The translations under genes were made by a program, and so were the position numbers. A stretch of DNA of 64,000 nucleotides from an uncultured Pelagibacteraceae bacterium (GTDB taxonomy: Bacteria > Pseudomonadota > Alphaproteobacteria > Pelagibacterales > Pelagibacteraceae), in assembly GCA_902610675.1 (NCBI GenBank), contig CACLWP010000003.1:1-64000 (forward strand), written 5' to 3'. Each line of letters begins with the position of its first letter. The first letter of the stretch is position 1. The notes beneath the pieces were generated by a model. It had not been told where the DNA came from. It saw only the letters and a program-made list of their open reading frames with translations, and ran no database searches. Below are positions 1-64,000 of the stretch, piece after piece.

Positions 1-267
1 ATTCTAAAAAATCAGTTAGAAAAGAATGTAAAATCTGATGATAAACTGAATGATCTTTATCAGTCATTAAAAGAAATAAATTCTAAACTATGGGTTATTG
101 AGGATGATAAAAGACAATGTGAAAAAGATAAAGATTTTGGAGAAAAATTTATAAAGCTCTCAAGAGATGTACACTTTCTTAATGACGATAGAGCAAAAAT
201 TAAGTTAGAGATAAACAACCACACTGGATCAGTTATTAAGGAAATAAAAGAATACACCAGCTATTAG
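1..267 (+). CDS. C-terminal part of a hypothetical protein truncated by the window edge (possibly DUF6165-like)
   Basis: Open frame from base 1 to TAG at 265-267: ILKNQLEKNVKSDDKLNDLYQSLKEINSKLWVIEDDKRQCEKDKDFGEKFIKLSRDVHFLNDDRAKIKLEINNHTGS...; family assignment from memory only. Confidence 0.6.
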   Translation: MLKNQLEKNVKSDDKLNDLYQSLKEINSKLWVIEDDKRQCEKDKDFGEKFIKLSRDVHFLNDDRAKIKLEINNHTGSVIKEIKEYTSY

Positions 268-275
268 ATCATTTA

Positions 276-1427
276 ATGGGACTTCATTTTTCAAAAAACG
301 AATTTTCGCAAAGAAAAATGAATGTTTTAAAATCAATGAAAGAGCATAATCTTGACGCTCTGTTAATGTTTAGGCAAGAGTCGATGTATTGGCTAACAGG
401 TTATGACACTTTTGGTTATGTTTTTTTTCAAACATTAGTTTTAGATAAAAGTGGAAATATAATGTTACTCACAAGAGCTCCTGATTTAAGACAAGCTCAA
501 AACACATCCAATATAGAAGATATAAGAATTTGGGTTGATAAAGATGGATCAAATCCAACAGATGATCTTAAGGTTATTCTAGATGAATTAAATCTTAAAG
601 GAAAAAAATTAGGAGTTGAATATGAGGCATACGGTTTAACTGGACGTAATGCTATTAGATTAAACAAATCTCTAGAAAATTATTGTCTTCTTGAGGATAA
701 ATCAGACTTAATTACAAAATTAAGAGTGGTTAAATCTAAAGAGGAAATTGTTTATGTTAAAAAAGCTGCAGAGCTTGCTGATAAAGCTTTGGATGAAGTA
801 TGGAAGCATGCAAAATCAGGTGTTAGTGAATCCAAGATATTAGCTGAAATGAACAGAGTTATATTTGAAGGTGGTGGAGATTATCCTGCAAATGAATTTA
901 TAATTGGTTCTGGCAAAAATGCACTGCTTTGTCGTTATCAAGCAGAAAAACAAATTTTAGACAAAAAAGATCAATTAACTATTGAATGGGCTGGTACCTA
1001 TAGACATTACCATTCTGCAATGTTTAGAACTATTCCTATCGGAAATGCAGACCCAAAACATCATGAAATGCACGAAGCATGTGTTAAAGCTCTCACAAAT
1101 TGTGAAAACAAATTAAAACCTGGAAATAAAATTGGAGAAGTCTTTGATATTCATGCAAAAACGTTTGATGACCTTGGTTTCAACAAGGCTCGAATGAACG
1201 CTTGTGGTTACTCATTGGGAAATACCTTTTCTCCAAACTGGATGGACTGGCCAATGATTTACACCAATAATTCTTATGTAATTCAGCCTGGAAATGTTTT
1301 TTTTATGCATATGATATTAATGGACTCTGAAAACCAATTAGCAATGAATCTCGGCGAAACTTATTTGGTCACAGAAAGTGGTAATGAAAGACTAGGAAAG
1401 CAAAAGTTAGATTTGGTTATACTTTAA
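276..1427 (+). CDS. M24 family (creatinase/Xaa-Pro peptidase/DoeA-like) hydrolase
   Basis: 383 aa, pita-bread fold motifs (KSKEEI, GSGKNALLCRYQAEKQ, YRHYHSAMFRT); usual metal-binding Asp positions appear replaced. Confidence 0.8.
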   Translation: MGLHFSKNEFSQRKMNVLKSMKEHNLDALLMFRQESMYWLTGYDTFGYVFFQTLVLDKSGNIMLLTRAPDLRQAQNTSNIEDIRIWVDKDGSNPTDDLKVILDELNLKGKKLGVEYEAYGLTGRNAIRLNKSLENYCLLEDKSDLITKLRVVKSKEEIVYVKKAAELADKALDEVWKHAKSGVSESKILAEMNRVIFEGGGDYPANEFIIGSGKNALLCRYQAEKQILDKKDQLTIEWAGTYRHYHSAMFRTIPIGNADPKHHEMHEACVKALTNCENKLKPGNKIGEVFDIHAKTFDDLGFNKARMNACGYSLGNTFSPNWMDWPMIYTNNSYVIQPGNVFFMHMILMDSENQLAMNLGETYLVTESGNERLGKQKLDLVIL

Positions 1428-2101
1428 TTAAAACTATATTTTTTCTCTAAAAATTTAATCACATTGTGTATTATAAAAGTCATAAATAAATAAATTCCTC
1501 CCGCAACTATGAATACCTCAATTGGTTTAAAAGTTGTTGAAATTATATATTTTGCAACACCAGTTAGGTCCATTATTGTGACTGTACTTGCTAAGGAAGT
1601 TCCTTTCATCATTAATATTATTTCATTACCATAGGCTGGTAAAGATTGTCTGATAGCAATAGGGATCTGAATTTTATAAAAAATTACTTTATTTGAAATG
1701 CCTAGGCTTTTTCCTGCCTCTACTATTCCAGGTTTAATTGTTTGAAATGCTGATCTTAATATCTCAGAAGTATAAGCACCTGTGTTTAAAGCAAAAGCGA
1801 TAATAGCGCACCAATATGGTTCTTTCAAAATTACCCATAAAACTGTCGATCTTAAATATTCAATCTGACCTAGTCCAAAATAAATTATAAAAATTTGTAC
1901 TAAAAGTGGAGTACCTCTAAAAACATATGAATATCCATAGGCAAATTTGTTTATAAATTTATTTTTATTTAATCTTAAAATTGCAAAAATCAATCCAATA
2001 AACAATCCTATTATTAAAGAAACAGAAAGAAGCTTTAAAGTGATCAATGCTGCACTTAATAATTTGGGGAAACTATTTATCATCAACTCAAGATCCATCA
2101 A
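1424..2101 (-). CDS. Polar amino acid ABC transporter permease (HisM-like)
   Basis: Typical HisM/QM permease sequence (YVFRGTPLLVQIFIIYFGLGQ, EAGKSLG). Confidence 0.9.
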   Translation of the reverse strand: MMDLELMINSFPKLLSAALITLKLLSVSLIIGLFIGLIFAILRLNKNKFINKFAYGYSYVFRGTPLLVQIFIIYFGLGQIEYLRSTVLWVILKEPYWCAIIAFALNTGAYTSEILRSAFQTIKPGIVEAGKSLGISNKVIFYKIQIPIAIRQSLPAYGNEIILMMKGTSLASTVTIMDLTGVAKYIISTTFKPIEVFIVAGGIYLFMTFIIHNVIKFLEKKYSFN

Positions 2102-2790
2102 AACCCCCTACTATATTTAATTTCTAATCTATTGATCAATTTCATGCTCACAAAAGTAAGTAATAAATACAAAACAGCAGCAAATGAGTAAAAAAACAAT
2201 GGATCTCTAGTTGAGCCTGCTGCAACATAAGATTGTCTCATGATTTCAACTAAACCTGTAACTGAAATTAAAGAAGTATCTTTAAGTGTTATTTGCCAAA
2301 CATTACTTAGATTCGGAATAGCCAGTCTTAAAGTTTGTGGTAATATAATCTTAAAAAATTTTCCAAATTTATTAAGGCCTAGTACGTTAGCAGCCTCAAA
2401 CTGACCTTTATCGATTGATTGTAGTGCTCCTCTAAAAACTTCAGTTGAGTAAGCACCAGAAATTATGCCAATTGCAAAAGCCCCTGTGATAAATGCATTT
2501 ATTTCAATATATTCATTATAACCAAATATTGATGCAACAAACATAACAGCACCAGTTCCACCAAAAAAGAAAAGGTAAATTACTAATAATTCTGGAACAC
2601 CTCTTATTATTGTTGTGTAAGAATTAGCTATAAAATTTAAAAACTTGTTTTTAGATAATTTTAGTGGGGTAAAAATTAATGCAAAAAGAAAACCTATTAG
2701 CATTGCTGTTATTGAAACAGCTATTGTCATTAAGGTTGCGTAAAATAATTCATCACCCCAACCAGTATTTCCAAATGCTAGAAGTTCCAT
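2098..2790 (-). CDS. Polar amino acid ABC transporter permease (HisQ-like)
   Basis: Permease motifs (YTTIIRGVPELLVIYLFFFG, FEAANVLGLNKF); overlaps next gene by 4 nt. Confidence 0.9.
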   Translation of the reverse strand: MELLAFGNTGWGDELFYATLMTIAVSITAMLIGFLFALIFTPLKLSKNKFLNFIANSYTTIIRGVPELLVIYLFFFGGTGAVMFVASIFGYNEYIEINAFITGAFAIGIISGAYSTEVFRGALQSIDKGQFEAANVLGLNKFGKFFKIILPQTLRLAIPNLSNVWQITLKDTSLISVTGLVEIMRQSYVAAGSTRDPLFFYSFAAVLYLLLTFVSMKLINRLEIKYSRGF

Positions 2791-2795
2791 ACAGA

Positions 2796-2822
2796 TTGGC
2801 GACTATACATTATAGTCGCCAA
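2796..2822 (-). promoter_or_regulatory. Perfect 12-bp intercistronic hairpin between binding-protein and permease genes
   Basis: TTGGCGACTATA-CAT-TATAGTCGCCAA; no T-run after it on the minus strand. Confidence 0.8.
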
Positions 2823-2835
2823 ATCTAAAATTTAA

Positions 2836-3663
2836 TTACATAGAAGCGTCGAAACCAAACCACTTAGTAGCAATTCTACTAATATCTCCGTTTTTTCTCG
2901 CTTTATTTATAGCGGCGTTAAACTTTTTCAAAAGCTCAGTATCATCTTTTCTGATACCAACACCAACACCATTTCCAAATGCACCACCTGAAAAAGTTGG
3001 TCCAGTTAGAACAACTGGCTTACCAGATTTTTCTGCATAGTCACTGAATGCAACAGCAGCAGCTAATGCAGCATCACATCTTCCTGATGCCAAATCTAAA
3101 TTAACTTCATCTTGTGTTTTATAAGTTCTTACATTTACTTTGCCTACGTCACCTGAGTCTAAAAAGTTTTGGTGAATTGTAGCAGTTTGAACACAAACAG
3201 TCTTACCTGCTAATGCACCAGTAAGTGTTTTTAAAGCCTTTTTAGCATCTGAATTTGGTTTAGTTAAATTAATACCCGCTGGTGTGTCTAAACCTTCAAG
3301 ACTTGAGCCTTTCATTACAGCTAAAGATGCAACTTCGTCTGCATAACCTTGAGAAAAGCTTATTGCCTTTTGTCTTTCTGCAGTAATTGACATACCTGCC
3401 ATTATCGCATCAAACTTTCTCATGATTAATGCTGGTATCATTCCATCCCAATCTTGCTCGACTATTACACATTGTTCTCCAATGTATCTACAAAGCGTAT
3501 AAGCTAATTCAACTTCAAAACCTATTAACTTACCTGCTTCATTTTTAGAGTTCCATGGAGGATAAGCACCCTCTGTACCAATTTTTATTTTATCAGCATA
3601 AACATTTCCCATTACAAGCAGAGAAAGTAAAACTGAAAAAATAGTTTTTTTGAATATATTCAT
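2836..3663 (-). CDS. Periplasmic amino acid-binding protein (lysine/arginine/ornithine/histidine type)
   Basis: Signal peptide then IKIGTEGAYPPWNSKNEAGKLIGFEVELA...; SBP family 3. Confidence 0.92.
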   Translation of the reverse strand: MNIFKKTIFSVLLSLLVMGNVYADKIKIGTEGAYPPWNSKNEAGKLIGFEVELAYTLCRYIGEQCVIVEQDWDGMIPALIMRKFDAIMAGMSITAERQKAISFSQGYADEVASLAVMKGSSLEGLDTPAGINLTKPNSDAKKALKTLTGALAGKTVCVQTATIHQNFLDSGDVGKVNVRTYKTQDEVNLDLASGRCDAALAAAVAFSDYAEKSGKPVVLTGPTFSGGAFGNGVGVGIRKDDTELLKKFNAAINKARKNGDISRIATKWFGFDASM

Positions 3664-3724
3664 TGTTATCTCCTTTAATAAAAAAATTAGTATTTCACAA
3701 ATGATGGGTATTAAAAAGAAAAAA

Positions 3725-4765
3725 TTAATGATTTATTGATGAAGAAAAATTCCAAGAACAATCGAAACTAGGTATGTAAACTCTTGATAAATTAGTATTT
3801 CCAAAATGATGATTAAATACGTTCAGCCAATTTTCAACTTGAAGAGGTTTTTTATCCTGGCTTCCAACTTGTGCAGTAATAACTCCTTTAGGTTTAAGTA
3901 TCCTAATTAAGGATTCCATATTTTTAGCAGCAAGATCTATACAAAACTGATCATCATTTAAATCAACAAAAATGTGATCATAAGTATCTTCGTTTACAGT
4001 CTTGATGCTTTCAAAAGCATCACCCCATACACATTTAACTGAATTTTTTTCTGTGGCTTTTTTTCCAATATCTCCAAGGTGTTTATAGCAAACTTCAACA
4101 ACTTCTGGATCTAATTCATACCAATCTATAAAGTTAAACTTTTTTGAAATACATTCTCTTGCAACACCACCATCACCACCACCAATAATTGCTGCTCTTT
4201 CATTTTTTTTATTTAATTTTAAGCCAGCTCCTACAAAAGTTGAGCTGTACAAGTGTTCATCTGAAGCTGCAACTTGTATTTCACCATCAATAAATAGAGA
4301 TTTTCCAAATTGTTCTAATTCTAAAATTTCAATATGTTGACCAACTTTTGATTTAAAATCCTCTAGAACTTCATTGACAACGTAAGATTTTTGTAATCCG
4401 GGTGAACTATAGATATCGTGGTAGAGAGATCCAGTATCTCTATTAAATTCTTTTTTTACAATTCTTTTATGTTTAAATTCTTTTTTTATAATATCAATTG
4501 CTACTGATGGGCTTATTTTTCCACAAGTAAAAAAATCAAAACTAATAATTCCATTTTCTGGAAATGTATGAAAACTAATATGACTTTCAGCTAATAACGC
4601 TAAAATAGTAAAACCTTGAGGTTCAAATTTATATTTTGAAATATTCAAAATAGTGACATTGGCTGCTTTAGCTATTTTATGTATAACTTTCTCAAAAACT
4701 GAAGGATCGTACTCTTTTGTAGTACCGATAATATCTAAAGTAATATGCTCCCCAACTTTAATCAT
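3725..4765 (-). CDS. S-adenosylmethionine decarboxylase proenzyme / spermidine synthase (aminopropyltransferase) fusion
   Basis: N-terminal SpeD with pyruvoyl site LLAESHISFHTFPENG; C-terminal SpeE with IIGGGDGGVARE. Confidence 0.92.
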   Translation of the reverse strand: MIKVGEHITLDIIGTTKEYDPSVFEKVIHKIAKAANVTILNISKYKFEPQGFTILALLAESHISFHTFPENGIISFDFFTCGKISPSVAIDIIKKEFKHKRIVKKEFNRDTGSLYHDIYSSPGLQKSYVVNEVLEDFKSKVGQHIEILELEQFGKSLFIDGEIQVAASDEHLYSSTFVGAGLKLNKKNERAAIIGGGDGGVARECISKKFNFIDWYELDPEVVEVCYKHLGDIGKKATEKNSVKCVWGDAFESIKTVNEDTYDHIFVDLNDDQFCIDLAAKNMESLIRILKPKGVITAQVGSQDKKPLQVENWLNVFNHHFGNTNLSRVYIPSFDCSWNFSSSINH

Positions 4766-4766
4766 C

Positions 4767-5420
4767 TTACCCTTTTTTATAGTTTTTAGCCTTATCTAAA
4801 ACTTTTTTCATTTCTTCAAATGAAAGAATCTTAGGTTGTCCTAATTTTAAAGCAATAGTGTATTGATGACAAATATTTTCTATCTCTTGTGCTAGTTCAA
4901 ATGCATCATCAAGATTTTTTCCAAAAGCAACCTGCCCGTGATTAGACATTAAACAAGCAGATCTATTTTCTAAAGCTTTGATAACATTTTTAGATAATTC
5001 TTCAGTTCCATAAGTAGCATATTCAGCACATTTAATGTCTTCTCCTCCTGCAAGAGCAATCATATAATGAAATGGTGGAATAGGTTTTCCATGTGAAGAT
5101 ACAGCTGTTGCGTGTGGAGAATGAGCGTGAACAATGGCGTGTGCTTCTTTTTTATTTACATAAATATCTCGATGAAATCTCCATTCAGATGAAGGTTTGT
5201 TCGTGGAGTTTTTTTCTTCTTCTTCATTTAAACCCATAAAAACAATGTCTTCAGGTTTTAAGCTTTCATATTTTTTTCCTGATGGAGTAATTAAGTATCC
5301 TTCTATATCATCCTCCTTTGCTCTTAAGGATATATTTCCAGATCTAAGCGGTGAGAGATTTGTAGAATTTAATTTTAATGAATATTCGATAATTTGATTT
5401 CTTTGATCTAAATTCTTCAT
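4767..5420 (-). CDS. Class II aldolase/adducin family protein (MtnB-like dehydratase or 5-methylthioribulose-1-phosphate/5-deoxyribulose-1-P aldolase)
   Basis: HAHSPHATAVSS and NHG motifs; embedded in mtnP/mtnA operon. Confidence 0.85.
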   Translation of the reverse strand: MKNLDQRNQIIEYSLKLNSTNLSPLRSGNISLRAKEDDIEGYLITPSGKKYESLKPEDIVFMGLNEEEEKNSTNKPSSEWRFHRDIYVNKKEAHAIVHAHSPHATAVSSHGKPIPPFHYMIALAGGEDIKCAEYATYGTEELSKNVIKALENRSACLMSNHGQVAFGKNLDDAFELAQEIENICHQYTIALKLGQPKILSFEEMKKVLDKAKNYKKG

Positions 5421-6487
5421 TTAAATAATTCTTTAAGTCCTTTTTCCGATGCTTCACATACACCTTTTTCGGTAATTAATCCTGTAACATATTTTGCAGG
5501 TGTTATATCAAAAGCTAAATTCATAGACTTACTTTTTTTTGGATATATTTGAATTTTTTTTATATCTCCTTTTTCATCTAAACCTTCAACCTGAGATAAT
5601 TCATCTGAATTTCTCTCCTCAATTGGAATATCTTTATGATCTTTTATATTCCAATCAATTGTTGAACTTGGTAGTGCAACATAAAAAGGAATATTATTAT
5701 CATGGGCAGCCAATGCTTTGAGATAAGTTCCAACTTTATTGCAAACATCTCCATTGGCTAAAGTTCTATCCGTTCCAACAATACACATGTCAACTTCACC
5801 TCTTTGCATTAGTATACCACCTGTATTATCTGCAATAATTGTGTTTTTAATTCCCTCTTCATTTAATTCATAAGATGTAAGATTTGCTCCTTGATTTCTT
5901 GGTCTGGTTTCATCTGCCCACACATGAACAGGAATTCCTTTTTTATGTGCATGATATATCGGAGAAGTTGCGGTCCCCCAATTTATTGTTGCAAGCCATC
6001 CTGCATTACAATGAGTTAATATATTAACTGTATCTTTTTTTTTATTATAGATTTCTTCAATAATTTTTAGTCCATTTAATCCTATATTTTCACAAAATTT
6101 CACATCTTCTTCACATATATCTTTTGCTTCATTCAACGCTATTTCTAAAATTTTATCGCTATTAACACCAGATAATTTATTCATCATTCTATCAACAGCC
6201 CATTTTAAATTTATTGCTGTTGGTCTTGAACTAATTAAATCTTCTGCAGATTTCTTTAAAAATGATTGGTTATTATTTTCAATAATAGCTAAAACCATTC
6301 CATAAGCAGCTGTAGCTCCTATTAGAGGTGCGCCTCTTACCTCCATTACCTTAATTGCATTTATTGAGTCCTCAGCAGTTTTAAGATCTTTAATAATAAA
6401 TTGATGTGGAAGTTTTGTTTGATCGATAATTTTTACAACATTATTTTCAAACCAAATAGTGCGATATTCTTTTCCTTCAATTCTCAT
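5417..6487 (-). CDS. mtnA: S-methyl-5-thioribose-1-phosphate isomerase
   Basis: MEVRGAPLIGATAAYG, THCNAGWLATINWGTA, WADETRPRNQGANLT, NKVGTYLKALAA. Confidence 0.95.
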   Translation of the reverse strand: MRIEGKEYRTIWFENNVVKIIDQTKLPHQFIIKDLKTAEDSINAIKVMEVRGAPLIGATAAYGMVLAIIENNNQSFLKKSAEDLISSRPTAINLKWAVDRMMNKLSGVNSDKILEIALNEAKDICEEDVKFCENIGLNGLKIIEEIYNKKKDTVNILTHCNAGWLATINWGTATSPIYHAHKKGIPVHVWADETRPRNQGANLTSYELNEEGIKNTIIADNTGGILMQRGEVDMCIVGTDRTLANGDVCNKVGTYLKALAAHDNNIPFYVALPSSTIDWNIKDHKDIPIEERNSDELSQVEGLDEKGDIKKIQIYPKKSKSMNLAFDITPAKYVTGLITEKGVCEASEKGLKELFK

Positions 6488-7416
6488 TTTAATTTTGAAG
6501 CAATAAAATTAAGAATTTCTGGATTATAGTATTGAAAACATAATCCTTGGTTCATTTCATGACCTGGATTTTTCCGAGCTGAAATATTTTCTTGCCAATC
6601 ATCTCCTTTTACAACACAAGATTTTCCTTTAATTTTATAATCTTGAGAAATAACAATTCTTTTAACTCCTGGAACTTCTTCTAACCAGTCAGATAACAAT
6701 CCCTCCCATTTATCCTTGGGGTGAGTGAAAGCTAAAACAGAGACATTATCAGATTGTTTAATATTATTAATTTGTCTTGCTCGTAACTCAGCAGGGCCTG
6801 GATATTTTTTAGCAAATTTTTCTAATGCCTTTTCAGGGCCTACTTTTTTTACTTTGTAAGTTTTAGAAAGCTTACCAAAACAAGCTTGCATATATGATAT
6901 GCCTCCGCCTACTTTTTCGGGGTAAGCTGATAGAAACATTAGAGTTAATAAACCCCCGCATGAATGACCTGATATAATAATTTGTTTTCTTGGAACCCCT
7001 ATACTTATAAATTTTTCAACTAATTCTAAATTTTTTTCAATTCTTTTATCTAATTTGTGCTTACCAACATAAGGAGTTTTGGAGTTCCACCAATGTTTTT
7101 TTAATGACATATCACCTGCAAAATCATTTGAACAGAAATTATAAACCATAATTTTTTTACCATTAATTTCCTTATCAACTAATGAAGCTTGATTTCTAAT
7201 TTGATTTACCCAAATGCATTCATTCTTGTGTGCTTTATCATTTGAATTTTGACCATGATTGTAAATAATTATAATTTTATTTTTAGGATCATCAATATTC
7301 ATACCTTCTTTTACCGAGGCTGATTTGTTAATAAAACCACTTTTTAAAATTTTTCCATTAGCATAGACTGTATTTGAGACTATTAAAAATATTAGAATTA
7401 ATAATAATTTTTTCAT
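6484..7416 (-). CDS. Exported alpha/beta-hydrolase-like protein
   Basis: Signal peptide MKKLLLILIFLIVSNTVYANG; nucleophile elbow GHSCGG; 4-nt overlaps with both neighbours. Confidence 0.8.
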   Translation of the reverse strand: MKKLLLILIFLIVSNTVYANGKILKSGFINKSASVKEGMNIDDPKNKIIIIYNHGQNSNDKAHKNECIWVNQIRNQASLVDKEINGKKIMVYNFCSNDFAGDMSLKKHWWNSKTPYVGKHKLDKRIEKNLELVEKFISIGVPRKQIIISGHSCGGLLTLMFLSAYPEKVGGGISYMQACFGKLSKTYKVKKVGPEKALEKFAKKYPGPAELRARQINNIKQSDNVSVLAFTHPKDKWEGLLSDWLEEVPGVKRIVISQDYKIKGKSCVVKGDDWQENISARKNPGHEMNQGLCFQYYNPEILNFIASKLK

Positions 7417-8285
7417 TTCCTTAATACCCTTCCCGCTACCGTATTTAATTTTTCTATTGTTTTTTTTGTTCTTTTTTCAGGGGCTGTGATAATCGCTACA
7501 TCCAAACAATTATTAGTTGGATCATTAGGATCAATGTGATCTTCAAAATTTTCTATTAAATTTTTAATTACATTTTTTGCTTTAGCAGCATTACCTAATA
7601 AAACTTTTACTACTTGTTGAACATCAACATCTTCGTGATCTGGATGCCAACAGTCGTAATCAGTAACCATAGAAACAGATGCGTATCTTATTTCTGCTTC
7701 TCTTGCTAATTTTGCCTCTGGCATATTAGTCATCCCAATTACATCTGCCTTCCAAGATCTATATAAATTAGACTCTGCCAAAGTTGAAAATTGAGGTCCT
7801 TCCATAACCACGTATGTCCCATTTCTTTGATATTCAATTTTTTCTTTCTTTATTGCCTGCTCACATGCATTCATTAAACCGTTAGATGTTGGATTTGCCA
7901 TAGAAACGTGGGCAACAATTTCATCATCAAAAAATGTCTTTTCCCTCGCAAATGTCCTGTCAATAAATTGGTTAACTATTACAAACTTTCCTGGTTGCAA
8001 ATCTTTTTTTAAAGACCCAACTGCTGATACTGAAACAATATCTGTGACACCTAATTGTTTAAGAGCATCAATATTTGCTCTAAAATTTATTTTTGAAGGA
8101 GAAATAAAATGTCCTCTGCCGTGTCTTGGTAAAAAGTAAACTTCTTTTTTATTATAATTAGTTTTTAAAATTTGGTCTGAGGGTTTTCCCCAGGGAGTGT
8201 TTACATCTAATAATTCTCTATTTTTGAACTCTTCAACATCATATAAACCGCTGCCACCAATAATTGCTAATTTACTTATTGTCAT
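7413..8285 (-). CDS. mtnP: S-methyl-5'-thioadenosine phosphorylase
   Basis: LAIIGGSGLYDV, LPRHGRGH, VVMEGPQFSTLAES, VIGMTNMPEAKLAREAE. Confidence 0.95.
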   Translation of the reverse strand: MTISKLAIIGGSGLYDVEEFKNRELLDVNTPWGKPSDQILKTNYNKKEVYFLPRHGRGHFISPSKINFRANIDALKQLGVTDIVSVSAVGSLKKDLQPGKFVIVNQFIDRTFAREKTFFDDEIVAHVSMANPTSNGLMNACEQAIKKEKIEYQRNGTYVVMEGPQFSTLAESNLYRSWKADVIGMTNMPEAKLAREAEIRYASVSMVTDYDCWHPDHEDVDVQQVVKVLLGNAAKAKNVIKNLIENFEDHIDPNDPTNNCLDVAIITAPEKRTKKTIEKLNTVAGRVLRK

Positions 8286-8326
8286 ATTATAAAATTAATT
8301 TATTTATACTTTTATAATTTACTCTT

Positions 8327-8854
8327 ATGAATTTAAAAGACTTTATTAGATCCATCCCTGATTATCCAAAAAAAGGTATTTTGTTCAGAGATATCACCAC
8401 ATTAATTAAAGAAGAAAAGGCTTTTGCAGAAACAATTAATCAAATAGTTGAAAAATCAAAAAAATATAAATTTGACAAAATTGCTGCTATAGAGTCTAGA
8501 GGTTTTGTTTTTGCTTCAGCTGTATCTTATTTATTAAATAAACCTTTTATAATGTTAAGAAAAAAAGATAAGCTTCCAGCAGATGTTCATTCTGTTGATT
8601 TTGAACTAGAGTATGGCACTGCAACAATTCAAGTACATAAAGACTCGATTAATAACAATGAAAGTGTTTTAATTATAGACGACCTAATTGCAACAGGAGG
8701 AACAGCTGAGGCTGCTGCTAAACTTATTGAGATTTCAAAAGGAAAAGTTTCAGCATTTATCTTTGTTATTGACTTATTTGATCTAAATGGTGCAAACAAT
8801 TTAAAGGAAAAAGGTTTTAGTGTAGAAAGTCTTATGGAATTTCCAGGTCATTAA
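8327..8854 (+). CDS. apt: Adenine phosphoribosyltransferase
   Basis: IRSIPDYPKKGILFRDITTL, AIESRGFVFA, VLIIDDLIATGGTAEA. Confidence 0.96.
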   Translation: MNLKDFIRSIPDYPKKGILFRDITTLIKEEKAFAETINQIVEKSKKYKFDKIAAIESRGFVFASAVSYLLNKPFIMLRKKDKLPADVHSVDFELEYGTATIQVHKDSINNNESVLIIDDLIATGGTAEAAAKLIEISKGKVSAFIFVIDLFDLNGANNLKEKGFSVESLMEFPGH

Positions 8855-8862
8855 AATTTTAA

Positions 8863-9540
8863 ATGGAAAAACTAAATAAATTTCAAAAAATAATTAATAA
8901 AATTTATTACCTTTTATTTATAGAAAATTTTAAAGGTAAATTAAAATTTAATTTTCCATTAAATTATGGTCGAATAGAATTAATTGATTATCTTATAAAA
9001 AAAAATAAATATACAGATTATTTAGAAATTGGCTGTGATAAAGACCAACTTTTCTCAAGAGTGGATATAAAAAATAAAACTGGAGTTGATCCTGTAAGCG
9101 GTGGCAATATAAGGAAAACTAGTGACCAATTCTTTTCAAATAACAAAAAAAAGTTTGATATAATCTTCATTGATGGATTACATATTTATAAACAAGTCAA
9201 AAAAGATATTCTCAATTCAATTGATTGCTTAAATGACAATGGTTTAATACTCGTTCACGACTGTATGCCGGACTCTTTAAGCAAGCAGGCGGTCCCAAGA
9301 TACCGAATGCAATGGAACGGTGATGCATGGAAAGCAATAGTTGATTTAAGACAAAGTAATGAATTAGATATTTTTACATGCGAAATAGACCAGGGTATCG
9401 GAATAATTAGAAAAAGTAAAAACACCTCAATTCTTCAAATTAATAAGCCTATAAAAAAATTAAAATTTAAAGATTATTTTGAAAATTATAAGTTGTATCT
9501 AAGGGTAATTTCCTTAGAAGAATTGAAAAAAATATTTTAA
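8863..9540 (+). CDS. Class I SAM-dependent methyltransferase-like protein
   Basis: YLEIGCDKDQLFSRV...GVDPVSGG...FDIIFIDGLHIYKQVKKDI...LIHDC-type motifs. Confidence 0.8.
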   Translation: MEKLNKFQKIINKIYYLLFIENFKGKLKFNFPLNYGRIELIDYLIKKNKYTDYLEIGCDKDQLFSRVDIKNKTGVDPVSGGNIRKTSDQFFSNNKKKFDIIFIDGLHIYKQVKKDILNSIDCLNDNGLILVHDCMPDSLSKQAVPRYRMQWNGDAWKAIVDLRQSNELDIFTCEIDQGIGIIRKSKNTSILQINKPIKKLKFKDYFENYKLYLRVISLEELKKIF

Positions 9541-10427
9541 TCAAAATTTAGATTTGGCCTATATGAAGATTTTTTTCCTAATATAGCATTTATAAAACCA
9601 ATAACTCTATTTAAATAGACTTTACTTTTTTTTCTTTTCATAATTAATAAATAAAATAAGAATTTTGCTATTGCAAAAATAAATGATGGTAATCCTTTTA
9701 GAAGAGCTGAAAAAAAACTAAAATGCTTTTTATTATAATAAAACTTTGACCAGACCCAATGCCAATTTCTCGAGAGTTCAATCTCATCTCTGTATTTCTC
9801 ATCTACTGCTTTAGCACCTAAATGTTTTATTTTTGATCTGGGCACAACATAAATATTCTCACCACAATCGATTAATCTTTTACATAAATCATCATTTTCT
9901 AAATACATAAAAAAATTTTCATCAAAATATTTAGAATCATCAAAAATTTCTAATTGTTTCATCTTTTTTAAATTAAAGAGCATTGCATAACCATCCACAC
10001 TTTTTACTTTAAAAGCATTATTATTGTTATACTTATTATTTTTATCAAATTTATAATTTGGATATGCAACTGAATTTGAAATAGGTGATATAATACTAAA
10101 AGATTCGATTTCTTTTGATGACAAGATTATTTCATCAATACTATCTTTTTCTAAAATTACATCTGGGTTAAGTACAAAAGCATAATCTGTTTTAACATGT
10201 TTAAGACCTAAATTGTTACCGGATCCCATTCCTAAATTTTCAGAGGACAATATACATTCCACATTCTTATATTTTTTTTCTATATTTTCTTTAAATTTTT
10301 GATCATTGGAATTATCTACGATTATTATCTTTATATTTTCTGAAATTGATTTGATGCAATCATCTATAACATTTTCACTCTTAAATGTAACAATTACAGC
10401 TGTTAAATTTTGCCTAGATATTGACAT
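9537..10427 (-). CDS. Family 2 glycosyltransferase (rhamnosyltransferase-like)
   Basis: TAVIVTFKSENVIDDCIKSI, NLGMGSGNNLGL, FFMYLENDDLCKR; start reassigned to internal Met (MSISRQNLTAV), ORF opens at 10484. Confidence 0.88.
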   Translation of the reverse strand: MSISRQNLTAVIVTFKSENVIDDCIKSISENIKIIIVDNSNDQKFKENIEKKYKNVECILSSENLGMGSGNNLGLKHVKTDYAFVLNPDVILEKDSIDEIILSSKEIESFSIISPISNSVAYPNYKFDKNNKYNNNNAFKVKSVDGYAMLFNLKKMKQLEIFDDSKYFDENFFMYLENDDLCKRLIDCGENIYVVPRSKIKHLGAKAVDEKYRDEIELSRNWHWVWSKFYYNKKHFSFFSALLKGLPSFIFAIAKFLFYLLIMKRKKSKVYLNRVIGFINAILGKKSSYRPNLNFD

Positions 10428-10484
10428 ATGATGTGTGTATTCAACTATACTAATACTTTCTATTAATGTAAAAAAAATTATCAA

Positions 10485-11498
10485 ATGAAAAAAATAATTG
10501 TTACAGGTGGTTTGGGATTTATTGGCAGTAATTTAATAGACCTATTAATTATGAAAAAGTTTTATGTTATAAATATTGATAAAGTCACGTATTCATCAAA
10601 CTTTTACAACACGAAGGAATTTAAAAAATCAAAAAAATACAAATTTATTAAATTAGATATAAAAGATAAAAAAATTAATGAAATACTTTTTAAATACAAA
10701 CCTGCTTGTATCTTTAATTTAGCTGCTGAAACCCATGTTGACAGATCTATAGATAATCCTGAAAGTTTTATCGAAAGTAATATTGTCGGTGTTTATAATT
10801 TACTTGAATCCTTTAAGAAATATTCAAAAAAATTTAAATGTAAATTAATTCATATTTCTACTGACGAAGTTTATGGAGATATACTAAAAGGTAGGTCGAA
10901 TGAGAAATATCCATATAAGCCTAGTTCACCTTATGCAGCTAGTAAAGCAGCTTCAGACCACTTAGTTAGTTCTTATGTAAGAACATATAAAATTCCAGCA
11001 ATAGTAACAAATTGTTCTAATAACTATGGACCTAGACAACATCCTGAAAAATTAATTCCAAAAATAATATATAATATTTTTAATGGCAAACCAATTCCAA
11101 TTTACGGTAATGGTACTAATTCAAGAGAATGGATTTATGTGAAAGATCATTGTGAAGCATTAATTAAAGTTTACCAAAAAGGTAAAGGTGGCGAATTTTA
11201 CAATATAGGTTCAAATAAAAATTTAAATAATTTAGAGGTGTGTAAAAAAATATTAAATGTTTCAAAAAAAATAAATAAATTTAATAAAAATATCAAGATC
11301 GTTTTTGTAAAAGACAGACCTGGTCACGATATTAGATACGCTTTAAATAGTAATAAGATTAAAAAAAAACTTAAGTGGTATCCAAAAACGAATTTTGAAG
11401 AGGGTGTTAAGTTAACCTTTAATTGGTACAAAAATAACAAATCCTACTATAAATCTTTATCAAAAAAAGATATTAATAAAAGATTAGGTATAAGATGA
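10485..11498 (+). CDS. rfbB: dTDP-glucose 4,6-dehydratase
   Basis: GGLGFIGSNL, AAETHVDRSIDNP, STDEVYGD, YAASKAASDHLV, NNYGPRQHPEKLIP. Confidence 0.95.
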   Translation: MKKIIVTGGLGFIGSNLIDLLIMKKFYVINIDKVTYSSNFYNTKEFKKSKKYKFIKLDIKDKKINEILFKYKPACIFNLAAETHVDRSIDNPESFIESNIVGVYNLLESFKKYSKKFKCKLIHISTDEVYGDILKGRSNEKYPYKPSSPYAASKAASDHLVSSYVRTYKIPAIVTNCSNNYGPRQHPEKLIPKIIYNIFNGKPIPIYGNGTNSREWIYVKDHCEALIKVYQKGKGGEFYNIGSNKNLNNLEVCKKILNVSKKINKFNKNIKIVFVKDRPGHDIRYALNSNKIKKKLKWYPKTNFEEGVKLTFNWYKNNKSYYKSLSKKDINKRLGIR

Positions 11499-12361
11499 TT
11501 AAAAAAGGTATTATTTTATCTGGTGGAAAAGGAACTAGAATGAGTCCACTTACAAAAGCTGTAAATAAACAACTTTTGCCAATTTACGATAAACCATTAA
11601 TTTATTACCCACTATCAATTTTAATGTTGGCAAAAATAAGAGATATATTAATTGTTGTTAACAAAGGTCAATTAGATCAGTACAAAAAATTACTACCTGA
11701 TGGAAAAAATTTAGGCATTAAAATCTCTTATGTTGAACAAGATAAACCAAGAGGACTACCAGATGCATTTATTTTAGGCGAAAAATTTATTGGCAAAAGT
11801 GGTGTTTCTCTAATATTGGGTGATAATTTTTTTTATGGTCAATACTTATCTGAAAAGCTAAACAATTCTATAAAACTTAATAAAGGGGCTAAAGTATTTT
11901 TACATAGAGTAAAAAAACCAGAAAAATATGGTGTTGCAAGGTTTAAAAAAAATAAAATAACATTGATAAAAGAAAAGCCAAAAAAATTTTTTTCAGATTT
12001 TGCAATTACTGGCTTGTACTTTTTTGATAATAATGTCGTAAAATTATCAAAAAAATTAAAACCTTCAAAAAGAGGAGAATTGGAGATTACAGATCTATTA
12101 AATTTATATAAAAAAAATAATAAATTATCAGCTGACTTTATAGGTAGAGGTGGAGCTTGGTTAGATACCGGCTCAATAAGTGATTACTATAAGACTAGTG
12201 ATTTTGTTTCAGCAATTGAAAATCGGCAAGGTTTTAAAATTGCATGTGTAGAAGAAATAGCATTATTAAATAAATGGATAACAAGAAAACATATAAATAA
12301 TTCAATAAAGTTTTATGGTAATTGTGAATATTCAGATTATTTAAGAAAACTTATTAAATGA
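11495..12361 (+). CDS. rfbA: Glucose-1-phosphate thymidylyltransferase
   Basis: KGIILSGGKGTRMSPLTKAVNKQLLPIYDKPLIYYPLS, LGDNFFYG, GRGGAWLDTG. Confidence 0.96.
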   Translation: MIKKGIILSGGKGTRMSPLTKAVNKQLLPIYDKPLIYYPLSILMLAKIRDILIVVNKGQLDQYKKLLPDGKNLGIKISYVEQDKPRGLPDAFILGEKFIGKSGVSLILGDNFFYGQYLSEKLNNSIKLNKGAKVFLHRVKKPEKYGVARFKKNKITLIKEKPKKFFSDFAITGLYFFDNNVVKLSKKLKPSKRGELEITDLLNLYKKNNKLSADFIGRGGAWLDTGSISDYYKTSDFVSAIENRQGFKIACVEEIALLNKWITRKHINNSIKFYGNCEYSDYLRKLIK

Positions 12362-12876
12362 CCATAATCGAGAAATTAAATATAATTCAGAATAAAAAGC
12401 ACCATGATAAAAGAGGTTATTTTCAAGAACTTTTAAAAGAAAAACAAATTAATAAAAAATTCCCTTTTATAGTAATGTCTTATTCAAAAAGAAATGTATT
12501 AAGAGGTTTGCACATACAAACAAATAAGTCCCAAGGCAAATATATATCAGTGTTAAAAGGTAAAATATTTGACATTGTGGTTGACCTAAGAAAAAAATCA
12601 AAATCTTTTGGAAAATGTTATAAAAATATTCTTAGTGAAAAAAACTCAAGATCACTATATATACCACCAGGGTTCGCCCACGGCTTTGTTGGAATAGATA
12701 ATAATAATTACGTAATTTATAGTTGCACAAATTATAGAGACAAAAATAGTGAAGTCGGAATTATTTATAATGACCCAATCCTAAAAATTAAATGGCCAAA
12801 AAGAAATTTTATCATCTCTTCTAAAGATAAACAAAATATTAGTTTTGAAGAATTTAAAGATAAATATATAAAATGA
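12358..12876 (+). CDS. rfbC: dTDP-4-dehydrorhamnose 3,5-epimerase
   Basis: DKRGYFQELLKE, RNVLRGLHIQ, YIPPGFAHGFVG. Confidence 0.95.
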   Translation: MTIIEKLNIIQNKKHHDKRGYFQELLKEKQINKKFPFIVMSYSKRNVLRGLHIQTNKSQGKYISVLKGKIFDIVVDLRKKSKSFGKCYKNILSEKNSRSLYIPPGFAHGFVGIDNNNYVIYSCTNYRDKNSEVGIIYNDPILKIKWPKRNFIISSKDKQNISFEEFKDKYIK

Positions 12877-13574
12877 GTAAAAAAATTCTTGTTACTGGCG
12901 GTGATGGTAGATTTTCTAAAATTCTAAAAAAGAAAAACAAAAAATTAAACTTGATTTTTAGAAATAAAAGACAGTGTAATATTCTCAATCTTAATTCTAT
13001 GATAAAATGTTTTAAGAAAATAAAACCTTCAATGGTATTACATTGTGCTGGTCTCTCTAGGCCAATGAAAATACATGAAAATAATATCTCAAAAAGTATT
13101 GATTTAAATATAATAGGCACAGCTAATGTTGTGAAAGCGTGTAAAAAATTTAATATAAAACTTATTTATATATCATCAGGCTATGTTTACAGTGGTGAAA
13201 AAGGGAATTACAAAGAAAGTGATGGAGCAAAACCATTTAACAATTATGGTTGGTCTAAATTAGGTGGAGAGTGCTCTGTATCAATGTATCAAAACTCATT
13301 AATATTAAGAGTAACAATGACTGAATATCCGTTTCAGTTTAATTCTGCTTATACAAACTTGATAACTAATTTCATGTTCCATGAGGATTTTGTAAAATTA
13401 TTACCTAAGTTGATAAATAAAAAAGGCATTATAAATGTTGGAGGAAAAACTCAATCTGTTTATAACTTTGCAAAGAAATATAAATCTCATATAAAAAAAT
13501 CTAAACTAAAAAAAAATTCTAAACTGCCATTTAATCAATCTATGAATTTATCAAAACTTAAAAAAATTATTTAA
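12873..13574 (+). CDS. Short NAD(P)-dependent sugar reductase/epimerase (dTDP-4-dehydrorhamnose reductase-like)
   Basis: KKILVTGGDGRFSK, YISSGYVYSGEKG, YGWSKLGGE; follows rfbBAC; only 233 aa. Confidence 0.78.
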   Translation: MSKKILVTGGDGRFSKILKKKNKKLNLIFRNKRQCNILNLNSMIKCFKKIKPSMVLHCAGLSRPMKIHENNISKSIDLNIIGTANVVKACKKFNIKLIYISSGYVYSGEKGNYKESDGAKPFNNYGWSKLGGECSVSMYQNSLILRVTMTEYPFQFNSAYTNLITNFMFHEDFVKLLPKLINKKGIINVGGKTQSVYNFAKKYKSHIKKSKLKKNSKLPFNQSMNLSKLKKII

Positions 13575-13651
13575 TGGTAGCGGGAAGTGGGATCGAACCA
13601 CTGACCTCGGGCTTATGAGTCCCGCGCTCTAACCAACTGAGCTACCCCGCC
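13575..13651 (-). tRNA. tRNA-Met (CAU anticodon)
   Basis: Minus strand GGCGGGGTAGCTCAGTTGGTTAGAGCGCGGGACTCATAAGCCCGAGGTCAGTGGTTCGATCCCACTTCCCGCTACCA folds as a cloverleaf with encoded CCA; anticodon CAT (elongator Met more likely than Ile2, not proven). Confidence 0.93.
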
Positions 13652-13720
13652 ACTAAATTCTCGACGATATATACTACTTAATTTATTTTTTTCAAACAAG
13701 AAATTACGATTCATAATGGT

Positions 13721-15448
13721 CTATGAAATTGAAAATCTTTTTTTAAGATCATTTTGAATTAAATCTACTACATCATCCCAATTTTTATAATTTGTTTGCT
13801 TGTAAATTTTTAAAGACTTATATGGATTATATTTGTAATATTCATACCATCTCCAGTCTGAATTTGCTGATATTAACCCCCAAGTTTCTTTATTACAAAT
13901 GCAAGCTAAATGTAAAAAGAAAGTGTCTGTGGAAATCACTAAATCTAAATTTTGAATAATACCAATAATATCAACAAAACTTTCCTTACTAAAATCAGTT
14001 ATATTTGAGTTACTAAAAAATTTTTGATCTCTGTCCCAAATTTCATTTTGGAACGAGTAATAATTTAGATCTAATTTTAATAATTTGTCTAATTTTTTTA
14101 ATTCAACTGATCTTGAAGGCTCTTTGGGTCCAAAAAAATTACCTGACCAAACTAAACCAATATTTTTTTTTTCATTTTTTATAATTGTTTCCCAATGTTT
14201 TTTTCTATCTTCACTGAAATTTATTAGATCAGAAGAATTTGAATTTTTTTCCTTAAAAAAAAAACTATTAAGAGAACCTAGGGAAATTTTATAATCGTAT
14301 TTATTCTGAAGAATCTCGCTTTTTTTATAAATATTAATATTTCTAAATTTTCTCTTAAAAATAGGTAAAAGCTTATCATAAAGTATAAAATCAACCTTTT
14401 TACACAAGGGAGATAGATTTATTAAAAATTTAGAGAACTGTATTATATCTCCCATTCCTTGTTCGCTGGTAACTAAAATAGTAGAGTCTTTTAAATTTTC
14501 GCCTTTCCAAGTTTTTAAATTTTCATAGAGATTGTCTTTAATAATAGAGTCTCTTAATTCGTAAAATTCCCAACCTTTTTCAAATTCTCCCTCTATCAGA
14601 TGATGAATGCCTCTAGTAAATTTTAAATCCTTTTTATTGGGAAATGTAATGATAGCTTCTTCAATAACCTCAATAGATTTTTTAAAATTACCTATCATTG
14701 AATAAATTTTACTTAACTTCGTATAAGCAATATAATTTTTTGAATTATCAATTATAGTTTTTAAGCATTTAATAGCGTCTTCAATTTTATCTTTAGATAT
14801 TAGGTAGTCGGACTCATTTAATTGAAATTCGATATAATTTTTATCAATCTCTTTAGCTTTTTTATAAAAATATTCTGCTTTATTTTTGTCTCCTATTCTT
14901 AGAAATAAAATAAGAAGATTATTTAAGATTAACTTATCGTTCTGATCATACTCTAATGCCTTAAGATAGTAATTTTTAGCTTGGTCAATATTTTGTGCGC
15001 TTAAAAAACATTTTGCAAGATTATTAAACAAAATTTTTTTTTCTTTAAAATTTAGAGTTTCTACAGTTTTATATAGCTCTATCGCTTTTTTATAATCTTT
15101 ATTCAAATCATATGCTAAAGCTAAATTGAAGTACGAAATTGGATTTTTTTGATTATCAAGTTCTAAAGTTTTTTCAGCATTTTTAATAGCAGATTTATAA
15201 TCTTGGGATCTTAAATTTACTTTGAATAGATTTTTATAGGGATCTATAAAAGATTTATCTAAATTTATAGACTTCAAAAATTCAATTTTAGCTAACTCTA
15301 ATTTTTGTTGTTTAAATAAAATAACACCCTTGATATTTAAAATTATATGTTCAATTTTCTTATCTTCACTAGTCTCGCATAAAGCAAAAGCTTCTAATAA
15401 GTTATCATTATTTAGGTGGTCAATAATTTTTTTAAGGGTTTCTGCCAT
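13721..15448 (-). CDS. TPR-repeat protein with C-terminal glycosyltransferase-like domain
   Basis: Multiple TPRs; C-terminal VTSEQGMGDIIQFSKFL...NIGLVWSGNFFGPKEPSRSV...DLVISTDTFFLHLA. Confidence 0.82.
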   Translation of the reverse strand: MAETLKKIIDHLNNDNLLEAFALCETSEDKKIEHIILNIKGVILFKQQKLELAKIEFLKSINLDKSFIDPYKNLFKVNLRSQDYKSAIKNAEKTLELDNQKNPISYFNLALAYDLNKDYKKAIELYKTVETLNFKEKKILFNNLAKCFLSAQNIDQAKNYYLKALEYDQNDKLILNNLLILFLRIGDKNKAEYFYKKAKEIDKNYIEFQLNESDYLISKDKIEDAIKCLKTIIDNSKNYIAYTKLSKIYSMIGNFKKSIEVIEEAIITFPNKKDLKFTRGIHHLIEGEFEKGWEFYELRDSIIKDNLYENLKTWKGENLKDSTILVTSEQGMGDIIQFSKFLINLSPLCKKVDFILYDKLLPIFKRKFRNINIYKKSEILQNKYDYKISLGSLNSFFFKEKNSNSSDLINFSEDRKKHWETIIKNEKKNIGLVWSGNFFGPKEPSRSVELKKLDKLLKLDLNYYSFQNEIWDRDQKFFSNSNITDFSKESFVDIIGIIQNLDLVISTDTFFLHLACICNKETWGLISANSDWRWYEYYKYNPYKSLKIYKQTNYKNWDDVVDLIQNDLKKRFSIS

Positions 15449-15560
15449 TTTATTTATTATTAATTTAACCCTAAAATAGCTTTATAAAAATACCTTTTTA
15501 TCTCAATATTTTACGAAATTTTACAATTAATGATTTTTAAAAACAAAAATTTTAAATTAT

Positions 15561-15770
15561 TTATGAAAAAATAATTAATCCAAAGAGAATTAGACCAGTG
15601 GATGCTGCTGCAGAAAAATAAAACTTTTTCTTTACTTCCTGTTTCCTATCAAATTTCACTCTGTTAAGAAGAACATTTATGTCAGTACTTTTAGTAAGAA
15701 CTTTTGGTGTGTCAGCTTCTGTATACTTAGAAGATAACTTGATTTTTAATGTTCTAGTTAAATTTTTCAT
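15561..15770 (-). CDS. Small single-pass membrane protein (DINxL motif, paralog of 15812..16036)
   Basis: 69 aa, C-terminal TM helix; STDINVLLNRVKFDRKQEVKKK. Confidence 0.7.
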   Translation of the reverse strand: MKNLTRTLKIKLSSKYTEADTPKVLTKSTDINVLLNRVKFDRKQEVKKKFYFSAAASTGLILFGLIIFS

Positions 15771-15811
15771 TGTGTAAATTAACCATTATTTGAACTTAAT
15801 GGCAAACGAAT

Positions 15812-16036
15812 TCAGAGCGACAAATAGATTCCTATTGCCGCTAGTAAAAAGACACAAAAAGAAAAAATAATCAAATTTTTTTTGAATTCTCTGCTTTGTT
15901 GTTCCTCAAGTTTAGATTTTAGGATGTTAATATCGACTCTATTAATCTTATTTTTTTGAGAATATGAAGACCTCTCTGAGTCAACAGCATCAGTTGAGGT
16001 CTCTATATTATCATTATTTTCTAGTATGTCTTTCAT
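15812..16036 (-). CDS. Small single-pass membrane protein (DINxL motif, paralog of 15561..15770)
   Basis: 74 aa, C-terminal TM helix; RVDINILKSKLEEQQSREFKKN. Confidence 0.7.
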   Translation of the reverse strand: MKDILENNDNIETSTDAVDSERSSYSQKNKINRVDINILKSKLEEQQSREFKKNLIIFSFCVFLLAAIGIYLSL

Positions 16037-16049
16037 AGTCTTTTATTAA

Positions 16050-16065
16050 TTAAAGCATGCTTTAA
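16050..16065. promoter_or_regulatory. 16-bp perfect palindrome, candidate operator in divergent promoter region
   Basis: TTAAAGCATGCTTTAA; followed by TTGAAC...GTTCAA inverted repeat, just upstream of an HTH gene. Confidence 0.5.
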
Positions 16066-16152
16066 AGCATTGAACAATATGAAAAAGTTCAAAGTGGGTC
16101 ACTAACAGATTGACAACTGTCCAAATTGGGTTTCTACTGACCTTTAAAAATT

Positions 16153-17130
16153 ATGAGTATTCAAGAAATAGATTTTTCCAAAACGCTCACAGACGAACAA
16201 GTATATCAAACAATTATGCGTAACTATTCTGATCTGAGTAAAGACTGGATAACTCACCAATGGAATTGGATGAACAGTGTTTATAATTCATTTAATGATC
16301 ATTACAAATACATGGTTGTAATTTCTTTAATTGAAAAGACTCTTCAGTTTTATGACCAAATGAATATTCAATATACATATGATGAATATTATTCAAAATC
16401 ATATCTAGAAATCGAAAGTTTCAGCATTACAGAACTTTCTCAAAAATTGGACTTGCCAAAAGAAACAGTTAGGAGAAAGGTTTTGGAACTTGAAAATAAG
16501 GGAGTTATAACACGTAATAAGAAAAAAATTATAATTGATAGAAAGGCATTTAACTATGTAAAACCAGAAAACCAAATAAAATTTTCATCAAAATATATTT
16601 GCTTAGTTTCCAATGCTTTAAACAAACACAAAATTTATTCAAAAAAACTTAATCAAGTATCAGTTGAGAATATGATAAAAAAAAAATTCTCTTTGTGCTG
16701 GAGATGGTTTTACAGAATGCAAATACCTTTAATTATTGGATATCATAAGTTTATGAAAGATTTATCAACTTTCCATATTTGGGGAACAGTTGCAATGAAT
16801 CAGGTCTTAAATGTTTCAAGACAATTAGATACGGGTAATAGTGAGGCATCTTTAGACTATATTGCAACGAATAATGTTCTTTTAAAAAATCTAGGAGCAA
16901 AACCTGGTATAAGTGCAATGTCAATTTCAGACATGACAAATATCCCTCGAGCAACAATTATTAGAAAATGCATGTACTTATTAAAAGAAGATTTGATTAA
17001 GATTAGTGAAAAAAAACAATATATTTTAACTACGAGGAATTCAAAAAAAATTTTACCCTATCAAAGTGAAGTTTTTTGGTTTAAAGCAAAATTTATACGA
17101 AAAATTTTGAATCTTCTTGTGATTTCATAA
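16153..17130 (+). CDS. Transcriptional regulator with two winged-HTH-like segments
   Basis: FSITELSQKLDLPKETVRRKVLELENKGVITR near aa 90-125 and MSISDMTNIPRATIIRKCMYLLKEDLIK near aa 255-285. Confidence 0.75.
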   Translation: MSIQEIDFSKTLTDEQVYQTIMRNYSDLSKDWITHQWNWMNSVYNSFNDHYKYMVVISLIEKTLQFYDQMNIQYTYDEYYSKSYLEIESFSITELSQKLDLPKETVRRKVLELENKGVITRNKKKIIIDRKAFNYVKPENQIKFSSKYICLVSNALNKHKIYSKKLNQVSVENMIKKKFSLCWRWFYRMQIPLIIGYHKFMKDLSTFHIWGTVAMNQVLNVSRQLDTGNSEASLDYIATNNVLLKNLGAKPGISAMSISDMTNIPRATIIRKCMYLLKEDLIKISEKKQYILTTRNSKKILPYQSEVFWFKAKFIRKILNLLVIS

Positions 17131-17195
17131 AAACTTTTCTAAGTACCATTATATATATAATATTTAGGACTTATTAATTTCATCTTGGGGGGTTA

Positions 17196-18047
17196 ATGGA
17201 AGTAGTAACAAAAATAGCACCTATCATACTTGCATTAATAATGTTGGGTTTGGGTTTAGGTTTAAAAATTGAAGATTTTACAAGAATATTAAAAACACCA
17301 AAAGATTTTTTTGTAGGTTTTTTTTCCCAATTAATTATTCTTCCATTAATTGCATATTCATTAATTATCATTTTAAAAACACCTCCAGAAATAGCAATTG
17401 GTGTTATGATTATTGCTGCTGCACCAGGAGGAGTTACATCAAATATATTAACTAAGTTTGCAAATGGAGATGTTGCTTTATCTATTACTCTAACAGCTAT
17501 AATCAGTTTAATTTCTATTATTTCAGTTCCTCTTATAATTTTTACATCCGCTGATTTATTTGGAATTACAAATATTTCTCAAAATATTTCCATGACTGGT
17601 ATAGCACTAAAGATGTTTTTAGTTGTAACCGTTCCAGTTATCTTCGGAATGATTATAAGAAAATTTGCTGATAATTTCGTAAAAACAAAAATTCAGATTT
17701 TTGAAAAACTTAATATAATTTTATTTGTCATTTTTTTTATAGCTGCATTTTATGAAGAAAGAGAAAGTTTTATAGATTTTCTAATGCAAGCAGGTTTCAT
17801 TACTTTAATTCTAAATATAACAATGATGATCGTGGCTTATTACCTTGGAAAAACTTTTGCCTCAGGAATAAAACAACAAAAATGTATTGCTTTAGAATGT
17901 GGATTACAAAATGGTACTTTAGCGATATTTGTTTCTACACAAATATTCGGTACAGATATAGTCTACATAACTCCAACAGCTGCGTATGCTTTAGTTATGT
18001 ACATCACTGGTTTTATATTTGTTTTTCTTTTAAAAAATAAAGTTTAA
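17196..18047 (+). CDS. Bile acid:sodium symporter (BASS/SBF) family transporter
   Basis: MLGLGLGLKIEDF, AAAPGGVTSNILTKFANGDVALSITLTAI, ECGLQNGTLA. Confidence 0.92.
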   Translation: MEVVTKIAPIILALIMLGLGLGLKIEDFTRILKTPKDFFVGFFSQLIILPLIAYSLIIILKTPPEIAIGVMIIAAAPGGVTSNILTKFANGDVALSITLTAIISLISIISVPLIIFTSADLFGITNISQNISMTGIALKMFLVVTVPVIFGMIIRKFADNFVKTKIQIFEKLNIILFVIFFIAAFYEERESFIDFLMQAGFITLILNITMMIVAYYLGKTFASGIKQQKCIALECGLQNGTLAIFVSTQIFGTDIVYITPTAAYALVMYITGFIFVFLLKNKV

Positions 18048-20488
18048 TTATTTTTAAAATTTGTTTGTTTTAAAGGTTTGCTGATTAATTCTATTGGATA
18101 TTTCTTTTTTTCTACCTCAATAAATAAGTTTTTATTTTGAAGTTCTTGATTAGAAAAATCATTATTAATATATCCAAATACTAAATTCTTTTTGAAATTA
18201 AATGAGTAATTTCCTGATGTAGATCTTCCTATAATTTTTTCACCATTATAGATTGGTTCGTCATGGAGTAATAATGGTTTTCCTGGTTCACTTTCCTTTA
18301 AAGTAAACATTGAAAACCTATTTTTTTGTTTTTCTTTTTTAATCTGTTCAAGCGCTTGTTTACCTATAAAATCAACTTCTTTTTTATTGCTAATTGTAAA
18401 AGATAATCCTGCTTGATACTGGTTTTCTTCAGGAGAAATATCATGTCCCCAATGTAAAAATCCACTTTCCATTCGCATAATATCCATTGCATGCATACCA
18501 CAATTAGAAAGATTAAAATCTTTACCTTTTTTAATTATTAATTCATATATCCTTTTTGCGTCTTTAAGATCTACGTATAGCTCATAACCAAGTTCACCCA
18601 CATAAGATAATCTTTGTGCCCAGATTTTAATCCCATCAATTAAAATAAATCTTGCAGTTCCAAATTTAAATTGATCATTTTCAAAATTATCTTCACTTAA
18701 GATTTTAAGAAAATCTCTACTTTTTGGACCAAACAAACCAAATACACACAAATCATCTGTGATGTCTTTTAATTCAATATCCTCAGAAAGATGTTTCTTG
18801 ATATGAAATTTATCTCTCTCTCTTGTTGCTGCAGAACTTATTATTCTAAAGTGATCTTTATCTAAACAAACAACAGTTAGATCTGTTTCAATTCCACCGT
18901 CAGGATTTAACATATGTGTATAAACACATTTGCCAAACTCATTTTTAATATTAGCCGTGCAAATTTTTTGTAATTCCTCATGAGCTTTACCAGATCTAAT
19001 CTCAAATTTTGAAAAAGGCGTTAGATCAAATAAGCCAACATTTTTAACAGTATTACTTGTTTCATATTCTGCTGAGGGGTACCAATTTTGATAATTATAA
19101 CTGTATTCGTATTCTGTTTTTTCTCCATCTAAGGCAAACCACATTGGTCTTTCGTATCCACCTGAAACACCAAAACAAGCACCAAAACTTTTTAATTCAT
19201 CGTGATATGGAAGTTTTTTTATATTCCTAGAAGTTTTATGTTGTTTAAATGGCCAATGCATTCCATATAAATCTCCTAACGACTCGGTAATTCTTTTTTT
19301 AATAAAACTAAGATCAGAATGAAATTTTTGAAATCTTTTAATGTCATAACAAAAAATATCTTCATTAACATGACCGTTGATTAACCATTCAGCTGTAACT
19401 TTGCCAACACCTCCCCCGCTTCCAATCCCAATACTATTTAAACCACAAGATACAAAAAAGTTTTTTACTTCGGGGACTTCTCCCAGTAATGTATTTGTAT
19501 CTGGAGTAAAGGACTCAGGACCTGAAAAAAATTTTCTAATTCCCGCTGTTTCTAAAACTGGAAACCTTTTAATTGCGGTTGCTAGATAAGGTTCAAAATG
19601 TTCAAAATTTTCCTGAAATTCCCCAAATGAAAAATCTTCTGGAACTTTATTGAATTTATTCCATGCTGGTATAGATTCTGACTCAAAAATTCCAACTAAT
19701 ATTTTTCCAGCATCTTCTTTGATATAAGTTCTGTTATCAAAATCTCTTATAACAGGTAAAGTTTTGGAGAGATTTTCAATTGGTTCAGTAATGATATAAA
19801 AGTGTTCTGCTGGATAAAGAGGAATACTTACTCCAACTTTTTCTGCAATTTGTCTTGACCACATTCCAGATGCTAAAACAATATATTCACAATCAATTTT
19901 TTGATCATTTACTTTAACTCCAGAAATTTTTCCATTTTTAGTTAAAATTTCGTCAACTGGAGATTTTTCAAAAATTTTTGCTCCTTCCATTCTAGCTGCT
20001 TTTGCTAGCATATGGGTTACACCTGATGGATCTGCAGCACCATCACCTGGCATTAAAATACCCCCTAAAACTTTATCAGTATTTACAATTGGATAATCTT
20101 TTTTAATTTGGTCTTTGTCTAAAATTCTTACATCTACATCAAAGAGCTGTGCAGTTGTTGCTTGTCTTTGAAGTTCTTGCCATCTGCCTTTGTTTTCCGC
20201 TATAGAAAGCGCTCCGTTTAGTCTTAGTCCAGCAGAATGATCAACTTTTTTCTCAAGTTCTTTATAAAGATCCAAAGTATATTTTCTAATTTTAGTAATT
20301 GTTGCTGATGGACCTAATTGACTTACTAATCCTGCTGCATGCCAAGTTGTACCCGATGTTAGCTGATCTCTTTCTAAAAGAATTGTATCTTTCCAACCGA
20401 ATTTAGCTAAATGATAAGCGACAGAACAACCTACTACACCACCCCCTATAACAACAACTTTAGTGCTACTTGGAAGTTTTTTTTCCAT
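18044..20488 (-). CDS. FAD-dependent oxidoreductase with GcvT-like domain (dimethylglycine/sarcosine dehydrogenase-like)
   Basis: GGGVVGCSVAYHLAKFG...LERDQLTSGTTWHAAGL; C-terminal GcvT (AMDIMRMESGFLHWGHDISPEENQYQAGL). Confidence 0.92.
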   Translation of the reverse strand: MEKKLPSSTKVVVIGGGVVGCSVAYHLAKFGWKDTILLERDQLTSGTTWHAAGLVSQLGPSATITKIRKYTLDLYKELEKKVDHSAGLRLNGALSIAENKGRWQELQRQATTAQLFDVDVRILDKDQIKKDYPIVNTDKVLGGILMPGDGAADPSGVTHMLAKAARMEGAKIFEKSPVDEILTKNGKISGVKVNDQKIDCEYIVLASGMWSRQIAEKVGVSIPLYPAEHFYIITEPIENLSKTLPVIRDFDNRTYIKEDAGKILVGIFESESIPAWNKFNKVPEDFSFGEFQENFEHFEPYLATAIKRFPVLETAGIRKFFSGPESFTPDTNTLLGEVPEVKNFFVSCGLNSIGIGSGGGVGKVTAEWLINGHVNEDIFCYDIKRFQKFHSDLSFIKKRITESLGDLYGMHWPFKQHKTSRNIKKLPYHDELKSFGACFGVSGGYERPMWFALDGEKTEYEYSYNYQNWYPSAEYETSNTVKNVGLFDLTPFSKFEIRSGKAHEELQKICTANIKNEFGKCVYTHMLNPDGGIETDLTVVCLDKDHFRIISSAATRERDKFHIKKHLSEDIELKDITDDLCVFGLFGPKSRDFLKILSEDNFENDQFKFGTARFILIDGIKIWAQRLSYVGELGYELYVDLKDAKRIYELIIKKGKDFNLSNCGMHAMDIMRMESGFLHWGHDISPEENQYQAGLSFTISNKKEVDFIGKQALEQIKKEKQKNRFSMFTLKESEPGKPLLLHDEPIYNGEKIIGRSTSGNYSFNFKKNLVFGYINNDFSNQELQNKNLFIEVEKKKYPIELISKPLKQTNFKNN

Positions 20489-20492
20489 CTAA

Positions 20493-21611
20493 TTAATTTT
20501 TGATTGCATTTTGAGGATTAACGTATTCATATCCAAAAACATCTGCAACAGCTTTATAAGTCACATGGCCTTTGTGAACGTTTAATCCTGCTAAAAAGTT
20601 TTTATCTTCATCAAAAGCTTTTTGATAACCTTTATTAGCTAATTTAATTAAATAAGGGAGTGTTGCTTTATTTAATGCAATAGTTGAGGTTCTTGGAACC
20701 CCTCCTGGCATGTTAGCTACACAATAATGAACGACATTATCAACTATAAAAGTTGGATCGTTAAAAGTTGTTGGTCTGCTTGTTTCTACACACCCTCCTT
20801 GATCGATAGCCACATCTACAATTACCGATCCTCTTTTCATTAATTTTAACATATTTTTAGTAACTAACTTCGGTGCTTCTGCTCCAGGAATTAAAACTCC
20901 TCCCACTATTAAGTCTGCCTCAGCTACTAACTTTTTTAAATCTATTTTATCACTTTGTTCTGGAATAATTTTTTCCCCAAATATTTCAACTAATTGCTTA
21001 AGTCTTGATTCTGATTTATCTACTATATGGACTTTTGCCTGCATACCAGTTGCTATAGTTGCAGCATTTTCTCCTACTACACCTCCACCTAAAATTAAAA
21101 CATTTGCTGGTTCGCCACCAGGTGCTCCACCCAATAATACTCCTCTACCTTTTTGGTTTTTTTCTAAACAATGTGCTCCTGCTTGAACTGACATGCGTCC
21201 TGCTACAGCACTCATGGGTGCAAGTAAAGGAAGTCTTCCATTGTCATCGGTAATGGTTTCGTAGGCAATATTTATACTTTTTGATTTTACCAATCCCTCC
21301 GTCAATCCTTTCGCAGCAGCCAAGTGAAGATATGTATATATTATTTGATTTTCTCTAATCATATCTACTTCAACTTTTTGAGGCTCTTTAACTTTAACAA
21401 TTATCTCTGAATCATTAAAAATATCAGCAGCATTTTTTGCTATTTTTGCTCCAGCTTTTATAAATTGATCATTATCAAAACCAGCTTCGAAACCACCATT
21501 GTTTTCAACTAACACTTCATGACCTTCAGATACAAGTGCTTTTACGCTAGCAGGAGTTAATCCAATTCGGTTTTCTTGAGGTTTAATTTCCTTGGGTACA
21601 CCAATTCTCAT
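20493..21611 (-). CDS. ald: Alanine dehydrogenase
   Basis: MRIGVPKEIKPQENRIGLTPASV, GGGVVGENAATIATGM, VVDVAIDQGGCVETSRPTTF. Confidence 0.96.
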   Translation of the reverse strand: MRIGVPKEIKPQENRIGLTPASVKALVSEGHEVLVENNGGFEAGFDNDQFIKAGAKIAKNAADIFNDSEIIVKVKEPQKVEVDMIRENQIIYTYLHLAAAKGLTEGLVKSKSINIAYETITDDNGRLPLLAPMSAVAGRMSVQAGAHCLEKNQKGRGVLLGGAPGGEPANVLILGGGVVGENAATIATGMQAKVHIVDKSESRLKQLVEIFGEKIIPEQSDKIDLKKLVAEADLIVGGVLIPGAEAPKLVTKNMLKLMKRGSVIVDVAIDQGGCVETSRPTTFNDPTFIVDNVVHYCVANMPGGVPRTSTIALNKATLPYLIKLANKGYQKAFDEDKNFLAGLNVHKGHVTYKAVADVFGYEYVNPQNAIKN

Positions 21612-21620
21612 TAATGAAAT

Positions 21621-22967
21621 TTAATTCTTTTTGCTCTTAGCGTAATTCGTAATTCCAGTTCTTAGTTTTTCAATAATTTCATCAATATGTTTTTTTTCAC
21701 AGATAAACATTGGTGCAATAATAAGAGCATCTCCAGTTGCTTTAAAATTTACTCCCGCATCGTAACAATGCTTAAATGTTGCAAGTCCAGCCTTACCAGG
21801 TCTGCCGTCCGTCTTAATATCGATACCACCCATCATTCCGTATCCTCTTATATTATCAACTACATCAATATCTTTTAAAGAGAATAAACCTTCCTGAAAA
21901 TAAGGAGCAAGATCTTTTGCTCTATTAAAAATGTCATCTTTTTCAAATATATCTTGAACTGCTAATGCAGCTGCTACTGAAATTGGAATTCCTGAATATG
22001 TGTATCCATGAAATAATTCAACTGCACCTTTAGGAGTTGCATCAAGAACTGCATCATAAATTTCCTCTTTGCAAGCAACCACTCCAAACGGAACGATACC
22101 GTTTGTTGTTGCTTTTGCCATTGTCATTATATCTGGCGTAACCCCAAATTCTTGAGCTCCAAAAGCAGAACCAGTTCTACCCCAACCTGTTATAACTTCA
22201 TCAAAAATTAAAAGTATGTTGTGTTTATCACATAGTTCTCTAAGTCTTTGTAAATATCCAACTGGTGGAACTAACGTACCTGTAGATCCCGCGATAGGCT
22301 CAACTATACATGCTGCGATATTTTCTGAACCAAAGTTAGTACAAATTCTCTCTAAGTCATTAGCTATATCTGCTCCTGTTTCAGGTTGACCTGATATAAA
22401 CTTATGTTCATCCAGATGAGTATGTCTCATATGAACCACTCCTGGCATAAGAACGCTCGCATAAGCTTTGACGTTATTAATCATTCCACCAACTGAAGTT
22501 GCTCCTATATTCATCCCATGATATGCCCGTTCTCTCCCAACAAATCTAAATCTTTGCCCTTCACCTCTTGCTTTATGATAAGCAACACTAATTTTGATTG
22601 CTGTTTCTACTGCAGTAGATCCACATATTGTATAAAAAATTTTATTTAAATTTCCAGGAGTATGTTTTGAAATTCTAGTAGCTAATTCAAATGAACCACC
22701 AAAACCTTGTTGGAAAGGTTGGCAATAATCTAAAGTATTAAGCTGATTAGTTATTGCTTCAATAATTTCCTTACGTCCGTGACCTAATGGATTACAAAAT
22801 AAACCTGAGCTAGCATCGATTTGTGTTTTTCCATGATGATTTTTTAAATATACACCTTTCGCTTCTACGATTAGTTTTGGATTTTCTTTAAAGTCTTTAT
22901 TGGAAGTAAAAGGCATCCAATGTTCATTTAATGAATTGGGGACTGTTGTTCTTTTTTCTGAACTCAT
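21621..22967 (-). CDS. Class III omega-amino acid:pyruvate aminotransferase (possible taurine:pyruvate aminotransferase)
   Basis: LNEHWMPFTSNKDFK, LLIFDEVITGWGRTGSAFGAQ, MAKATTNG; divergent from tau-type ABC genes and next to ald. Confidence 0.88.
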   Translation of the reverse strand: MSSEKRTTVPNSLNEHWMPFTSNKDFKENPKLIVEAKGVYLKNHHGKTQIDASSGLFCNPLGHGRKEIIEAITNQLNTLDYCQPFQQGFGGSFELATRISKHTPGNLNKIFYTICGSTAVETAIKISVAYHKARGEGQRFRFVGRERAYHGMNIGATSVGGMINNVKAYASVLMPGVVHMRHTHLDEHKFISGQPETGADIANDLERICTNFGSENIAACIVEPIAGSTGTLVPPVGYLQRLRELCDKHNILLIFDEVITGWGRTGSAFGAQEFGVTPDIMTMAKATTNGIVPFGVVACKEEIYDAVLDATPKGAVELFHGYTYSGIPISVAAALAVQDIFEKDDIFNRAKDLAPYFQEGLFSLKDIDVVDNIRGYGMMGGIDIKTDGRPGKAGLATFKHCYDAGVNFKATGDALIIAPMFICEKKHIDEIIEKLRTGITNYAKSKKN

Positions 22968-23040
22968 AATTAAATTTTAAAAATTGTACTAATTCAATCA
23001 TTAGACTAATTAGGTCCAATAAACCACCATAATAATTGTC

Positions 23041-23055
23041 ACAACTTAAAGTTGT
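23041..23055. promoter_or_regulatory. Near-perfect inverted repeat, candidate operator between aminotransferase and tauA-like gene
   Basis: ACAACTT-A-AAGTTGT in the divergent intergenic region. Confidence 0.45.
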
Positions 23056-23141
23056 ATGATTAGAATAATCGTTTTTTAATTTACTTCTAGGTCAATTTAA
23101 TCTTAAAATTGAAACATATAAATAAACAAGGAAGAGGAAAA

Positions 23142-24083
23142 ATGAAAAAAATAATTAGTTTTATTCTTGGATGTTTTGTAGCTCTTAATCTTTCGGTTTC
23201 AGTTGCTAATTCAGCAGCTAATGAAGTTAGAGTTGCTTACTTCTTAGAGTGGCCTAGTCCAAACCTTGAGGACATGCAAAAGAAAAACTTTGCAAAAGCT
23301 CTAGGGGTACCAGTTAAATGGACTAACTTCACAAATGGTGGAGCGATGACAGATGCAATGTTGGCAGGAGATATCGACATTTCATACTCACAAGGTTTAG
23401 TACCTTTCATTAACGCAGTTAAATCTAAAGCTCCAATCAAACTTGTAGATGTAGCTATGGAATATGGAATGGGTGGAACAACTTGTGTAACTTCAAATGC
23501 CTCTGGAATTACAAAAGCAAATGCTACAGAGCTTGAAGGTAAAAAAGTTGCTGTGCCACTAGGAACAATGGCTGAATACGTATTTGATGAAAGTATGAAA
23601 GTTGTTGGCGCTGATAGAAAAAAAATGGACATCATTCAAATGGATCCTGAAGAAGGTGCTGCTGCACTCGTAAGCGGAGATGTTGTTATGGCATGTTTAT
23701 TTGGTGGTAACTCTATCAAAGCTGCTACAGCTATTGGATCTAGATTACTTACCGTTCAAGAAGCTAGAGATGCTGGAATCTTGGGTATAGATATTACTTC
23801 AGTAACTACAAAGTTTATGAAAGAAAACCCTGGAATGCTTAGAACTTTTATAGAAGTGACTCATGAAGCTAACGCTAGATATAAGGCTGGTAAAGCTGAT
23901 ATGAATGCGATGTCAAAAGCTTCTGAAATGAAAGTAGCTGATATGAAAGAAACTTTAAGCGGCTTTAAATTTCTAAGTCCTGAAGAAACTAAGCAATCTA
24001 TGGAAAGTGGAAATCTTAAAGGGTTCCTAGATGGTATGGGAACGCCAAAAGGAAATGTAGATACTAGTTTTTTACCTTTATAA
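23142..24083 (+). CDS. Taurine-type ABC transporter substrate-binding protein
   Basis: Signal peptide, EVRVAYFLEWPSPNLEDMQ...WTNFTNGGAMTDAMLAGDIDISYSQGLVPF; ATG at 23142 preceded by GGAAGAGG (ORF opens 23109). Confidence 0.9.
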   Translation: MKKIISFILGCFVALNLSVSVANSAANEVRVAYFLEWPSPNLEDMQKKNFAKALGVPVKWTNFTNGGAMTDAMLAGDIDISYSQGLVPFINAVKSKAPIKLVDVAMEYGMGGTTCVTSNASGITKANATELEGKKVAVPLGTMAEYVFDESMKVVGADRKKMDIIQMDPEEGAAALVSGDVVMACLFGGNSIKAATAIGSRLLTVQEARDAGILGIDITSVTTKFMKENPGMLRTFIEVTHEANARYKAGKADMNAMSKASEMKVADMKETLSGFKFLSPEETKQSMESGNLKGFLDGMGTPKGNVDTSFLPL

Positions 24084-24104
24084 TCTGAGGGTAATTTAAA
24101 TTTT

Positions 24105-24143
24105 AATAGGTACCAATTGTAATAAATTGGTGCCTATTTTTTT
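24105..24143 (+). terminator. Rho-independent-type hairpin between binding-protein and ATPase genes (likely partial terminator/attenuator)
   Basis: AATAGGTACCAATT-GTAATA-AATTGGTGCCTATT (14 bp, one G-U) ending in a T-run. Confidence 0.85.
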
Positions 24144-24171
24144 ATTAAAAATTCAAATATAAAGTCTCTTT

Positions 24172-24969
24172 ATGAGTGATTTAGTTTCACAAAATCTAAA
24201 CATGATATTTAAAACTCCTAAAGGGGAAACTGTTCATGCATTAAAAGATTTAAATTTTACTCTTAAAAAAGGGGAGCTTCTAACTGTTCTTGGACCGTCT
24301 GGTTGTGGCAAGACCACTTTACTAAACATTACCGCAGGGTTTATTAGACCGACATCAGGAAATATTACTTTAAATAATAAAGAGATCGATGGACCAGGAG
24401 TTGAACGGGGAATGGTTTTTCAGCAGGGTGCTTTGTTTGAATGGCTAACAGTTGCTGAAAATGTGAATTTTGGATTAAGAATGAAGAAAGAAGATCCTAT
24501 TAAAACTCAAAGAAAAGTAGATGAGTGGTTAGAGATTGTTGGTTTAAAAGGTTTTGGAAATACCCCTACTTATCAATTATCAGGAGGAATGCAGCAAAGA
24601 GTTGCTCTTGCAAGGTGTCTCATTAATGATCCAGATTTAATATTAATGGATGAACCATTGGGAGCTCTTGACGCTCTTACAAGAGAAAAGATGCAATCTT
24701 TAGTCTTAAAAATTTGGAAAGAAACTGGCAAAACAATAATATTAATTACTCACTCTGTTGAGGAAGCTTTGTTACTTGGTGAAAGATTATATGTAATGGC
24801 ACCAAGACCAGGTCGAATACACAAAGAATATAACCTTCCGTTTGCATCAATGGGATTAAAAGAAGATTTAAGAGAAATTAAAAAAAACGAGGAGTTTAGC
24901 CAAAAACGAGAGGAAATCCTTGAAATGATTTGGAACATGGAAGAGGAAATTATGGGAAAAGATAATTAA
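24172..24969 (+). CDS. Taurine/nitrate/sulfonate-type ABC transporter ATPase
   Basis: Walker A GPSGCGKTT, LSGGMQQRVALARCLINDPDLILMDEPLGALDALTR. Confidence 0.95.
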   Translation: MSDLVSQNLNMIFKTPKGETVHALKDLNFTLKKGELLTVLGPSGCGKTTLLNITAGFIRPTSGNITLNNKEIDGPGVERGMVFQQGALFEWLTVAENVNFGLRMKKEDPIKTQRKVDEWLEIVGLKGFGNTPTYQLSGGMQQRVALARCLINDPDLILMDEPLGALDALTREKMQSLVLKIWKETGKTIILITHSVEEALLLGERLYVMAPRPGRIHKEYNLPFASMGLKEDLREIKKNEEFSQKREEILEMIWNMEEEIMGKDN

Positions 24970-26895
24970 ATGTTAACTCAAATATTAACTTTTTTAATCT
25001 TTTTTGCTGTAGTTGGCTGTATTCTTTATGGAAGACGACTAATAAGGACAGAAAAAGTTGATGCAGTATTTGGAAATCCTGAGAGAGCATTGGGTGGCAC
25101 TCATTGGGTAATTGTTGGAAGTAGTTTTTTACTTTTAATTTGGCTCTATTATTCATGGGATATTGCTAAAGGATTTTATCCAAAATCTGCTAATGAGCTA
25201 TGCCAAGTTGCAAAAGTTAATGACTCTCTTCTCGGATTGAAATATCAATTTCCAATAGAGGAAAGAGAATTCAAAAGTACTTCACAGATTAAAAAAGAAA
25301 ACAAAAACTTAAAAATAATCCAAAGTGAAATTCAAAATTCTGAAAAACTAAATAGTCAACAAAAAACAATACTAATTACTTACATAAGTAAAACTAATCA
25401 ACTTATTCCATTACTTACAAATGAAGATTTACTGGAGAATGAGACCAAACAAAAAATAGACGATATAACTGGAAAAATTAATCTTTTAACTGAGAACTTT
25501 AAAAAACCTGATTATCCATTTGAGACAGAACAAGAGCTTAATAAAAGGCTTAAAGATGTAAATGAAGAAGGTGGCTGGGGTATTACTAAAGTAGATGCAG
25601 GCTCAGGTTCAATTGAAAATACTTTAGAGGTGCCTTTAGTGCCAGCAACTTATAGAGGTTTAAAGTTTCACACTGCAGCTAAAGAACTTAATTTAATAAG
25701 TGATGAATTTTTTAAATTACGAAATCATAACCCTCAATTTAAAAGTAAGATGAAAGAACTAAAAGAAGAAATTAAATCTTATAGAAAAGATTTAAATGAA
25801 AATGAGGAAGTGGCATCAATGTACGCAAAAAACATTGTAAAGATTGCTAGAAGAATTGAATTTGCAAGTATTTATCCTCCTAATGCACTAGATAAGATGC
25901 AAGCAGCAATTGTCAAATTTGAAATTGCGCAAAAAGATGCTCAAGGAGGGCTTAGATTAATAGACATATTTTTATTCCCAGCTGGAACTATAGTTGCTAG
26001 TGGTCCAAGTTGTTCAGAACAAGGTTCAGGAAGATGGTTGCCTAAACCATCTGATACTTTTAATAAGTTTATATTAATGTCAAAACCTAGTGTTGGTTAT
26101 AAGGATATTCCTTTATTATGGATACAAATGGTTGATGTAAGTAAAATGATTGGCTTCATTTTACCTGACTGGATTGCAGATATTTTGCCAGGTGAATATC
26201 CCGTTCATACTAAAGATGGTATAGTAAAACAGAACTTCAAAGGTGGGGTTTTAAAGATTGTAACAGGCGATTTTGATTTGTTTAAAGTTCCTGTTCCATA
26301 CGGACATATTTGGGACTCTTTTTTAAGAGTTTTTCTTGGTTTAGTTTTTGGAATATTAATTGGTGTGCCGCTTGGTCTATTTATGGGATTAAATAGATTT
26401 GCAAAAGGGTTTTTTGATCCTTTAATTGAACTTTATAGACCAGTTCCGCCTCTTGCGTGGGCTCCACTAATTATCTCGGTTTTAGGAATTGATAACACTG
26501 GTAAAGTATTTTTACTATTCATGGTTTCTTTATCGATAATGATAATTTCAGCCCGAGCTGGTGCCTCTGGAACACAACTATCAAAAATTCATGCAGCTCA
26601 TTCATTAGGAGCTTCTAAAAAACAAATATTAAGACATGTTATTTTTCCAAATTCTTTACCAGAAATTTTAACTGGTATTAGAGTTGCAGTTGGAATGTGT
26701 TGGGGAACATTAGTTGCAGCAGAATTTTTAGCTGGTACTACTGGTATTGGGTTTGTTGAAAATGTAGCCAAAAAATACTTTCAATATGAGGTGATTTGGA
26801 TAACAATTTTTATAATGGGAATGCTTGGATTATTGTTTGATATTACTCTAAGAAAAATAATTGACAAAACTATACCTTGGAGAGGTAAAGGCTAA
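24970..26895 (+). CDS. Taurine-type ABC transporter permease with an unusually large N-terminal extension
   Basis: 641 aa; C-terminal TauC-like permease (GHIWDSFLRVFLGLVFGILIGVPLG...ELYRPVPPLAWAPLI...AAEFLAGTTGIGFVE); N-terminal about 400 aa with 2 TM helices and Lys/Glu-rich helices. Confidence 0.9.
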   Translation: MLTQILTFLIFFAVVGCILYGRRLIRTEKVDAVFGNPERALGGTHWVIVGSSFLLLIWLYYSWDIAKGFYPKSANELCQVAKVNDSLLGLKYQFPIEEREFKSTSQIKKENKNLKIIQSEIQNSEKLNSQQKTILITYISKTNQLIPLLTNEDLLENETKQKIDDITGKINLLTENFKKPDYPFETEQELNKRLKDVNEEGGWGITKVDAGSGSIENTLEVPLVPATYRGLKFHTAAKELNLISDEFFKLRNHNPQFKSKMKELKEEIKSYRKDLNENEEVASMYAKNIVKIARRIEFASIYPPNALDKMQAAIVKFEIAQKDAQGGLRLIDIFLFPAGTIVASGPSCSEQGSGRWLPKPSDTFNKFILMSKPSVGYKDIPLLWIQMVDVSKMIGFILPDWIADILPGEYPVHTKDGIVKQNFKGGVLKIVTGDFDLFKVPVPYGHIWDSFLRVFLGLVFGILIGVPLGLFMGLNRFAKGFFDPLIELYRPVPPLAWAPLIISVLGIDNTGKVFLLFMVSLSIMIISARAGASGTQLSKIHAAHSLGASKKQILRHVIFPNSLPEILTGIRVAVGMCWGTLVAAEFLAGTTGIGFVENVAKKYFQYEVIWITIFIMGMLGLLFDITLRKIIDKTIPWRGKG

Positions 26896-27779
26896 TTATT
26901 TTTTTTTAAAAAATCATTAATATATTTTGACAGTTTAATTTTACCAAAGTGACGATAAACTTTATTTGATAAATTCATTTTTGTTAATGCAGATGCATAT
27001 CTTTCACCTGGTCTCTTATTTAAAAATTTTATTTTAGATTTAAACATTTTCGCAACTTCGATAATTGAAAGGCTTTCTGTACTAGAAATACTATAATGCC
27101 GTGATAAATTTTTTTTCCAGGCCAAAAAACATGTCTTTACTGTATCATCTATATGAGTGAACCTCCTCGTTTGTGTTCCTGGTTTTACTACTGGAAGTGG
27201 TTTATTATTTTTATAAGCTTCTTCAAATATACCTATTACAGTAGACATTTTTCCTTTTGCTATTTGTCTTGGACCGTAAACATTATAAAAATAAATAACT
27301 TCAAACTTAAAATTAAACCATTTTTTTAAATTTTCTAATAATTCTAAATTTTTGGCTTTTGTAAAAGCATAAGGTGATAAATTTTTGTCATTTCCTTTGT
27401 TCCCTAATGAAGCAGAAGTTGCAGAGTAGATAAGTTTAATCTTATTTTTTAAACAAAAATTAAATACTGAATTTGTTCCAACCGTATTGGAGTCTAAACA
27501 TTCATTCATGTTTATGAAGCTTTGATAAATTCTTGCAAATTCTCCAAAATGGAAAACCACTTTGATTTTTTTTGGGTTACTGATTATTTTTGCAATATCT
27601 TTAGTATTTGCTTTGATGTATTTAACACGTCGATTTTTAAGATGATTCTTTTTAAAACCTGATGAATAGTTGTCTATACTAATAATAAGATAGTTAGATT
27701 TCTTTAAGAAATAATCTATTAAATTTGAACCAACAAAGCCTGCACCACCAGTCACTAAAATGGTATTTTTTTTTGACAT
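26892..27779 (-). CDS. NAD-dependent sugar epimerase/dehydratase
   Basis: TILVTGGAGFVGSNLIDYFL, SATSASLGNKG, YAFTKAKNLEL, YNVYGPRQ. Confidence 0.9.
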   Translation of the reverse strand: MSKKNTILVTGGAGFVGSNLIDYFLKKSNYLIISIDNYSSGFKKNHLKNRRVKYIKANTKDIAKIISNPKKIKVVFHFGEFARIYQSFINMNECLDSNTVGTNSVFNFCLKNKIKLIYSATSASLGNKGNDKNLSPYAFTKAKNLELLENLKKWFNFKFEVIYFYNVYGPRQIAKGKMSTVIGIFEEAYKNNKPLPVVKPGTQTRRFTHIDDTVKTCFLAWKKNLSRHYSISSTESLSIIEVAKMFKSKIKFLNKRPGERYASALTKMNLSNKVYRHFGKIKLSKYINDFLKKNN

Positions 27780-27827
27780 GATTTCTTATAGTTTTAATTA
27801 TTATTTTATCAAGTGGTAAAGCCTGAA

Positions 27828-28712
27828 TTAATCTATCCAAGATTTATATTTTTCTAGGTTATTAAGTATATAGTTAGGTAAAATATCTAAATTTACTTTA
27901 GTTAGATTAAATCTATTATTTTGTTTTTTTTCATTGGAGGACTTTGTATCTAGCAAATGATCATAATTTATAAATTTATTTTTGATTTTATATTCAATAT
28001 CTTTTAAATCATCATTTTTTAATTCAAATTCAGAATGCATTTCGTCATTTAAATATTTTCTTAATAATTCCTCAGGTGTTTTTAAGTTTGTAAAGTGCCA
28101 ACCTCCTTCCTCAATAATTTTTAAATCAATATATTTCATCTCAGAAAATAAAGTATCTAATCTAAAAAAACTATATTTTTTGTTTTTTATATTTCGTAAC
28201 CATGAAATATTTTTCAAGTCCTTTACTTTACAGGACTTTGAGCCAAACCAGTCTACTTTTGGATAAGCAAGATTAAATTTATAATAAAATAATTTTTGTT
28301 TAAATATTATTACTCTAGCTTTGTTAGACTTAAAATCTATTTTAGATAAATCTGGTATTTCATCATTATCACTGTAAATTATATAGTCATTTTTATCTGC
28401 ATCCTCTAATGCTTTACTGATATAATTTCTTTGTGTCTCTATTCTTTGAATACTATTTTGTCTTAATAAGTCTGAGTTTTTGTTTTGATTGAGTGTTTTT
28501 TCTACTGGATCTTTATCTATAATTATATGAACAATCTTATCTTGAAACTTTGGAAAATCTTTTTTATCAAATTTTATTTCTTTTTTTTTCCCACTATGAG
28601 AAAACGTAGCTTCACAAACTATAAATTTATCTACAAACGGATCCAGAATATTGAACCTCAAGTCCATCATCAATTTTTCCTCAAAAAATGTAGTGGTGTC
28701 AAATACTCTCAT
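27828..28712 (-). CDS. Family 17 glycosyltransferase-like protein
   Basis: MRVFDTTTFFEEKLMMDLRFNILDPFVDKFIVCEATFSHSGKKKE...YIIYSDNDEIPDLS...GGWHFTNL. Confidence 0.8.
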   Translation of the reverse strand: MRVFDTTTFFEEKLMMDLRFNILDPFVDKFIVCEATFSHSGKKKEIKFDKKDFPKFQDKIVHIIIDKDPVEKTLNQNKNSDLLRQNSIQRIETQRNYISKALEDADKNDYIIYSDNDEIPDLSKIDFKSNKARVIIFKQKLFYYKFNLAYPKVDWFGSKSCKVKDLKNISWLRNIKNKKYSFFRLDTLFSEMKYIDLKIIEEGGWHFTNLKTPEELLRKYLNDEMHSEFELKNDDLKDIEYKIKNKFINYDHLLDTKSSNEKKQNNRFNLTKVNLDILPNYILNNLEKYKSWID

Positions 28713-28775
28713 TTATGGTAAGTTTATAAATCTTTAGTTGATTGATATCAAAATAAACTATAATTAGAGCTTATT

Positions 28776-30125
28776 ATGTCAATTTTGTTCAGTAATCCTC
28801 CGTGGTGGGAAAACAAAGAGAGTAGAGGTTTTTTAAGAAAAAAGAGGTGGCGAAGAGGTGTAAGATCAGGGTCGAGATGGCCATTTACATATCTTGGAAG
28901 ATGTACACCAGATAACCCGAGAGCAAAAGATTATATCCCCTACCCTTATTTTTTGGGATACGCAACAACCTATGCATCTAAAATAATGGGAGATAAAGAA
29001 GTTTTTTTTAGAGATAGTATTGCTTTATCAGAGTCCTACGAAAGTTTTTATAAATATTTAGACACAATTCAGAAAAAAATTGAATACTTTTTGATTGAAA
29101 GTGCAACACCATCCTGGGATCACGATTACAAGCTTATAAAAGAAATAAAAGAGAAGTATCCTCATTTAAAGATAATTGTTGCAGGTCCTATTTCTACCTC
29201 CTCTCAAAAATGGGATAGTGATATTATTCATGCGGTTTTAAAAGGTGAATTTGAAAAAAATGTTATGAAAGTCGTCAATGGAAGAAGTGGTTTAATAGAA
29301 CATGATCTTTTAACTTTGGAAGAGATGAACAACTCTCCTTTTCCCTACTATGATGAAACTATTTACGATAAATATTTTGATGGAAATCCTATACCAATGA
29401 ATGAATTATCGCCACAAGCTCATATTTTAACTAGTAGAGGTTGCCCATTTAAATGTATTTTCTGTGTATGGCCAGCCACAATGACTGGCAACGATCCAGA
29501 TGGCGAAAATAAAAGAACTGTAAGACAATACTCTGCTGATTACATAAAAGGTTTTTTGGATAGATTGACAAGTGATTACAAATTTGAAGCGATTTATTTT
29601 GATGATGACACATTTAATATAGGAAATAAACATACTGTTGAAATTAGTAAAGTTGCCGGCAAATACAATATACCTTGGTTTGCAATGTGTAGAGCAGATA
29701 CTTGCAAAAAGGAAAATTGGAAAATAATGAGGGACAATGGATGTAAAGGAGTAAAAATTGGAATAGAGTCTGGAAGTCAATATGTGGTTGATAAGATTGT
29801 AAATAAACACCTTGATTTAGATTACACAAATCAACTTGTTGACCATTTAAGAAGTCTAAATATGTCTGTTCATGGAACATTTACTTATGGATTGCCAGGT
29901 GAAACAAAAGAGCAAATGTTAGAAACTAAAGAATTTATTAAAAGGACGAATTTTAATACAGTTCAAGAGTCTGGGACAGCTGAAATAGAAGGAACTCCTC
30001 TTCATACATTAAATAGCAAAAATTTAAAAAATTATCCAGGTGCAAGTATCAATACTGAATATGATAGACAGAAAGATGGGGGTAAAAAGTGGCAAAGCTT
30101 AGTAAAAAGTTTGCAAGATAATTAA
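28776..30125 (+). CDS. B12-binding-domain radical SAM protein
   Basis: SRGCPFKCIFCVWP (CxxxCxxC); N-terminal B12-binding-like domain; IGIESGSQYVVDKI; GTFTYGLPGET. Confidence 0.92.
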   Translation: MSILFSNPPWWENKESRGFLRKKRWRRGVRSGSRWPFTYLGRCTPDNPRAKDYIPYPYFLGYATTYASKIMGDKEVFFRDSIALSESYESFYKYLDTIQKKIEYFLIESATPSWDHDYKLIKEIKEKYPHLKIIVAGPISTSSQKWDSDIIHAVLKGEFEKNVMKVVNGRSGLIEHDLLTLEEMNNSPFPYYDETIYDKYFDGNPIPMNELSPQAHILTSRGCPFKCIFCVWPATMTGNDPDGENKRTVRQYSADYIKGFLDRLTSDYKFEAIYFDDDTFNIGNKHTVEISKVAGKYNIPWFAMCRADTCKKENWKIMRDNGCKGVKIGIESGSQYVVDKIVNKHLDLDYTNQLVDHLRSLNMSVHGTFTYGLPGETKEQMLETKEFIKRTNFNTVQESGTAEIEGTPLHTLNSKNLKNYPGASINTEYDRQKDGGKKWQSLVKSLQDN

Positions 30126-30132
30126 AAAATTT

Positions 30133-30984
30133 GTGAATACAAAAAGTGTAAGCATCTATATCCCAGCTTATAACGCTGAAAAAACTATTAAACATTCTTT
30201 AGAGTCCATCAAAAACCAAACATATCAGTTTAATGAAATAATAGTTATTAACGATAATTCAACTGACTTCACAAAGAATGTTGTTAAAGAGTTTAATGAT
30301 GTAAATATAATCAATAATTCAAATAATAAAGGTTTGGGATATAATAGAAACTTGGGCATGAAAAGTAGTTCTCATCAAATAGTTGCTTCTATTGATGCAG
30401 ACGTAGTCTTAGAAAAAAACTGGTTAGAGGTAATGATTCAAAATTTTGAGCAGTCTGAAAATATTATTTGTGGTGGAAAGATGATCGAAGAGTTAATTCA
30501 AAATAAATTCAATGCGTGGAGAGCGAAATATTATAGCCAAAATTGGGGTAATAAATCTTTTGAAAATCCACCTTTTTTATATGGATGTAACACTATTCAA
30601 CATAAAACTGTATGGGATACCGTTAAAGGTTATGACGAAAGTTTACATACAAATGGAGAGGATATTGATTACTCTAATAAGATTAAAGGTTACCAGCACT
30701 TAAAAATGAGGTACTGCTCAGATGCATTAGCGAAACACTTGCAAGATGATAATCTAAATACTTTATCGAATAGAGTTTGGCGTTATCATTCATTCGGTTA
30801 TAAAATCAGAAACCCCTCATTTTACAAAACTTTAAAATTATCTCTTAAGCAATTAAAATTTTTTTTTCAAAGATCTTTTCAAAACTTAATTAAGTTTGAG
30901 TTTAATTTTATATATATAAATTTTGCAATTCTAATTAAATTTATTGTATTAGAACATAGTTACTATAAAAAAATAAGAAAATGA
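30133..30984 (+). CDS. Family 2 glycosyltransferase
   Basis: VSIYIPAYNAEKTIKHSLESI...NDNSTDFT...SIDADVVLEKNWLE; GTG start. Confidence 0.9.
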   Translation: MNTKSVSIYIPAYNAEKTIKHSLESIKNQTYQFNEIIVINDNSTDFTKNVVKEFNDVNIINNSNNKGLGYNRNLGMKSSSHQIVASIDADVVLEKNWLEVMIQNFEQSENIICGGKMIEELIQNKFNAWRAKYYSQNWGNKSFENPPFLYGCNTIQHKTVWDTVKGYDESLHTNGEDIDYSNKIKGYQHLKMRYCSDALAKHLQDDNLNTLSNRVWRYHSFGYKIRNPSFYKTLKLSLKQLKFFFQRSFQNLIKFEFNFIYINFAILIKFIVLEHSYYKKIRK

Positions 30985-32003
30985 AAATTTTAATTACAGG
31001 TGGTTGTGGTTTTGTAGGAACAAATTTAACTTTATTTCTTAATTCCAAAGGTTATAAAGTGGCTAGTTTGGACAACCTTTCAAGAAAAGGTTCTAAATAT
31101 AATTTGAGTTTATTAAAAGTTAATAAAATCAAAAATTTTAATTTTGACGTTTATAATTTTAATAAAATAAAAAAATTACCCAAATATGATTTAATTATTG
31201 ATTGTTGCGCAGAAGCGGCTGTTGAAGTTTCAAAAAAAGATATCGATAGAGTCATAAATACAAATTTAATAGGAACATTAAATATTTTAAAAAAAGTAAA
31301 AAAAGATAGATCAAAGATTATTTTTCTTTCAAGCAGCAGAGTTTATCCCATTAAAGAAATGAATAATATTGTAAAAAAAAAAATTATTAATTCGAAATTA
31401 AAAATCAATAAAACTTTTGGAGAAAAAGATAAAATCCAGGGCCCAAAAACAATATATGGTGTGAGTAAATTATCATCAGAAATGTTAGTCGAAGAATTTT
31501 CTTATTTATTTGGTTCGAAATATATAATAAACCGATGTGGGGTTATTTCTGGACCTTTACAATTTGGAAAACAAGATCAAGGTTTTGTAAGTTTGTGGAT
31601 ATGGAACCATTATAAAAATAAAAAAATGAAATATATTGGTTATGGTGGATTAGGTAACCAAGTTAGGGATGTGTTACATATATATGACTTATGTGAGTTA
31701 ATATTATTGCAAATTAAAAAATTTAATAAGGTAAATAATACAATGTTTACAGTAGGTGGATCTAAAAAAAGTAATACTTCTCTGACACAATTGACAAAAA
31801 TATGTGAAAAAATAACCGGGAATAAAATTAAATTTAATAAAATTTCAAAAACATCTATTTATGATATTCCCTATTTTATTACTAACAATAATTTAGTTAC
31901 GAAAACATATGGTTGGAGGCCAAAAAGAAATATATTAAAAGTTGTGATGGATACTTTTTCTTGGTTAAAAAATAATAATTCAAAAATAAATAAATATTTT
32001 TAA
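30981..32003 (+). CDS. NAD-dependent sugar epimerase/dehydratase
   Basis: MKILITGGCGFVGTNLTLFL, FLSSSRVYP, YGVSKLSSEML. Confidence 0.9.
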   Translation: MKILITGGCGFVGTNLTLFLNSKGYKVASLDNLSRKGSKYNLSLLKVNKIKNFNFDVYNFNKIKKLPKYDLIIDCCAEAAVEVSKKDIDRVINTNLIGTLNILKKVKKDRSKIIFLSSSRVYPIKEMNNIVKKKIINSKLKINKTFGEKDKIQGPKTIYGVSKLSSEMLVEEFSYLFGSKYIINRCGVISGPLQFGKQDQGFVSLWIWNHYKNKKMKYIGYGGLGNQVRDVLHIYDLCELILLQIKKFNKVNNTMFTVGGSKKSNTSLTQLTKICEKITGNKIKFNKISKTSIYDIPYFITNNNLVTKTYGWRPKRNILKVVMDTFSWLKNNNSKINKYF

Positions 32004-33052
32004 TGTCATTAGCAATTGTAACAGGGTCAACTGGGTTAGTTGGATCAGAATCTGTGAATTTTTTTCATGATAAAGGCTTTGAAGTAATAGGAATAGACAA
32101 TAATTTAAGGAAATTTTTTTTTGGAAAAAATGGTTCTACTTCTTGGCTTAAAACTCAGCTCTTAGAAAGAAATAAAAATTTTAGAAATTATAATTTGGAT
32201 ATTCGAAATATGGATGGTTTAAATAAAATATTCAAAAGATATTCAAAAAGAATATCTGTTATAATTCACTGCGCTGCCCAACCATCACATGATTATGGGA
32301 AAAAATTTCCATTTTTAGACTTCAACGTAAATGCTACAGGAACACTTAACCTCCTAGAGTTAACCAAAAAATATTCACCAACCGCTCCTTTTATATTTAT
32401 GTCGACTAATAAAGTTTATGGAGATAATCCTAATAGACTCAACATTTATGAAAAAAATACCAGATGGGAATTAAAAAAAAGTGATAAGAATTATAAAGGT
32501 ATTAAAGAAAATTTTTCAATAGATAATGCAACACATAGTTTTTTTGGTGTCTCTAAAACTTATGCAGATTTAATTGTACAAGAATATGGAAAAAATGTCG
32601 GCTTAAAGACTGTATGTTTTAGGGGTGGATGTATAACTGGCCCAAATCACAGTGGTGCAACTCTTCATGGATTTTTATCATATTTAGTTAAAGCAAGCAT
32701 ACATCAAAAAAAATATAACTTGATTGGTTATAAAGGTAAACAAGTTCGAGATAATTTACATAGTTATGATTTAGTAAATAGTTTTTGGGAATTTTATAAA
32801 AAACCTAAAAATGGTGAGGTATATAATATGGGAGGTGGAAGATACTCTAATTGTTCAATCATTGAAGCTTTAGATCATATTGAAAAAATATCTAAAATTA
32901 GAATAAAGAGAAAAATATTAAGGATACCGAGAGTAGGTGATCATATTTGGTACATATCAGATACAACTAAATTTAAAAAACATTATCCAAAATGGAAACA
33001 AAAATATAATACGAAAAAGATTATAGAGGAATTAATTGAACATCAAAAATAA
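32003..33052 (+). CDS. NAD-dependent epimerase (CDP-paratose 2-epimerase-like)
   Basis: SLAIVTGSTGLVGSESV...IHCAAQPSHDYG...FMSTNKVYGDNPN...CFRGGCITGPNHSGATLHGFLSYLVKA. Confidence 0.87.
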   Translation: MSLAIVTGSTGLVGSESVNFFHDKGFEVIGIDNNLRKFFFGKNGSTSWLKTQLLERNKNFRNYNLDIRNMDGLNKIFKRYSKRISVIIHCAAQPSHDYGKKFPFLDFNVNATGTLNLLELTKKYSPTAPFIFMSTNKVYGDNPNRLNIYEKNTRWELKKSDKNYKGIKENFSIDNATHSFFGVSKTYADLIVQEYGKNVGLKTVCFRGGCITGPNHSGATLHGFLSYLVKASIHQKKYNLIGYKGKQVRDNLHSYDLVNSFWEFYKKPKNGEVYNMGGGRYSNCSIIEALDHIEKISKIRIKRKILRIPRVGDHIWYISDTTKFKKHYPKWKQKYNTKKIIEELIEHQK

Positions 33053-34046
33053 AAAGCTTCTTAATTTAGTAAAAAGTATTTTTGTAAAACATAAATTAAA
33101 TTCATATCATGCTGATATTTCAGCAAAAGCACTTATCAATGCTGAGTTAGTTGGAGCTTATGGTCATGGTATATCACGACTTAAAATGTACTGTGATAGA
33201 ATTAAAAAAAATTTGATAAATCCTAAACCTCGAATTAAAATTAAAAAAATTTCACGATCTATTTCTCATATAGATGCGGATAACAGTATTGGTTTTGTTG
33301 CTGCTGATATTGCTATTAAAACAGCAATAGAACATGCAAAGAAATCAGGTCTTGGCTTTGTTGCAGTAAAAAATAGTAGTCACTATGGTTTGTCTGGTTA
33401 TTACGCTGAACAAGCAATTAAAAAAAATTTAATAACAATGATTTATACTAATGCCCCTCCAGCAGTAGCACCACATGGGGCATTAAAAAGTTTATTTGGT
33501 ACAAATCCAATTTGTTTTGGGACGCCTACAGGAAACAAAGTTCCATTTATTTTAGATACATCCATTTCAAAAATTAATAGAGGAAAATTAAGGTTTGCAG
33601 AAAGAAATTTTTTAAAAATACCTAAAGATGTTGCTTTAGATAAATTTGGTAAACCAACAAATGATCCAAAAAGGGCACTTCAAGGAGTTCAGTTACCTAT
33701 TGCAGGATTTAGAGGTTCAGGATTAGCTTGGATGGTCGATATATTGAGTGGTGTTTTAACTGGTGGTAATCATTCTGGCAGAGTTAAAGATCCTTTTGAA
33801 GATTTTACTGGACCACAAAATATTGGGCATTTATTTATCACATTTAAAACAAATTTATTTGTAAAAGATTATAATAAAAGAATTAAAGATAATATCAAAA
33901 GAGTAAAACAACTACCCAAAGTTAAAGGAATGAAAGAAATAATGTATCCAGGACAAAATAAATATAAAAGATATAAAATGAACTTAAAAAAAGAGATTAA
34001 AATCTCTAAAATTATTAAGAAAGAATTAGAGATCCTAAATAACTAA
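33036..34046 (+). CDS. Ldh2-family (malate/L-lactate/sulfolactate-type) dehydrogenase
   Basis: ELVGAYGHGISRLKMYC, VKNSSHYGLSGYYAEQA, FGTNPICFGTPT; TTG start overlapping upstream gene by 17 nt. Confidence 0.87.
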   Translation: MNIKNKKLLNLVKSIFVKHKLNSYHADISAKALINAELVGAYGHGISRLKMYCDRIKKNLINPKPRIKIKKISRSISHIDADNSIGFVAADIAIKTAIEHAKKSGLGFVAVKNSSHYGLSGYYAEQAIKKNLITMIYTNAPPAVAPHGALKSLFGTNPICFGTPTGNKVPFILDTSISKINRGKLRFAERNFLKIPKDVALDKFGKPTNDPKRALQGVQLPIAGFRGSGLAWMVDILSGVLTGGNHSGRVKDPFEDFTGPQNIGHLFITFKTNLFVKDYNKRIKDNIKRVKQLPKVKGMKEIMYPGQNKYKRYKMNLKKEIKISKIIKKELEILNN

Positions 34047-34048
34047 TT

Positions 34049-34960
34049 ATGCTTTCAAATAAAGAAATTATTGTTCCAAATAATCTATTAAATGCTTCTC
34101 TAAAAAATAAAGGAGTGAAAGCAGGAATTGTCAATGCCGGGAAACCATTGCCAATGTTATCTGTTCAAGATGCAGTAAAAGAAAATTTGATTGATCCAAT
34201 TTTTATAGGAGATGAAAAAGAAATTCTAAAGTGTGCAGAAGATTTAAAGTGGGATATTTCTAAATATGAAATTATTAATGAACCAGTTGAAAATAATACT
34301 GCAGGTATAGCCGCAAAACTTGCTAGTGAAGGAAAAATAAGAATTATAGTCAAAGGACATATTCATACAGATATTTTAATGAAAGCGGTTTTAAAAAGAG
34401 AATACAATTTGATGGGTAAAACTAGGTTAAGTCATATCTGGCATATGACGTTAGAAAAAGATGATAAACCTCTTATAATTACTGATGGTGCTTTAAATGT
34501 GTTACCAAATGTAAAAACCAAAATGCATATCTTAAAAAACGTAATTAATTTTTCTCATAGAATTGGAATTGAAAGACCAAAAATTGCAGTATTGTCTGCC
34601 ACAGAAGAAGTTTTAGATAGTGTTCCAAGTTCTAAAGAGGCTGAAGAAATTACAATTCTTGCAAAAAAAGAAAATTTAAATGCTGATGTATTTGGACCTT
34701 TAGCTTTTGATAATAGTATATCAAAAAAATCTGCAACTATTAAAGGTATTAAAAATGAAGTTGCGGGAATTGCTGATGTTTTATTAGTGCCGAGTGTTGA
34801 GACAGGTAATGCATTGGTAAAGATGTTGATATATTTTAGTGGTGCGTGTGCTGCAGGAGTAGTTGTGGGTGGTAAAGTACCTGTAGTAATAACTAGCCGT
34901 TCTGATGAGGCACCTGCAAGACTAGCATCAATAGCTGCAGCTGTTGTTGCACTAGATTAA
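34049..34960 (+). CDS. Phosphate acetyl/butyryltransferase family protein
   Basis: IVKGHIHTDILMKAVL, LSHIWHMT, LLVPSVETGNALVKMLIYFSGACAAGVVVGGKVPVVITSRSD. Confidence 0.88.
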   Translation: MLSNKEIIVPNNLLNASLKNKGVKAGIVNAGKPLPMLSVQDAVKENLIDPIFIGDEKEILKCAEDLKWDISKYEIINEPVENNTAGIAAKLASEGKIRIIVKGHIHTDILMKAVLKREYNLMGKTRLSHIWHMTLEKDDKPLIITDGALNVLPNVKTKMHILKNVINFSHRIGIERPKIAVLSATEEVLDSVPSSKEAEEITILAKKENLNADVFGPLAFDNSISKKSATIKGIKNEVAGIADVLLVPSVETGNALVKMLIYFSGACAAGVVVGGKVPVVITSRSDEAPARLASIAAAVVALD

Positions 34961-35022
34961 ATGTTTGATTGCAATAAAATTAAATTTGTCTTAAATAATT
35001 CATCAATTATAAAAATGTATTA

Positions 35023-36309
35023 ATGGCCATTACTTATTTAAAAAGATCTCCTAAAACTTCGTCTACTGACGATAATAAGACAACTGGAATAGTTCAAGAT
35101 TTACTAAAAAATATCGAAACAACAAAAGAGCAAGGCTGTATCGATTTAACTAGAAAATTCGATAAGTATTATGGGGATATAATAGTATCAAAAGATAAAA
35201 TTGAGGAAATTAAAAAAACATTAGATCAAAAAACTAAAGATGATATTCAATTTTCATTTGAAAGAGTTAGAAAATTTGCTGAAGCACAACTTAAAAATTA
35301 TGGACAAGATTTCGAGATAGAACTTTCTGATGGTTTGTATGCAGGTCAAAAATTAGTACCTGTAAATACAGCAGGTTGCTACATCCCAGGTGGAAGATAT
35401 GCTCACATTGCATCTGCTGTAATGAGTGTAACTACAGCAAAAGTTGCTGGAGTAAAAAATATTATTGCATGTAGCCCTCCTAAAGAAAGTATTGGTGCCC
35501 ACCCTACTATTGTATATACAGCTGATCTTTGCGGTGCAGATATTATTTTAAATTTGGGTGGTGTTCCCGCAATTGCAGCAATGACCAATGGATTATTTAA
35601 AAATCCCCCTGCAGATATAATTGTAGGACCAGGAAATCAGTTTGTAGCTGAGGCTAAAAGAATTTTGTATGGAAAAGTTGGTATAGATCTATTTGCAGGA
35701 CCAACTGAAATTGGAATTATAGCTGATGCTAAAGCTGATCCAGAAATTGTTGCTGTAGATTTAGTAGGACAAGCAGAGCATGGATATAATTCACCATGTT
35801 GGCTTTATACAACTAGTAAAGAATTAGCTGAAAAAGTAATGAAAAGAGTACCAGAATTAATTGCAGAACTTCCAGAAGTTCCAAGAACAAGTGCTGAAGC
35901 AGCCTGGAGAGACTATGGTGAAGTAATTCTTTGTGACACTGATGAGGAAATACTAAAAATTAGTGACGAATATGCACCTGAACATTTAGAAGTACAGACT
36001 GAAAACTTAAAATGGTTTCATGAAAGATTAACAAATTACGGATCATTGTTTGTAGGTGAAGAAACAACTGTTGCATATGGCGACAAATGTTCTGGTACAA
36101 ATCATATATTGCCGACTAAAGGAGCAGGAAAATATACTGGTGGATTATTTGTTGGAAAATTTATTAAAACATTAAGCTTTCAAAGAATGACAAAACAATC
36201 TACTAAATTAGTTGGTACTGCTGCAGCTAGAATTTCTAGATATGAGGGAATGGAAGCTCATGCAAGGACGGGTGATGTAAGGTTAAGAAAATACGGTTTT
36301 TCTAATTAA
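35023..36309 (+). CDS. Histidinol dehydrogenase superfamily protein, probably HpsN-like (sulfopropanediol 3-dehydrogenase)
   Basis: VNTAGCYIPGGRYAHIASAVMSVTTAKVAGV...VGPGNQFVAEAKR...GIDLFAGPTEIGIIAD...DKCSGTNHILPT; context not his operon. Confidence 0.85.
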   Translation: MAITYLKRSPKTSSTDDNKTTGIVQDLLKNIETTKEQGCIDLTRKFDKYYGDIIVSKDKIEEIKKTLDQKTKDDIQFSFERVRKFAEAQLKNYGQDFEIELSDGLYAGQKLVPVNTAGCYIPGGRYAHIASAVMSVTTAKVAGVKNIIACSPPKESIGAHPTIVYTADLCGADIILNLGGVPAIAAMTNGLFKNPPADIIVGPGNQFVAEAKRILYGKVGIDLFAGPTEIGIIADAKADPEIVAVDLVGQAEHGYNSPCWLYTTSKELAEKVMKRVPELIAELPEVPRTSAEAAWRDYGEVILCDTDEEILKISDEYAPEHLEVQTENLKWFHERLTNYGSLFVGEETTVAYGDKCSGTNHILPTKGAGKYTGGLFVGKFIKTLSFQRMTKQSTKLVGTAAARISRYEGMEAHARTGDVRLRKYGFSN

Positions 36310-36767
36310 TTCTCTGGTTTAAAGATTAAACACAATCCATTATTACAAAATCTTTTACCACTAGCACTTGGACCATCTAAAAAAACATGACCGTGATGTA
36401 CACCACAATTTGCACAATGATATTCCATTCTCCTCATTCCAAAAGAATAATCTATTTTTGTTTTAAAAGCTCCTGGTAATGCCTCTGAAAATGATGGCCA
36501 ACCCGTACCACTGTCAAATTTTGCACTTGAGGAAAATAATTTAGCTCCACAGTTCGCACAATGATAAAATCCTTCTCTATTTTCCTTGAGTAATTCACTT
36601 GTAAAAGGTCTTTCAGTGCCCTCGTTAAACATAATATTTTTTTGTTTTTTTGAAAGATTTTTATTTATGATTTTTTTTGTTGCTGAATATAAAAATTTAT
36701 AAGGTAAGGAAATGAAAGTTAAAAATGTAAGACTAATTGTTTTTAAAAATTTCCTTCGAAAAATCAT
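36306..36767 (-). CDS. msrB: Peptide-methionine (R)-S-oxide reductase with Tat-like signal
   Basis: FRRKFLK signal; HCANCGAKLF...FDSGTGWPSF...YHCANCGVHHGHVFLDGP...RFCNNG. Confidence 0.92.
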   Translation of the reverse strand: MIFRRKFLKTISLTFLTFISLPYKFLYSATKKIINKNLSKKQKNIMFNEGTERPFTSELLKENREGFYHCANCGAKLFSSSAKFDSGTGWPSFSEALPGAFKTKIDYSFGMRRMEYHCANCGVHHGHVFLDGPSASGKRFCNNGLCLIFKPEN

Positions 36768-36778
36768 TTAAAATCTAA

Positions 36779-37468
36779 TTAACCTAAAATTTCTTTAGGA
36801 TTTTTTTCCTCAGCTCTTTTTTCTTTGGCTTTATTTTTTTTGTAGGCTAATTTTGATTTCTTTAAATTAATTAAATCAGCAAACTTGTGATTTACATCTC
36901 TATGATCTGCTTCATCATCTCTGATTACTCTTACAACATCTTTAAGTGTAGCATGGAGTGGTAAATTCCAATAATTTATAGCGATTAGTGGAGCAGGTTG
37001 ATCTGGGATAGTTCCTGCTTCAAGTTCATTTAAATATTCTGTATAACTAATTACCGCTTCTTCCTCGAAGTAACCTACAATTCTATGAGCAGTTCTCTGA
37101 GAGACTAAATATATAATTGCATAAGTTAAAATAAATATAAATTGAGCAACCATTATTATAAATCTTTCAAGAGCAGTTGGTTTTGCAACATGTATAAAAG
37201 TCATTAAATGCATTCTTTCGTTTTCAGCTTCGTCTAAGAGAGTTTTAATCCAGCCTTTGTCATCCTCAATTTTTCTAAGTGATTTTAAGTGTAGTAACAT
37301 TCCTGCTACCATTCCTGGAACTGCAGCAACAGTTTCAAGAACAACAGCTCTGTGACCATATCTTTTTTTAAAGAAAGTATCTGCTAATAAACGTAAAAAT
37401 TTAGTAAATAATAAAGCAACTTTATCACTAAAATTTTTTGGTTTAAAATGTGTATCTAAATCACTCAT
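36779..37468 (-). CDS. aox: Alternative (ubiquinol) oxidase, AOX
   Basis: Diiron motifs [46 protein letters not shown]. Confidence 0.93.
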
Positions 37469-37535
37469 ATCTTTAAAATAATAATAAATTTGAAATTTAA
37501 CATGCGCTATAATTGTCTATAAAAATATTGATTTA

Positions 37536-38150
37536 TTATAGAAAATATAACGTTTCTTTAGCTATATAGATTATTAGCAAAGACATAAAACAAATTATAA
37601 ATATATTTATATATTTCCATATTATCTTCCTTAAAACATATTTAGAAAAAAAAACTGATAAATAGCCAAGTAAAAAGAAAAATATAATTGATGCAATTGA
37701 TGCTCCAGAACCAAAATAAATTTTTTCTTCAAATAAAAAATTTTTTGAAAAATTTCCTAAAAAGAAAACTGTATCAGAATATACGTGTGCATTAAGATAG
37801 GTAAAACCGAGAGTTTTTAATAAAATCGTTCCGCTTGAAACCTCTTTTATTTCACTATCAAAATTAACATCGATTTTTAAAGATTTGATTTTTGAGTAAA
37901 CAAAATAAATCAAAAAAACTATTAACGAAATGTTTAAAATTAATTCTATAAATAAATTAAAATATTGATGGAAAAAATGAAATAAAAGTATACCTGAAAA
38001 TATTAGTAATGAATCTGATAAAGAACAAACAAAACAAACTAAGAAAATATGTTGTTTCTTAAGCCCCTGCTCAATTACAAAAATATTTTGAGCACCTATT
38101 GCTAAGATTAAACTAAGCCCGGTAAAAAAACCTAATACCAGGTATTCCAT
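37536..38150 (-). CDS. LysE/ArgO family amino acid exporter
   Basis: LGFFTGLSLILAIGAQNIFVIEQGLKKQHIFLVCFVCSLSDSLLIF. Confidence 0.92.
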   Translation of the reverse strand: MEYLVLGFFTGLSLILAIGAQNIFVIEQGLKKQHIFLVCFVCSLSDSLLIFSGILLFHFFHQYFNLFIELILNISLIVFLIYFVYSKIKSLKIDVNFDSEIKEVSSGTILLKTLGFTYLNAHVYSDTVFFLGNFSKNFLFEEKIYFGSGASIASIIFFFLLGYLSVFFSKYVLRKIIWKYINIFIICFMSLLIIYIAKETLYFL

Positions 38151-38164
38151 CTAAATTCAGATTA

Positions 38165-38572
38165 TTATGAATTAGCTGTTAAAGTTTTAATTTCTAAAAT
38201 ATTTTCGTTAGGGTCTTTTACAAAAAATGTTTCTTGCTCGTATTTTGTTCCTTTAAATCTTAAATAAGGCTCATCGTAATATTTTGCCCCTTTCTCTTTT
38301 AGTCTATTTTTTAAAGTATCAAAATCTTTTCTTGATAGATGCACTCCAAAATGTGGAACTGAAACGTTACCCATATCTACATCATGTCTTTCACTGTCTA
38401 ATTTATGATCGCTTGCATGAAGTGTTAATTCATTTCCCCAAAAATCTACATCAGCCCATTCTTGTGCTGAGTTATCAAGTCGACAGCCTAAAGTTTCGCT
38501 ATAAAACTTTTTTGCTGTTTCTAAGTCCCCACATGGGATTGCTAAATGAAAACAATTAGTGTTTTTATACAT
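38165..38572 (-). CDS. VOC (glyoxalase/dioxygenase) family protein
   Basis: FHLAIPCGDLETAKKFYSETLGCRL...FFVKDPNENILEIK. Confidence 0.88.
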   Translation of the reverse strand: MYKNTNCFHLAIPCGDLETAKKFYSETLGCRLDNSAQEWADVDFWGNELTLHASDHKLDSERHDVDMGNVSVPHFGVHLSRKDFDTLKNRLKEKGAKYYDEPYLRFKGTKYEQETFFVKDPNENILEIKTLTANS

Positions 38573-38645
38573 ATTTTTCTCCTTTAAATACTTAGTAAAA
38601 TTACTATATAAGCAATAACTTATTTTATCAAGCTGGCAAATACTT

Positions 38646-39221
38646 ATGAATGACTTTTTACAATCTATAATGGATAGAGATCCTGCGGCAAAATCTAAGC
38701 TAAGTTTAATATTAACTTACCCAGGTGTTAAAGCTATTTTTTTTCACAAAATTGCAAACTTTTTTGCAATTGCCAAATTTGATTTAATTTCAAGAATCAT
38801 TTCCCAATTTTCAAGATTTCTAACCGGAATAGAAATTCATCCAAAAGCAAAAATTGGAAAAAATTTATTTATAGATCACGGGATGGGAGTTGTTATAGGT
38901 GAAACTTCTGAGATAGGAGAAAATGTTACTATTTATCATAATGTCACTTTAGGTGGAATTGCTCCAAGTATAAATTCTAATGATCAAAGAAACACCAAAA
39001 GACACCCAACTTTAGAAGATAATGTTGTAGTTGGTTCCGGCGCTCAAATTTTAGGACCAATAACAATTGGAAAAAATTCCTTAATCGGTGCTAATGCAGT
39101 AATTACTAAGAATGTTACAGAGAAATCAATAATGGTAGGAATTCCTGCTACAAGAGTTGGCGATGCTACAAAAGGATTTCAACCTTATGCTGTTACTGAT
39201 AAAGATAAAGATAAAGATTAA
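38646..39221 (+). CDS. cysE: Serine O-acetyltransferase
   Basis: RDPAAKSKL..., GIEIHPKAKIGKNLFIDHGMGVVIGETSEIGENVTIYHNVTLGG. Confidence 0.95.
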   Translation: MNDFLQSIMDRDPAAKSKLSLILTYPGVKAIFFHKIANFFAIAKFDLISRIISQFSRFLTGIEIHPKAKIGKNLFIDHGMGVVIGETSEIGENVTIYHNVTLGGIAPSINSNDQRNTKRHPTLEDNVVVGSGAQILGPITIGKNSLIGANAVITKNVTEKSIMVGIPATRVGDATKGFQPYAVTDKDKDKD

Positions 39222-40222
39222 TGTCACAAATTAAAAATAACTTTATCGAGTCGGTTGGCAATACACCGTTAATAAGATTAAAAGCAGCTTCTGAAATAAC
39301 AGGATGTAATATTTATGGTAAAGCTGAATATCTTAATCCAGGGGGATCAGTAAAAGATAGAGCTGCGCTTGCATTGGTCAAAGATGCACAAGAAAAAAAA
39401 TTAATTTCAGAAGGTGGAATAGTTGTTGAGGGTACTGCAGGTAATACTGGGATAGGTTTATGTCTCTTAGGAAATTCCTTAGGTTATAAGACAATAATCG
39501 TAATGAATGACAACCAAACTCAAGAAAAAAAAGATACATTAAAAAATATTGGTGCTGATCTTAGACTTGTGCCACCTAAACCCTATAAAGATGATGGCAA
39601 TTATGTAAAAGTTGCAGGTCGTTTAGCTGAAGAATTAAAAAGCACAAATAACAATGGTGTAGTTTGGGCCAACCAGTTCGATAATACTGCTAATGCAAAA
39701 GGCCATTACGAAACAACTGGACCAGAAATTTGGGAACAAACCGATGGTAAAGTAGATGGTTTTGTTTGTGCGTCCGGAACAGGTGGGACTATTGGTGGTG
39801 TAAGTAAATACTTAAAAGAAAAGAATAAAGATGTAAAAATTTATTTATCTGATCCAACTGGTTCTGCTCTCTATAATCATATTATGAATGGAGAACTAAA
39901 AGCTGAGGGTGGATCAATAACTGAAGGTATTGGATCGAGTAGAATAACTAAAAATTTTGCAGAAGCTAAAATTGATGGTGCTTTTTCAATCAGCGATCAA
40001 GAGTCTTTACCCTTGCTTTATGATTTAATACAAAATGAAGGATTAAGTTTAGGAACTAGTTGTGGAGTAAATATTGCAGGTGCAATTAGATTGGGGAAAG
40101 AACTAGGCCCAGGAAAAACAATTGTAACAATTCTTTGTGATAGATCAGATAAATACAACTCAAAGATGTTTAACAAATCATTTTTAAAGGAAAAAAACCT
40201 ACCTATTCCTAGCTGGTTATAA
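39221..40222 (+). CDS. cysK: Cysteine synthase
   Basis: IESVGNTPLIRLKAAS, LNPGGSVKDRAAL, EGTAGNTGIGL, SGTGGTIGG. Confidence 0.94.
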   Translation: MSQIKNNFIESVGNTPLIRLKAASEITGCNIYGKAEYLNPGGSVKDRAALALVKDAQEKKLISEGGIVVEGTAGNTGIGLCLLGNSLGYKTIIVMNDNQTQEKKDTLKNIGADLRLVPPKPYKDDGNYVKVAGRLAEELKSTNNNGVVWANQFDNTANAKGHYETTGPEIWEQTDGKVDGFVCASGTGGTIGGVSKYLKEKNKDVKIYLSDPTGSALYNHIMNGELKAEGGSITEGIGSSRITKNFAEAKIDGAFSISDQESLPLLYDLIQNEGLSLGTSCGVNIAGAIRLGKELGPGKTIVTILCDRSDKYNSKMFNKSFLKEKNLPIPSWL

Positions 40223-40237
40223 TATCGCATACCAGGC

Positions 40238-40261
40238 ATGTAACAAAACAGTTACATTTTT
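40238..40261 (+). terminator. Short hairpin plus T-run downstream of cysK
   Basis: ATGTAAC-AAAACA-GTTACAT followed by TTTT. Confidence 0.55.
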
Positions 40262-40290
40262 AAGATAACATTAATTAACGTGAGGAGATT

Positions 40291-40662
40291 ATGAGAAAAA
40301 TTTTTATAATTTTGTCTTTTTTAATTTTCACATCTGCTAATGCAGGAATGAGTGATAACGATAAATCAAAAGCATGGGATTGTGTTGGTATTTATATGGC
40401 AAACTACTTTCTTCCATCTGGTGAAAAATTTGAATACGGTATGAAAGAAAAATCTATTTCAACCGTAAAAGTTCTTAAAATATACGCTCTTGAAATAGGT
40501 ATTCTAGAAAAAGATTGGGATGCTGGAGTAAATAAAGCAGTAGATAAACATTACGGTTCAAAATACGACAAAGCTAAAACTGACAAATGTCATATATTTG
40601 TTGAGGCTTTAGTACCAAATGGAGCCGAGAGAGTAAAAAAAGTCGTTCAAACTTTATATTAA
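40291..40662 (+). CDS. Small exported hypothetical protein
   Basis: Signal peptide MRKIFIILSFLIFTSANA; RBS GAGGAG. Confidence 0.78.
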   Translation: MRKIFIILSFLIFTSANAGMSDNDKSKAWDCVGIYMANYFLPSGEKFEYGMKEKSISTVKVLKIYALEIGILEKDWDAGVNKAVDKHYGSKYDKAKTDKCHIFVEALVPNGAERVKKVVQTLY

Positions 40663-40675
40663 AAAAGGAGATAAA

Positions 40676-41155
40676 ATGAAAAAAATTATATTATCAATAT
40701 TGTTTTCAATGCTTTCAACCATAGCTTTTGCTAATTCAGGTAAAATTAATTTAGAAGGTTTTGGATCATGGGATATTACTGCGATAAATGCTGGAAAAGG
40801 AGATTTGGCAATTACTTATGATGGAATAGCAAGTATGAAGGACAAAAACAGTGACCAAGTATTTAATAATGTTTCAGTTCATTGTGTAGGGGGATTGACC
40901 ACTCAAGGTGGAAACTTTGTAGATGAAACTGGTATGTGTAGATTTGATCTTTTTGATGGGGAAAGCGTATTTATAAAATATACTGGTAAAGGAACTACAG
41001 GTGTAGATGGATCTGGTGCTTTTGTATTTGTAAGAGGAACTGGAAAATATGAAAATATCAAAGGTAGTGGAACAAGTAGTAGAACTAATCTAAAAACGAA
41101 GAAAAAGGGTTTTGCATCAACTTTAAATATATTTAAGGGAGAGTACACATATTAA
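40676..41155 (+). CDS. Exported hypothetical protein (predicted beta-rich)
   Basis: Signal peptide MKKIILSILFSMLSTIAFA; Gly/beta-rich body; RBS AAGGAG. Confidence 0.78.
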   Translation: MKKIILSILFSMLSTIAFANSGKINLEGFGSWDITAINAGKGDLAITYDGIASMKDKNSDQVFNNVSVHCVGGLTTQGGNFVDETGMCRFDLFDGESVFIKYTGKGTTGVDGSGAFVFVRGTGKYENIKGSGTSSRTNLKTKKKGFASTLNIFKGEYTY

Positions 41156-41174
41156 TAATTAATAAAGAAGTATT

Positions 41175-41546
41175 ATGTCAGAAATTAAATGTATAAATTT
41201 GGGCTATGTTGTTCCAAAAGATAAGGCTGATGAGGTTCTAGAATTATTCAAAACACATGCCGCATGGATGCAAGAATTTTACTCAGACTCAAATGATGGT
41301 TCTAAGTATTTGATAAGCTCATTTTTCACAAAAGCAGATGAATTTGTAAATCCTGCAGACCCAAGCCAAGGATTGACTGGAAATGTTGTTTTTACAATTA
41401 ATGAGAGATTTACCTCAATGGATAGTGTTAAACGTCACGTGGAAAATGCAATGAAAAACGATTACTTTCCAAAATTTGGTGAAATAATGGAAAAATATGG
41501 TGTTGCTCGAAGCTTGGGTGGAGAAATATATCATTCAATAAGATAA
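41175..41546 (+). CDS. Small hypothetical protein, possibly dimeric alpha/beta barrel
   Basis: 123 aa tandem small ORF with ATG and same orientation. Confidence 0.72.
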   Translation: MSEIKCINLGYVVPKDKADEVLELFKTHAAWMQEFYSDSNDGSKYLISSFFTKADEFVNPADPSQGLTGNVVFTINERFTSMDSVKRHVENAMKNDYFPKFGEIMEKYGVARSLGGEIYHSIR

Positions 41547-41565
41547 AATTAAAAAAAGGAGGAAA

Positions 41566-41856
41566 ATGGAAAAAGAAATGTTAGTACATCTTAAACTTAA
41601 AGAGGGTAAATTAGAAACTTTCATGGGTTGGATGCAATCAGATGAAGGTATGAGTGTCAGAAAAAGTGTTGCTTATCCTGAAAAAACTATTGGGGCTATG
41701 ATACCAGATAAGAGTGGGATGTTATTCAAAGTTAATGTTCATAATGAATCTGGAATGAAAGAATTTGTAACCGGTAATAATCCTGCTGCAAAAGCTATCT
41801 ATGCAGAGTGTGTAGAGAGTGCTCAGTTATTTGAACTATCTAAAATAAATCTGTAA
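41566..41856 (+). CDS. Small hypothetical protein, possibly ferredoxin-like/dimeric alpha/beta barrel
   Basis: 96 aa; RBS AAAGGAGG. Confidence 0.75.
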   Translation: MEKEMLVHLKLKEGKLETFMGWMQSDEGMSVRKSVAYPEKTIGAMIPDKSGMLFKVNVHNESGMKEFVTGNNPAAKAIYAECVESAQLFELSKINL

Positions 41857-41866
41857 AGGAGAAAAT

Positions 41867-42154
41867 ATGAAAAATTACATGGTAACTCACACTTTCAAAT
41901 CAAAAGAGATGAAAGATAAATTTTCAGAGACAGTTGCATCAATGAAGATGGAAGATATTGTAAAATCAATGACTAGTGAAGATGCAGCATGTCAAATGAC
42001 TTGGAATACTCCAGGAGATACAATGCAAATGTTTTGTTGGTGGAAAGGTAAAGATCCAGAGGCTATTAATAATCAATTAGCGTCTATGAATGACTTTTTT
42101 GAACCTCATAAATTTACTGAGTGTACAGATGAAGTAATGGATTACAACGCCTAG
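41867..42154 (+). CDS. Small hypothetical protein, possibly ferredoxin-like/dimeric alpha/beta barrel
   Basis: 95 aa; RBS AAAGGAG. Confidence 0.75.
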   Translation: MKNYMVTHTFKSKEMKDKFSETVASMKMEDIVKSMTSEDAACQMTWNTPGDTMQMFCWWKGKDPEAINNQLASMNDFFEPHKFTECTDEVMDYNA

Positions 42155-42195
42155 AATATTCCAAAACTTTTTTAATTAAATTGAAGAGGAAAAAA

Positions 42196-42504
42196 ATGAA
42201 AGTAATTTATACAAGAACAATGAGAGTAAAAGATGATTGTTTAGGAAAAGCAATGGAAATTGGTAAAGGTTTAGCTGCAGTTAGAAAAAAACATTATCCT
42301 AACCATGATGTTTATTTCTCTTTTCAAATGGGTGGTGACCCAAGAACAATAAGAGAAACTTTAATCGGAACTATGTTTGAAGGTGATAATGATGCTGACG
42401 CTAACATGTCTGCGGATCCTGAATATATAAAACTTTTGGATCAGTTAAAGGAAGTTGCGATAGAAGGTACTATCGAAGATGAGATTAGACCAATATTTAG
42501 TTAA
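42196..42504 (+). CDS. Small hypothetical protein, possibly dimeric alpha/beta barrel
   Basis: ATG at 42196 preceded by GAAGAGG (ORF track opens at TTG 42181). Confidence 0.73.
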   Translation: MKVIYTRTMRVKDDCLGKAMEIGKGLAAVRKKHYPNHDVYFSFQMGGDPRTIRETLIGTMFEGDNDADANMSADPEYIKLLDQLKEVAIEGTIEDEIRPIFS

Positions 42505-42791
42505 TGTCAGGCTACGCAATATTCAATATTGAGATAAAAAAACCAGAAGAGTATAAGGAATATGTTGAAAGAGTTAAACCACTGGCCGAAAAATTTGGTG
42601 GAGACTATATAATCCGTGGAGGTGAAACTAAAGTTTTAGAGGGAAATTGGGAATATCCTAGAACAGTTGTCATTAAATTTCCAAGTTACGAAAAAGCTTT
42701 AGAGTGGTATAACTCTGATGAATACAAACCAATAAAACAAATCCGTTTAGAAAACTCAATTGGTAACGGAATAATAATTAGAGGAGTATAA
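42504..42791 (+). CDS. DUF1330 family protein
   Basis: GYAIFNIEIKKPEEYKEYVERVKPLAEKFGGDYIIRGGETKVLEGNWEYPRTVVIKFPSYEKALEWYNSDEYKPIKQIR. Confidence 0.92.
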   Translation: MSGYAIFNIEIKKPEEYKEYVERVKPLAEKFGGDYIIRGGETKVLEGNWEYPRTVVIKFPSYEKALEWYNSDEYKPIKQIRLENSIGNGIIIRGV

Positions 42792-42792
42792 G

Positions 42793-43113
42793 ATGTCGAT
42801 ATTAAAAAAATACACTGACGCAATAGACAAGAAAGACGAAGCAACTATGAATGAACTTTTGCACGATGATTTTAAATTCACGATGCATAAATCTGGAAAT
42901 TCTTTAGGAAAAGCTGATGTTATTAAATGGGCAATGAGTGGAGATATAAATCAAGATAAAGCTAGAGTCGTATATGAAAATGATGAAGTGGGTGTGCACC
43001 ATTCTTTGGTTACATTTAATGACGGAAATGTTGAAGCTGTAATGGCAGTTTACAGATATAAAGACGGAAAAATTGTTAGTTTAGAAACCGGCGCTACCCC
43101 AATGTCCAAATAA
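42793..43113 (+). CDS. SnoaL/NTF2-like protein
   Basis: KKYTDAIDKKDEATMNELLHDDFKFTMHKSG...MAVYRYKDGKIVSLETGATPM. Confidence 0.8.
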   Translation: MSILKKYTDAIDKKDEATMNELLHDDFKFTMHKSGNSLGKADVIKWAMSGDINQDKARVVYENDEVGVHHSLVTFNDGNVEAVMAVYRYKDGKIVSLETGATPMSK

Positions 43114-43662
43114 GTGAGGAAAATTTTATTTTTTTTTCTCATTTTTTTTACAACATCTTTATGTGCTGATGACAAACATCAAAAACAAATTGATGAACTG
43201 TTTGATCAATTAAAAAAAGCTGCAAATTTTGAAAATTCGGAAAAAATTGAGTCAAAAATATGGGATCTTTGGATCACCCACCCTACTAAAGATAGTTTAA
43301 CAAATCTTTTGGCTGATGGATCATCTTCAATGTCTCAAAACAAACTTGAGGATGCTTATAATATATTTACAGAGGTAATCGAAATAGATCCAAATTGGGC
43401 AGAAGCTTGGAATAAAAGAGCTACAGTATTGTATTTAATGGGTAAATATGAAATGTCACAAGCTGATATAAATAAAGTGCTGGATATTGAAAAAAGACAT
43501 TTCGGAGCACTCACAGGTCAAGGTTTAGTACAAACTGCATTAAAGAATTACGAAAAAGCAATTGATAGTTATATTGAAGCTCACAAAGTTCATCCGTATA
43601 TGAAATCTCCTATGATAATGATTGAAAAACTTATGTTACAATTGCAAAAACAAAGTATTTAG
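43114..43662 (+). CDS. Exported TPR-repeat protein
   Basis: GTG start, signal peptide, TPRs (EDAYNIFTEVIEIDPNWAEAWNKRATVLYLMGKYEMSQADINKVLDIEKRHFGALTGQGLV). Confidence 0.87.
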   Translation: MRKILFFFLIFFTTSLCADDKHQKQIDELFDQLKKAANFENSEKIESKIWDLWITHPTKDSLTNLLADGSSSMSQNKLEDAYNIFTEVIEIDPNWAEAWNKRATVLYLMGKYEMSQADINKVLDIEKRHFGALTGQGLVQTALKNYEKAIDSYIEAHKVHPYMKSPMIMIEKLMLQLQKQSI

Positions 43663-43667
43663 AAATT

Positions 43668-43889
43668 ATGTTACCAAAGAAATATACTAAAATTTTATTT
43701 ATCTGTCTTATGAGTTTCAGTATGAGTTTAATTATGACTTTAATAATTACATATATAAACACGGGTTTTGATGAAATGTACTATATGAGGTTCTTTAAAG
43801 CTTGGTCTATAAGTTTGCCCGTAGCATTAGTTGCAATATCACTGGTGGCTCCCATGGTACAAAAAATTGTAGATAAAATTATTAAATAG
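43668..43889 (+). CDS. DUF2798 family small membrane protein
   Basis: Two TM helices; LMSFSMSLIMTLIITYINTGFDEMYYMRFFKAWSISLPVALVAISLVAPMVQKIVDKI. Confidence 0.85.
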   Translation: MLPKKYTKILFICLMSFSMSLIMTLIITYINTGFDEMYYMRFFKAWSISLPVALVAISLVAPMVQKIVDKIIK

Positions 43890-43903
43890 TTTTATTCTTA
43901 ATA

Positions 43904-44239
43904 ATGAGTAATTTTTCAGGATATATTTTTCTCATATTAGCAATAATCCTAGGAATAACTTCAAATGGGTATTTAAAATCTACTAACGGATTTACAATCC
44001 TCGCTCCAACTATTTTTTGTATTATATCAATAACTGCTTGTATCTTTTGTTTATCAAAAGCCATGGATATTATTCCAGTTGGTTTTACATACGCAACTTA
44101 TGGAGGTTTAACAATAACAGCAGTAACATTGTTTGGAGTTTTTAAGTATCAACAAATTCCAAACATTTATGGAATAATTGGAATTAGTTTAATAATTATT
44201 GGTGTAATTCTTCTAAATACTTTAGGTAAAACTAACTAG
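43904..44239 (+). CDS. SMR (small multidrug resistance) superfamily protein, atypical
   Basis: YIFLILAIILGITSNGYLKSTNGFT aligns with EmrE YIYLGGAILAEVIGTTLMKFSEGFT; conserved Glu replaced by Gly. Confidence 0.85.
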   Translation: MSNFSGYIFLILAIILGITSNGYLKSTNGFTILAPTIFCIISITACIFCLSKAMDIIPVGFTYATYGGLTITAVTLFGVFKYQQIPNIYGIIGISLIIIGVILLNTLGKTN

Positions 44240-45035
44240 AAACTGGCTTTAAAATTTTGAGCATTTTTTTATGCAGACTATTATTTGCTGAGCAAATAAT
44301 ATTCCCAGCTTTCTTAGCATTATCATTTTTCCAAGTTGAAACTACTCCTTTCGCAGCTTCAATAATTGGGATTAAGGCATGAATATCCCAAATTTTATTT
44401 CCACATTGAATAACGACATCAAGTTTACCCTCAGCCAGATGTGAATAGCTTAAAGCATCTGAACAAGGAAATTGCATCCTCTTTAAAATTTGAGGAATTT
44501 TTTTTTGTTTATTTAATGATAAACTTCCATGAAAAGCTGCGGATAATTTCATATTTGAATAAGTTGCTTTTTGATTAACGAGTATTCTCTTTTTTTTTCC
44601 ATTCTCTGAAACATAAGAGGAATCATATGAAGTATTAAAATAAAATTTTCTAAGAATTGGAAAATTCGCAAGACCAATGATTGGAGTACTTTTGTAATTT
44701 AAAGATATTAAATTACTCCATGTTGGGTTTCCTATTACAAATGATCTGGTTCCATCTATGGGATCAATAATCCAAGAGTAATCACTTTTAGTTTTTTTTG
44801 TGCCAAATTCCTCACCTATAATTTGGTGATTCGGAAATTTTTTTTTTATTTCGTTTCTTATAAATCTTTCAAAAGCCCTGTCGGCGGTTGTCACGGGATC
44901 ATAGCCACTTCTAAGTTTATTAGATACTTTAAATGGTTTGTTTAATTTTGAATAATAAAATCTTGTTAATTTATAAGCTAAATTTTCAATAAATTTAGAA
45001 TAAATTTTATAATCTGATGATTTTACAATTTGCAC
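44232..45035 (-). CDS. Inositol monophosphatase family protein (histidinol-phosphatase HisN-like)
   Basis: DPVTTADRAFERFIR, GEEFGT, WIIDPIDGTRSFVIG. Confidence 0.9.
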   Translation of the reverse strand: MQIVKSSDYKIYSKFIENLAYKLTRFYYSKLNKPFKVSNKLRSGYDPVTTADRAFERFIRNEIKKKFPNHQIIGEEFGTKKTKSDYSWIIDPIDGTRSFVIGNPTWSNLISLNYKSTPIIGLANFPILRKFYFNTSYDSSYVSENGKKKRILVNQKATYSNMKLSAAFHGSLSLNKQKKIPQILKRMQFPCSDALSYSHLAEGKLDVVIQCGNKIWDIHALIPIIEAAKGVVSTWKNDNAKKAGNIICSANNSLHKKMLKILKPVSS

Positions 45036-45100
45036 ATCGCTCTAATACTATTTTATTACTATTGATTAAAGCTAAATTTTAAATAATGATTTAAAATTAG

Positions 45101-46201
45101 ATGAAATTGGAGTTAAAAAATAATAAGGTATTTTTTGAAAGTAAGGGTCAAAAAAAAGAAATTCACCCGTTTTGGCTAAGAGAAAGAGTAAATGGAGATA
45201 AATTTGTCGATAAGTCAACTCAACAGAGATTATTTGATCCGACTCAATTACAGGAAAACATTCAAATTAAAGATTTAAGTTTGTATAATGATTTCTTAGA
45301 GGTAAATTTTAATGACGGTGCTTCAATAAAAATTGCTGTTATTGATATTTTCAAAGAATTCTCAAATATCGATGAAATTAAACAAATAGAAAAAATAAAA
45401 TGGGACTCTTCATTCAAAGAGCAAAATACTTTTGAGTTTGATGAAAATTTATTTGAAACCGATAAAATGTACAAAGCTTTAATTAATTTTTATCAATACG
45501 GTTTTGTGATCTTTAAAAATGTACCTACAAAAGATAATTTTATTGTAAAGTTTGCCAACTCAATCGGTAGTGTAAGGCGAACAAACTTTGGAGAATTTTT
45601 TAATGTACAATCAAAACCAAACCCAAATGATTTAGCGTATACATCTTTGAATCTAGCGCCCCATACAGATAACCCTTATAGAAATCCTGTGCCATGTATT
45701 CAAATTCTTCAATGCATTGAAAATGAAGTAACTGGTGGTTTATCAACTTTAGTTGATGGATACACTGTTTCTGAAAAACTTAAACAAAATTTTCCAAATT
45801 ATTATAAAATTTTAACGGAAGTTAAAATACGATTTCAATTTATAGATCAAACGATAGTTTTAGAAGATTGGGCTGAAATGATAAAGTTAGATGAAAGTGG
45901 AAATTTTAAACAAGTTCGCTTTAGTCCCAGGCTAGATTTTGTTCCACTAATTTGTAAGGAAAAACTGGAGTTATTTTATTCTGCAAGAAAAAAATTATCT
46001 GAGCTCTATAATTCTAAAAATTATAAAATTGAATTTAAATTATTATCTGGAGACTTATTAATGATGGACAATTATAGATTACTACATGGTAGAACTAAAT
46101 ATGACGTAAATGAAGGTAATCGTTTTCTGCAGGGTTGCTATATTGATTATGATAGCACTGAGGGACGACTAAAACATTTGAAAAGAAAATTTAATTATTA
46201 A
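45101..46201 (+). CDS. Gamma-butyrobetaine/trimethyllysine dioxygenase-like 2OG-Fe(II) oxygenase
   Basis: N-terminal HPFWLRERVNGDKFVDKSTQQRLFDP; C-terminal TauD domain (HTDNPYRNPVPCIQILQC...GDLLMMDNYRLLHGRTKY). Confidence 0.88.
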   Translation: MKLELKNNKVFFESKGQKKEIHPFWLRERVNGDKFVDKSTQQRLFDPTQLQENIQIKDLSLYNDFLEVNFNDGASIKIAVIDIFKEFSNIDEIKQIEKIKWDSSFKEQNTFEFDENLFETDKMYKALINFYQYGFVIFKNVPTKDNFIVKFANSIGSVRRTNFGEFFNVQSKPNPNDLAYTSLNLAPHTDNPYRNPVPCIQILQCIENEVTGGLSTLVDGYTVSEKLKQNFPNYYKILTEVKIRFQFIDQTIVLEDWAEMIKLDESGNFKQVRFSPRLDFVPLICKEKLELFYSARKKLSELYNSKNYKIEFKLLSGDLLMMDNYRLLHGRTKYDVNEGNRFLQGCYIDYDSTEGRLKHLKRKFNY

Positions 46202-46779
46202 GTTATACTTTCTATCTGTTTTTCGGCATCTCTTATTGATTTTTCATAATCTAGTGACATTTGATCAGCACTTACTACCTGTACCTTTTCTATGCCAAAG
46301 AAATTTAAAATAAACTTCAACCAAGGAGTAAGAAAATCTTCATTACTATTAAGCTTTGTACCACCTGAAGTAATTACTAAATAAGCTTTTTTATTCTTTA
46401 ATAAACCCTCTCTCCTTCCGTTAGGTTTAAATTTAAAGGTTTCCCCAATTCTGGCAGCAAGATCGGACCAGGCCTTTAAAGTTGCAGGGGGTCCATAATT
46501 ATAAATTGGAGCTGATATAATTATGATATCACTTTCTTTTAATTCCTTTACAAGAGTGTCTGAAAGCTTAAACATTTTTTTATGTGTTTCTGTTTGATCC
46601 TTGGGATCTATTTTCATTCCTGACTCTGTCAAATTGGATACGAAAACCATCTCATCATTTAGATCTCTATAGATAACTTCATCCCCGGGTTTTTTTATTT
46701 TATTTAAAAGTTTTTTCGCTAAAGCTCTTGAGGTTGAACCATCTTTTCTTGCACTAGAGTCTATCTGATAAATTTTCAT
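46198..46779 (-). CDS. FMN-dependent NADH-azoreductase/flavodoxin-fold quinone reductase
   Basis: DSSARKDGSTSRALAKKLL...IIISAPIYNYGPPATLKAWSDLAAR. Confidence 0.88.
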   Translation of the reverse strand: MKIYQIDSSARKDGSTSRALAKKLLNKIKKPGDEVIYRDLNDEMVFVSNLTESGMKIDPKDQTETHKKMFKLSDTLVKELKESDIIIISAPIYNYGPPATLKAWSDLAARIGETFKFKPNGRREGLLKNKKAYLVITSGGTKLNSNEDFLTPWLKFILNFFGIEKVQVVSADQMSLDYEKSIRDAEKQIESIT

Positions 46780-46787
46780 AATTTAAT

Positions 46788-47495
46788 TTAACCAAAATTT
46801 TGTAAGAAAGGGAGAATATTTAGTAAATAATATCCTAATGCTTGTAATTGATTAGTTAATATCAAAATACCAGTGATTAGCAGTATTATTCCTCCTATTC
46901 TTGAAACCAGATTAATATTTTTTCTAAAGTTTTTTGAAAATATAAGAAACCTTTGTATTAAATAACCTGATAAAATAAAAGGTATAGCTAATCCAATAGA
47001 ATAAAAGGATAGTAACAATATTCCTTGGCTTAAACTTTGTTCAGTCGCTGCTAAAACTAAAATTGATCCTAAAATAGGCCCGATACATGGTGTCCACCCA
47101 AATGCAAAAGCCATTCCTATTAATATAGGACTAAAAACACTTTTATTAATATTTGTTTGAATTCTTTTTTCATAATTTAAAAACTTTAGGTTTATTATTC
47201 CAGTTATATGAAGAGATAAGATTACAATTATTAATCCTGCAGCTATTCTTAACTCATAAGAATTTTCTAAAAAAATTTGTCCTAAAAAAGTTGAGGCTGC
47301 TCCAAAGATTATAAAGACTAAGGAAAAACCAACAGTAAATAAAATAATAGGAAATAAATTGATATTTTTTTTATCTACAAGCTCATTAATAGAGCTACCC
47401 GAAATATATGAAATGTAACCTGGTATTAATGGTAAAACACACGGTGACAAAAAACTTATCAATCCGGCACCAAAAGCAATTATTAATTCAATCAT
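46788..47495 (-). CDS. ccdA: Cytochrome c biogenesis protein CcdA/DsbD-like
   Basis: AFGAGLISFLSPCVLPLIPGYISYISG; GMAFAFGWTPCIGPILGSIL. Confidence 0.94.
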   Translation of the reverse strand: MIELIIAFGAGLISFLSPCVLPLIPGYISYISGSSINELVDKKNINLFPIILFTVGFSLVFIIFGAASTFLGQIFLENSYELRIAAGLIIVILSLHITGIINLKFLNYEKRIQTNINKSVFSPILIGMAFAFGWTPCIGPILGSILVLAATEQSLSQGILLLSFYSIGLAIPFILSGYLIQRFLIFSKNFRKNINLVSRIGGIILLITGILILTNQLQALGYYLLNILPFLQNFG

Positions 47496-48340
47496 TATTT
47501 CTCTTTAACAATTTTCGATTTCTGTTCACCAAGTTTATCAACTCTTAAAATCATTTCATCACCATCTTTCAAATAATCTGGTGGGTTCATTCCCATTCCT
47601 ACTCCTGCTGGTGTGCCTGTTGTAATTACATCGCCTGGCATTAAAGTTAAAAATTGACTTATATGTGAAATTAAGAAATTAAAATTAAATATCATTAAAC
47701 TAGTATTACCAGTTTGTCTTCTTTTTCCGTTGAGATCTAATGATAAATTTAAATTGAACAAATCATCTATTTCGTCTCTTGTAATCAAGTAAGGACCCAA
47801 TGGACCAAAGGTATCTCCCGATTTTCCTTTTACCCATTGACCGCCTCTGTCTTTTTGCCATTCTCTTTCACTTATATCATTACAAATACAGTAACCTAAT
47901 ACATAATCTTGTGCTTCATCTTCTTTAATATATTTAGCTTTATTTCCAATAACCAATGCAATTTCAATTTCATGATCTAAAGACTTTGAGTTTTTTGGTA
48001 TTACAATACTGTCGTTAGGTCCAGTAATACAATTTGGTGATTTATTAAAAATAATTGGCTCTGTTGGAGCATCAGAATTAGTTTCTTCAGCATGAGCCTT
48101 ATAATTTAAACCAATTGCTATAAAATTAGCAGGTTTGATAACACAGGATCCTATTCTTTGATTTTTACTAATTAAAGGAAGAGAGTTTAAATTTAACTGT
48201 TTTATTTTATCTAAAATTTCAAAATTTAAATTTTCAGGTGTAAAATCTTTTATAATCTTAGATAAATTTCGGAAATTATTTTGACTGTCAATAATTGCTG
48301 GTATTTCTTTACCGTGTTCTCCAACCCTCAAAAGTTTCAT
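47495..48340 (-). CDS. Fumarylacetoacetate hydrolase family protein
   Basis: IGLNYKAHAEETN, PIIFNKSPNCITGPND, LDHEIEIALVIG, GTPAGVGMGMNPPDYLKDGD. Confidence 0.93.
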   Translation of the reverse strand: MKLLRVGEHGKEIPAIIDSQNNFRNLSKIIKDFTPENLNFEILDKIKQLNLNSLPLISKNQRIGSCVIKPANFIAIGLNYKAHAEETNSDAPTEPIIFNKSPNCITGPNDSIVIPKNSKSLDHEIEIALVIGNKAKYIKEDEAQDYVLGYCICNDISEREWQKDRGGQWVKGKSGDTFGPLGPYLITRDEIDDLFNLNLSLDLNGKRRQTGNTSLMIFNFNFLISHISQFLTLMPGDVITTGTPAGVGMGMNPPDYLKDGDEMILRVDKLGEQKSKIVKEK

Positions 48341-48343
48341 TAA

Positions 48344-49786
48344 TTAGCCTTTGATACCAAGATGGGTATACTTTATATTTAGGTAATCTTTAATTGCCAT
48401 TGATCCACCTTCGCGACCATATCCACTTTGCTTAATTCCTCCGAAAGGTGCTTCGGCTAATGCAACCATTGGGGTATTCACTGCGACTGAACCTGTTTCT
48501 AAATGTTCAGAGGCAAGGTGAGCGGTTTCCATAGAATTAGTGCAAACATAACTACATAACCCAAGTTCATGGTTATTAGCTCTTTTGATAACATCATCAA
48601 AAGAATTGAAGGATAACATGGGTACTAATGGCCCAAATGGTTCTTGTTTCATGATTGTGAAATCATCTTTAACGTCATCAAATATAGTGGGTTCATAAAA
48701 GAAGCCTTTATTGAAACCAGCAGCTCTTTTGCCACCTAGTAAAACTTTAGCTCCTTCTTGTTTAGTTTTTTCAACTAACTCCTCAATCTCATTTAATCTT
48801 TTTTTTGTAGTTAATGGACCCAATTGTGTTGTGGGATCCATACCATCTCCAATTTTTAATTTTTTTGTTTTTTCAATAAACAAATTTACAAATTCATCTT
48901 TCTTACTTTCATGAATATAAAATCTGTTGGGGGATATGCAGACTTGTCCATTATTTCTAAATTTTGCAGCAATTGCCATATCAGCAGCTTTTTTAATATT
49001 AGCATCATCGAATACTATGAATGGTGAATGACCTGAAAGTTCCATTGTAACTCTTTGGACTTTATCAGCAGCCTGTTTTAATATTAATTTTCCAACCCTT
49101 GAAGATCCTGTTATTGAAATTTTTTTTATAATATCTGAGGCTATTAGTTGTTGTGCAATACTTGGTGGATCACCTGATAAAAGATTAACAACACCTGGTG
49201 GCACACCACATTCTCTACAGATATCAACCATTTCCATTACAATACCAGGTGTAATTACATCAGGTTTAACTATAACTGAACAGCCAGCTGCTAAAGCAGT
49301 TGAAATTTTTCTTGCTGACAAAACTGCTGGAAAATTCCAAGGTGTTAAAGCTGCAACAACACCAACTGGTTGGTAATATATATGCACTCTAGTATCTTCA
49401 AATCTACTTTCAACTGTTTGTCCATAAATTCTTTTTGTTTCTTCGGCATTCCATTCAAATATATCTGCAGCACCCCCTACTTCACCTTTAGCTTCTGCAA
49501 AAGGTTTTCCAACTTCTAAAGTCATCCATTTTGCAAGCACATCTTGCTTCTCTCTCATTTTGTCTGCAATACGTCTAATAATATAAGACCTTTGCCAAGG
49601 AGCAGTTTTTTTCCAAACCTCTAATCCTTTTTCTGCAGATTTTAATGCTCTATCAACATCTTGAGGCGTAGCTTTTGATGCGTGTCCTATCACTTCCTCG
49701 TTGGCTGGGTTTATTACTTCATATGTTGACATGTCAGATGACTGACACCATTTACCGTCAATAAATTGCCCAAATTTTTCGTACAT
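48344..49786 (-). CDS. NAD(P)-dependent aldehyde dehydrogenase (succinate-semialdehyde-type)
   Basis: VVAALTPWNFPAVLSARKISTALAAGCSVIVKP, MELSGHSPFIVFDDAN, FRNNGQVCISPNRFY. Confidence 0.93.
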   Translation of the reverse strand: MYEKFGQFIDGKWCQSSDMSTYEVINPANEEVIGHASKATPQDVDRALKSAEKGLEVWKKTAPWQRSYIIRRIADKMREKQDVLAKWMTLEVGKPFAEAKGEVGGAADIFEWNAEETKRIYGQTVESRFEDTRVHIYYQPVGVVAALTPWNFPAVLSARKISTALAAGCSVIVKPDVITPGIVMEMVDICRECGVPPGVVNLLSGDPPSIAQQLIASDIIKKISITGSSRVGKLILKQAADKVQRVTMELSGHSPFIVFDDANIKKAADMAIAAKFRNNGQVCISPNRFYIHESKKDEFVNLFIEKTKKLKIGDGMDPTTQLGPLTTKKRLNEIEELVEKTKQEGAKVLLGGKRAAGFNKGFFYEPTIFDDVKDDFTIMKQEPFGPLVPMLSFNSFDDVIKRANNHELGLCSYVCTNSMETAHLASEHLETGSVAVNTPMVALAEAPFGGIKQSGYGREGGSMAIKDYLNIKYTHLGIKG

Positions 49787-49890
49787 GTGTTTAACTTAGC
49801 ATTACTGCAGGTTGTGTCTACTGTGTAATTTTTACTATTAAAAAATTTGTATATCAATGTTAGCATATATAAATAACAAAAGGAGACTCT

Positions 49891-50214
49891 ATGGCAAAAT
49901 TTTATGCTTTAGGAAATTATACTACACAAGGCTTTCAAGGATTCTGTAAAGATCCTGGGTCGGATAGATCGAAGGCTGCTCAAATTGCTGCCGATGCAGT
50001 AGGTGCAAAAATGATATCATTTTGCGGACTAAGAGGTGCTTATGATTTTATGGCTGTGTTTGAAGGTAGCTTTGAACAAGGTGCTGGAATTAAAATGGCA
50101 ACTGAAGCAAGTGGAACTTTATGTAATCTTGTGATTTTAGAAGAAACTAATCTAAATGATATTGCTGCTCACGCTGCTAAGATTGCACAGAAATACAAAG
50201 GTGTAGGTCAATAA
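49891..50214 (+). CDS. GYD domain-containing protein
   Basis: MAKFYALGNYTTQGFQGF...GLRGAYDFMAVFEG; RBS AAGGAG. Confidence 0.85.
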   Translation: MAKFYALGNYTTQGFQGFCKDPGSDRSKAAQIAADAVGAKMISFCGLRGAYDFMAVFEGSFEQGAGIKMATEASGTLCNLVILEETNLNDIAAHAAKIAQKYKGVGQ

Positions 50215-50220
50215 TCAAAA

Positions 50221-50258
50221 TTCATCCATGCCTGATAGTTTAATCAGGCATTGATGAA
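50221..50258 (+). promoter_or_regulatory. 16-bp hairpin (one internal mismatch) immediately downstream of the GYD gene
   Basis: TTCATCcATGCCTGAT-AGTTTA-ATCAGGCATtGATGAA; no strong T-run. Confidence 0.75.
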
Positions 50259-50275
50259 AGTTAAGTCAAAAACCA

Positions 50276-50746
50276 ATGTCAATTTTTTTAAGTTCTCAGA
50301 AAATCATTAAAGATTGGATCGATTATAATAACCATCTTAATGTTTCATATTACCTTTTAATTTTTGATAAATATGGTGCAGATGTTTTAAATGATAAATT
50401 TAAAATGGGAGAAAATTCAGCAAAAACCACTGGTAAGAGTACAATGATTGTAGAATCCCACATGACTTATAATCAAGAGCTTAAACTAAATGATGAAGTG
50501 GACATTAATTTGGTTTATTTTGATCATGATAAAAAACGTCTCCAATACAAAATTGAAATGATACACAAAGAAAAAAATTTTTTAGCCTCTACTATTGAAG
50601 TGCTGGCTCTTCACGTTGATCTAAACAATAGAAAAGTTATTGAATTTGATAAAGAAAAAAGTCTTTTAATGAACGAATATATTGAGAAAAATAAATCTCT
50701 CTTCAAAATTGACGATTTAAAATTTACAGCAAAATTAAAGAAATAA
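50276..50746 (+). CDS. Hotdog-fold acyl-CoA thioesterase (4HBT-like)
   Basis: DWIDYNNHLNVSYYLLIFDKYG...VESHMTYNQELKLNDEVDI. Confidence 0.85.
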   Translation: MSIFLSSQKIIKDWIDYNNHLNVSYYLLIFDKYGADVLNDKFKMGENSAKTTGKSTMIVESHMTYNQELKLNDEVDINLVYFDHDKKRLQYKIEMIHKEKNFLASTIEVLALHVDLNNRKVIEFDKEKSLLMNEYIEKNKSLFKIDDLKFTAKLKK

Positions 50747-50748
50747 AA

Positions 50749-51120
50749 TTAGTGGTTGGGATTATCATTGTCTACCACGAGACATATCTCAGATTTTGTC
50801 AAAAATCGTCTACCTGTGCCATTATCTAGGGAGAACATTCCGCCAATACCCTTTACGGCATCTATTGTAAGATCTGTGTGTTTCCACTTTTCATATTGAT
50901 CACCATTCATATAAAACGGAACTCCACCAATTTCTCCCAACTTTATATCGTTATCACCTAAAGGAAATTCTCCTTCTTGAAAACACATGGGTGCACTTCC
51001 ATCGCAACAACCTCCTGATTGGTGAAACATTAACTTTTCACCATACTTCTCTTTTAATTCTGATAGTAAGTTTAACGCTGAGTGAGTCGCGGATACTTTC
51101 ATATTTTTTCTCTGGCCCAT
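50749..51120 (-). CDS. DUF779 family protein
   Basis: MFHQSGGCCDGSAPMCF; adjacent to ALDH as is common for this family. Confidence 0.92.
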   Translation of the reverse strand: MGQRKNMKVSATHSALNLLSELKEKYGEKLMFHQSGGCCDGSAPMCFQEGEFPLGDNDIKLGEIGGVPFYMNGDQYEKWKHTDLTIDAVKGIGGMFSLDNGTGRRFLTKSEICLVVDNDNPNH

Positions 51121-51154
51121 GATGTCGAATCATGGACCAGTATATATTATTTGT

Positions 51155-52699
51155 TTAAAAGAAGCCTAATTTCTTTTCAGCATAAGAAACGTGTAAGTTC
51201 TTATTCTGTCTGTAATGATTAAGCATCATTTTATGAGTTTCTCTTCCAACTCCTGATTGTTTATAACCACCAAATGGCGAGTGTGCTGGATAAGCATGAT
51301 AACAATTTGTCCATACTATTCCTGCTTGTATCGCTCTACCCATTCTGTGAGCTATATTACCATTTCTAGTCCATACAGCAGCTCCCAAACCATAAAGAGT
51401 ATCATTAGCAATTTTTAATGCCTCTGCTTCATCTTTAAATTTGATCACTGATACAACTGGTCCAAAAATCTCTTCTTGAGAGATTCTCATCTTGTTGTTA
51501 GCTTCAAAAATAGTAGGTTGAATGTAGTTACCTTTTTCTAGGCCACTATTCAATTTAGCTTCACTTCCACCAGTTAGAACATTTGCACCCTCTTTCTTAC
51601 CAATATCTAAGAAAGATTTAATTTTCTCCATCTGTTCTACTGAGGCTTGAGCTCCAATCATAGTTTCCATTTTTAAAGGATTGTCTTGTACAACAGCTTT
51701 TGTTCTTGCAATAGCTCTTTCCATGAATTTATCATAGATAGACTCTTGAACTAACGCTCTACTTGGACAAGTACAAACCTCACCTTGGTTTAGATTAAAC
51801 ATTACAAAACCTTCTATACACTTATCAAAGAAGTCATCATCTTTTTCCATGATATCTTCAAAGAAAATGTTAGGAGATTTTCCACCTAATTCCAATGTAA
51901 TTGGAATTATGTTTTGTGCAGCATACTGCATGATTAATCTTCCAGTAGTTGTTTCACCAGTGAATGCAACCTTAGCAACCCTTTTAGAAGATGCTAGAGG
52001 CTTACCTGCTTCTAATCCAAAACCACTCACAATATTGACAACCCCTGGAGGTAATAAATCTCCAATAAGTTCCATCATTACCATGATTGATGCTGGTGTT
52101 TGCTCAGCTGGTTTTAAAACTGAACAATTTCCAGCAGCTAGTGCTGGTGCTAATTTCCATGTAGCCATCAATAATGGGAAATTCCATGGAACTATTTGAC
52201 CAACTACTCCTAGTGGTTCATGAAAGTTGTATGAGTATTGATTATTAGCTATTTCAGCAATAGATCCCTCTTCTGCTCTAATAACTCCAGCAAAATATCT
52301 CCAATGATCAACGACCAGTGGTAAATCTGCTGCCATACATTCTCTGATAGGTTTTCCATTATCTAAACATTCAGCAACTGCTAATAAGTTTAGATTTTTT
52401 TCTAAAACATCAGCGATCTTGTACAAGAGATTTGATCTTGTAGTGATGTCAGTTTTTCCCCACTCAACGAAAGCTGCGTGAGCTGCATCTAATGCTGCCT
52501 CAACGTCTTCTTCATTTGATCGTGCTACTGAACAGATTTTCTCATTAGAAATCGGGCTAACATTATCAAAATATTTACCAGATTTAGGCTCTACAAATTT
52601 TCCGTTAATGTAGTTTCCATACTTAGCTTTAAACGGAAATTTCACCTTTAAATGAGAAGTATCTAATACAGATGACACTTTCATTGCTTCTGCACTCAT
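51155..52699 (-). CDS. Aldehyde dehydrogenase (ExaC/AldB-type); ORF extends upstream to 52891 as a Lys/Arg-rich leader
   Basis: [59 protein letters not shown]; internal ATG at 52699 has GAGGAG RBS. Confidence 0.93.
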
Positions 52700-53028
52700 T
52701 TTTTTTCTCCTCTTTTTTTTGTTAGTTAACTTTATGTTATTGTTTTTTCTAGATTTACTTAAACGTTTCTTGGTCGCAGACGTTTTGCGTCTAACTTTAC
52801 CTTTTGTTTTTAGTTTTTTTCTAGATGTTTTGACCAACATAATTTTTTTTTTGGTCTTTTTTTTTGCTATTTTTTTTCTTTTAATAGCCATTAGTTATTA
52901 AACTAGCAATCTTGATCAGTGTCTATTTCTTATAATTTAAATTTCTACTCAGGATTGTACAACTACTATATATTGTGTCTATAAATCAGGTGATTAATAT
53001 TTTTTTTTATGCAATTAGAGATTTCTAA

Positions 53029-53928
53029 ATGGATATAAATTTTTTTAAACAAACAAGAATTTTAGATGGTGGAATGGGTCAAGAACTCTTATCAAGAGGA
53101 ATGGAACCTAAAGGAAGTTTGTGGAGCGCAAGTGCCTTATTAAATGAGAATTATCATGATCTTTTGTTAAACGCCCATTTAGATTATATAAAAGCAGGCG
53201 CAGAGGTCATTGTTACAAATACATTTGCAACTAGAAGAGTTCGATTAAAAGAAAATAACATAGATAATAAGTTTGAATATTTAAATAAAAAAGCAGGAGA
53301 AATTGCAAAAAGAACAAAGGATTATTTTCCTAAAGTTTTAGTCGCTGGAGGATTGCCCCCTCAAAATTCAACTTATAAAGCTGACGATAGATCTGAGGGT
53401 GAGATAAAAACAGACTTTTTTAATCAGGCAAAAATATTAAATCCTTATGTAGATTTTTTTTATTTTGATGTTTTAAGTAGTTTAAAAGAAATAAAAATTG
53501 CGATTAATAGTATAGAAGAGTTCAATAAACCTTATTTGATAGGAGCACATATTTCTGAGGGCACCAAAATGCCAAGTGGAGAGCTAATTTCAGAATTGAA
53601 AAATATTTTTAAAAAAGAGAGAACACTTGGTGTGATTCTTTCATGTATTTCTCCAGAAAATTATGATTTAAATTTTAAAGAAATTAAAAATTTAGGTATT
53701 CCATTTGGTTTTAAGTTAAATGGATATTTAAAAACTGCACCATTAAATATTAACGATAAAAAAAATGATTACTTACAACCTAATAAGTTTTTAGGTAAAA
53801 GAGATGATTTATCCCCAGAAAAAATGTTTGAGTTTGTGAAAAAATTTAAGAATGAGGGTGCTACTATTTTAGGTGGATGCTGCGAAACAAGTCCAAAACA
53901 TATCAAAGCTTTCGCATCGCTTAAGTAA
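53029..53928 (+). CDS. Homocysteine S-methyltransferase family protein
   Basis: RILDGGMGQELLSRG, VTNTFATRRVRL, SCISPE, ILGGCCETSPKHIKA zinc Cys motif. Confidence 0.92.
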   Translation: MDINFFKQTRILDGGMGQELLSRGMEPKGSLWSASALLNENYHDLLLNAHLDYIKAGAEVIVTNTFATRRVRLKENNIDNKFEYLNKKAGEIAKRTKDYFPKVLVAGGLPPQNSTYKADDRSEGEIKTDFFNQAKILNPYVDFFYFDVLSSLKEIKIAINSIEEFNKPYLIGAHISEGTKMPSGELISELKNIFKKERTLGVILSCISPENYDLNFKEIKNLGIPFGFKLNGYLKTAPLNINDKKNDYLQPNKFLGKRDDLSPEKMFEFVKKFKNEGATILGGCCETSPKHIKAFASLK

Positions 53929-54808
53929 TTTTTTTATAATCTGCTTTTCTTACAAAATAAATACCAATCGAAACAGCAATTAAAGAAACTAAGACTTTTG
54001 TTGTAATTAATTCCTTTAAAAATATATAGCTTAAAATAGTGCCAAAAATAGGAATTAAATAAGACACTTGTGATTGAAAAATTAAGCCATTCTTTACTAA
54101 AATTCTAAATCTTAAAAGCCAAGCTATTCCGGTTGAAACAAGTCCTAAATAAACAACTGAAATAGTTGAATCTAATCTTGGTGATAAATTCCAGGGTTGT
54201 TCTATAAAACTGACAAGTGGTATCAAAATAATCGTTGCCCAAATTAATATAGAGCCAGTTACGTTTTCATTCTTCTTTTTACTTATTTTTAAAGTTAAAA
54301 CACCACCAATTACATAACAGGTAGAACCTAATAGTATTAATAAAGCAGATATAAAGTTATTCTCATCAATCAATAAATTATCTGAAAATAGATAAAGGAT
54401 ACCAGAAAAACCGATCAAAATTCCAAAGGTTTTAATAAAGTTGAACTTCTCATTTTTTGTATAAAAATGACCCAATACAGTAGAGCTTAAGGGTGTAGTA
54501 GACATTAAAATTGCTGCTAGATTACTTTGAACTGATTTGATTCCATAAGCGATAAGAAAAAAAGGTGCAACTAGATTTATAAAACCTATTAAGGCAAACC
54601 AGTACCAATCTTTTGAAAATGCTTCTATCTTTATATCCTTACAGTAACAAAGTATTAAAACGGGTATAGCTCCAAAAAAAACTCTTAAAAAAGCAATTGT
54701 TACTGGTCCAAATGAATAAGTTGCAATTTTAATATTAAAAAAAGCTGAAGCCCAAATTAGTGCTAAAAGAACTAGTAATAAATAATCTAATAATTTTGGC
54801 TGTGTCAT
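53921..54808 (-). CDS. DMT superfamily (EamA) transporter
   Basis: LLLVLLALIWASAFFNIKIATYSFGPVTIAFLRVFFGAIPVL; about 10 TM helices. Confidence 0.93.
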   Translation of the reverse strand: MTQPKLLDYLLLVLLALIWASAFFNIKIATYSFGPVTIAFLRVFFGAIPVLILCYCKDIKIEAFSKDWYWFALIGFINLVAPFFLIAYGIKSVQSNLAAILMSTTPLSSTVLGHFYTKNEKFNFIKTFGILIGFSGILYLFSDNLLIDENNFISALLILLGSTCYVIGGVLTLKISKKKNENVTGSILIWATIILIPLVSFIEQPWNLSPRLDSTISVVYLGLVSTGIAWLLRFRILVKNGLIFQSQVSYLIPIFGTILSYIFLKELITTKVLVSLIAVSIGIYFVRKADYKKIT

Positions 54809-55284
54809 TCTACTAATTCTTTGATTGATCCTTTGGTAATTTTACTCAAGTCCTCAAAGCTAATTTTAAATATACAGTTAGGATGACCAGCTGCAGCAAA
54901 TAATTGCTTAAATCTATTTAAAGAAAGATCTATTAAAATATCAATTTTGTTTGAATGACCAATTGGTGATACACCCCCTATAGTAAAACCTGTAACATTT
55001 TTAACATCATCAGCTGAAGCCATGGATACATCTTTCATATTCAAAATTTTTTTAATCTTATTAAGTGAGGCTTTTTTATCTCCAGCTACAAGACATAAAG
55101 TAAAGTTTTTCTCAGTTTTAAAAAGTAAACTTTTGACAATTGCACCAACTTCACAATTTAAAGATTTAGCAGCTTCAAGAGCAGTCCTTGCTGAACTCTT
55201 TAAAACAATTACCTCAGAATTTGTGTCAAATTCACTCAATATTTTCTGAACTCTTTGTACTGGTTCTTTGTCCATTAATGTCAT
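54805..55284 (-). CDS. YbaK/EbsC-type aminoacyl-tRNA editing protein
   Basis: EVGAIVKSLLFKTEKNFTLCLVAGDKKASLNKI; FTIGGVSPIGHSNKIDILID; AAAGHPNCIFKISFEDL. Confidence 0.93.
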   Translation of the reverse strand: MTLMDKEPVQRVQKILSEFDTNSEVIVLKSSARTALEAAKSLNCEVGAIVKSLLFKTEKNFTLCLVAGDKKASLNKIKKILNMKDVSMASADDVKNVTGFTIGGVSPIGHSNKIDILIDLSLNRFKQLFAAAGHPNCIFKISFEDLSKITKGSIKELVE

Positions 55285-55425
55285 TATTCAACTTATGAGT
55301 GTTAGTTTTTTTTTAAGTTTAATTGTAAACTCATGTGAATACTGCATAGGTGATATAAAGTAAAAGAACATTATTTAACAGTCTTTATTTGATATCACAA
55401 GGTCCAGTATTATAAAGGAGACAAC

Positions 55426-56832
55426 ATGAGTTCAAACGATGTATTAAAAACTATCAAAGATAAAGACATTGAATACGTAGACTTAAGATTTACTGATCCT
55501 AGAGGTAAATTACAACATGTAACCATGGATGCAAAGATGGTCGATGATGAAATGTTAAACGAAGGAATTTTTTTTGATGGATCATCAATTGCAGGTTGGA
55601 AAGCAATTAACGAGTCTGACATGATCCTTAAACCAGATACATCAAGAGCAATCGTAGATCCATTTACATCTCATAATACATTGAACCTATTTTGTGATAT
55701 TTTAGATGCAATAAAAAAAGATCCTTATGAGAGAGATCCAAGAGGTACAGCAAAAAAAGCTGAGGCTTACTTAAAAAGTTCAGGTATTGGAGATAAAGCA
55801 TTTTTTGGTCCTGAGGCAGAATTTTTTGTATTCGATGATGTAAGATTTAAAAATGATATGAATGAAACTGGATTTAAAATAGATAGTAAGGAAGGTCCTT
55901 ACAATACCGGTAAAGAATATGAAAATGGAAATTTAGGTCATAGACCAGGGATTAAAGGTGGTTATTTTCCTGTTCCACCGGTTGATAGTGAACAAGACAT
56001 GAGAAGCGAATATTTAAAAGCCATGAAAGAAATGGGTATTAAGGTAGAGAAACACCACCATGAGGTTGCACCAAGTCAACACGAGCTTGGAATGTACTTT
56101 GGAACTCTTGTAGATCAAGCTGATAACTTGCAACTTTATAAATATGCTGTTCACATGGTTTCTAACTCATTTGGTAAAACGGCTACATTTATGCCAAAGC
56201 CTGTTAAGGGTGATAATGGTTCAGGTATGCACGTTCACCAGTCAATTTGGAAAGGTGATACTGCATTATTTTCTGGTGACAAATATGCAGGATTGTCTGA
56301 TACAGCTTTAAACTACATAGGTGGAATTTTAAAACATGCGAAAGCAATTAACGCTTTTTCAAATGCTACAACGAATAGTTACAAAAGACTAATCCCAGGA
56401 TTTGAAGCTCCAGTTTTATTAGCTTATTCAGCAAGAAACAGATCGGCATCTTGTAGAATTCCCATTACTTTGAGCAAAAAGGCCGCTAGATGTGAAATTA
56501 GATTTGGTGATGCAGCTGGAAACCCTTATTTAACTTTTGCTGCAATGTTAATGGCTGGCTTAGATGGGATTAAAAATAAAATTGATCCAGGTAAATCATT
56601 TGATAAAGACCTTTATGCATTGTCTGAGGACGAAGTTAAAAAAATCCCTACTGTTTGTGGATCTTTAAGAGAAGCAATGGAAAGTCTTGATAAAGATAGA
56701 GATTTCCTAAAACAAGGTAATGTATTTACTGATGATCAAATTGATGCTTACATCGCATTAAAATATGAGGAAATTCATAATTTCGAACATACTCCACATC
56801 CAATTGAATTTGAAATGTATTATAGCTGTTAA
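55426..56832 (+). CDS. glnA: Glutamine synthetase type I
   Basis: [65 protein letters not shown]. Confidence 0.97.
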
Positions 56833-57161
56833 ACCTTAAAGGATTCTCCGCAGCCACACCTTTCAGTCTCGTTAGGATTGTTAAAAACAAATGTAGAGGA
56901 AAAATCCTCTTTTTTATAATCCATTTCTGTGCCTAAAAGATACATAACTGCAGCTGCATCAATGTAGACCTTTACTCCTTTGTCTTCAATCAACTCGTCA
57001 GTAGGATTGACCTCTTTTGAATATTCCATCACGTATGACATGCCTGCACAGCCGCCTGATTTTACGGAAACTCTCACACCAACAGCATTTTTTTCAGCAT
57101 TAGTCATGATTTCTTTTATTCTTGAAGCGGCATTGTCACTTAATTTAATTATTTGACCCAT
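56829..57161 (-). CDS. sufA: A-type Fe-S cluster carrier (SufA/ErpA-like)
   Basis: [15 protein letters not shown]...[14 protein letters not shown]. Confidence 0.92.
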
Positions 57162-57457
57162 TATAAATTTAACTCCAATTTAGCAGCATCTGACATCATA
57201 TCTTTAGTCCATGGTGGATCCCAAACTAGTTGGAGATCTACATCATCTATTCCCTCTACTTGCATTGCGCCTTCTTTTACCTCTTTAGGTAAACTTTCAG
57301 CTACTGGACAATTTGGGGTTGTTAGTGTCATCTTAATTTCAGCCTTACTACCATCTACTTTAATATCATAAATTAATCCAAGTTCATATATATTCACTGG
57401 TAATTCTGGATCGTAGATTTTTCTGATTTCTTCAATTATTCTATTTTTAACATCCAT
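57161..57457 (-). CDS. sufT: SufT/DUF59 (MIP18-like) protein
   Basis: IRKIYDPELPVNIYELGLIYDI...MTLTTPNCPVAESLP. Confidence 0.92.
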   Translation of the reverse strand: MDVKNRIIEEIRKIYDPELPVNIYELGLIYDIKVDGSKAEIKMTLTTPNCPVAESLPKEVKEGAMQVEGIDDVDLQLVWDPPWTKDMMSDAAKLELNL

Positions 57458-57459
57458 AA

Positions 57460-57924
57460 TTAATTTTCTGTGCTGATTTCTTTTCCATCATTTTCCATCG
57501 CCGACACTAAAGTGTGCCATGATAAGGTAGCACATTTAACTCGCATAGGATATTGTTTCACGCCTGATAAACACATCAATTTTGTTTTATCATCTTCTTT
57601 TAAAATCTTATTTTTAAGTTCAGGATTTTCTTTAATCATTCCTAAAAAATCTTCAATTATTTCTTTAGCCTCATTATCGCTTTTTCCTTTAATTAAATCT
57701 GTCATTATAGAAGCGGATGCCATTGATATTGCACATCCACTTCCTTCGAAAGAAATATCCTCTACTTTTCTTTGTTCATTTAATTTTAAATACACATGTA
57801 CATTATCTCCACATAATGGATTATTTCCTTTTGCATCTTTGTTAAAATTTTCTGTTTTTCCTAAATTTCTAGGATTTTTTCCATGCTCTAAAATTAATTC
57901 TTGATATAATTCTTTTAAGTTCAT
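57460..57924 (-). CDS. sufU: Fe-S cluster assembly protein SufU
   Basis: LILEHGKNPRNLG, NPLCGDNVHVYLK, FEGSGCAISMASASIMTDLIKGK, RVKCATLSWHTL. Confidence 0.94.
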   Translation of the reverse strand: MNLKELYQELILEHGKNPRNLGKTENFNKDAKGNNPLCGDNVHVYLKLNEQRKVEDISFEGSGCAISMASASIMTDLIKGKSDNEAKEIIEDFLGMIKENPELKNKILKEDDKTKLMCLSGVKQYPMRVKCATLSWHTLVSAMENDGKEISTEN

Positions 57925-59141
57925 TTTAAGTCAAAAATTTTTTTACAATTATTAATACCTTCATTTAATTTGTCTAAATCATCTTTAGTATTATAAACTC
58001 CCAATGATGCCCGCGCACTTGCGGGTATACCTAATTTGTCATGAAGTATTTGACAGCAATGATGACCCGCTCTTATAGCAACTCCAGTTTCATCCAGGAT
58101 TGTTGCAATGTCATGTGGATGAACTCCTTCTACAGTAAAAGACAAAACTCCACCACGCTCTTTTGGATTTCCAATTAGTTTCACAGAATTATTTTTTTTT
58201 AAAATTTCTTGGCCGTATTCAATTAATTCTTTTTCATGTTTAATTATATTTTCAATTCCTATGCTTTCTAAAAATTTTATTGATTGATCAAAAGCTATGA
58301 CTTGAGCTGTAGCCATTGTTCCAGCTTCATACTTATTTGGAAGTTCTCCATAAGAGATTCTATCTTTTTTAACTTCATTTATCATTCCTCCACCTCCTTG
58401 GTAAGGTGGTAGTTGCTCTAGCCATTTCTTTTTTCCATACAAAACTCCAAGACCTGTTGGACCGTACATCTTGTGACACGATATTGCATAAAAATCACAA
58501 TCTAGATCCTGCATATCCAATTTTAAATGTGGGCCTCCTTGGCAACCATCTACTACAACAACAATTCCTTTTGAGTGTGCTAATTGGGTTATCTCTTTTA
58601 TTGGTAAAACTGCACCAGTAACATTAGACAAATGTGTTATAGCTATTACTTTAGTTTTATCTGTAATTTCTTTCTCTATATTTTCAATTGGAATGTCTCC
58701 ATCTTCATTTATCTCTGCAAACTTTATTTTAATATTTTTAGATTTTCTTAAAAAATGCCACGGAACATAATTTGAATGATGCTCTAGCTCTGTAATTAAA
58801 ATTTCATCATTTGGTTCCAAGATTGCTTGACCTAAAGTATTAGCGACCAAATTTAAAGCCTCTGTAGCACCTTTAGTGAATACAATTTCATTTTTATCTT
58901 TTGCATTTATATATTTTTGTACAGAAGTCCTAGTATTTTCATACAAATTAGTAGCTGCAACGGCCAAATAATGAATACTTCTACCTACATTTGAAAATTG
59001 TTTGGAATAAAAATCATTTATTCTATCAAGAACTACTTTAGGTTTTTGAGAGGAGTTAGCGCTATCTAAATAAACTAAATCATTGTTTTGAATTTTTTCA
59101 TCAAAAATTGGAAATTCTTTTCTAATGTTATCTATATTCAT
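57921..59141 (-). CDS. sufS: Cysteine desulfurase SufS
   Basis: VYLDSANSSQKP, ELEHHSNYVPW, DFYAISCHKMYGPTGLGVLYGKK, RAGHHCCQILHDKLG. Confidence 0.96.
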   Translation of the reverse strand: MNIDNIRKEFPIFDEKIQNNDLVYLDSANSSQKPKVVLDRINDFYSKQFSNVGRSIHYLAVAATNLYENTRTSVQKYINAKDKNEIVFTKGATEALNLVANTLGQAILEPNDEILITELEHHSNYVPWHFLRKSKNIKIKFAEINEDGDIPIENIEKEITDKTKVIAITHLSNVTGAVLPIKEITQLAHSKGIVVVVDGCQGGPHLKLDMQDLDCDFYAISCHKMYGPTGLGVLYGKKKWLEQLPPYQGGGGMINEVKKDRISYGELPNKYEAGTMATAQVIAFDQSIKFLESIGIENIIKHEKELIEYGQEILKKNNSVKLIGNPKERGGVLSFTVEGVHPHDIATILDETGVAIRAGHHCCQILHDKLGIPASARASLGVYNTKDDLDKLNEGINNCKKIFDLK

Positions 59142-60385
59142 TCTTTAACCCCAATAATATTTTTAATTAAGTTCCTTATCTCAGAGTCAGTGATTTTTTC
59201 GATAACATTTAGTAAAAACCCATTTATCAAAAGTTCTTTTGATTGTTGGTAACTTAAACCACGAGACATTAAATAAAAGATTGAGTCTTCATTTAAACTT
59301 CCTGATGCTGATCCGTGAGAGCATTTTACATCGTCAGCATAAATTTCTAATTCTGGTTTTGCATTAAACTCTGATGTTTCATCTAGCAATATTGCTTTGC
59401 TTAATTGATACCCATCAGTTTTTTGAGCTTTTGAACTTACAAATATTCTTCCTTGATATACAGACTTTGAATTTTTTCCTAGAACACTTTTAATAAGTTG
59501 ATAACTTTTTGTGTTCTCTACTAAATGGTTGATTGTAGTTCTAATTTCGTGTTGTTGATTTTCTTTCAAGGAGAAAATACCATTAATAAATGCAGAGGAA
59601 TACTCACCATTTAAATTACAATTAATTTCATTTTTTATATAATCTGAACCAGCGGATAATATAAATGTTTCTGAAACACTGTTATTGTTCTGTTCAATAT
59701 TGTTAAAAGAGTATTTTAAATTATTATTTCTAAATTTATCAATTTTATAGTTTTTGAGGATCGAGTTACTTTCTAAATTGAAATTATAAAAAATATTAAT
59801 AAAGTTTTTCGCTGTGTTATTGGAAAAATAATCAATAAGTTTTAGACAACTATTTTCACCTAATTCAAAATCTAATCTCAAATTGATATTGGTTGACTTT
59901 ATTTTATCATCTGTTGAGTGATAAATAATTAGAGGTTTCTTTAGAGAATAATTTTTTTTGATTAAAATTTTAAATATTTTATCAGTAAATGCACTATTTA
60001 AATCAATTAATGAATTTTCACAATCAAAAGATATATCTTTTTTAGTTTCATCAATTATTTCAATTTTATTTTGGTCTTCTAAATTAAAATCAATTTTTTC
60101 AATTCTTCCATTTATAAAAATAATCTTATTATGCTCCAAACCATCAACAAAAATAGATGGATCAATTTTGTTAGATTGAGAATAATCATTGAAAAAACTT
60201 AAGTCGCTAATATTCTTTTTGATGATCTGACTAATATCTAAAAACTTCCAGTCTTCTTGCTTTCTATTTGGAAAACCCTTTTTTTTAAAATTATCTAAAA
60301 AAATTTTTTTAAACCGAATCTCCTCATTAGAAAGATTTGAAGTTTTTACTATTTTATCAAAATCTGACTGTAGTTGTTCACTCAT
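59138..60385 (-). CDS. sufD: Fe-S cluster assembly protein SufD
   Basis: FPNRKQEDWKFLDISQI...AKPELEIYADDVKCSHGSASGSLNEDSIFYLMSRGLS. Confidence 0.94.
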   Translation of the reverse strand: MSEQLQSDFDKIVKTSNLSNEEIRFKKIFLDNFKKKGFPNRKQEDWKFLDISQIIKKNISDLSFFNDYSQSNKIDPSIFVDGLEHNKIIFINGRIEKIDFNLEDQNKIEIIDETKKDISFDCENSLIDLNSAFTDKIFKILIKKNYSLKKPLIIYHSTDDKIKSTNINLRLDFELGENSCLKLIDYFSNNTAKNFINIFYNFNLESNSILKNYKIDKFRNNNLKYSFNNIEQNNNSVSETFILSAGSDYIKNEINCNLNGEYSSAFINGIFSLKENQQHEIRTTINHLVENTKSYQLIKSVLGKNSKSVYQGRIFVSSKAQKTDGYQLSKAILLDETSEFNAKPELEIYADDVKCSHGSASGSLNEDSIFYLMSRGLSYQQSKELLINGFLLNVIEKITDSEIRNLIKNIIGVKE

Positions 60386-61120
60386 TTAATTAAAACTTTC
60401 GTATCCTTTTTTCTCTAACTCGATTGCTAATTCTGGACCACCAGATCTTATTATCTTTCCATTCATTAGAACATGAACAAAGTCAGGTTTAATGTAATCT
60501 AACAATCTTTGATAATGGGTTATTATTAGAAAAGAATTATCTTTATTTCTTAATGTATTAACTCCATCTGCAACAATTTTAAGCGCATCTATGTCTAAGC
60601 CTGAGTCTGTCTCATCCAAAATTGATAGTTTTGGAGCTAACATAGACATTTGTAAAATTTCATTTTTCTTTTTTTCTCCACCTGAAAACCCAACATTTAA
60701 TTGTCTATTCAGTTTTTCCTCATCAAATTTTAATTCCTTAGATTTTTCTTTAACAAGTTTTAAAAATTCAATTGCGTCTAATTCCTTTTCACCTCTTGCT
60801 TTTCTGATTGCATTCAAAGATGTTTTTAGAAAAATATTTGTATTTACACCTGGAATTTCTAATGGATATTGGAAAGCTAAAAAAATTCCTTTATGCGCTC
60901 TTTCTTCTGTCTCAAGATCAAATAAATTTTTATTTTCAAATAAGATCTCACCTGATACCTCGTAACCTTTCTTTCCTGATAGAATATTAGATAATGTGCT
61001 TTTTCCTGATCCGTTTGGGCCCATAATTGCGTGAACTTCGCCAGGATTAATATTCAATGAAAAACCCTTTAATATCGATTTATTTTCAACATTCGCATTT
61101 AAGTTACTTATTTTAAGCAT
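60386..61120 (-). CDS. sufC: Fe-S cluster assembly ATPase SufC
   Basis: GPNGSGKSTLSNILSGKKGYEVSGEILFE, VGFSGGEKKKNEILQM, LSILDETDSGLDIDALK. Confidence 0.97.
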   Translation of the reverse strand: MLKISNLNANVENKSILKGFSLNINPGEVHAIMGPNGSGKSTLSNILSGKKGYEVSGEILFENKNLFDLETEERAHKGIFLAFQYPLEIPGVNTNIFLKTSLNAIRKARGEKELDAIEFLKLVKEKSKELKFDEEKLNRQLNVGFSGGEKKKNEILQMSMLAPKLSILDETDSGLDIDALKIVADGVNTLRNKDNSFLIITHYQRLLDYIKPDFVHVLMNGKIIRSGGPELAIELEKKGYESFN

Positions 61121-62562
61121 TAACCAACACTTCCCTCTAAGCTGATACCTACAAGTTTCTGAGCTTCGACTGCAAACTCCATTGGTAATTGTTGTAATAC
61201 CTCCTTACAAAAACCATTAACAATTAATCCTACAGCTTCTTCTGGATTAAGTCCTCTTTGTTGGCAGTAATGTAATTGTTCTTCACTAATTTTTGATGTC
61301 GTAGCTTCGTGTGCAATATTTGAGTCAAAATTTTTATTTTTAATGTAAGGTACTGTGTGTGCACCACATTTATTACCCATTAATAAAGAGTCACATTGTG
61401 TGTAATTACTAGAATTTTTTGCTTTTGAGTTAATATCTACTAAACCCCTGTAAGTCATGTCAGAAAATCCAGCACTTATACCTTTTGAAATAATTTTACT
61501 TTTGGTATTTTTTCCTAAATGAATCATCTTTGTTCCAGTGTCTGCTTTTTGATGATTATTTGTAATTGCTATAGAATAAAATTCACCAATTGAGTTGTCA
61601 CCTTTTAAAATACAGCTTGGATATTTCCAAGTTATAGCTGATCCTGTTTCAACTTGCGTCCAAGAAATCTTGGAATTTGTTCCCTTACATAATCCTCTCT
61701 TAGTTACAAAATTATAAATTCCTCCTTTACCATTTTCATCACCCGGATACCAATTTTGTACAGTTGAATATTTTATTTCTGCATCGTCCAAAGCAATCAA
61801 TTCAACATTTGCTGCGTGTAATTGATTCTCATCTCTCATTGGTGCAGTACATCCTTCTAGGTAACTCACATAACTTCCTTTATCAGCAATAATTAATGTT
61901 CTCTCAAACTGTCCTGTCTCTGATGCGTTAATTCTGAAATAAGTTGATAGTTCCATAGGGCATTTCACACCTTCGGGAATATAAACGAATGAACCATCTG
62001 TAAAAACAGCAGAGTTTAGTGTTGCAAAAAAATGATCAGTAACTGGTATTACTGTACCTAAATATCTTTTTACAAGATCAGGATATTTTTGAATTGCTTC
62101 TGACATAGAACAAAAAATTATTCCGTGTTTAGTTAACTCACCTTTAAAAGTAGTTGCTACCGAGACTGAGTCAAATACAGCATCGACAGCAATTCCATTA
62201 AGTCTTGCTTGTTCTTGTAATGGAATTCCAAGTTTTTTATATGTCTCTAAAAGTTTAGGATCAAGCTCATCTAAACTTTTTGGTTTATCACCCATACTTT
62301 TTGGTGCTGAGTAATAATATAAATCTTGATAATCAATCTTAGGATATTTTGGTTTTTGCCAATTAGGTTCTTTTAAAGATTTTAATCTCTCATAAGCTTT
62401 TAATCTAAAGTCTAACATCCATTGTGGTTCTTTTTTGATATTAGAAATAAACTTGATCACATCTTCGTTTAAGCCTTTTGGAGCTCTAATATTTTCTATA
62501 TCGGTAGTAAAACCGTACTTATAATCTTTTAACTTTTCTATGTCTTTTTCTCTTGTATCCAT
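61120..62562 (-). CDS. sufB: Fe-S cluster assembly protein SufB
   Basis: [57 protein letters not shown]. Confidence 0.97.
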
Positions 62563-62564
62563 TT

Positions 62565-62990
62565 TTAAATTCTTCTCTCAATGTTATCTTGAATTAGATC
62601 TTCTAAACTCTTTTTTTTAAAAAAATCATTAATATGATTTTCAAGCTCGTCCCATAAATTATGGGTTAAACATTTTGTAGATTTGCCATTACAGCCTTTT
62701 TTAGATTCTTTTTTGCACTGAACAGTTTTAACTTTTTCATCGACAGCATCAAAGATATTATTAAGTTTTATTTCTTTGGCTTTTTTGTTTAAAACATAGC
62801 CACCTTGATTTCCTCTAACACTTTGAACAATCTCTTTTTTTCTAAGTTTAGAAAAAATTTGCTCTAAGTAATCAAGAGAAATACCTTGTCTTAGAGAAAT
62901 GTCTCTTAGAGATACCGGGTTGATATTGTTAAATCTTGCAAGATCCACCAAAGCCATTACCGCATATCTGCCTTTAGATGTTAGTTTCAT
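62565..62990 (-). CDS. iscR: Rrf2-family Fe-S regulator, IscR-like
   Basis: [18 protein letters not shown]...[26 protein letters not shown] (three Cys); start moved to internal Met (ORF opens 63122). Confidence 0.92.
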
Positions 62991-63017
62991 AATCCTATAT
63001 TTTAAAGGGGTATATAT

Positions 63018-63042
63018 AAACCCGACTAAAATAGTCAAGTAT
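63018..63042 (-). promoter_or_regulatory. Candidate IscR type-1 binding site overlapping a promoter
   Basis: Minus strand ATACTTGACTATTTTAGTCGGGTTT vs E. coli type-1 consensus ATASYYGACTRWWWYAGTCRRSTAT: 24 of 25 positions agree; TTGACT ... TATATA promoter-like spacing. Confidence 0.85.
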
Positions 63043-63124
63043 CTAACAAAAAAAAATACTAACATTTTGTCACGTACTTGTGATAAATGTATTTTTTTTT
63101 TGAGAATAATTATCAATATCAATT

Positions 63125-63781
63125 ATGGACAACAAAATTTTAGAAATATTTATTCCTGGTCCTGCTGGAAGACTTGAAGCAAAATATTATAAAAGTAAAA
63201 AAAATACTTCTCCAATTGCTTTAGTGCTTCAGCCTCACCCTCAATATGGTGGAACAATGAATAATAAAGTTATAGTTGAAATTTTTCATGCCTTCATGGA
63301 AAATGATTTTTCAGTATGTCGAGTAAACTTTAGAGGTGTTGGTAAAAGTGATGGAGAATTTGATAATGGTCAAGGAGAATTGGCTGACGCTGCTGCAGCT
63401 TTAGATTGGTTAGAAAGAGAAAATTTCGATAATTCACAATGTTGGGTATCAGGATTTTCTTTTGGTTCATTAATTGCAATGCAATTATTAATGAGAAGAC
63501 CTGAAATAAATAGATTCATTGCAATTTCACCTCAACCAAACGTTTATGATTTTTCTTTTTTATCACCATGTCCCTCATCTGGTTTAATGATACACGGAAA
63601 AAAAGATGAATTAGTTCCTTTTGAATTCATCAAAGATTTAGATAATAAACTAAGTGCTCAAAAAGGTATTAAAGTAGAATTTGAGACTATCCAAGGCGCT
63701 AATCATTTTTTTTCAAAAAGTGAGTCCGAATTAACAAAATGTATTTCTAAGTATATAAAAAAAGAGACAGCTCTTTATTAA
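63125..63781 (+). CDS. Alpha/beta hydrolase family protein
   Basis: VLQPHPQYGGTMNNKVI...RVNFRGVGKSDGEFDNGQGELADAAAALDWL...GFSFGSLIAMQL. Confidence 0.92.
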   Translation: MDNKILEIFIPGPAGRLEAKYYKSKKNTSPIALVLQPHPQYGGTMNNKVIVEIFHAFMENDFSVCRVNFRGVGKSDGEFDNGQGELADAAAALDWLERENFDNSQCWVSGFSFGSLIAMQLLMRRPEINRFIAISPQPNVYDFSFLSPCPSSGLMIHGKKDELVPFEFIKDLDNKLSAQKGIKVEFETIQGANHFFSKSESELTKCISKYIKKETALY

Positions 63782-64000
63782 AAATTTTGAGAAACTTCAC
63801 CCCCTGATATAGCTTTTTTACATCTTGTGGTATTTGGAAATGAGATAGGTAAATTCAGGTATGATCTTATAGCTAAAAATGCAAAAGCTTGGGACTCGAT
63901 GAAATTACCATCAAAATTATAATTATCTATGTCGGTCAGATTAATATTCTTATTATCTAAAAACTCTGAAATTGATTTTATTAAAAAATTATTTTTTCTT
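63778..64000 (-). CDS. anmK: C-terminal part of anhydro-N-acetylmuramic acid kinase, truncated by window edge
   Basis: Minus-strand frame RKNNFLIKSISEFL...NFIESQAFAFLAIRSYLNLPISFPNTTRCKKAISGGEVSQNF*. Confidence 0.8.
   Translation of the reverse strand, partial: RKNNFLIKSISEFLDNKNINLTDIDNYNFDGNFIESQAFAFLAIRSYLNLPISFPNTTRCKKAISGGEVSQNF

Follow-up and report, generated by a model that had tools for sequence, protein, structure and literature searches.

What does a SAR11 cell do with the 5'-methylthioadenosine (MTA) that is left over from polyamine synthesis? The question is raised by a locus in a 64,000-nt stretch of Pelagibacteraceae (SAR11) DNA, here called the window, where the gene for a SpeD-SpeE fusion closes a run of genes that begins with mtnP and has apt on its other flank. 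We read the locus as a polyamine-coupled DHAP shunt, a reading to which, judging from sequence, we give a probability of about 0.8. The six open reading frames lie where the original prediction had placed them, and its picture of five minus-strand genes with 4-nt or 1-nt junctions and a divergent apt holds throughout (Table 1).

Table 1. Features of the polyamine locus and its flank, in window coordinates
Feature	Position	Strand	Size	Remarks
apt	8327..8854	+	175 aa	adenine phosphoribosyltransferase, divergent
apt/mtnP divergent intergenic region	8286..8326	.	41 nt	presumed promoter region
mtnP	7413..8285	-	290 aa	5'-methylthioadenosine phosphorylase
exported alpha/beta-hydrolase	6484..7416	-	310 aa	accessory
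mtnA	5417..6487	-	356 aa	MTR-1-P isomerase
class II aldolase	4767..5420	-	217 aa	proposed MTRu-1-P aldolase (DHAP shunt)
speD-speE fusion (speDE)	3725..4765	-	346 aa	predicted MTA source
basic amino-acid ABC transporter	1424..3663	-		SBP 2836-3663, permeases 2098-2790 and 1424-2101

Is this arrangement more than a chance neighborhood? ATGA overlaps of 4 nt join mtnP to the hydrolase gene, the hydrolase gene to mtnA, and mtnA to the aldolase gene (7413-7416, 6484-6487 and 5417-5420), 1 nt separates the aldolase stop (4767) from the speDE start (4765), and the starts of apt (8327) and mtnP (8285) are 41 nt apart. Among 80 named Pelagibacteraceae loci, picked because they encode a window-type aldolase, the mtnA-aldolase overlap of 4 nt recurs in 78 of 79, the aldolase-speDE spacing of 1 nt in 79 of 80, and a 4-nt mtnP-mtnA overlap in 47 of 52; apt is divergent in all 71 named relatives that have both genes, mostly at a distance of 41-42 nt. 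Junctions kept in this way argue that the arrangement is not due to chance, and the five genes are presumably carried on a single transcript. The transcription unit may extend further than earlier described, since an ABC transporter lies 61 nt past speDE on the same strand and is usually found 3' of speDE across the 80 loci. Its SBP scores 226 bits against TIGR01096 (lysine/arginine/ornithine), under the cut-off of 256, its permeases are nearest to ArtQ/ArtM, and the transporter matches PDB 8hqr (8.8e-131). An Rfam search gave no match to a riboswitch or other element in or near the operon.

The MTA phosphorylase and the MTR-1-P isomerase of an MtnP-type DHAP shunt are both found above curated cut-offs: MtnP passes NF006492 (444.8 bits, cut-off 437) and TIGR01694 (309.9 bits, cut-off 274.85), and MtnA passes NF004326 (458.1 bits, cut-off 271). 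mtnP is present in 87 of 118 genomes of the family. Apt passes NF002634 (214.6 bits, cut-off 170), and SpeDE joins an N-terminal class 1b AdoMetDC (TIGR03330, 100.1 bits at 4-109, cut-off 75.65) to a C-terminal aminopropyltransferase (Spermine_synth, PF01564/PF17284). In the pathway we propose, SpeDE would decarboxylate SAM and move aminopropyl groups, with one MTA freed per transfer; MtnP would then convert MTA and Pi to MTR-1-P and adenine, the latter recycled by Apt, and MtnA would isomerize MTR-1-P to MTRu-1-P. Acting in the direction of cleavage, the FucA-like class II aldolase would split this product into DHAP, a gain of carbon, and 2-(methylthio)acetaldehyde. Precedents for such a pathway are at hand (PMC5893883, PMC10986504, PMC6079011), and the presence of speDE in one operon with mtnP, mtnA and the aldolase supports the coupling of spermidine synthesis to MTA disposal that was first suggested for this locus. 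What becomes of the sulfur is another matter: in Rhodospirillum rubrum and Rhodopseudomonas palustris the DHAP shunt is a sulfur-salvage route (PMC5893883, PMC10986504), so that loss of the methylthio-sulfur, as first supposed, does not follow for SAR11. An R. palustris strain deleted for rlp12 and ald2 grows poorly when MTA is the sulfur source (PMC5893883).

Is the class II protein an aldolase of the shunt, or the MtnB dehydratase? It is a PF00596 protein (176.3 bits), the sole one found by profile search in the window genome, which is 84% complete. Its top NCBIfam models are FucA types, every one of them under its cut-off; thus the FucA equivalog models PRK06833 and PRK08087 give 196.9 and 188.4 bits against 264 in each case, and TIGR01086 (FucA) gives 170 against 400. 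The MtnB models fall short as well: TIGR03328 at 67.4 against 137.05, PRK09220 at 64.9 against 226, and PRK06754 at 50.5 against 281. All the FucA catalytic and metal residues tested are kept, E79, H98, H100, H161, Y119 and Y214 of the window protein corresponding to E73, H92, H94, H155, Y113 and Y209 of FucA. Loci with homologues of 45-62% identity were sampled from other Alphaproteobacteria, and in 23 of the 25 the gene adjoins mtnA or mtnP, so that a FucA-type aldolase with intact catalytic residues is found in genetic linkage to mtnA/mtnP. Profile searches over the window genome and 118 family genomes found neither mtnD (acireductone dioxygenase, ARD) nor mtnC (enolase-phosphatase) above cut-off in the genus or the family, the original prediction having noted that neither lies near the locus; for mtnC there were weak partial matches of at most about 26 bits, and the one in the window genome was rejected at 21.8 bits against a cut-off of 128. 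Given the failed MtnB models, the FucA residues, the mtnA/mtnP neighbors and the lack of mtnD and mtnC above cut-off, the protein is most likely an aldolase of the DHAP-shunt type, as originally predicted, and not MtnB.

A tree among MtnB, Ald2 and FucA had been proposed as a check on the protein. In a tree of the window clade with E. coli Ald2, FucA proteins and DrdA among the references, the experimentally proven Ald2 of E. coli stands outside that clade and groups with E. coli FucA (support 100/99); DrdA pairs with Streptococcus pneumoniae FucA. Judged from this tree, the name 'Ald2' does not stand for a single sequence family, and since E. coli Ald2 groups with FucA the substrate of an aldolase cannot be read from the tree. 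Similarity to 'Ald2' was accordingly dropped as evidence in favor of gene context and mutual exclusion. Klebsiella plasmid matches were rejected as MtnB references; the one opened was a shortened class II aldolase gene adjacent to IS26, near an L-threonate dehydrogenase.

The mutual exclusion concerns a second protein, an approximately 677-aa fusion of a class II aldolase and a short-chain dehydrogenase, encoded between mtnA and speDE in sister lineages. The aldolase is present in 56 of the 118 family genomes and the fusion in 34, and no genome has both; the 88 genomes with mtnA divide into 54 with the aldolase, 32 with the fusion and 2 with neither. The Fisher p of 6e-22 is blind to relatedness and is not counted as evidence, tree-based counts being used instead. 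On the speDE tree there are at least three aldolase/fusion switches, on the starred branches, and at least three origins of a short MTA/SAH-nucleosidase-like gene, which stands in place of mtnP-mtnA-aldolase in four complete or near-complete genomes. An independent aldolase/fusion switch lies within genus g1 (genome G101). Two genomes of genus g12 have mtnP and are missing mtnA, and the listed genomes of genus g5 are without speDE, mtnP, mtnA, aldolase, fusion and nucleosidase-like gene. As gene content and phylogeny present it, the polyamine locus is a swappable cassette, in which the aldolase is exchanged for the fusion and the whole mtnP-mtnA-aldolase block for the nucleosidase-like gene, which would substitute for the entire branch. 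Two other finds next to mtnA in other lineages, a 112-aa SMR-efflux gene and a gene pair of the enoyl-CoA-hydratase/CoA-binding type, were set aside as aldolase replacements because the fusion is common to those lineages.

What might the fusion do? The alcohol dehydrogenase of the DHAP shunt, which leads to 2-(methylthio)ethanol, is still unassigned in the literature, and the window operon holds no gene for it. The fusion is a candidate for this missing enzyme. We lean slightly towards the fuller view that it would carry out both late steps, MTRu-1-P cleavage and the redox step on 2-(methylthio)acetaldehyde, and that the MTA outlet of SAR11 has been repeatedly swapped. The fusion passes NF006192 (887 and 908 bits, cut-off 639) and falls under the cut-off of TIGR02632 (RhaD-ADH; 457 against 568). 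It lies on the opposite strand and is therefore not part of the operon, which, along with a family name that says only 'bifunctional aldolase/short-chain dehydrogenase', would suit a sugar enzyme that has no part in the pathway and happens to sit in the slot, as would the 9 of 20 sampled homologues outside SAR11 with no mtnA or mtnP inside about 8 kb. The other 11 of those 20 alphaproteobacterial loci have the fusion beside mtnP/mtnA, one of them reading mtnK-mtnA-fusion, and 10 of these 11 genomes have no small-aldolase homologue; together with the exclusion across 118 genomes and the independent switch in g1, this makes an unrelated sugar enzyme unlikely.

Other readings bear on the locus as a whole. 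Might the trio serve mainly for the 5'-deoxyadenosine of radical-SAM enzymes, with dRu-1-P cleaved to DHAP and acetaldehyde as in the Drd pathway, and the proximity of speDE be incidental? Such disposal would run through the same three enzymes, DrdA and the window aldolase share 36% identity, and aldolases of the DrdA/Ald2 type accept dRu-1-P and MTRu-1-P alike (PMC6079011, PMC10986504). The 1-nt tie of the aldolase to speDE in 79 of 80 loci speaks against incidental proximity, as do the listed g5 genomes, which are without speDE and the trio alike while radical-SAM enzymes presumably remain; we consider this reading quite improbable. It is less probable still, in our estimation, that MtnP and Apt would act mainly in purine salvage, of deoxyadenosine for instance, with mtnA and the aldolase serving another pentose phosphate. 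MTA phosphorylases are sometimes promiscuous, apt is divergent from mtnP, and the two g12 genomes keep mtnP without mtnA; deoxyadenosine salvage by MtnP-Apt has been proposed for Prochlorococcus (PMC11698098). Against this, most genomes have mtnA next to mtnP with an overlap between them, the block is tied to speDE, and the gene that fills the same slot in four genomes is MTA/SAH-nucleosidase-like. The least probable reading, by a little, is that the class II protein is the MtnB of an unrecognised methionine-salvage branch: the superfamily is shared and two MtnB models give weak scores (67.4 and 64.9 bits), yet all MtnB cut-offs are failed, FucA types are the best models, mtnD and mtnC do not appear above cut-off, and the protein is swapped for a member of a rhamnulose-1-P-aldolase-like fusion family.

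The exported protein, which the original prediction had counted in the salvage operon, does not belong to the core pathway. It has a weak alpha/beta-hydrolase family match, a GHSCGG motif, and S152, D235 and H286 invariant among 16 homologues, these three forming the probable catalytic triad. A search with its AlphaFold2 model (pLDDT 74.6) returned alpha/beta-hydrolases, esterase/DPP4-like, at prob 1.00 and with low TM-scores. The gene is found in 25 of 118 family genomes, in several as distant homologues alone, and its position varies. Because of this patchiness, shifting position and weak structural matching, we set it aside as a pathway enzyme and regard it as accessory.

If the polyamine-coupled shunt is real, MTA would give SAR11 back its adenine along with triose phosphate, and a C2 methylthio compound, released or re-used, might add to the organic sulfur of seawater. 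The union of speDE with MTA breakdown in one SAR11 operon hints at by-product handling, and repeated swaps at one locus offer a clean natural experiment on the ways in which a toxic by-product is disposed of by streamlined genomes. The fusion makes the alcohol dehydrogenase step, long open, testable with one gene.

How does the locus compare with known systems? The SpeD-SpeE fusions of Ca. Pelagibacter HTCC1062 and HTCC7211 have a domain order identical to that of the window; in the portions of that study cited here, expression in E. coli gave spermidine, spermine and thermospermine, and coupling to MTA disposal is not mentioned (PMC11107197). DrdK-DrdI-DrdA of Bacillus thuringiensis, for 5-deoxyribose disposal, shares the aldolase family and catalytic residues, but has a kinase for the phosphorylase and a link to 5'-dAdo in place of a polyamine gene. 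The mtnK-mtnA-ald2 island of E. coli (ExPEC) is a carbon scavenging route (PMC10986504) whose MtnA (57%, strain S88) and FucA-like aldolase (34%) are identical to the window's to the extent given; it differs in using Pfs and MtnK for MtnP, in its FucA-grouping Ald2, and in carrying no polyamine gene. The sister-lineage fusion belongs by score to the NF006192 bifunctional aldolase/short-chain dehydrogenases rather than to the rhamnulose-1-P aldolase/ADH family. Closest is the MtnP/MtnA/Ald2 shunt of R. rubrum and R. palustris, whose carriers have been described as mostly terrestrial (PMC5893883). The SAR11 locus is without an identified sulfur-recovery step, adds speDE and a divergent apt in a streamlined marine genome, and in parts of the family has the aldolase-SDR fusion in place of the aldolase. 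By family assignment the two share the same three activities, with MtnP and no kinase, and homologous genes lie by mtnA/mtnP throughout the Alphaproteobacteria.

The six open reading frames of the locus lie on the window sequence exactly where the original prediction placed them. Neighbouring genes overlap by 4 nt at 7413-7416, 6484-6487 and 5417-5420, a single nucleotide precedes the speD-speE fusion (speDE), and apt is divergent, 41 nt off. Curated cut-offs are exceeded by MtnP, MtnA, Apt and the SpeD domain; the genome assembly amounts to 857 kb and is 84% complete. The order mtnP-(hydrolase)-mtnA-ald-speDE is repeated across 80 named Pelagibacteraceae loci, selected for encoding the window-type small aldolase (ald). 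Among these the mtnA-ald overlap is 4 nt in 78 of 79 and the ald-speDE spacing 1 nt in 79 of 80, while apt runs divergently in 71 of 71. Such recurring order and exact junctions suggest strong selection for co-expression. Downstream of speDE are a binding protein (matching PDB 8hqr, 8.8e-131) and two permeases of a basic amino-acid ABC transporter, with no ATPase gene among them; supply of polyamine precursors is a possible role.

What does the small aldolase cleave? It is the only PF00596 protein (176 bits) in its genome, and its best named relatives, up to 97% identical, are from uncultured Pelagibacteraceae and Candidatus Pelagibacter ubique, which identifies the genome as SAR11. Its top-scoring models are FucA-type, yet it falls under their cut-offs, and it scores far under the MtnB models. 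Aligned to E. coli FucA, it retains H98, H100, H161, E79, Y119, Y214 and most phosphate-site residues. From the FucA literature, we take the histidines to be metal ligands and E79 the catalytic glutamate, and assign the roles of the tyrosines and phosphate-site residues likewise. In the aldolase tree E. coli Ald2, an accepted MTRu-1-P/dRu-1-P aldolase (PMC10986504), pairs with E. coli FucA, and DrdA (PMC6079011) with pneumococcal FucA. Because both group with FucA sequences, the substrate cannot be read from a sequence tree by itself, and genomic context carries the argument. Among 380 non-SAR11 alphaproteobacterial genomes about 110 have a strong homologue, which mtnA or mtnP adjoins in 23 of 25 loci inspected.

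SpeDE of Ca. Pelagibacter produces spermidine, then spermine or thermospermine (PMC11107197). Each aminopropyl transfer would yield one MTA; adenine would return through MtnP and Apt, and MtnA and the aldolase would convert the sugar to DHAP and, presumably, 2-(methylthio)acetaldehyde. These enzymes probably accept both 5'-deoxyadenosine and MTA, and we favour MTA as the main load, since their genes are linked to speDE and go missing together with it. In genus g5, speDE, mtnP, mtnA and the aldolase are absent from all genomes among those listed. The lack of mtnC and mtnD noted near the operon extends to the family: neither acireductone dioxygenase nor enolase-phosphatase is found over cut-off in 118 Pelagibacteraceae genomes (45 at least 90% complete), which leaves no canonical route beyond MtnB.

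Of these 118 genomes, 88 carry mtnA, 87 mtnP, 94 speDE and 56 the small aldolase (57 matches minus a distant one in G101). We opened 20 genomes that have mtnA without the small aldolase. There mtnP-mtnA and speDE are still present, and between mtnA and speDE, on the opposite strand, lies a fusion of about 677 aa that joins a class II aldolase domain at the N-terminus to a short-chain dehydrogenase (SDR) at the C-terminus. It scores over the NF006192 cut-off and under that of the rhamnulose-1-P aldolase/ADH model. The aldolase glutamate, third metal-histidine and SDR YxxxK motifs are in 19 of 19 copies, and strict patterns match HxH in 17 and the nucleotide-binding motif in 12. The fusion is in 34 of the 118 genomes, none with the small aldolase; the 88 with mtnA divide into 54 with the small aldolase, 32 with the fusion and 2 with neither. 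Well-supported branches of the speDE tree require three or more switches between small aldolase and fusion. One falls within genus g1: G101 carries the fusion, and its closest relatives, G069 and G109, carry the small aldolase. Several fusion-type genomes carry an SMR-family efflux gene (112 aa) immediately after mtnA, possibly a polyamine or cation exporter. In one lineage (L064 and six relatives) two genes lie between mtnA and the fusion, one enoyl-CoA-hydratase-like (NF006008) and one for a CoA-binding protein.

Features of the window and of related Pelagibacteraceae loci (L numbers)
Feature	Coordinates	Strand	Position
ABC transporter genes	window 1424-3663		downstream of speDE
Fusion, example (17 more loci)	L065:5070-7109	+	between mtnA and speDE
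Fusion, example	L079:8015-10048	-	between mtnA and speDE
SMR-family gene (and relatives)	L065:7113-7451	-	after mtnA
Enoyl-CoA-hydratase-like and CoA-binding protein genes	L064:6033-7288	+	between mtnA and fusion
Nucleosidase-like gene	L105:7820-8344	-	mtnP-mtnA-ald slot
Nucleosidase-like gene	L106:6253-6780	+	mtnP-mtnA-ald slot
Nucleosidase-like gene	L107:4768-5304	+	mtnP-mtnA-ald slot
Nucleosidase-like gene	L108:8238-8774	-	mtnP-mtnA-ald slot
mtnP of G048	L109:8147-9013	-	adjoins speDE
Cargo gene next to mtnA	L095:6859-7914	+	near/at window-hydrolase site
Cargo gene next to mtnA	L093:6867-7793	+	near/at window-hydrolase site
Cargo gene next to mtnA	L067:6536-7666	+	near/at window-hydrolase site
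Cargo gene next to mtnA	L115:11603-12403	-	near/at window-hydrolase site

A third locus type (genomes G026, G078, G012 and G040) has only an unusually short nucleosidase-like gene (174-178 aa) between apt and speDE. The protein is nearest to nucleosidase models, MTA/SAH nucleosidase among them, with scores under the cut-offs, and retains DMEA and ISDNAD motifs; on the speDE tree this type must have arisen independently three times or more. G048 has mtnP beside speDE, with mtnA and the aldolase absent, and MTR-1-P would be a dead end there.

The exported protein, which we treat as accessory, has only weak alpha/beta-hydrolase matches; its model has that fold, with low TM-scores to any single structure, and the set S152-D235-H286 is invariant. 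Homologues occur in 25 of the 118 genomes, several of them distant and located elsewhere in the genome. Within the operon the gene follows mtnP with perfect 4-nt overlaps (14/14); in one genome (L098) it lies between mtnA and the aldolase, and in some it is on a separate contig. Various unrelated cargo genes, some of them encoding other exported hydrolases, are inserted beside mtnA, a small hot spot within the operon.

Across Alphaproteobacteria the fusion is in 69 of 385 genomes sampled. In 11 of 20 non-SAR11 loci opened, mtnP and/or mtnA adjoin it on the same strand, one arranged mtnK-mtnA-fusion, and 10 of these 11 genomes lack the small aldolase. Class-wide, the two aldolase types occur together 5 times versus about 20 expected; as the sampled genomes are related, the p-value serves as no more than a guide.

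Of the original prediction, the observed operon is confirmed, and the interpretation, a shunt coupling spermidine synthesis to MTA disposal, is supported in part and extended. The swappable cassette and the aldolase-dehydrogenase fusion are the parts worth testing. The proposal that the methylthio-sulfur is lost to methionine is not supported, as R. palustris and R. rubrum recover it through the same branch. The alcohol dehydrogenase of the shunt in these two species has been described as putative and unknown (PMC5893883). A limited literature search found no published description of the fusion in this role; a dehydrogenase fused to an aldolase and encoded beside mtnA makes an obvious candidate for this enzyme.
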